Shown here piece by piece: positions 1-21,456 of a DNA stretch of 21,456 bases. The number at the start of each line of letters is the position of its first letter. Position 1 is the stretch's first letter. The translations under genes were made by a program, and so were the position numbers. The stretch covers positions 1 to 21,456 of IMG/VR virus record IMGVR_UViG_3300006735_000316. The stretch is one strand, 5' to 3'. The notes beneath the pieces are model-generated. The model ran no database searches. It was not told where the DNA came from and saw only the letters and a program-made list of their open reading frames with translations. The stretch is from a virus.

Positions 1-1131
1 TTGTTTGAGGGTGCTGCCTGTTGGGTTGGTGCTTTTAGATATAGTTTGAATCAAGCAATACAAGATGATTATAGGTGTACTTTAGATGATTTTCGTAGTG
101 TTGCTAGACATGTTGAAACTAAAGAAAGCATGGAGGATATTCATCAATACTTGATAGATAATCCTGATTGGATGAAGTCTAGTATCCGTACTGCTAATGC
201 ATTATATGCTGATCCAAGGTATAGAAATAAGAGTTTTCATTGGTATCATGGCAACGATTTTGTTAAATCAATTAATGCACATTTTAAAGAAGTAAACGAT
301 AGAGAGGATAGACCTTTTGCTGACATTAACAAGTGGACTCCAGCAGATATATGGTTGTGTGACTGTGCTATATCATCACCTGTAACAACATTTGAAGAAT
401 ATTTTGCAGGTTGGAATAATTTGTTGATGGAACTAGTAACTCAGAAGAAATTGATTGGTGTGTCCTTAAAGAAAGTAACAGCAAATACAGCAAGGTTAGA
501 AAGAACTAATATGGGTGAAACAAAACCACGTAAAAACTTCATTGCTTGTGGTTCAAACAGTTTGTATGGTTCTATGGATGTTTATTTTGATGGTAGTGGA
601 TTTAACATGCAGATGCGTGACACCAGTGGTAAAGGAACTACATGGCAGGGTGAAATTTTAGGTGGATCTGCCTTTGGTGCTGGTGCTAAGGGAGGTAAAG
701 TTGGTGGTGGTATTTTAAATAGAATACTTGAGTCTGTATATGGTGAGGGTAATGGTTGTTTTAGGAATCATGATGTTGATAGTGCTAAAAGAGCAGCACA
801 TGGGACTAGTTTAGACAGAATGATTTTTGATCTTGCTACTAAAAACAGAGGTGCTGTATTGATGGGTGATAGAGGTAACCTTTATAAGCATAGAAACCCA
901 AGTAGAACCAGAGTTGCAGAAGAGATTGAACTTGATAAGATTGCTAGTGCTGATGGAAGAAATGCACAACAGAAAATTCAGTGGAAATTCTCTAAATTTT
1001 TAGGATTAGAGGTAGTTGACATCATGATGAGTGGAACTTCTCAAGAAAGAAATGATGTATCTAGTAGACTGTATCAATATGCTGCATCTAGATCTGATAA
1101 GTCAGCACCATTCTTAAAGGTATCATCATAA
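1..1131 (+). CDS. Conserved-looking phage protein of unknown function, 5' truncated by the window
   Basis: The frame is open from the first base and closes with TAA at 1129-1131. The first codon in the window is TTG and no ATG with a ribosome site is near, so the true start probably lies upstream. At least 376 residues are visible. It is rich in Trp and Tyr near the N-terminus, has a Gly-rich stretch around residues 215-240, and has no signal peptide or membrane segment. Residues 111-118 read KWTPADIW and residues 152-159 read IGVSLKKV. A PxD followed about 40 residues later by a strand ending SxK weakly resembles a PD-(D/E)xK nuclease core, but the Glu is replaced by Ser and I make no firm claim. 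Its stop overlaps the start of the next gene by one base (TAATG), suggesting translational coupling. Confidence 0.8.
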   Translation: MFEGAACWVGAFRYSLNQAIQDDYRCTLDDFRSVARHVETKESMEDIHQYLIDNPDWMKSSIRTANALYADPRYRNKSFHWYHGNDFVKSINAHFKEVNDREDRPFADINKWTPADIWLCDCAISSPVTTFEEYFAGWNNLLMELVTQKKLIGVSLKKVTANTARLERTNMGETKPRKNFIACGSNSLYGSMDVYFDGSGFNMQMRDTSGKGTTWQGEILGGSAFGAGAKGGKVGGGILNRILESVYGEGNGCFRNHDVDSAKRAAHGTSLDRMIFDLATKNRGAVLMGDRGNLYKHRNPSRTRVAEEIELDKIASADGRNAQQKIQWKFSKFLGLEVVDIMMSGTSQERNDVSSRLYQYAASRSDKSAPFLKVSS

Positions 1132-2348
1132 TGGCTAACATAAAACAACTAAAACACTTAGAACATCTTGAAGATGAGATGCTCAACTATGGAGTTGAAG
1201 GATGTAAGGCTGCTGTTGCTTTCCTACAGGAATTGAGGAAGATGCTTGGTTGTGATAACAGTACTGGTTACATGCAAACCAAATGGGATGGTGCTCCTTC
1301 AGTAGTATGTGGTAAGGATCCAGCAAACGGACTGTTTTTCGTTGGAACTAAGTCTGTCTTTAATAAAACTGGTCCGAAGATATGTTACACAGAATCTGAC
1401 GTAGACAAGTATGAATATAAAGGAGACTTAGCAAACAAGTTGAAGATGTCTCTCAAATATTTCAGAAATATTGGTATAAAAGGTGTCATTCAGGGTGATT
1501 TGATGTTCACACCTGGTGATGTTAGGAAAGAAAAAGTACATGGTGAAAACCTACTCACTTTCAAACCTAATACTATCACCTATGCTATACCAGTAGACCA
1601 TGAGATAGGTAAAAAGGTATCTCAGGCACAAATTGGGGTAGTATTCCACACTCATTATATGGGTGAGAAAGATGGGTATGACTTGTCTGGTATGTCAGCG
1701 AAAGGTGGAGCAAATACAAAGTTCACTGAAGATACAAATGTTGTAGTAATCGATAATGATACTCCAATGGATAGAGTTGGGATGAATCATGCTGAAGAGG
1801 TCAAGTTTGACAAGCATGTGTCAACCATTGAAAAATTATGTGGAGACTGTGGGTATTTCCTTGATGAATTGGTAACAAATACAGGTACAACAGGTGATGA
1901 AAAGTGGCATGTTGCATCATATTTGAAGCAGTTTTTCAACGCAGAGATAAAAGCAGCACGTTCCATTGGTAATGTTGATAATACTTTTGCTAGTCTTTAT
2001 AATTTTTATTATGATAAGACTAAGGGTATGCTTGATAAGATAAAGACACCTGCTAATAGGGTTTCTAAGTCGGACCTTGTATACAAGAGTCAAAATTATC
2101 TAAGAGATAATCAATCTAAGTTTAAATCATTGCTTGGTCTCTATAAAGAGTTGCAAACAGTGAAGCAGATGGTTATAGATAAGTTGGATAAACTTGAAAC
2201 CTTTAGAACTTTTGTGCAAACAGAGAAAGGATACAAGGTAACTGGTCCAGAGGGATATGTTATGCATAGAAATGGAGACATGATCAAGTTTGTGAATCGT
2301 CTTGAGTTTTCATACAATAACTTCACGGTAGCAAAGTCATGGCGTTAA
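1131..2348 (+). CDS. Protein with KxDG motif, possible covalent nucleotidyltransferase-like fold
   Basis: A 405-residue soluble protein. Residues 50-57 read TKWDGAPS, a match to the K-x-D-G motif I that carries the adenylated lysine (here K51) in DNA/RNA ligases and capping enzymes. Later stretches could match other parts of that fold: VGTKSVFNK at 71-79, IQGDLMF at 120-126 (compare motif III, DGEL) and TFKPN at 143-147. The motif match is seen in the sequence; the enzymatic assignment is inference, and the protein lacks an obvious motif V (KxK) that I could place with confidence. I believe similar proteins occur in other T4-like cyanophages as uncharacterised proteins. The start ATG overlaps the previous stop by one base, and its last ten bases overlap the next gene, so the three first genes probably form one operon. 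Confidence 0.85.
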   Translation: MANIKQLKHLEHLEDEMLNYGVEGCKAAVAFLQELRKMLGCDNSTGYMQTKWDGAPSVVCGKDPANGLFFVGTKSVFNKTGPKICYTESDVDKYEYKGDLANKLKMSLKYFRNIGIKGVIQGDLMFTPGDVRKEKVHGENLLTFKPNTITYAIPVDHEIGKKVSQAQIGVVFHTHYMGEKDGYDLSGMSAKGGANTKFTEDTNVVVIDNDTPMDRVGMNHAEEVKFDKHVSTIEKLCGDCGYFLDELVTNTGTTGDEKWHVASYLKQFFNAEIKAARSIGNVDNTFASLYNFYYDKTKGMLDKIKTPANRVSKSDLVYKSQNYLRDNQSKFKSLLGLYKELQTVKQMVIDKLDKLETFRTFVQTEKGYKVTGPEGYVMHRNGDMIKFVNRLEFSYNNFTVAKSWR

Positions 2349-2902
2349 AGTGTAACAAGTGCTACTTCACATTTGGTAGGTTCCAACCACCTACTACAGG
2401 TCATGCAGAGAATTTTCGTAATGTTAAACGTTTGGCTAATGGTAGAGACTATAGAATCTATATTTCACACAGTCATGACACCAAAGGCAACAACCCATTG
2501 CCACGTGATAGAAAATTATTCTGGATGAACAAGATGTTTCCAGAGCATAGAGGTAAAATATTCAGTCTTGCTAAGGCAGATCCAGTAGCATGCTTACAGG
2601 ACATAATGATGGCTGGGTATGATGAGGTGTGTTTTCTTGTAGGTTCTGACAGAGTTGCAGCGATGCAGTGGGTGCATAAATATAATCATAAAGACTTTAC
2701 ATTCCGCACTATAGATATATTATCTTCAGGTTCTAGAGATGCAGACGGTGACACGTTTGCTATATCTGGTACTAAGATGAGAAGAGCAGCATTTGCTGGT
2801 GACTTTAAGTCATTTAAGGTAGGTGTTCCTAACTTAGGTGATGCTGATGTAAAAACTTTGATGGGTGAAATCGCAATTAATTTACCTAAAAATTTCAAAT
2901 GA
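2339..2902 (+). CDS. HIGH-type nucleotidyltransferase (NMNAT/cytidylyltransferase-like)
   Basis: A 187-residue protein of the HIGH-superfamily nucleotidyltransferases, which join a nucleotide from ATP or CTP to a phosphorylated acceptor such as NMN, pantetheine phosphate or glycerol phosphate. Residues 13-22 read GRFQPPTTGH, the nucleotide-binding motif in its TxGH variant. Residues 100-105 (LVGSDR) fit the central Rossmann strand, and residues 142-148 (ISGTKMR) are the C-terminal ISxTxxR motif that holds the triphosphate. Length suits the NadM/NadR adenylyltransferase class, but the acceptor substrate cannot be read from the sequence. It overlaps the upstream KxDG gene by ten bases and the downstream gene by four (ATGA). 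A role in NAD metabolism or in modifying a virion or tail component is possible. Confidence 0.88.
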   Translation: MALKCNKCYFTFGRFQPPTTGHAENFRNVKRLANGRDYRIYISHSHDTKGNNPLPRDRKLFWMNKMFPEHRGKIFSLAKADPVACLQDIMMAGYDEVCFLVGSDRVAAMQWVHKYNHKDFTFRTIDILSSGSRDADGDTFAISGTKMRRAAFAGDFKSFKVGVPNLGDADVKTLMGEIAINLPKNFK

Positions 2903-3156
2903 AAACACTACAAGAATTCCAAGAATCTGCTTGGCAACGTAAGGAAGGTAAGAGTAAATCTGGTGGACTCAATGAAAAAGGTCGTAAGTCTTACGAACGT
3001 GAGAATCCTGGTTCAGATTTAAAAGCACCACAACCTAAAGGTGGTCCTAGAAAGAAATCTTTCTGTGCTAGGATGGGTGGTGTAAAAGGACCAATGAAAG
3101 ACGAGAAAGGCAGACCAACTCGTAAGGCATTAGCACTACGAAAGTGGAAGTGCTAA
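2899..3156 (+). CDS. Small basic protein with internal-head-protein-like N-terminus (DUF6321-like)
   Basis: An 85-residue, strongly basic protein rich in Lys, Arg, Gly and Pro, containing the segment KKSFCARMGG near residues 53-62. I recall the same type of protein, with SAWQRKEGK and KSFCARM segments, in many T4-like cyanophages (DUF6321 as I remember it, not checked). The first nine residues, MKTLQEFQE, closely resemble the capsid-targeting sequence MKTYQEFIAE of T4 internal proteins, which is cut off by the prohead protease. Small size and high positive charge would suit a DNA-associated protein packaged in the head. That role is inference. The start overlaps the previous stop as ATGA, and the next gene starts on the base after its stop. 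Confidence 0.85.
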   Translation: MKTLQEFQESAWQRKEGKSKSGGLNEKGRKSYERENPGSDLKAPQPKGGPRKKSFCARMGGVKGPMKDEKGRPTRKALALRKWKC

Positions 3157-3369
3157 ATGAAGGACTTCAGGAAACTGCGTGAGCAAGCAATCAGACAACA
3201 GCACCGATACAAGGAAGGGTTTGCTGTTGGTGATGTTGTAATGTCTGCTCTTACAGGTGAGAAAGGCACTATACATAGAACAGGTGTCAACTATGCTATC
3301 TGTGTTACCGAAGGAGGTGACATGTTTCGTGCATGGTTAAAGGATATACGTACTATAAATAAATCATAA
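3157..3369 (+). CDS. Small protein with possible SH3/KOW-like barrel
   Basis: A 70-residue protein beginning directly after the preceding stop codon. The N-terminal 16 residues are helical and basic (MKDFRKLREQAIRQ). Residues 22-64 alternate short hydrophobic strands with Gly turns (VGDVVMSALTGEKGTIHRTG, then YAICVTEGG and FRAWLKDI), the look of a small SH3 or KOW-type barrel. No function can be assigned. The N-terminus loosely shares the MKxFxxLxE pattern of the neighbouring small genes, so it may belong to the same functional group. A late promoter overlaps its last codons. Confidence 0.75.
   Translation: MKDFRKLREQAIRQQHRYKEGFAVGDVVMSALTGEKGTIHRTGVNYAICVTEGGDMFRAWLKDIRTINKS
3354..3361 (+). 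promoter_or_regulatory. T4-type late promoter upstream of the gene at 3387
   Basis: TATAAATA is a perfect match to the T4 late promoter box recognised by the gp55/gp33/gp45 late transcription system; cyanophages use NATAAATA. By T4 spacing, transcription would start near 3367, giving a leader of about 20 bases that carries AAGG at 3368-3371 before the ATG at 3387. The box lies over the last codons of the preceding gene. Confidence 0.7.
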
Positions 3370-3386
3370 GGAAACTCTTTTTAGAC

Positions 3387-4229
3387 ATGGATAAACAGAA
3401 AACAGTTAATAGTCTTGCACACAATGATGACTTTTCGAAGGCATTAATGGAGTCTTATACACGTTGGACTGGTGGAGCAGGGTTCCAGAACAGTACTATC
3501 AAAGAGGAAGAGATTCCTACTGGACAGAAGCAAGGTGGTACTACTTTTGCTTCATTTGATACACCAATTGGATCAGTTCCTGCACCAGCAGAGGATTCAT
3601 CAACAAGTCTTCCTACTATAGAGAAGCAGAAACCTGATGATGGTAGTACAAAAGATCCTAAAGCAACATCTAATGGTGGAGATCCTGCTATTGCACTCAA
3701 GGGTTCTATGACAATGGGACAGGGATCTATGTCAGGTGGTGTTCCACAATCTCAAGGTCAAACACTCCAGTATACTAACGTAGTTTCCAAAGAAGAAGTA
3801 GAACCAGTTGATGAATCTAAGAAAAAAGCAAAGAAAGACTACGATGGAGATGGTAAAGTAGAATCAGGCAAGGCAGAGTACTTTGGTTCTAAGGACAAAG
3901 CCATCAAGAAAGCGATGAAGAAAGAAGATTCCAACTATGGATATGATAAGAAGGGTAATTCTTTAAATCCAAAGGATATGGCAAAGGCTAAGAAAAAGAA
4001 AGGATGCTCAGAAGATAGGGTACAAGAACTAAGGAATGAAGTAGATAGAATTCTTACAGAACTTGGTGAGGTTACTGAAACTACTTACACTATCACAGGT
4101 GAGAAGTGGGATACTGATGAAGTACTCGTATCTAATGAAGATGAGAAGGCTTACAACTTAGAAGAGTGGAAGAAAGCTGCTAAGAAGAAAGCTAAAAAAA
4201 TTATGAGGTATAGTAAAGGTGGATACTAA
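3387..4229 (+). CDS. Ala/Lys-rich protein with one EF-hand-like calcium loop
   Basis: A 280-residue hydrophilic protein, probably virion-associated because it follows a late promoter. Residues 35-130 are low-complexity and Ser/Thr/Gly/Pro-rich, probably disordered. Residues 143-180 are very Lys-rich and contain DYDGDGKVESGK at 151-162: Asp at loop positions 1, 3 and 5 and Gly at 6 fit an EF-hand or dockerin calcium loop, but position 12 is Lys instead of Glu, with Glu two residues later. The C-terminus (residues 207-280) has a helical Glu-rich segment and a Lys-rich end. I recall similar DxDGDGK loops in other cyanophage proteins. The stop overlaps the next start as TAATG. Function is unknown. 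Confidence 0.82.
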   Translation: MDKQKTVNSLAHNDDFSKALMESYTRWTGGAGFQNSTIKEEEIPTGQKQGGTTFASFDTPIGSVPAPAEDSSTSLPTIEKQKPDDGSTKDPKATSNGGDPAIALKGSMTMGQGSMSGGVPQSQGQTLQYTNVVSKEEVEPVDESKKKAKKDYDGDGKVESGKAEYFGSKDKAIKKAMKKEDSNYGYDKKGNSLNPKDMAKAKKKKGCSEDRVQELRNEVDRILTELGEVTETTYTITGEKWDTDEVLVSNEDEKAYNLEEWKKAAKKKAKKIMRYSKGGY

Positions 4230-4399
4230 TGAAATCATACAAGCAGTTTGTATCTGAATATAGATTGCCAATAGGTGATACCTTACCTGTTAATAAGAAG
4301 GGTAAGAAAAAAAGAAAGACTGTTGAAGTGATGCCAAAAGTTCCAGATGGACCACGAGGTAATGAAAATGAAGGAAACAGAGACGACAGAGGTAAGTAA
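4229..4399 (+). CDS. 56-residue basic protein with T4 internal-protein-like N-terminus
   Basis: ATG at 4229 overlaps the previous stop by one base and the frame closes with TAA at 4397-4399. The first ten residues, MKSYKQFVSE, match the T4 capsid-targeting sequence MKTYQEFIAE at M, K, Y, F and E, with conservative changes at S/T, V/I and S/A. A prohead protease of the T4 gp21 type cuts after (L/I)xE, so VSE at residues 8-10 is a plausible cut site. The remaining 46 residues are highly basic in the middle (KKGKKKRK at 23-30) and Gly/Asn/Asp-rich at the end. A packaged internal head peptide is the best hypothesis, not proven. It overlaps the next small frame by 32 bases. Confidence 0.65.
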   Translation: MKSYKQFVSEYRLPIGDTLPVNKKGKKKRKTVEVMPKVPDGPRGNENEGNRDDRGK

Positions 4400-4511
4400 A
4401 TTAGTATCTCTTATACGATTACAACCTATAGTTAAAGCACCAATACCAAATACTCCTTATCCTATAGGACTTAGGAGATGGTTGAGAGTGCTTGAAGAAC
4501 CTGCTATATAA
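4368..4511 (+). CDS. Putative 47-residue peptide gene, out of frame with the preceding gene's end
   Basis: ATG at 4368 has GAGGT at 4356-4360, seven bases upstream, which is better placed for this start than for the in-frame ATG at 4362. The frame closes with TAA at 4509-4511. The product has an acidic N-terminus, then a Pro-rich centre (KAPIPNTPYP) and an amphipathic basic end (GLRRWLRVLEE). It fills what would otherwise be a gap of about 130 bases, and tight packing here argues that it is used. There is no recognised homologue; it may be spurious. Confidence 0.45.
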   Translation: MKETETTEVSKLVSLIRLQPIVKAPIPNTPYPIGLRRWLRVLEEPAI

Positions 4512-4512
4512 T
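4482..4512 (+). promoter_or_regulatory. Possible sigma-70 promoter before the 61-residue gene
   Basis: TTGAGA at 4482-4487 is followed either by TATATA at 4505-4510 (17-base spacer) or by TATAAT at 4507-4512 (19-base spacer). Transcription would start near 4519 and leave a short leader before the ATG at 4533. The region is A+T-rich, so a chance match is possible. Confidence 0.35.
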
Positions 4513-4532
4513 ATAACAATATTGTTTTAATC

Positions 4533-4718
4533 ATGACTAAATTCTTACTGCCCATCGCAATCAACGTAATTAATAAAGCGGTAGACAAAATTCCAGAGGA
4601 TCTAGAGACAAAACTCAAGGAGTTTCTCATTGGATTACTTAAGAAAGCAGCTGCTAAATCAGGCAACAAAGTTGATGATCAACTAGTCGAAGCACTAGAG
4701 AAAGCATTACTTGAATAA
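4533..4718 (+). CDS. Small helical hypothetical protein (61 aa)
   Basis: A 61-residue protein predicted to be almost all helix: a hydrophobic start (FLLPIAINVINKAV, residues 4-17), a short PEDLE turn, an amphipathic helix (LKEFLIGLLKKAAAK, residues 28-42) and a final helix (DDQLVEALEKALLE). The hydrophobic stretches are too short and too amphipathic for a convincing transmembrane segment, though a membrane-surface peptide is possible. No ribosome site is obvious. The late promoter for the following virion gene overlaps its last codons, so this gene is probably transcribed from another promoter. Confidence 0.65.
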   Translation: MTKFLLPIAINVINKAVDKIPEDLETKLKEFLIGLLKKAAAKSGNKVDDQLVEALEKALLE

Positions 4719-4721
4719 ATA
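4714..4721 (+). promoter_or_regulatory. T4-type late promoter upstream of the virion protein at 4756
   Basis: AATAAATA fits the cyanophage late box NATAAATA. Using T4 geometry the transcript would begin near 4727, giving a 29-base leader with GGAG at 4745-4748, seven bases before the ATG at 4756. Position and ribosome site both support use for the virion gene. Confidence 0.65.
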
Positions 4722-4755
4722 TAATTTAGACAACTTTTAATCTCGGAGCATATCC

Positions 4756-5595
4756 ATGTCACTTTATGGTAAGGACGACAGTAATGCCAATAAAACCAAA
4801 GCTGGTATTGGTGTTGCTGCTACTTCTCAAACAAAACAAATCGTCTATATTGACGAAACTGAAGCAGCACTTGCTCAGAATAAGAACAGGGGTTTGAATG
4901 CTCCTGGTTGGTGGTCATATTATACCTACAATGATAGTTCAGGTAGAGCACGTCATAAGGCAGAAATGATGGTCTTCATCGCTAACGGTGAAGCAAACTC
5001 TGGTGAGACACAAGCAGATGATACTCTTGCAGGTGATTTTCTTTCCACAGTTTCTATTGGTACACAACCTTCTGACGCATCAGTTGCTGCTACTAATACA
5101 CAAGCATTCACAGTTGTTGCTGTTCCAACAGGTGAAGCATCTGCAATTGATGGTGCTGCAAACGCTGGAAACACAGCAGGTAGAACTGCTGGCACATACA
5201 CTGCAATAGCAGCGACAGGTGGTACTGGATCAGGTGCTACTGTTACTCTTGTAGTTGATGCTAACGGTGCTGCTACAGCTACCTTAGTTGGTAAAGGTGG
5301 TGGATACACTGACAATGATACATTGACACTCAGTAGAACTGGCACATACGGTGGTGCTTCAGATGTTACTGTCGATGTAAATGGAGTCGGTGCGACAGCA
5401 ACATTCCAATGGCAGGTCAGTACAGATGGTACTAACTTCGCTGATGTTACAACTGGAACTAATGATACTACTGCTACATACACAACAGCAGCAACAGCCG
5501 CTGGTGATGATGGTAACAAGTACAGATGTGTAGTTGGAACATCACAGGGTGCAACACCTGTTGTATCAAGTGCTGCAACACTAACAGTTACATAA
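4756..5595 (+). CDS. Virion structural protein with a split Ig-like domain
   Basis: A 279-residue protein with a good ribosome site and its own late promoter. Residues 1-95 form an N-terminal domain (IDETEAALAQNK, then GWWSYYTY and the Asp/Glu/Thr-rich end ETQADDT) that I recall from structural proteins of T4-like cyanophages. Residues 101-126 look like the first strands of a bacterial/phage Ig-like domain (TQPSDASV...AFTVVAVPTG), and residues 213-279 the rest, with the hallmark strand FQWQVSTDG (W219), the turn GDDGNKYRCVV (C258) and a final SSAATLTV strand. Between them, residues about 127-212 are an Ala/Gly/Thr-rich insert with GGGYTDNDTLTL, resembling repeats of other marine phage fibre proteins. 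Such Ig-like domains on virions are thought to aid weak binding to cell-surface carbohydrate; that role is inferred. Confidence 0.85.
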   Translation: MSLYGKDDSNANKTKAGIGVAATSQTKQIVYIDETEAALAQNKNRGLNAPGWWSYYTYNDSSGRARHKAEMMVFIANGEANSGETQADDTLAGDFLSTVSIGTQPSDASVAATNTQAFTVVAVPTGEASAIDGAANAGNTAGRTAGTYTAIAATGGTGSGATVTLVVDANGAATATLVGKGGGYTDNDTLTLSRTGTYGGASDVTVDVNGVGATATFQWQVSTDGTNFADVTTGTNDTTATYTTAATAAGDDGNKYRCVVGTSQGATPVVSSAATLTVT

Positions 5596-5602
5596 AATGT
5601 AA
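5588..5602 (+). other. Small hairpin immediately before the start at 5603
   Basis: TTACAT (5588-5593), loop AAA, ATGTAA (5597-5602): a perfect 6-bp inverted repeat ending one base before the ATG of the next gene. There is no T-run, so it is not a terminator. It could modulate translation of the downstream gene or be chance in A+T-rich DNA. Confidence 0.3.
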
Positions 5603-5959
5603 ATGAAATTTGATGAATTGACACAGGATAATTGGATCCTATTCGCTATTAAAAATTATAATAACCCTCAATCAGTTACATACAGTGACTTCGAGGAGGA
5701 TCTAAAAAGATTCAAATATATTAAACGACTCCTCAGAAGGTATGAAACCACTGGGGAGTTTCGTAAACATTTGATTCTTAATCATATTATTCTTTTATAT
5801 AATGTCTTTGGCGATGCTGCCACTCCCCTACTCTTCTATAAGATAGAGGACACATACTGGCCAGTAATTAAATCATTCATGTTATTCTTAGATAGATTAC
5901 CTGAATCACTAAATAATGATATTGACAAGACGTGTCTTAAAGAACTTAATCTGATATGA
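5603..5959 (+). CDS. Conserved cyanophage hypothetical protein (118 aa)
   Basis: A 118-residue, mostly helical protein. Residues 23-45 are charged (SDFEEDLKRFKYIKRLLRRYE), residues 53-70 hydrophobic (FRKHLILNHIILLYNVFG), followed by LLFYKIEDTYWPVIKSFMLFLDRLP. The segments EDLKRFKYIKRL and LNHIILLYNVFG are of a type I recall as conserved in T4-like cyanophages, always unnamed. It does not look like a classical membrane protein. The stop overlaps the next start as ATGA, so it is probably co-translated with the gene at 5956. No function can be assigned. Confidence 0.78.
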   Translation: MKFDELTQDNWILFAIKNYNNPQSVTYSDFEEDLKRFKYIKRLLRRYETTGEFRKHLILNHIILLYNVFGDAATPLLFYKIEDTYWPVIKSFMLFLDRLPESLNNDIDKTCLKELNLI

Positions 5960-6813
5960 AACACTTAGATGAAATGATGGCTGGAGATGGTAGCGGTCTT
6001 GCACTGCCACCTGCTTTTGTCTTTGTTAATCCTAAGTCGGCACGTAAATATAAGAAGGGTAATTCCAAAATTGATGGCCGATCTAAAGATGCCAAAGATC
6101 TGATGTCACGTATCCAACGTAGAAAGATGAACAAAGAAGAATTAGAAACCACCAGTGAAGCTTCACTAGCAACAGCACGTAAGAACATTGGTAGAAATCC
6201 TAAGAAGAAATCTTGTTGGGATGGATACAAAGCAACTGGTACTAAGATGAAAGGTGGTAAATCAGTACCTGATTGTAAGAAAGAAGATGTTGAATTAGTA
6301 TCCGAAATGGTTCCTAATGAAACAGAACGTGCTCAGAAACAGATTGGGCAGATGAAAAAACTCAATCGTAGAAAGGATTTGCAGAAGAAGCGTGGTGAAG
6401 CCAAGCAAAAGATGCAGTCCAAAACGAAAGAGATGGACATCTTAATGAAGGCTAGACTATCTGACTTTAAAAAGAAGGCAGGTACTCAGACCAAAAAATT
6501 GAAAACATTAAACAACTCTATAGAATTAGAAGGTGACAACATGATTAAAGAAACAGCAATCGATCAAAAGGATGCTCTTGAAGTAGCAGTGGCAGTTGCG
6601 ACTAAGGACGTTCCTAACTTCGGTGAGAATGATATGGCAAAGATCCAATTTACTGACGGATCTGTGCAGAATTTAGATAACTTCTCTGCTAAGAAAATTG
6701 CAGCGTGTTATGGTTCACTTGATGATGGTCATAAAGACCAGTTTAGATTTATGGTTAATAAAGATGCAGGTACATTTCAGTCTGCATTAGATTTCGCTAT
6801 CCGTAACGTCTAA
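5956..6813 (+). CDS. Lys-rich hypothetical protein with SCWDGY tag and a possible internal start
   Basis: A 285-residue protein in two visibly different parts. Residues 1-190 are extremely Lys/Arg-rich and include KKKSCWDGYKATGTKMKGG at 83-101 followed by VPDCKKE; this Cys/Trp motif recurs, to my recollection, in several cyanophage proteins of unknown role. Residues 125-185 are probably a long basic coiled coil. Residues 196-285 form an acidic to neutral domain (DALEVAVAVATKDVPNFGENDMAKIQF...FQSALDFAIRNV). Met196 (base 6541) has AAGGTG at 6530-6535 five bases upstream, so a separate 90-residue product is possible. The gene starts by ATGA overlap and is probably late and head- or tail-associated by context; function is unknown. 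Confidence 0.78.
   Translation: MKHLDEMMAGDGSGLALPPAFVFVNPKSARKYKKGNSKIDGRSKDAKDLMSRIQRRKMNKEELETTSEASLATARKNIGRNPKKKSCWDGYKATGTKMKGGKSVPDCKKEDVELVSEMVPNETERAQKQIGQMKKLNRRKDLQKKRGEAKQKMQSKTKEMDILMKARLSDFKKKAGTQTKKLKTLNNSIELEGDNMIKETAIDQKDALEVAVAVATKDVPNFGENDMAKIQFTDGSVQNLDNFSAKKIAACYGSLDDGHKDQFRFMVNKDAGTFQSALDFAIRNV
6541..6813 (+). CDS. Possible internal translation start giving a 90-residue C-terminal product
   Basis: In-frame ATG at 6541 within the gene at 5956-6813, preceded by AAGGTG at 6530-6535. It marks exactly the boundary between the basic N-terminal part and the compact acidic C-terminal domain. The downstream half could therefore be made alone as well as in the full protein. Only the ribosome site and domain boundary support this. 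Confidence 0.35.
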   Translation: MIKETAIDQKDALEVAVAVATKDVPNFGENDMAKIQFTDGSVQNLDNFSAKKIAACYGSLDDGHKDQFRFMVNKDAGTFQSALDFAIRNV

Positions 6814-6827
6814 AAGGACATAGTTAA

Positions 6828-7202
6828 ATGGCCGAGAGTATAAACGCTGCTATCATTGAGCGGCTGGAGAAAGTAGTTTATACTCTCCAAGATAATTCCA
6901 TAAAGGTTGGGCAACTTCTTGCTGTCCACGATGAGAAACTTGATAAACAAGATCGTATAGATGCTATTCTCTTTTCTAAGGTAGAAGAGATACAAAAGAC
7001 ATTAGATCGTGAGACAAGTTTAATAAAGGCAGGCTGTGAAAGAGATATACGCAAGGTTGATGATCGTCTACGCACGATGGAAAAGAAAATGTGGTCTATT
7101 TTTGGTGCTCTGTCTATTATATCTTTCTTGGTTAGTCCAATCGGACAAAAAATAGTTAGACCAGTTTTTGAACCGCCACAGTCACAGTTGACTAATCGAT
7201 AA
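6828..7202 (+). CDS. Coiled-coil protein with one C-terminal membrane segment (XhlA/holin-partner-like)
   Basis: A 124-residue protein with AAGGA at 6814-6818, nine bases before the start. Residues 8-85 are a heptad-like coiled coil rich in Leu, Ile, Glu and Lys. Residues 89-109 (MWSIFGALSIISFLVSPIGQK) form one transmembrane helix flanked by Lys/Arg, followed by a short Pro-rich tail. This plan (cytoplasmic coiled coil, then single membrane helix) is that of XhlA-type haemolysin/holin partners, though other membrane-anchored coiled-coil proteins look alike. Cyanophage holins are poorly identified, so a lysis role is possible but only inferred. It is the last gene of the left block; the sigma-70 promoter for primase overlaps its end. 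Confidence 0.8.
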   Translation: MAESINAAIIERLEKVVYTLQDNSIKVGQLLAVHDEKLDKQDRIDAILFSKVEEIQKTLDRETSLIKAGCERDIRKVDDRLRTMEKKMWSIFGALSIISFLVSPIGQKIVRPVFEPPQSQLTNR

Positions 7203-7216
7203 ACCTATACTATACT
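7188..7216 (+). promoter_or_regulatory. Sigma-70-type promoter for the primase-nrd-talC block
   Basis: TTGACT at 7188-7193 (five of six matches to TTGACA), a 17-base spacer and TATACT at 7211-7216 (five of six matches to TATAAT). A second overlapping TATACT lies at 7206-7211. Transcription would start near 7223, leaving about 20 bases before the ATG at 7243. It sits at the border between virion genes and replication genes, as expected for an early promoter read by host RNA polymerase. Confidence 0.7.
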
Positions 7217-7242
7217 ACTAATAGTCAAACAATATTAAATGA

Positions 7243-8232
7243 ATGTCGTACATCGACGTGAAGTACATCCAAATGGTATCACCTCGTCTGACCCTCTTCA
7301 CTAAGAAGAAGGCAGACCTTTTTAATTTTAGGTGTCCTTATTGTGGCGACTCACAGAAGAGGAAGAACAAAGCACGTGGTTACTTGTTCAAGATCAAGAA
7401 TGATTTTGTGTACAAGTGCCACAATTGTGGTGTAGGCAGAACACTTTCAAACTTTCTTAAGGATCAAGATACGATGCTTCATGACCAATTTGTCATGGAA
7501 AAATTCAGACAAGGAACGACTGGTAAGGCTACCACTACACCCAACCCTAAATTCAATTTTAAGGCTCCAGTTTTCCGTAAAAATAATATCAATTTAGAGA
7601 AGATTTCTGATCTAAATACATCACATCCTGCAAGAAAGTATCTAGAAGATAGAGGCATAAAAGTCCTTGACCTGTTCTACTATTGTCCTAAGTTTAAGGC
7701 TTGGACTAACGAACAGAAGAGGACTTTTGATAGTCTTAGGGGTGATGATGCGAGGATCATCATTCCATTCAAAGATAAAGATGGAAGTTTGTTTGGATAT
7801 CAAGGCAGATCTCTAGCCAAGACGGCTAAGTTACGATACATCACGGTCATGCTTGATGAAGACAAACCAAAAATCTATGGATTGGATAGAATAGAAGAAG
7901 ATAAACCCATTTATATTACTGAGGGACCATTCGATGCTACGTTTATTAAAAACTCGGTTGCTATGGCTGGGTCCGATATTGATTGTCGGACGTTTGGTTG
8001 GAGCGATCATATTTATGTTTATGATAACGAACCACGTAACAGAGAAATCGTCAAGCGAATCTCAAACTGTATTGACAGAGGAGGTAAGGTAGTAATTTGG
8101 CCTAAGAATATACAGCAAAAGGACATAAACGATATGTATCTTGCTGGACATAACGTGCAAAGCGTGGTAGAATCTAGTTCTTATTCAGGATTGGAAGCAA
8201 CTCTTAAACTAAACGATTGGAAAAAAGTATGA
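7243..8232 (+). CDS. 61: DNA primase, T4 gp61 type
   Basis: A 329-residue primase, close to the 342 residues of T4 gp61, that makes RNA primers for lagging-strand synthesis together with the gp41 helicase. The N-terminal zinc ribbon has CPYC at residues 31-34 and CHNC at 59-62. The TOPRIM part shows ITEGPFDA (Glu227), the strand YVYDNE with Asp261, and DINDM at 294-298. GYQGRSL at 185-191 is also typical of phage primases. The ATG at 7243 gives a conserved-looking N-terminus; another ATG at 7239 is out of frame. It is the first gene after the sigma-70 promoter, and its stop overlaps the nrdA start as ATGA. Confidence 0.93.
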   Translation: MSYIDVKYIQMVSPRLTLFTKKKADLFNFRCPYCGDSQKRKNKARGYLFKIKNDFVYKCHNCGVGRTLSNFLKDQDTMLHDQFVMEKFRQGTTGKATTTPNPKFNFKAPVFRKNNINLEKISDLNTSHPARKYLEDRGIKVLDLFYYCPKFKAWTNEQKRTFDSLRGDDARIIIPFKDKDGSLFGYQGRSLAKTAKLRYITVMLDEDKPKIYGLDRIEEDKPIYITEGPFDATFIKNSVAMAGSDIDCRTFGWSDHIYVYDNEPRNREIVKRISNCIDRGGKVVIWPKNIQQKDINDMYLAGHNVQSVVESSSYSGLEATLKLNDWKKV

Positions 8233-10544
8233 GCAACGGAATCAATGTAGTAAAACGAGACGGAGAAGTGACACCTCTAGACCTTGACAAAATTCATAAG
8301 GTGGTAGAGGATGCCTGTGAAGGTCTTGGTAGTGGTGTGAGTGCATCCCAAGTTGAGATGAACTCAGGTCTACAGTTTTATGATGGTGTTAAAACCTCAG
8401 ATATCCAAGAAATTCTCATCAGGTCAGCGAGTGATTTGATTGACCTAGAACATTACAACTATCAATACGTAGCAGCACGTTTGCTTTTATACTCATTGTA
8501 TAAACAGGTACATGGACCACTGTGGACTGAATCACATCCACATGTTAAAAAACAGATCAAAGAAAGTATTGCAAAAGGTGTCTACGATAAAGACATTGTA
8601 TCTAAATATACAGATGAAGAGTGGGAAACAATTAACTCATGGATCGATCACGACCGTGACTTATTGTTTACCTACGCTGGTCTTCGACAAGTTGTAGATA
8701 AGTATCTTGTACAGGATAGAAGTACTAATGAGGTCTATGAGACACCTCAATACATGTACATGATGATTGCTGCTACCTTGTTTCAAAACTATTCCCACGA
8801 TACAAGACTGAATTATGTCAGAAACTACTACGACGCAATCTCCAAACACAAAATCAACATCCCAACGCCCATTATGGCAGGTGTCAGAACACCCATACGT
8901 CAATTTGCATCTTGTGTTCTGGTTGATTCTGATGACACCCTCGATAGTATCTTTAGCTCTGATATGGCTATTGGGAAATACGTTGCACAAAGGGCTGGTA
9001 TCGGTATTAACGCTGGAAGAATCAGAGGAATCAACTCTCGAATCAGAGGTGGAGAGGTTCAGCACACAGGTGTTGTACCCTTCCTTAAGAAATTTGAGTC
9101 TACTGTCAGGTGTTGTACACAAAACGGTATCAGAGGCGGGTCCGCAACTGTTCACTTTCCTATCTGGCATCAAGAAATCCAAGACATCCTCGTCCTCAAA
9201 AACAACAAAGGAACCGAAGACAACCGAGTCAGAAAGTTAGACTATAGTATACAACTATCTAAATTATTTTATGAAAGATTTATTACAAGTGAGGACATCA
9301 GTTTATTTTCTCCTCATGATGTTCCTGGTCTATATGATGCTTTCGGAACTGATGGTTTTGACGAACTTTACAGACAGTACGAGTCAGACCAGACCATCCC
9401 TAGAAAGACTGTTGCTGCCCAAGAATTAATACTTGATCTCTTAAAGGAGAGAGCAGAGACAGGACGTATCTATATCATGAATATAGATCACTGCAATGAT
9501 CACTCATCATTTAAAGACAAGGTAACTATGAGTAATCTCTGTCAAGAGATCACTCTACCTACTAAACCAGTTCAACACATTGATGATCCAGAAGGAGAGA
9601 TTGCACTGTGTATTTTATCTGCTATCAATGTAGGTAAACTACGTACCCTAGAAGAGATGGAAGAACTCTGTGACCTTGCTGTGCGAGGTCTGGAGGAGTT
9701 GATTGACTATCAGCATTATCCAGTAGAGGCAGCACGAAAGAGCACCCTTGCAAGGCGTTCTCTAGGTGTTGGATTCATTGGACTAGCACACTATCTTGCT
9801 AAGAATGGTGTGAAGTATGACGATCCTGCTGCATTACAGTTAGTTCATGATCTAACTGAGTCATTCCAATACTACTTACTCAAGGCATCTAATCAGATAG
9901 CAAAAGAGAAGGGAGCATGTACTGGGTTTGAAAGGACTAAGTATGCTGATGGTATTTTACCTATAGATACTTACAAGAAGGATGTAGATGAACTGGTTTC
10001 AAACAAACTCAACTGTGATTGGAAAGGACTTAGAGAATCCATTGCTATGCATGGACTTAGGCACTCCACCTTATCAGCACAGATGCCAAGTGAAAGTAGT
10101 TCAGTTGTGTCAAACGCAACCAATGGAATCGAACCACCAAGAGATTATCTCTCGGTCAAGAAGTCTAAGAAAGGACCACTTAAACAAGTTGTTCCTCAAG
10201 TTGCAACCCTTAAGAACAATTATACGTTGCTTTGGGATATGCCTAGCAATACTGGGTATATTAATATTGTTGCAGTTATGCAGAAGTTCTTTGATCAAGC
10301 AATTTCTGGAAACTGGTCTTATAATCCAGAGCATTTCGAAAATTCTGAAGTACCTACTTCGGTAATGGCACAAGACCTTCTTACCACATACAAATATGGT
10401 TGGAAGACTTCTTACTATCAGAATACATATGATTCCAAGAGTGATGATGAACCAACAGAAGAAAAAGAAAAACAAACCGTGTCTAATTTACTAGACGATA
10501 TTTTTGCAAACCAAGAGAGCGAGTGTGATGCCTGTGCCATCTAA
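8229..10544 (+). CDS. nrdA: Ribonucleotide reductase class Ia, alpha subunit
   Basis: A 771-residue large subunit that reduces ribonucleoside diphosphates to deoxynucleotides with a radical generated in NrdB. Counting from the ATG at 8229, an ATP-cone-like domain covers about residues 5-95. Active-site residues fall almost on E. coli positions: Cys229, Asn436-x-Cys438-x-Glu440 (SNLCQE) and Cys461. The radical-path tyrosines are Tyr729-Tyr730 in YYQNTY. The C-terminal swinging pair is C766-x-x-C769 (ECDACAI), shorter in spacing than the E. coli pair, and would be re-reduced by the glutaredoxin at 15178. The frame extends 12 bases upstream to another ATG, but the ATGA overlap and N-terminus favour 8229. 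It adds to host deoxynucleotide supply during phage replication. Confidence 0.97.
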   Translation: MSNGINVVKRDGEVTPLDLDKIHKVVEDACEGLGSGVSASQVEMNSGLQFYDGVKTSDIQEILIRSASDLIDLEHYNYQYVAARLLLYSLYKQVHGPLWTESHPHVKKQIKESIAKGVYDKDIVSKYTDEEWETINSWIDHDRDLLFTYAGLRQVVDKYLVQDRSTNEVYETPQYMYMMIAATLFQNYSHDTRLNYVRNYYDAISKHKINIPTPIMAGVRTPIRQFASCVLVDSDDTLDSIFSSDMAIGKYVAQRAGIGINAGRIRGINSRIRGGEVQHTGVVPFLKKFESTVRCCTQNGIRGGSATVHFPIWHQEIQDILVLKNNKGTEDNRVRKLDYSIQLSKLFYERFITSEDISLFSPHDVPGLYDAFGTDGFDELYRQYESDQTIPRKTVAAQELILDLLKERAETGRIYIMNIDHCNDHSSFKDKVTMSNLCQEITLPTKPVQHIDDPEGEIALCILSAINVGKLRTLEEMEELCDLAVRGLEELIDYQHYPVEAARKSTLARRSLGVGFIGLAHYLAKNGVKYDDPAALQLVHDLTESFQYYLLKASNQIAKEKGACTGFERTKYADGILPIDTYKKDVDELVSNKLNCDWKGLRESIAMHGLRHSTLSAQMPSESSSVVSNATNGIEPPRDYLSVKKSKKGPLKQVVPQVATLKNNYTLLWDMPSNTGYINIVAVMQKFFDQAISGNWSYNPEHFENSEVPTSVMAQDLLTTYKYGWKTSYYQNTYDSKSDDEPTEEKEKQTVSNLLDDIFANQESECDACAI

Positions 10545-10554
10545 GATAAAAGGA

Positions 10555-11685
10555 ATGACCGTCTTCAATTTACAGAAGAACGATACCACCAAAGGACAGA
10601 TGTTCTTTGGTCCTCCACTAGGAGTTCAGCGATATGATAAGTTTAAGTATCCTATCTTTGATAAGTTAACACAGACACAGTTAGGTTTCTTTTGGAGACC
10701 TGAAGAGGTGTCATTGCAGAAGGATAGGGCAGACTATCCCACGTTGAATGAAGCACAGAAACATATTTTTACTAGTAACCTCAAGTACCAGATCCTCTTG
10801 GACTCTGTACAAGGTCGTGCTCCTGGTATGGCTTTCGCTCCATACTGCTCTTTACCTGAGCTCGAAGGTTGCATGAATATATGGCAGACTATGGAGATGA
10901 TTCATAGTAGATCATATACTCACATCATTAAGAATGTATACTCAGATCCATCGGAGGTCTTTGATACTATACTAGATGATGAAAAGATTATTGCACGTGC
11001 TAACTCAGTTACTAAAGCATACGATGAGTTCATCAATTATGCACAGGAGTATGGTCAGAGTAATGCTTGGAAGGATGACATGAGAGATCATCCTAATTCT
11101 GAATGGACATTAAAAGATTTAAAACGTAAACTTTATAGGGCTGTAGCAAATGTGTACATACTGGAGGGTGTTCGCTTTTACGTATCTTTCGCTTGTAGTT
11201 TCGCTTTTGGTGAACTTAAGCTACTCGAAGGGAGTGCTAAGATTATATCCCTCATCGCCAGAGATGAATCACAACACATGGCAGTCACGAACAATATATT
11301 AAACAAGTGGAAGGAAGGTGACGATCCAGATATGATAGAAATTGCTAAGGAAGAAAAGGAAAATGTCTATGAGATGTTCAGGAATTGTGTAGCAGAAGAG
11401 AAAGAATGGGCAGAGTATTTGTTTAAGGATGGTTCAATCATTGGATTGAATGACAAACTTCTACAGAACTATGTTGAGTGGACTGCTAACCGTAGACTAA
11501 AGTCTATGGGTCTCAAAGCAATCTTTGATATTCCTTTGGCAAACAATCCATTGCCATGGACGGCACATTGGTTATCCTCTAAGGGTATGCAGGTTGCACC
11601 ACAAGAAACAGAAGTCGAGAGTTATGTTGTGGGTAGCATTAAACAAGACGTTAAGAAAGATACATTTGCTGGTTTTAAATTATGA
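10555..11685 (+). CDS. nrdB: Ribonucleotide reductase class Ia, beta subunit
   Basis: A 376-residue small subunit carrying the di-iron centre and tyrosyl radical. With the ATG at 10555, the ligands align almost residue for residue with E. coli NrdB: Asp83, Glu114, His117, radical Tyr121 (EMIHSRSY), Glu204, Glu238 and His241 (RDESQH). This near identity in numbering is the reason for preferring 10555 over in-frame ATGs at 10504 and 10528, which lie inside the end of nrdA. The ten-base gap after nrdA and the ATGA overlap with the next gene place it in one operon. The C-terminus (TFAGFKL) is the tail that would dock onto NrdA. Confidence 0.95.
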   Translation: MTVFNLQKNDTTKGQMFFGPPLGVQRYDKFKYPIFDKLTQTQLGFFWRPEEVSLQKDRADYPTLNEAQKHIFTSNLKYQILLDSVQGRAPGMAFAPYCSLPELEGCMNIWQTMEMIHSRSYTHIIKNVYSDPSEVFDTILDDEKIIARANSVTKAYDEFINYAQEYGQSNAWKDDMRDHPNSEWTLKDLKRKLYRAVANVYILEGVRFYVSFACSFAFGELKLLEGSAKIISLIARDESQHMAVTNNILNKWKEGDDPDMIEIAKEEKENVYEMFRNCVAEEKEWAEYLFKDGSIIGLNDKLLQNYVEWTANRRLKSMGLKAIFDIPLANNPLPWTAHWLSSKGMQVAPQETEVESYVVGSIKQDVKKDTFAGFKL

Positions 11686-12455
11686 ATAATGTAGTAGTTA
11701 CAACAGATCAATCTCGTCCTGGACAGGAGCAAGAAGAATTCCAGAAGGGTGACGATGTAAGAATGTTGAAACTAAGAAATGAAGCTGGTTGGATTGGTTA
11801 TGACTTTGAGAATCCACCTATATTTTCAGAGTTTGCACCTGAGTGGAAGTATACTATAGGTCAAAAGAAAATAGATATAGACCTTGAAGTATTAACAGAA
11901 CTCTTATTAAAGAAAGAGATAGAACTTGTTAATAAATATCCTGCTGCCAGTGATGGTAGTACTATGTTGGGACCAAAGAGTGTCACTTCTAGATTCCAAT
12001 ACTTTAATGTTATGGATAAGGAGACATGGGATTATGATATCATACATCAAATTCGCAAAGAGATTAAGAAGTTTCATAAACAATATGTGTTGAGTATTTT
12101 TGGATCAGAACATAGAGTCCCTCGTACTCGTATCAGATGTTGGTTCAACGTCATGAGGAAGGGTCAGAAGATCCAAAAACATTATCATTCTGCACATGGA
12201 TACACGTACATTGGAGGTCACATCACAGTTAAGTGTGGTGATAGTTCTACGATATATGTCAATCCATATGAACATGATAAACCATTTCAATTAAAGAACG
12301 AAGCAGGTAGTATAACTCTGTTTCCTAATTACATACCACATTACACAACAAGACATAATACAGATGAACCTAGAATAACTATGGCGTTTGATCTTACCTT
12401 GTTAAATAATGTAGTGCAGTTTGATACAGATCAAAAACAACTACCAATACTATGA
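11682..12455 (+). CDS. Putative 2OG-Fe(II) oxygenase-like protein
   Basis: A 257-residue protein with a C-terminal double-stranded beta-helix. The region WFNVMRKGQKIQKHYHSAHG (residues 154-173) followed by YTYIGGHITV and then LFPNYIPHYTT (213-223) and EPRITMAFDL (229-238) matches the layout of the small phage 2OG-Fe(II) oxygenases: likely iron ligands His167/His169 and His220, and Arg231 for the 2OG carboxylate. Such enzymes hydroxylate proteins, nucleotides or small molecules; the substrate is unknown. Residues 1-90 form an N-terminal extension of unknown role. It directly follows nrdB by ATGA overlap, so it is made along with ribonucleotide reductase. A catalytically altered cupin-like protein is the main alternative. 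Confidence 0.78.
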   Translation: MNNVVVTTDQSRPGQEQEEFQKGDDVRMLKLRNEAGWIGYDFENPPIFSEFAPEWKYTIGQKKIDIDLEVLTELLLKKEIELVNKYPAASDGSTMLGPKSVTSRFQYFNVMDKETWDYDIIHQIRKEIKKFHKQYVLSIFGSEHRVPRTRIRCWFNVMRKGQKIQKHYHSAHGYTYIGGHITVKCGDSSTIYVNPYEHDKPFQLKNEAGSITLFPNYIPHYTTRHNTDEPRITMAFDLTLLNNVVQFDTDQKQLPIL

Positions 12456-12784
12456 CTAATGAAGAGAAGAAGGATTGTACAGATCAATACTTTGAATGTG
12501 CTAGTGAGTGTGATATCAACGATAAAGAATGTGAAGACGCATGTGTTGAAGATCTTAAGGAATGTGATGTTCCAGATTGGAGAGAGGAATACAAAGGATA
12601 TACTTCCAGTAAGTATGAGTTAGATCTCCTAGAAAATGGACCTAAGAGTTTGTCTCAGTCATGGATGATGGGTGCATTACATAACAAGTGGAAGAAGATT
12701 AGAGGGATCAAGGATCCTGAACCACCAGATGTATCATCATCAATGAAAGAATGGGAAGAAAGCATTAAAAAATATGAACTATGA
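12452..12784 (+). CDS. Small Cys-periodic acidic protein (110 aa)
   Basis: A 110-residue protein starting by ATGA overlap. Residues 9-38 contain six cysteines in the exact spacing C-x6-C-x3-C-x6-C-x3-C-x6-C (C9, C16, C20, C27, C31, C38), a 7/4 alternation that places them along one or two faces of a helix. The intervening residues are mostly Asp, Glu, Lys and Gln. The rest (residues 40-110) is hydrophilic with Trp-rich patches (PDWREEY, SQSWMMG, NKWKK, KEWEES). No known family was recognised. The pattern could form a helical hairpin with disulfides or bind metal; its place between an oxygenase and Ycf35-related genes in an iron- and redox-dependent block may be relevant. The next gene again begins by ATGA overlap. 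Confidence 0.75.
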   Translation: MTNEEKKDCTDQYFECASECDINDKECEDACVEDLKECDVPDWREEYKGYTSSKYELDLLENGPKSLSQSWMMGALHNKWKKIRGIKDPEPPDVSSSMKEWEESIKKYEL

Positions 12785-12996
12785 CTAATAACGAAACAAT
12801 TAAATTTACCATCAGACAAGATGGTACTGTGCTTGAAGAAGTTAGTGGTGTCGTTGGCAATAATTGTCAAGAGATAACTAAATCTATAGAGGAGAAATTG
12901 GGTAACGTTATATACGTAGAACCTAAACCAGAATACTATCAACAAGAAAATGTCACACTTCAGCACAATCAAAACCAAAATCAAGAACAAACCTGA
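12781..12996 (+). CDS. DUF2997-family protein
   Basis: A 71-residue protein. The core IKFTIRQDGTVLEEVSGVVG, then CQEITKSIEEKLGNV, and PEYYQQ is the pattern I know from DUF2997 proteins of cyanobacteria: two beta-strands, a helix containing the conserved Cys29, and a tail. In cyanobacteria the DUF2997 gene is commonly next to a DUF1257 (Ycf35) gene, exactly as here, so the pair was probably taken together from a cyanobacterial host. Function is unknown. Its last 47 bases overlap the ycf35 start in another frame, and the Gln/Asn-rich end (HNQNQNQEQT) is probably a by-product of that overlap. Confidence 0.85.
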   Translation: MTNNETIKFTIRQDGTVLEEVSGVVGNNCQEITKSIEEKLGNVIYVEPKPEYYQQENVTLQHNQNQNQEQT

Positions 12997-13330
12997 GCTT
13001 CTAGAAGCATTAGAACTTCTTAAGTATGATGTTACTGAGAATGTTAAGTTAGAAAATCCTTTTGATCATGAGCATAAGCAATGGGAGGTTGATATTGCTG
13101 TTGGTGACGACATTGGTTTTCGTCGTAACAAACAGGGTGAGTATGAACTTGTTACAGATCTTCAAACTTGGAAGCAACCTATTCCACCTAAGAGATTCAT
13201 CGAAAAGGTTACTCAACAGTATGCTAGGATGACTGTGTATAATACAGTTAGGGACTTAGGTTTTCAGGTTCAGGAAGAGTGGGAGATGGATGATAATAGT
13301 TTAGAACTTACAGTTACACGTTGGGTTTGA
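12950..13330 (+). CDS. ycf35: Ycf35-like protein (DUF1257)
   Basis: A 126-residue protein beginning MSHFSTIKTKIK, the signature start of Ycf35/DUF1257 proteins encoded in cyanobacterial and red-algal plastid genomes and in T4-like cyanophages. The family core VDIAVGDDIGFRR and the YARMTVYNTVRDLGF helix are visible, followed by a charged C-terminal strand (LELTVTRWV). Its role is not established, although plastid ycf genes are often linked to photosynthesis or gene expression. It overlaps DUF2997 by 47 bases out of frame. Presence of this pair supports a cyanobacterial host. The gene ends at 13330 and is followed by a 72-base gap with a possible promoter. Confidence 0.88.
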   Translation: MSHFSTIKTKIKNKPELLEALELLKYDVTENVKLENPFDHEHKQWEVDIAVGDDIGFRRNKQGEYELVTDLQTWKQPIPPKRFIEKVTQQYARMTVYNTVRDLGFQVQEEWEMDDNSLELTVTRWV

Positions 13331-13335
13331 GAATC

Positions 13336-13364
13336 TAAACATACCATAAAGTATCATATATAAT
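13336..13364 (+). promoter_or_regulatory. Possible sigma-70 promoter in the 72-base gap after ycf35
   Basis: TAAACA at 13336-13341 (four of six matches to TTGACA), a 17-base spacer and a perfect TATAAT at 13359-13364. Transcription would start near 13371 and run into the coiled-coil peptide gene and on to talC. This is the largest gap in the replication block, which favours a real promoter. Confidence 0.45.
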
Positions 13365-13402
13365 ATGCGTGGCCTTTTTGTACAAGGGTTACAAATCACC
13401 CA

Positions 13403-13585
13403 ATGGATTGGGATTGCGAGATAAGAAACGAATCACTGGAGCATATGTTAACAGTCTACCAAGATCACATCGAGGAACTAGAAGCAGAAGCAAAAGAAAT
13501 GCAGGAAGAGATATTCTTTCTGAAGCAACAACTTGAGTATAAAACTCTAGGTCTTCCGACAGGGGATATAAATACTGAGGAATAG
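13403..13585 (+). CDS. Short coiled-coil peptide (60 aa)
   Basis: A 60-residue acidic protein, nearly all helix: residues 11-47 show heptad spacing of Leu/Met/Ile (LEHMLTVYQDHIEELEAEAKEM and so on), predicting a coiled coil, then a short GLPTGD tail. Small proteins of this type (starting MDWD) are, to my recollection, common in T4-like cyanophages without assigned function. There is no good ribosome site; the start codon lies in a short GC-rich inverted repeat (CCCAA at 13399-13403, TTGGG at 13408-13412). A late promoter-like box overlaps its end. Confidence 0.65.
   Translation: MDWDCEIRNESLEHMLTVYQDHIEELEAEAKEMQEEIFFLKQQLEYKTLGLPTGDINTEE
13567..13574 (+). promoter_or_regulatory. T4-type late promoter-like box before the GIY-YIG gene
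   Basis: A perfect TATAAATA lies in the end of the coiled-coil peptide gene, 15 and 23 bases before the two candidate starts at 13589 and 13597. With T4 spacing the transcript would start near 13580, at the very end of the ribosome site GAGG (13577-13580), so translation from such a transcript would be nearly leaderless. That lowers confidence. Confidence 0.35.
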
Positions 13586-13588
13586 ATA

Positions 13589-13951
13589 ATGGTATTGTGG
13601 AAAAGAATAGTCAAACTTCGGAAGGAAGTTATGAGAACTCCTGGACCTATAAGGGTTCAACTTTTACTTCTGACGACATTGACGATAAGTTCGGTTTTGT
13701 CTACAGGATTACTAATCTACAAACTGGCAAGCAGTACATCGGACGCAAATATTTCTGGTCAAAACGTAAGCCTAGAGGTGGAAAGAGAAGGGTTACGTCT
13801 GAGAGTGACTGGAAAAAATACTATGGAAGTTCTGACGAACTTAAAGCAGATAGAAAATTACTTGGGAACGAATGCTTCAAGAGAGAGATCCTCTCACTCC
13901 ACTCCACACCAGGACGTACCAACTACGCAGAGACCAAGCAACTCTTTATAA
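13589..13951 (+). CDS. Candidate overprinted membrane protein, overlapping the GIY-YIG gene
   Basis: A 120-residue frame lying almost entirely inside the nuclease gene in a different frame. It has the better start signals: ATG at 13589 with GAGG at 13577-13580, eight bases upstream. The protein has a basic N-terminus (WKRIVKLRKEVMR, residues 4-16) and then one clear membrane helix at about residues 23-47 (VQLLLLTTLTISSVLSTG and onward), which would put the N-terminus inside. The rest is hydrophilic. An open frame of this length with good start and a plausible membrane topology is more than I expect by chance, but no homologue was recognised and it may be a shadow of the nuclease. Confidence 0.4.
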   Translation: MVLWKRIVKLRKEVMRTPGPIRVQLLLLTTLTISSVLSTGLLIYKLASSTSDANISGQNVSLEVEREGLRLRVTGKNTMEVLTNLKQIENYLGTNASRERSSHSTPHQDVPTTQRPSNSL

Positions 13952-14055
13952 ACAATGTGTTGCAAGAAACTCTGGATGATGGCACACCAAAGTATTACAA
14001 CAGTAACATCTTAGGACGTTACTATAAGAAAGATTATTTTAAAGAAGAAGAATGA
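13597..14055 (+). CDS. GIY-YIG family endonuclease
   Basis: A 152-residue nuclease-like protein. Residues 31-52 (KFGFVYRITN and GKQYIGRKYF) are the GIY and YIG strands, with Tyr36, Tyr47 and Arg50 as probable catalytic residues. Glu112 (NYAETKQLF) and Asn135 (YYNSN) fit the later metal-binding Glu and Asn. T4-like cyanophages commonly carry this protein, often called a Seg-like homing endonuclease; since it is compact and within an operon, a DNA-repair or host-DNA role is also possible. The only usable start in frame is GTG at 13597, with the ribosome site 16 bases away, so translation may depend on the overlapping frame at 13589. The stop overlaps the next start as ATGA. Confidence 0.85.
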   Translation: MEKNSQTSEGSYENSWTYKGSTFTSDDIDDKFGFVYRITNLQTGKQYIGRKYFWSKRKPRGGKRRVTSESDWKKYYGSSDELKADRKLLGNECFKREILSLHSTPGRTNYAETKQLFINNVLQETLDDGTPKYYNSNILGRYYKKDYFKEEE

Positions 14056-14303
14056 TAGGCGTAAAGTGTTTGGCTTGTGGTGAGGAATTGCGAGTTCGTG
14101 CAGGAAGGTTTAGCTGCTGTGGGTGTGGTAACATGACATCTCTTCATGGAGATACTGTGTCTGCAAATAACATGTCTCAAGTAGAATTGTTACAAAGTAA
14201 TAAGATTGTTAAGAAAGGTTCACTTTTCTCTTCAGATGAGTTAAAATATCAAGAGGCTCGCCGTAATAGGAAAGTCCGTAAAATGACCTTTGAAGAAAAA
14301 TGA
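14052..14303 (+). CDS. Small zinc-ribbon protein
   Basis: An 83-residue protein. CLAC at residues 6-9 and CCGC at 22-25 form a short zinc ribbon near the N-terminus, followed by a hydrophilic, basic C-terminal half (YQEARRNRKVRK). Zinc ribbons of this size often mediate nucleic-acid or protein contacts, but none of the known phage transcription factors is recognisable. It is joined by ATGA overlaps to the GIY-YIG gene before it and to the next gene. Confidence 0.75.
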   Translation: MIGVKCLACGEELRVRAGRFSCCGCGNMTSLHGDTVSANNMSQVELLQSNKIVKKGSLFSSDELKYQEARRNRKVRKMTFEEK

Positions 14304-14518
14304 TTAACCTAGACGAAAAATTTGGATCTTACATTAATAGTAGTAAGGGTTTCAAAATTGATGGTGTTAAGGAAGCAGTCACAGGATATGGTTATCATTG
14401 TGATGGTTCGGACATTATTGGGTACTGGGTTAACACAATAAACTATAAACTATACTATAATATGAACGAGCAGTTCTTAAAATTAGAACCCTTGAGGTCA
14501 CACAGTAAATTAAAATGA
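14300..14518 (+). CDS. Hypothetical protein (72 aa)
   Basis: A 72-residue protein rich in Tyr, Gly and Asn with no recognisable motif. Residues 24-58 alternate polar and aromatic residues (VTGYGYHCDGSDIIGYWVNTINYKLYYN), suggesting a small beta-sheet domain. It starts and ends by ATGA overlap, and the last four bases are shared with the talC start, so it is probably co-translated with talC. No function can be given. Confidence 0.7.
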   Translation: MINLDEKFGSYINSSKGFKIDGVKEAVTGYGYHCDGSDIIGYWVNTINYKLYYNMNEQFLKLEPLRSHSKLK

Positions 14519-15168
14519 AAATCTTTTTAGACACCGCAGAGGTGGGTCAAATCATTGATGGGTATAAGACAGGTTTGATTGATGGTGTAACTACTAATCC
14601 TACCCTTATACTCAGATCAGGCAGACAGCAGAGCGATGTAATAGAGGAGATCTTTGAAGCATGTCCTAACCTTGAGTCTATATCTGCTGAGGTAGTTGCT
14701 AATACTGCTGAAGAGATGGTAGAACAAGCACAACCTTACATTGATCTTAGTAGTAATGTTACGATCAAAGTACCTTGCACACGTGAGGGATTGAAAGCAT
14801 GCTATGAATTGAGTAACGATGATGTGCTTACTAATGTAACTCTAGTGTTCTCTGTAGCACAAGCAATCCTTGCTGCTAAAGCAGGTGCAACTTATGTTTC
14901 ACCATTCGTAGGAAGAGTGGATGACAATTCATTTGGTGGTCTTTGTTTGGTAAAAGATATCGCTAATACATATAAGATGCACAGCGTAGAGACACAAATT
15001 CTTGCTGCTTCTATTAGAAACGTCAGGGATGTAGGTAGAGCATTTGAGTATGGTGCAAACGTATGTACCTTACCCGTTAAAGTGTTCGACAAGATGTATG
15101 ATCACATCTTAACAGAGAAAGGTTTAGAACTTTTCGATAAAGATTACGCTGCTGCTTGTAAATCCTAA
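14515..15168 (+). CDS. talC: Transaldolase, short TalC type
   Basis: A 217-residue TalC/fructose-6-phosphate aldolase-type transaldolase. It starts MKIFLDTAEV, contains DGVTTNPTL at residues 23-31, and has the Schiff-base lysine Lys85 in NVTIKVPCTREGL. VSPFVGRVDD is the conserved strand before the last active-site elements. It moves a three-carbon unit between sugar phosphates in the non-oxidative pentose phosphate pathway. Cyanophage talC is a well-known host-metabolism gene, thought to push carbon flow toward NADPH and ribose for nucleotide synthesis, which fits its place in the same block as nrdAB and glutaredoxin. The length is typical of cyanophage TalC. Confidence 0.95.
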   Translation: MKIFLDTAEVGQIIDGYKTGLIDGVTTNPTLILRSGRQQSDVIEEIFEACPNLESISAEVVANTAEEMVEQAQPYIDLSSNVTIKVPCTREGLKACYELSNDDVLTNVTLVFSVAQAILAAKAGATYVSPFVGRVDDNSFGGLCLVKDIANTYKMHSVETQILAASIRNVRDVGRAFEYGANVCTLPVKVFDKMYDHILTEKGLELFDKDYAAACKS

Positions 15169-15177
15169 TACAAGTCT

Positions 15178-15435
15178 ATGATCTTTACAATCTATTCCAA
15201 ACCAGGCTGTCCTTACTGTGAAAAGTTTGTGGCAGTCTGTGAGTTAGAAGACCTTAAACATGTGGTATATAAACTAGATGATGACTTTACGAAGACTCAA
15301 TTTGAGATGGAGTTTGGTGGTGATGCTAAGTTTCCACAAGTTGTACTAGATATAGGCAGTGAGCGACTTCACTTAGGTGGATGTCGTGATTCTATTGAGT
15401 ACATGCAAAAAGAGAACATTTGTTGTGTGGTATAA
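15178..15435 (+). CDS. nrdC: Glutaredoxin
   Basis: An 85-residue glutaredoxin with the active site CPYC at residues 11-14, the cis-proline strand KFPQVV around residue 60, and the glutathione-binding LGGCRDSIEYM near residues 66-76. It would pass electrons from glutathione to NrdA and to other disulfides; its place nine bases after talC, in the nrd block, supports that role. The extra cysteines at the end (ENICCVV) are unusual. The symbol follows T4 usage. No strong ribosome site precedes it. Confidence 0.93.
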   Translation: MIFTIYSKPGCPYCEKFVAVCELEDLKHVVYKLDDDFTKTQFEMEFGGDAKFPQVVLDIGSERLHLGGCRDSIEYMQKENICCVV

Positions 15436-15439
15436 AGCT

Positions 15440-15598
15440 ATGATTGAAATTACAGAAGATGAATGGCAAGCTGATCTTGACAAGTGGCAAGAAAAGGCTG
15501 AGAAAGGTGAAGTGGTCTTGATAAAAAAACCAGATGGTGCTAAAATACTTATGGTCCCACAAGATCCATCAGACCTGTCGGGTCTGTGTGACATTTAA
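15440..15598 (+). CDS. Small Phd/YefM-antitoxin-like protein (52 aa)
   Basis: A 52-residue protein starting at the ATG four bases after the glutaredoxin stop; the frame extends further upstream but only through glutaredoxin sequence. WQADLDKWQEKAEKGEVVLIKKPDGAKILMVPQ resembles the helix-strand-strand core of Phd/YefM antitoxins (…EAGEEVIITRRGKPVARLVP…), but lacks their usual length and no toxin gene lies beside it. I recall short relatives with this MIEITEDE start in T4-like cyanophages. It may be an orphan antitoxin-like DNA-binding protein that blocks a host toxin, or a small regulator. A 6-bp GC-rich stem (CAGACC/GGTCTG, 15570-15586) lies near its end. Confidence 0.7.
   Translation: MIEITEDEWQADLDKWQEKAEKGEVVLIKKPDGAKILMVPQDPSDLSGLCDI
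15570..15586 (+). other. Short GC-rich stem-loop at the end of the Phd-like gene
   Basis: CAGACC (15570-15575), loop TGTCG, GGTCTG (15581-15586). The 6-bp stem lies just upstream of the strongest ribosome site in the area (15603-15610). There is no T-run after it, so it is not a terminator; an RNA-processing or stability element is possible. Confidence 0.35.
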
Positions 15599-15617
15599 CC
15601 CTAAAGGAGATACTATT

Positions 15618-16013
15618 ATGTCAAACGTTAGAACACATTTGCTTCGAGCAAAGGAAGAGGTTAGACTAGGATTGATTGGTGCGTTAGATGAGCAACAGGA
15701 AGTAGAACTAATTTCAGAACTAGTATCAATCTATACTAGTTTAACTGAAAAGTTGAAGGTAGTGACTGTAAACTTTGGTGGGAATGATGATGTAGTGGAG
15801 TTTGGTGGTCATCTATATGATGTCCCTACTCAGTATAACTTCAATCTTGAAAGTAATGTTGACCTGAATACAGGTCTATTCAAAGATGATACAATTCAAT
15901 TTGTTGATACATCTTTAGGTGATGTTGATATTAAGATTGATACATCCAACCATCCAGATTATGTAACCACTAGTGGTGGTATTAAATTGAGTACAGATGA
16001 AAATCCCGCCTAA
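15618..16013 (+). CDS. Hypothetical protein (131 aa) with strong ribosome site
   Basis: The frame is longer, but AAAGGAGA at 15603-15610 sits eight bases before the ATG at 15618 and the sequence before it shows no protein character, so I take 15618. The 131-residue product has a helical N-terminal half (residues 1-50: LLRAKEEVRLGLIGALDEQQEVELISELVSIYTSL) and a Gly/Asp/Asn-rich beta half (residues 60-131). No family was recognised. The last 17 bases overlap the next gene in another frame. Confidence 0.72.
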   Translation: MSNVRTHLLRAKEEVRLGLIGALDEQQEVELISELVSIYTSLTEKLKVVTVNFGGNDDVVEFGGHLYDVPTQYNFNLESNVDLNTGLFKDDTIQFVDTSLGDVDIKIDTSNHPDYVTTSGGIKLSTDENPA

Positions 16014-16596
16014 CGGATACGAAAGTTCATATCCTCTTCCAGATAACTGTATGTTTATGATGCCTTACTTTAGGTATCATGTAGAAGAGTGGCAAGATCG
16101 GAAGGAAGAAATTCTTTCCGATCTTTTTTCGTACCATGAAAAAGTATTGAAGACAGACCCTGCTGAGTTGAATGACACATGTCATACAACCTTCTATGAG
16201 AAGACAGAGTTCGCAGAATTTAAACCATTCATTGATATACTTGGTCCATATCTACAGAGACTGAGTGTTGAAGCATTGGAAAGGGGTTTCTATAGAAAAC
16301 CTATTGATAATATTAAAGGGATATGGTTCCAAGTACAGGAACAGTATGAGTTTCATTCAATGCATAATCATGGTCCTGAGGGATGGTCTGCTGTATTCTA
16401 TGCAGACTATGACCATGAAGTACATGAAGCAACAAAGTTTTATTCAAGTATGTTCACATGTCATGGAGAGATTATAACATTCCAACCAGGATGTAGTGAA
16501 GGTGATTTGATTGTGTTCCCATCACAAGTTTTCCATGAGTCACCAGTCACCAAGAGCGAGAAACCTAGAACGATTATATCATTGAACATGACATGA
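15997..16596 (+). CDS. 2OG-Fe(II) oxygenase family protein
   Basis: A 199-residue protein with the small phage-type 2OG-Fe(II) oxygenase fold (2OG-FeII_Oxy_5-like). HSMHNHGPEGWSAVFYAD (residues 120-137) holds the first metal ligands (probably His123 and His125), and LIVFPSQVFHESPV (171-184) supplies His180. Arg191 in EKPRTIISLN is the probable 2-oxoglutarate anchor. The N-terminal 100 residues are helical. Substrate is unknown; in cyanophages such enzymes are numerous. The gene carries a strong intrinsic terminator inside its codons 33-45, so much of the transcription passing through may end there. It is the last gene of the block before the late tail-fibre promoter. Confidence 0.87.
   Translation: MKIPPNGYESSYPLPDNCMFMMPYFRYHVEEWQDRKEEILSDLFSYHEKVLKTDPAELNDTCHTTFYEKTEFAEFKPFIDILGPYLQRLSVEALERGFYRKPIDNIKGIWFQVQEQYEFHSMHNHGPEGWSAVFYADYDHEVHEATKFYSSMFTCHGEIITFQPGCSEGDLIVFPSQVFHESPVTKSEKPRTIISLNMT
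16094..16129 (+). terminator. Intrinsic terminator inside the 2OG oxygenase coding sequence
   Basis: The left arm at 16094-16107 (AAGATCGGAAGGAA) pairs with the right arm at 16112-16125 over 14 bp, with one G-U pair, closed by a GAAA tetraloop (16108-16111) and ending in six T (16124-16129). This is a complete rho-independent terminator reading on the + strand, with no comparable T-run on the other strand. It lies about 100 bases into the coding sequence, not after a gene. Confidence 0.85.
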
Positions 16597-16604
16597 CCTA
16601 AATA
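16597..16604 (+). promoter_or_regulatory. Late promoter-like box for the tail-fibre gene
   Basis: CCTAAATA in the 45-base gap before the tail-fibre gene, one mismatch from the cyanophage late box NATAAATA. With T4 spacing, transcription would start near 16610, within the hairpin's 5' arm. It is the only promoter-like sequence in the gap. Confidence 0.5.
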
Positions 16605-16643
16605 CTTCTAGCTTAGAAAAAGTGTCTTCAGGACTAGAAGTAT
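16602..16643 (+). promoter_or_regulatory. Start-codon hairpin of the tail-fibre gene, overlapped by the late promoter start
   Basis: ATACTTCTAG at 16602-16611 is perfectly complementary to CTAGAAGTAT at 16634-16643. The 22-base loop contains the ribosome site AGGA (16630-16633), and the stem pairs the first two bases of the start codon at 16642. Read-through transcripts would fold this; a transcript begun near 16610 would lack eight of the ten 5' arm bases. Confidence 0.65.
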
Positions 16644-18669
16644 GTCAAAACTCTTAGCGAACCAAATCGCAAATTATAATGATAACGGACCTGTAGAAGC
16701 GAAAGAAGGACTGAACCTTCCTACAGGAAAGCCACTCCAATTAAATGGTATTGTTGGTACATCAGGTCAGTACCTGACTACTGATGGTACGTCATTACAA
16801 TGGACTACCTTACCTACAATCCCTGCTGCACAGATTCAGGTTGATTGGAATGAGGTTGTCTCTAGTGAAGTTGATTATATTAAAAACAAACCATCACTAT
16901 CGGCAGTTGCACTGAGTGGTAACTACGTAGATCTTATTAACAAACCTAGCATTCCTGCTGATCAGGTACAGTCTGACTGGAACGTAGGTACACCAAGTGA
17001 TGTAGCATTTATTAAAAACAAACCAGCGTTTGCACCTGTTGCTACTACTGGTGCTTATACAGACTTAACTGGAAAACCTACCATACCAACAACACTAGGT
17101 GATTTTGGTATAGGTGCTCAAGATATTAACTTTGGTTCATATAGAATAACATATTCAAATGTGTATTCTACACTGACTGACCTACAAGCAGTTAGTGCTA
17201 GTACATATCATGGTATGTTTGCTCATGTTCATTCAACTGGTAGTGGATACTTTGCACATGCTGGAGGATGGGTTGAACTATTAGATGTAAACAAATCTAT
17301 TAGTAACCTTGCTGACGTATACACAACTGGTGTTACTGATGGTCAGGTATTAAAGTGGGATGCTGCAAATAATAGATGGTCTCCTGCGGATGATGATAAC
17401 TCTGGTGGAGGAGGTGGAGGAGGAGGATCCAGTACATTTGCAGGTTTAACTGATACACCTGCTAACTTTACTGGTGCTGCTAGTAAAAATGTAGTAGTTA
17501 ATTCTGCTGGTAATGCTCTTGAGTTTGTTGACTCAGGTACTAGTAGTAATGAAATTCTTCCAGTAGCATACGCTAAAGTTAATCAGGATACTGCTGGCAG
17601 TGGTACTGGTATGTCATGGGGTGCATATAGTAGTAGTCAAGGTGATATGGTATTCACATTTGACACGCCTTTATCTGATGCAGACTATTATGTACTAGCA
17701 GAAAGAGAACAGTATGATACTCACACTGTAAGTATTCTCAGTAAGACCACTACAGGATTCACTGCAAGATGGTTAGATAATGCAGGAACAGGTGCATTAG
17801 CACCTAGTACATTTGGTGGTGTTCTTATAGTATATGCTTCAACACCTACAAGAAGTGTTGGTGCTGGATGGAACGAAGCATTACCTGTTGCAACAGCAAC
17901 TGTTCTTGGTGGTGTTAAAGTTGGATCTGGTTTATCAATAACTGGTGCTGGTGTTCTTTCTGCATCTGGTGGTGGAGGAGGTGCTACAGCATTAGATGGA
18001 CTAACTGATGTTACTATCTCTAACGTACAAGTAAATGAAGTATTAAAATATGATGGATCTGAGTGGACTAACCAAGCAGATGCTACTGGTGGTGGCGGTG
18101 CTGGTGTTACCGATGGAGACAAAGGTGACATAGTTGTATCATCCAGTGGACAAACTTGGTTGATAGATGCTGGTGTTGTTGATACAGATGAATTAGCAGA
18201 CACAGCAGTCACTGCTGGATCATATGACAATGCATCTATCACAGTAGATGCTAAGGGTAGAGTTACTGCTGCTTCTGCTGGATCTGGATTGGTCTCAAGA
18301 GCAACAGACTCTGTTACATTCAACTCTCTTGCTGCTGGTGCTGCTGTTAATGGTACTCTTGCATTAGGTAAGTCATATAGTTTATTGAAGATTGAAACTA
18401 GTCATGCTGCATGGGTAACAATCTATATCGATGCTGCATCTAGGACTAATGATTCCACGAGAAACATACAGACTGACCCTTTACCAGGTGCAGGTGTAAT
18501 TGCTGAGATAGTTACGACTGGAGATACAATACAAAATATTACTCCAGCAGTTGTTGGTTGGAATAATGATAGTACTCCTGGTACGACTGCTTATTTGAAG
18601 GTAGTTAACATGGATGCTGGTACACAGAACGTAGTTGTTACGGCAACATTTATAATTCTAGAGAAGTAA
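16642..18669 (+). CDS. Tail-fibre-like virion protein
   Basis: A 675-residue repetitive virion protein with AGGA eight bases before its start. After an N-terminal segment (MSKLLANQIANYNDNGPVEA) come two copies of a fibre repeat about 44 residues apart, at residues 64-101 and 109-146 (Q-x-DWN...IKNKP...Y-x-DL-x-x-KP), typical of phage tail fibres. Residues 170-216 contain TYHGMFAHVHSTGSGYFAHAGGW, a module I recall from several cyanophage fibres. Two copies of L-x-DV...VLKxD...W-x-x-AD lie at 223-250 and 455-480; a run of Gly at 255-262 acts as linker. DKGDIVVSSSGQTW and VDAKGRVTAAS (493-545) are common shaft elements. The unique C-terminal domain (553-675) is the best candidate for host receptor contact. 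Late expression is supported by the promoter and hairpin upstream. Confidence 0.88.
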   Translation: MSKLLANQIANYNDNGPVEAKEGLNLPTGKPLQLNGIVGTSGQYLTTDGTSLQWTTLPTIPAAQIQVDWNEVVSSEVDYIKNKPSLSAVALSGNYVDLINKPSIPADQVQSDWNVGTPSDVAFIKNKPAFAPVATTGAYTDLTGKPTIPTTLGDFGIGAQDINFGSYRITYSNVYSTLTDLQAVSASTYHGMFAHVHSTGSGYFAHAGGWVELLDVNKSISNLADVYTTGVTDGQVLKWDAANNRWSPADDDNSGGGGGGGGSSTFAGLTDTPANFTGAASKNVVVNSAGNALEFVDSGTSSNEILPVAYAKVNQDTAGSGTGMSWGAYSSSQGDMVFTFDTPLSDADYYVLAEREQYDTHTVSILSKTTTGFTARWLDNAGTGALAPSTFGGVLIVYASTPTRSVGAGWNEALPVATATVLGGVKVGSGLSITGAGVLSASGGGGGATALDGLTDVTISNVQVNEVLKYDGSEWTNQADATGGGGAGVTDGDKGDIVVSSSGQTWLIDAGVVDTDELADTAVTAGSYDNASITVDAKGRVTAASAGSGLVSRATDSVTFNSLAAGAAVNGTLALGKSYSLLKIETSHAAWVTIYIDAASRTNDSTRNIQTDPLPGAGVIAEIVTTGDTIQNITPAVVGWNNDSTPGTTAYLKVVNMDAGTQNVVVTATFIILEK

Positions 18670-18670
18670 T

Positions 18671-21220
18671 ATGGCTACTGATAAAATTTACATAGTCACT
18701 CTCAAGAAGAAGGAGGACTTGGAAGGATTCTATGCAGACATGGCATCCGATGGATATAAATTGAGTCTTAAGAGACCTATCAGTAGGAACACACATTATT
18801 TTATGGAAGAAGAGGATGCTGTAGAGATTCGAAAAGACTCTAGAGTCATTGCATGCGAAAGACATCCAGAACAATTAGGTATAACGCCTACACCATATGG
18901 AGTGATTAATAATGAACCTTATGGAACCTCTGGACAATTTAGAAAGAGTGGTTCGTTTAGTGACCCTAATGATAAGGATTGGGGTAAGTTATCTGTAGCA
19001 GGTACTGATGCTCAAAGAAGAAAGGGTACATGGGGAAGTGGATCAAGTACTAATGTAGTTACTGATAGCTATGAGATGTTTAACAATGGTAAGCATGTTG
19101 ATGTTGTTATTGTTGATCAACCAGTATCACGAGATTGTGCTGAATGGAATAGTCCTAGTACAGGACTGAGTAGGTTTGTAGAATATGAATGGTATAATGA
19201 GTTAAATCAATACATTGCTAGTATTGATGATGATGGTCAGACTATACCAACTGGTAGTTATCTTCCTAACTATCCAGATAATAATGCTAACCAGTCTTCA
19301 CATGGTATTCACGTAGCAGGTACTGTTGCTGGACAGTGGTATGGGTGGGCTAATGAAGCAAACATTTATAGTATGGGTATCCTTACTGGAGGTGGTGGTG
19401 GAACCTTTGCAGGTCCAAGTACATTCTTATGCTTTGATTATCTAAGAGCATTCCATAGATATAAAGCAGTCAATCCAGAGACAGGTCATCGTAATCCAAC
19501 TGTTACTAACCATAGTTGGGGTTATTCTTATAACATGTATGAAAATGGATTTGATGTGCCAATACAAATTAGTGCTTACACACAGATTAGTTGGAATGGA
19601 AACGTATATTCTGCATCAAATCCTAATCCATCTGGTTGGACTATGGCAGGATTAGCTGCTGACTTTGGTGCTGATGATTATCATTATAGTTGGGCTTTGC
19701 ATTATGCTTCTGTTAATGCAGACGTTGAAGATGCTATCCAAGATGGTGTTGTAGTTATTTCTGCTGCTGGTAACTCTGATTGTTATCATCCTAATCGTCA
19801 GGATGCGTATTGGAATAACTGGATTAGGTTGAGCAACGATTACTACATCTATGCATGGAGAGGATCTTCCCCTGCTAGTTTGACTGGTACTGATGAGGTT
19901 ATCGCTGTTGGTAATATGGGTAACTCAGATGACTATTCAAAGTCTACGTCATCAAATTATGGTCCAGGTATAACAGTATATGCTCCTGGTACTAACATTC
20001 TTAGTGCTTATAATAATTCTAGTGGATACTTAGATGGTAAGTATGGTAGTCCAAACTACTTTAAAGCAATAAGTGGTACAAGTATGGCATCTCCACAAGT
20101 ATGTGGTGTTGCAGCATGTTTGGCGACTAATAAACATAGGTTTACTAACCGTGATGTGATTGGTTTCTTAGAGTATGCAGGTAAGTATGACTATATGACC
20201 TTCGACACTGGAATGCAAGGTTCGGTCTGGATGCTTGATGTGACTGCTAATGGATCATCTGGGTATGTTATCAGTGGAACTGATGCCAGTGGTGCTGTCA
20301 GTGGTCAGAACGCAGCGATCACTTGCAATGCAGGTGATTACGTATTTCTAAAACAACCTGCTGGTGGAGCATATTTTTATATGACTGCACTTAATACTGG
20401 TAGTCCAAATCAGTATGGAGGAAACTATTTTGATAGAAATAATGGTACTACTTATGGTGTAAACAATCCAACGTTGACAGTTGAGAAGGGTGATATGGTT
20501 GAACTCTATCTTGGTTATACAACGAACGCTAACTTAGAACCAATTTTTATCAAGACTCAATTTACTAATGGAACTGGTTATCAAGTTTCTCAAGGTGTAA
20601 CAGGACAGGGTGCTTCTAATACTGGTGCAACTGTGGTGTGGGATACAAAGGATGCAAGTACAGGAACATACTATTACTGTTCATCTAATAATTCTAATGT
20701 TGGTGGAACGATTATTGTACAAGCAAAAGGTTCAATATACAATCACCCAATGTACATCAAAACTGTTGCTGGTAGTGGCAATTCAAATCTATGGACAGGT
20801 CAGCAACTGAACAGTGGTGTTGTATACAATCAAGGTGAGTCACATGGTCAAGAAAGTGGACTTAGTAAATACATCTACTTTAAAACTCCACACAGTACAA
20901 ACAATACAACAATATATTATCAGTGTGCATATCATGGTGGTATGAATGGTCCAATTAATATCATAGGTAACCAATATATTAATAAACCAGGAGGGTGGGA
21001 TGACTATACTCATAGTGGTAACTATCTTGGTTATCCTGACTCAGCTAAGAACCTTATGTTAACTTCTATAAATCCTAGAGACATTGATGGATACATTGCA
21101 GGATGGAACAAACAAACAAACAAAGGTAAGCGGTGGCATCAACCAGATCACATCGCTGACCTGAGTGGTGTACAAAATTTCCCTAGAGCTAATACATACT
21201 TTGGTCCACAAGTTCCATAA
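18671..21220 (+). CDS. Subtilisin-like serine protease with two C-terminal cupredoxin-like domains
   Basis: An 849-residue protein starting one base after the fibre gene ends. Residues 5-65 look like an I9-type propeptide (IYIVTLKKKEDLEGFYADM). The S8 catalytic domain has Asp149 (VIVDQPV), His211 (SSHGIHVAGT), oxyanion Asn368 (ISAAGNS) and Ser471 (SGTSMASPQ), so it should be active. Residues 598-685 and 686-766 are two related beta domains. The second keeps all four type 1 copper ligand positions: His692 (NHPMYIKT) and Cys752-x2-His755-x2-Met758, the amicyanin spacing. The first keeps only Cys670, with Glu623, Asn673 and Asn676 at the others. The residues after 770 (GGWDDYTH and onward) are Tyr/Asn-rich. 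No signal peptide is seen, so it is more likely carried on the virion than secreted. Confidence 0.9.
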   Translation: MATDKIYIVTLKKKEDLEGFYADMASDGYKLSLKRPISRNTHYFMEEEDAVEIRKDSRVIACERHPEQLGITPTPYGVINNEPYGTSGQFRKSGSFSDPNDKDWGKLSVAGTDAQRRKGTWGSGSSTNVVTDSYEMFNNGKHVDVVIVDQPVSRDCAEWNSPSTGLSRFVEYEWYNELNQYIASIDDDGQTIPTGSYLPNYPDNNANQSSHGIHVAGTVAGQWYGWANEANIYSMGILTGGGGGTFAGPSTFLCFDYLRAFHRYKAVNPETGHRNPTVTNHSWGYSYNMYENGFDVPIQISAYTQISWNGNVYSASNPNPSGWTMAGLAADFGADDYHYSWALHYASVNADVEDAIQDGVVVISAAGNSDCYHPNRQDAYWNNWIRLSNDYYIYAWRGSSPASLTGTDEVIAVGNMGNSDDYSKSTSSNYGPGITVYAPGTNILSAYNNSSGYLDGKYGSPNYFKAISGTSMASPQVCGVAACLATNKHRFTNRDVIGFLEYAGKYDYMTFDTGMQGSVWMLDVTANGSSGYVISGTDASGAVSGQNAAITCNAGDYVFLKQPAGGAYFYMTALNTGSPNQYGGNYFDRNNGTTYGVNNPTLTVEKGDMVELYLGYTTNANLEPIFIKTQFTNGTGYQVSQGVTGQGASNTGATVVWDTKDASTGTYYYCSSNNSNVGGTIIVQAKGSIYNHPMYIKTVAGSGNSNLWTGQQLNSGVVYNQGESHGQESGLSKYIYFKTPHSTNNTTIYYQCAYHGGMNGPINIIGNQYINKPGGWDDYTHSGNYLGYPDSAKNLMLTSINPRDIDGYIAGWNKQTNKGKRWHQPDHIADLSGVQNFPRANTYFGPQVP

Positions 21221-21223
21221 ATA
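21216..21223 (+). promoter_or_regulatory. T4-type late promoter before the membrane protein gene
   Basis: CATAAATA matches the cyanophage late box NATAAATA and overlaps the stop codon of the protease gene. Transcription would start near 21229, leaving about 15 bases before the ATG at 21244. There is no good ribosome site in that leader. Confidence 0.62.
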
Positions 21224-21243
21224 GATCTACACTTATTAATATC

Positions 21244-21456
21244 ATGGCTACAACAAAGAAACCAGAAGATGTTGCGGAAGATAACATCGAAGAAAAGAAG
21301 AAAGGATTTTTTGGTAAAGCAAAAGATGCTATACTTCCCGATGCCGATGAGCAAGCAGCAATCATCAGTACATTTGTCAGAATTACTGTGCTGGCCTGGT
21401 CTGGAGGCATATTAACTTTAAATTATGTCGCCATACCTGGTGTCCCTCAACAGAAA
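21244..21456 (+). CDS. Conserved cyanophage membrane protein, 3' truncated by the window
   Basis: The first 71 residues are visible; the frame is still open at the window end. Residues 1-28 are charged and Lys-rich (KKPEDVAEDN then EEKKKGFFGKAKDA), then ILPDADEQAAIISTFVRITVLAW leads into a hydrophobic region at about residues 37-66 that looks like a membrane helix. I recall this DPDEQAAIISTFVRITVL region from many T4-like cyanophages, where the gene is unnamed; a holin-like or membrane-associated role has not been shown. The late promoter directly upstream places it with the virion and lysis genes. Confidence 0.82.
   Translation, partial: MATTKKPEDVAEDNIEEKKKGFFGKAKDAILPDADEQAAIISTFVRITVLAWSGGILTLNYVAIPGVPQQK

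Follow-up and report, generated by a model that had tools for sequence, protein, structure and literature searches.

In many marine cyanobacterial viruses, a hairpin over the start of a tail-fibre gene probably blocks production of the fibre from early read-through RNA. We describe the arrangement in a 21,456-base IMG/VR virus record, IMGVR_UViG_3300006735_000316, analysed over its whole length (the window), the gene content of which is that of a T4-like cyanophage. Read-through RNA from the metabolic and replication genes upstream would hold both arms of the hairpin and fold into a 10–13 bp stem which, judging from folding, would bury the Shine-Dalgarno sequence and part of the AUG, so that ribosomes would be unable to start. 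RNA made from the late box would, by T4 geometry, begin at about A16610 and thus be without nearly all of the 5′ arm; the stem would then be unable to form and the fibre would be made. We think it likely that the leader is a cis-acting RNA switch, in which translation of the tail fibre is set by the promoter that made the message. All parts of this reading, which likens the leader to that of T4 gene e, hold where they can be tested computationally and support the mechanism; we infer the existence of the read-through RNA, the late start at 16610 and the importance of the repression. A literature search for transcriptomes that give start sites returned none for a phage with this tail-fibre gene. 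Possible reasons for keeping the fibre off early are economy, the order of assembly or the insulation of a transferable module.

The 45 bases that separate the stop codon of a 2OG-Fe(II) oxygenase gene from the tail-fibre ATG contain a late box, an inverted repeat and an AGGA (Table 1). The box follows directly on the TGA of the oxygenase gene (16594–16596), and the arms are 100% complementary over 10 bp with a spacer of 22 nt. The initial annotation had reported this box, the perfect 10-bp hairpin and a partly paired tail-fibre start codon, with coordinates that are all correct, and the box-hairpin-ATG arrangement is real. It had also placed the ribosome site free in the loop, which is wrong: in the predicted fold the stem extends inward past the 10-bp arms and so pairs the AGG of the Shine-Dalgarno sequence with CUU (C16612–G16632, U16613–G16631 and U16614–A16630), the first two of these pairs being kept in 80–81 of 89 leaders. 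Folding of the 101-nt region gives −21.9 kcal/mol (z = −3.7), a stability equalled by one of 200 shuffles. Of 702 ORFs of at least 100 aa, taken from the window and four related genomes, 6 carry a perfect 10-bp inverted repeat that ends at the start codon, two of the six being the tail-fibre leader itself in two phages, and 0.00 occurrences of the box-hairpin-ATG pattern are expected in shuffles of the window. A search of Rfam returned no family at the gathering score, its sole sub-threshold match lying elsewhere (16062–16129, E = 1.9).

Table 1. Features of the tail-fibre leader and its gene neighbourhood in the window.
Feature	Position	Strand	Basis
Primase	7243–8232	+	ORF, Pfam/PHROGs
nrdA	8217–10544	+	ORF, Pfam/PHROGs
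nrdB	10504–11685	+	ORF, Pfam/PHROGs
2OG oxygenase, listed between nrdB and talC		+	ORF, Pfam/PHROGs
talC	14515–15168	+	ORF, Pfam/PHROGs
Glutaredoxin	15178–15435	+	ORF, Pfam/PHROGs
Second 2OG-Fe(II) oxygenase	15997–16596	+	ORF, Pfam/PHROGs
Upstream same-strand block, primase to 2OG oxygenase	7243–16596	+	Presumed source of read-through RNA
T4-type late promoter box CCTAAATA (NCTAAATA form of NATAAATA)	16597–16604	+	Sequence
Hairpin 5′ arm ATACTTCTAG, sharing 3 bases with the end of the late box	16602–16611	+	Inverted repeat, fold
Predicted late transcript start (A/G), six bases past the box	16610–16611	+	T4 geometry
CUU pairing with Shine-Dalgarno AGG (inner stem extension)	16612–16614	+	MFE structure
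Shine-Dalgarno AGGA, 8 nt 5′ of the ATG	16630–16633	+	Sequence
Hairpin 3′ arm CTAGAAGTAT, taking in the AT of the start codon	16634–16643	+	Inverted repeat, fold
Tail-fibre ATG	16642–16644	+	Sequence
Tail-fibre gene, 675 aa, N-terminus MSKLLANQIANYNDN	16642–18669	+	PHROG 9729 tail fiber protein, E = 7e-66
Subtilase-domain gene, 849 aa	18671–21220	+	PF00082, E = 3e-21; PHROG 9158

Upstream of the tail-fibre gene lies the nrd-talC block that had been claimed for it, with primase, nrdA, nrdB and talC all on the same strand. A late gene here follows early/middle genes on one strand, as it does in cultured relatives with a similar order, the temporal classes being assigned by homology. The tail-fibre annotation is present in most of the cultured relatives. 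The gene for the 849-aa subtilisin-like protease begins 2 nt past the tail-fibre stop codon and presumably shares the late message with the tail fibre.

Late genes of phage S-PM2 use NATAAATA (PMC2984593), a motif from which the box of the window, CCTAAATA, deviates. In the window and four related genomes, the region 18–62 nt ahead of ORF starts holds 99 sense against 5 antisense occurrences of [A/C]TAAATA (61 against 1 for ATAAATA and 38 against 4 for CTAAATA). With both forms strongly biased in strand, CTAAATA behaves as a late box of that same class. Most relatives carry TATAAATA, AATAAATA or CATAAATA at the box position, and a TAAATA box stands at the matching distance in all leaders extracted. 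In T4 the late box occupies −13 to −6, and applying this spacing to the box in the window gives a predicted +1 at A16610. The T4-type box reaches by 3 bases into the DNA encoding the 5′ strand of the hairpin, with the predicted +1 inside the arm; a TAG at this point is conserved in nearly all relatives. The idea that the 5′ arm is an extended late-promoter consensus was rejected, CTTCTAG following 0 of 89 other strong boxes.

RNAs with varied 5′ ends were folded to position 16680 and the unpaired value was taken over the ribosome site (−14 to +3). For most 5′ ends between 16000 and 16590 it was 0.08–0.10 (0.18–0.21 for 16300), and it stood at 0.14 for a 5′ end at 16597, 0.15 at 16602, 0.41 at 16608, 0.55 at 16609 and 0.57 at 16610, remaining flat beyond. 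Thus 5′ ends upstream of about 16602 are predicted to close the ribosome site and those at 16609 or later to open it, and since the value rises at 16609–16610 and is then flat, the predicted start is very nearly the first position to open the site. Folding at 20 and 25°C gave the same opening trend. The AUG is unpaired with a probability of 0.02–0.09 in read-through RNA versus 0.80 in the predicted late RNA starting at 16610, and the Shine-Dalgarno sequence with 0.28 versus 0.48; a small stem is kept in the predicted late leader, which leaves the Shine-Dalgarno sequence about half paired. The proposal that read-through RNA would be silent and late RNA translated is consistent with these folds, the one leader being predicted closed and the other open, with residual Shine-Dalgarno pairing. 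Among relatives, 85 of 86 leaders are predicted to be more open in the late than in the read-through RNA, and read-through accessibility at tail-fibre leaders is 0.08–0.23 versus a median of 0.52 for 233 box-ATG pairs in five sequences.

Nine cultured Kyanoviridae-type phages (S-CAM4, S-RSM4, S-WAM2, S-H9-1, Sf-CH1b and ACG-2014e/h/i/j) and more than 100 IMG/VR contigs have the box-hairpin-ATG unit at this gene, and each of the 80 pattern hits examined lies ahead of a gene of this tail-fibre family. We found no reuse of the leader at other genes: a covariance model yields a single true copy in each genome, and its sub-threshold hits in S-CAM4, P-SSM2 and T4 are at chance level. At least 9 of the 10 pairs are kept in 134 of 143 distinct sequences of leader plus N-terminus (all 10 in 125, nine in 9). 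Per-site identity is 84% in the arms; the loop has 59%, and fourfold sites in the first codons have 52%. When transitions away from Watson-Crick pairs are counted by parsimony on a tree built from the coding part, 26 kept pairing and 4 broke it, where about 50:50 would be expected without constraint (p ~ 6e-5, sign test). Among the kept transitions, the 5′ arm shows mainly C-to-T changes and the 3′ arm mainly A-to-G; because these directions are opposite, a single mutational bias cannot explain them. There are three two-sided swaps in total, two in the S-MbCM7/ACG-2014h leader L007 (ATATTACTAG / CTAGTAATAT) and one in L235 (ATATTTCTAG / CTAGAAATAT), and a G-U intermediate is present in several phages. 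Re-dealing the arms among the sequences also lowers stability: the natural mean is reached in 8 of 5000 permutations, in a control that ignores relatedness. A column-shuffle covariation score on the full alignment, in which two-sided changes are few, was not above shuffles (344 of 500), partly because a divergent subclade is misaligned by one base, and for this reason the tree-based count was used. Support for the pairing lies in conservation and in changes of the G-U type.

Compensating changes among relatives had been named in the initial annotation as something to look for in a check of the switch, and arms that vary independently as evidence against one. The alignment shows a conserved stem in which changes mostly preserve pairs. 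The arms do not vary independently in most leaders, but one subclade (L035, L036, L040 and copies) has changed its 5′ arm without compensation, keeping the 3′ arm and losing the stem, and in L036 the read-through and late RNAs are predicted to be about equally open. This subclade offers a natural contrast for judging what the switch does. Two relatives of it, L034 and L039, have a partly different pairing, TCTCAG/CTGAGA. That the stem is a functionless product of chance, kept only through conservation of the promoter and the ribosome site, seems to us very improbable: the box and start codon do fix the outer three pairs and formal covariation is weak, but the inner seven pairs lie in otherwise little-constrained spacers, are more conserved than synonymous sites and change in ways that preserve pairing.

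In BLAST comparisons with cultured cyanophages, similarity sets in at base 16599, within the late box, and what lies upstream of the unit varies among relatives, being a 2OG oxygenase gene, a tRNA-Gly, an intrinsic terminator or other genes. Both observations would fit an inverted repeat kept at the DNA level, as the exchange joint of a tail-fibre cassette with its own promoter, RNA folding being incidental. We consider this unlikely as the explanation of the hairpin, since recombination needs identical sequence rather than pairing arms, a cassette boundary needs no arm that buries a ribosome site, and neither the pair-keeping swaps of L007 and L235 nor the 26:4 excess of transitions would be expected from it. 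The exchange joint and the RNA switch are compatible and can both be true. More tentatively, the late box, the RNA switch and the N-terminus of the fibre might form one portable, self-insulating cassette. Because such a cassette would be self-silencing on whatever message runs in from upstream, a host-range module could be inserted behind early genes, tRNAs or terminators and still be expressed late only, which, if true, would help explain the movement of tail-fibre modules among cyanophages.

In several relatives the tRNA-Gly ends a few bases upstream of the unit, so that RNA in the leader region is processed there. The hairpin could then be an element of RNA processing or stability (for example a place where RNase cuts read-through RNA, or an operator bound by a protein) rather than a block to early translation. 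A structured leader of this kind is described for S-PM2 psbA, where the relevant passages report a late box motif with an inverted repeat in the 5′ leader and propose that the hairpin affects mRNA stability under light (PMC5931967); unlike the tail-fibre leader, it is given no promoter-in-arm arrangement in those passages. We regard a processing element as improbable here, as the stem covers exactly the Shine-Dalgarno sequence and the AUG, the predicted late start truncates it precisely, and it is kept where no tRNA is near (the window, L031, L173). The position of the hairpin at the end of the upstream transcription block would also suit an attenuator or terminator of the upstream message. 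This we judge highly unlikely, and it was rejected: neither arm is followed by a T run on either strand, the hairpin is absent from the terminator scan, and where relatives do have a terminator, it is a distinct one located upstream of the box. Such an intrinsic terminator lies just upstream of the box in 21 of 80 relatives, where it should already limit read-through. Weaker stems behind a terminator or tRNA were looked for and the idea was rejected; mean stem energies were −14.1 kcal/mol with a terminator, −14.1 with other contexts and −11.7 in the tRNA group, which includes the stem-less subclade. A terminator therefore makes no difference to stem strength, the first two means being equal. 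Inside the 2OG oxygenase gene of the window, at 16094–16125, we note a terminator-like 14-bp hairpin with a T run (−20.2 kcal/mol, z = −3.7). Its stem is kept almost letter for letter in L011–L019, L021, L023, L024 and L028 while the gene diverges, and the T run is not conserved in those relatives. It is possibly an intragenic element and could limit read-through.

The preferred reading, a translational switch, has precedents in T4. As a control, the box-hairpin scan was run on T4. It picks out gene e (box at 67031, start of the gene at 66997), segB (71948; 71918) and I-TevI (144462; 144431; leader AATAAATACTTCTA...), and so finds the known class of switch. The scan also picks an unannotated 157-codon ORF (box 46892), the size of which fits gene 49 and which enters our comparison only as this match. 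T4 soc codes for a capsid structural protein and, like the cyanophage tail-fibre gene, encodes a part of the virion, a likeness by description. Both soc and gene 49 have been grouped with e and I-TevI as having sequestered ribosome sites (PMC3014915). Long early transcripts of gene e form a hairpin over the ribosome site, and late boxes in the DNA of its 5′ strand give a late RNA without that strand, which is well translated (PMC3014915). The cyanophage leader shares the ribosome-site hairpin and a late box in the 5′-strand DNA. It differs in having one box rather than two late promoters, in serving a tail fibre rather than lysis, and in its host and unrelated leader sequence; moreover structural work on its RNA and mapping of its transcripts have established the gene e switch, whereas the cyanophage leader is known from its sequence. 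In T4 I-TevI and segB and in Aeh1 mobE the late promoter is again placed so that late RNA is without the inhibitory stem, and the T4 genes so controlled are late genes on long early/middle messages (PMC2988022). The context of the cyanophage tail fibre, a late gene after early/middle genes, fits this rule. Unlike these three, which are mobile homing endonuclease genes, the cyanophage gene encodes a tail fibre, and its arms continue past the box, pairing with the spacer that follows the Shine-Dalgarno sequence. The cyanophage model gives a weak, chance-level match exactly on the T4 I-TevI leader (144427–144466), TAAATACTTCTA being common to both.

The T4-type switch of late promoter and ribosome-site hairpin is known in T4 e, soc, 49, I-TevI and segB and in Aeh1 mobE, and apparently is new for cyanophages and for a tail-fibre gene. 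A 2010 review mentions syn9, S-PM2, P-SSM2 and P-SSM4 only as being without gene e (PMC3014915), and our search of openly accessible papers turned up no cyanophage switch of this type. The leader would bring a textbook timing device of T4 to cyanophages and to a tail-fibre gene, and early read-through RNA in cyanophage transcriptomes need not imply early fibre protein. The element is small and testable, and is conserved in the cultured phages S-RSM4, S-CAM4 and S-WAM2.

Other leaders drew our attention. In Syn9 (NC_008296, 110911–110960) the arms TCCTAGA/TCTAGGA, downstream of a late box, cover the AGGAG of the tail-sheath gene, gene 18; this leader is a further candidate for such a switch, in a phage that lacks this tail fibre. 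A late box with a partly complementary leader occurs at the prohead scaffolding gene of S-CAM4 (KU686200, 119583) and S-RSM4 (70491). This leader is predicted to be closed in S-CAM4 and more weakly so in the similar leader of S-RSM4; its structure is therefore not clearly conserved. Finally, a recurrent TCTAAATA box lies 20–21 nt 5′ of an ATG with a strong Shine-Dalgarno sequence in S-RSM4 (44481), S-CAM4 (145619), ACG-2014h (139306) and the genome G001 (196407), the leaders being similar among several phages.
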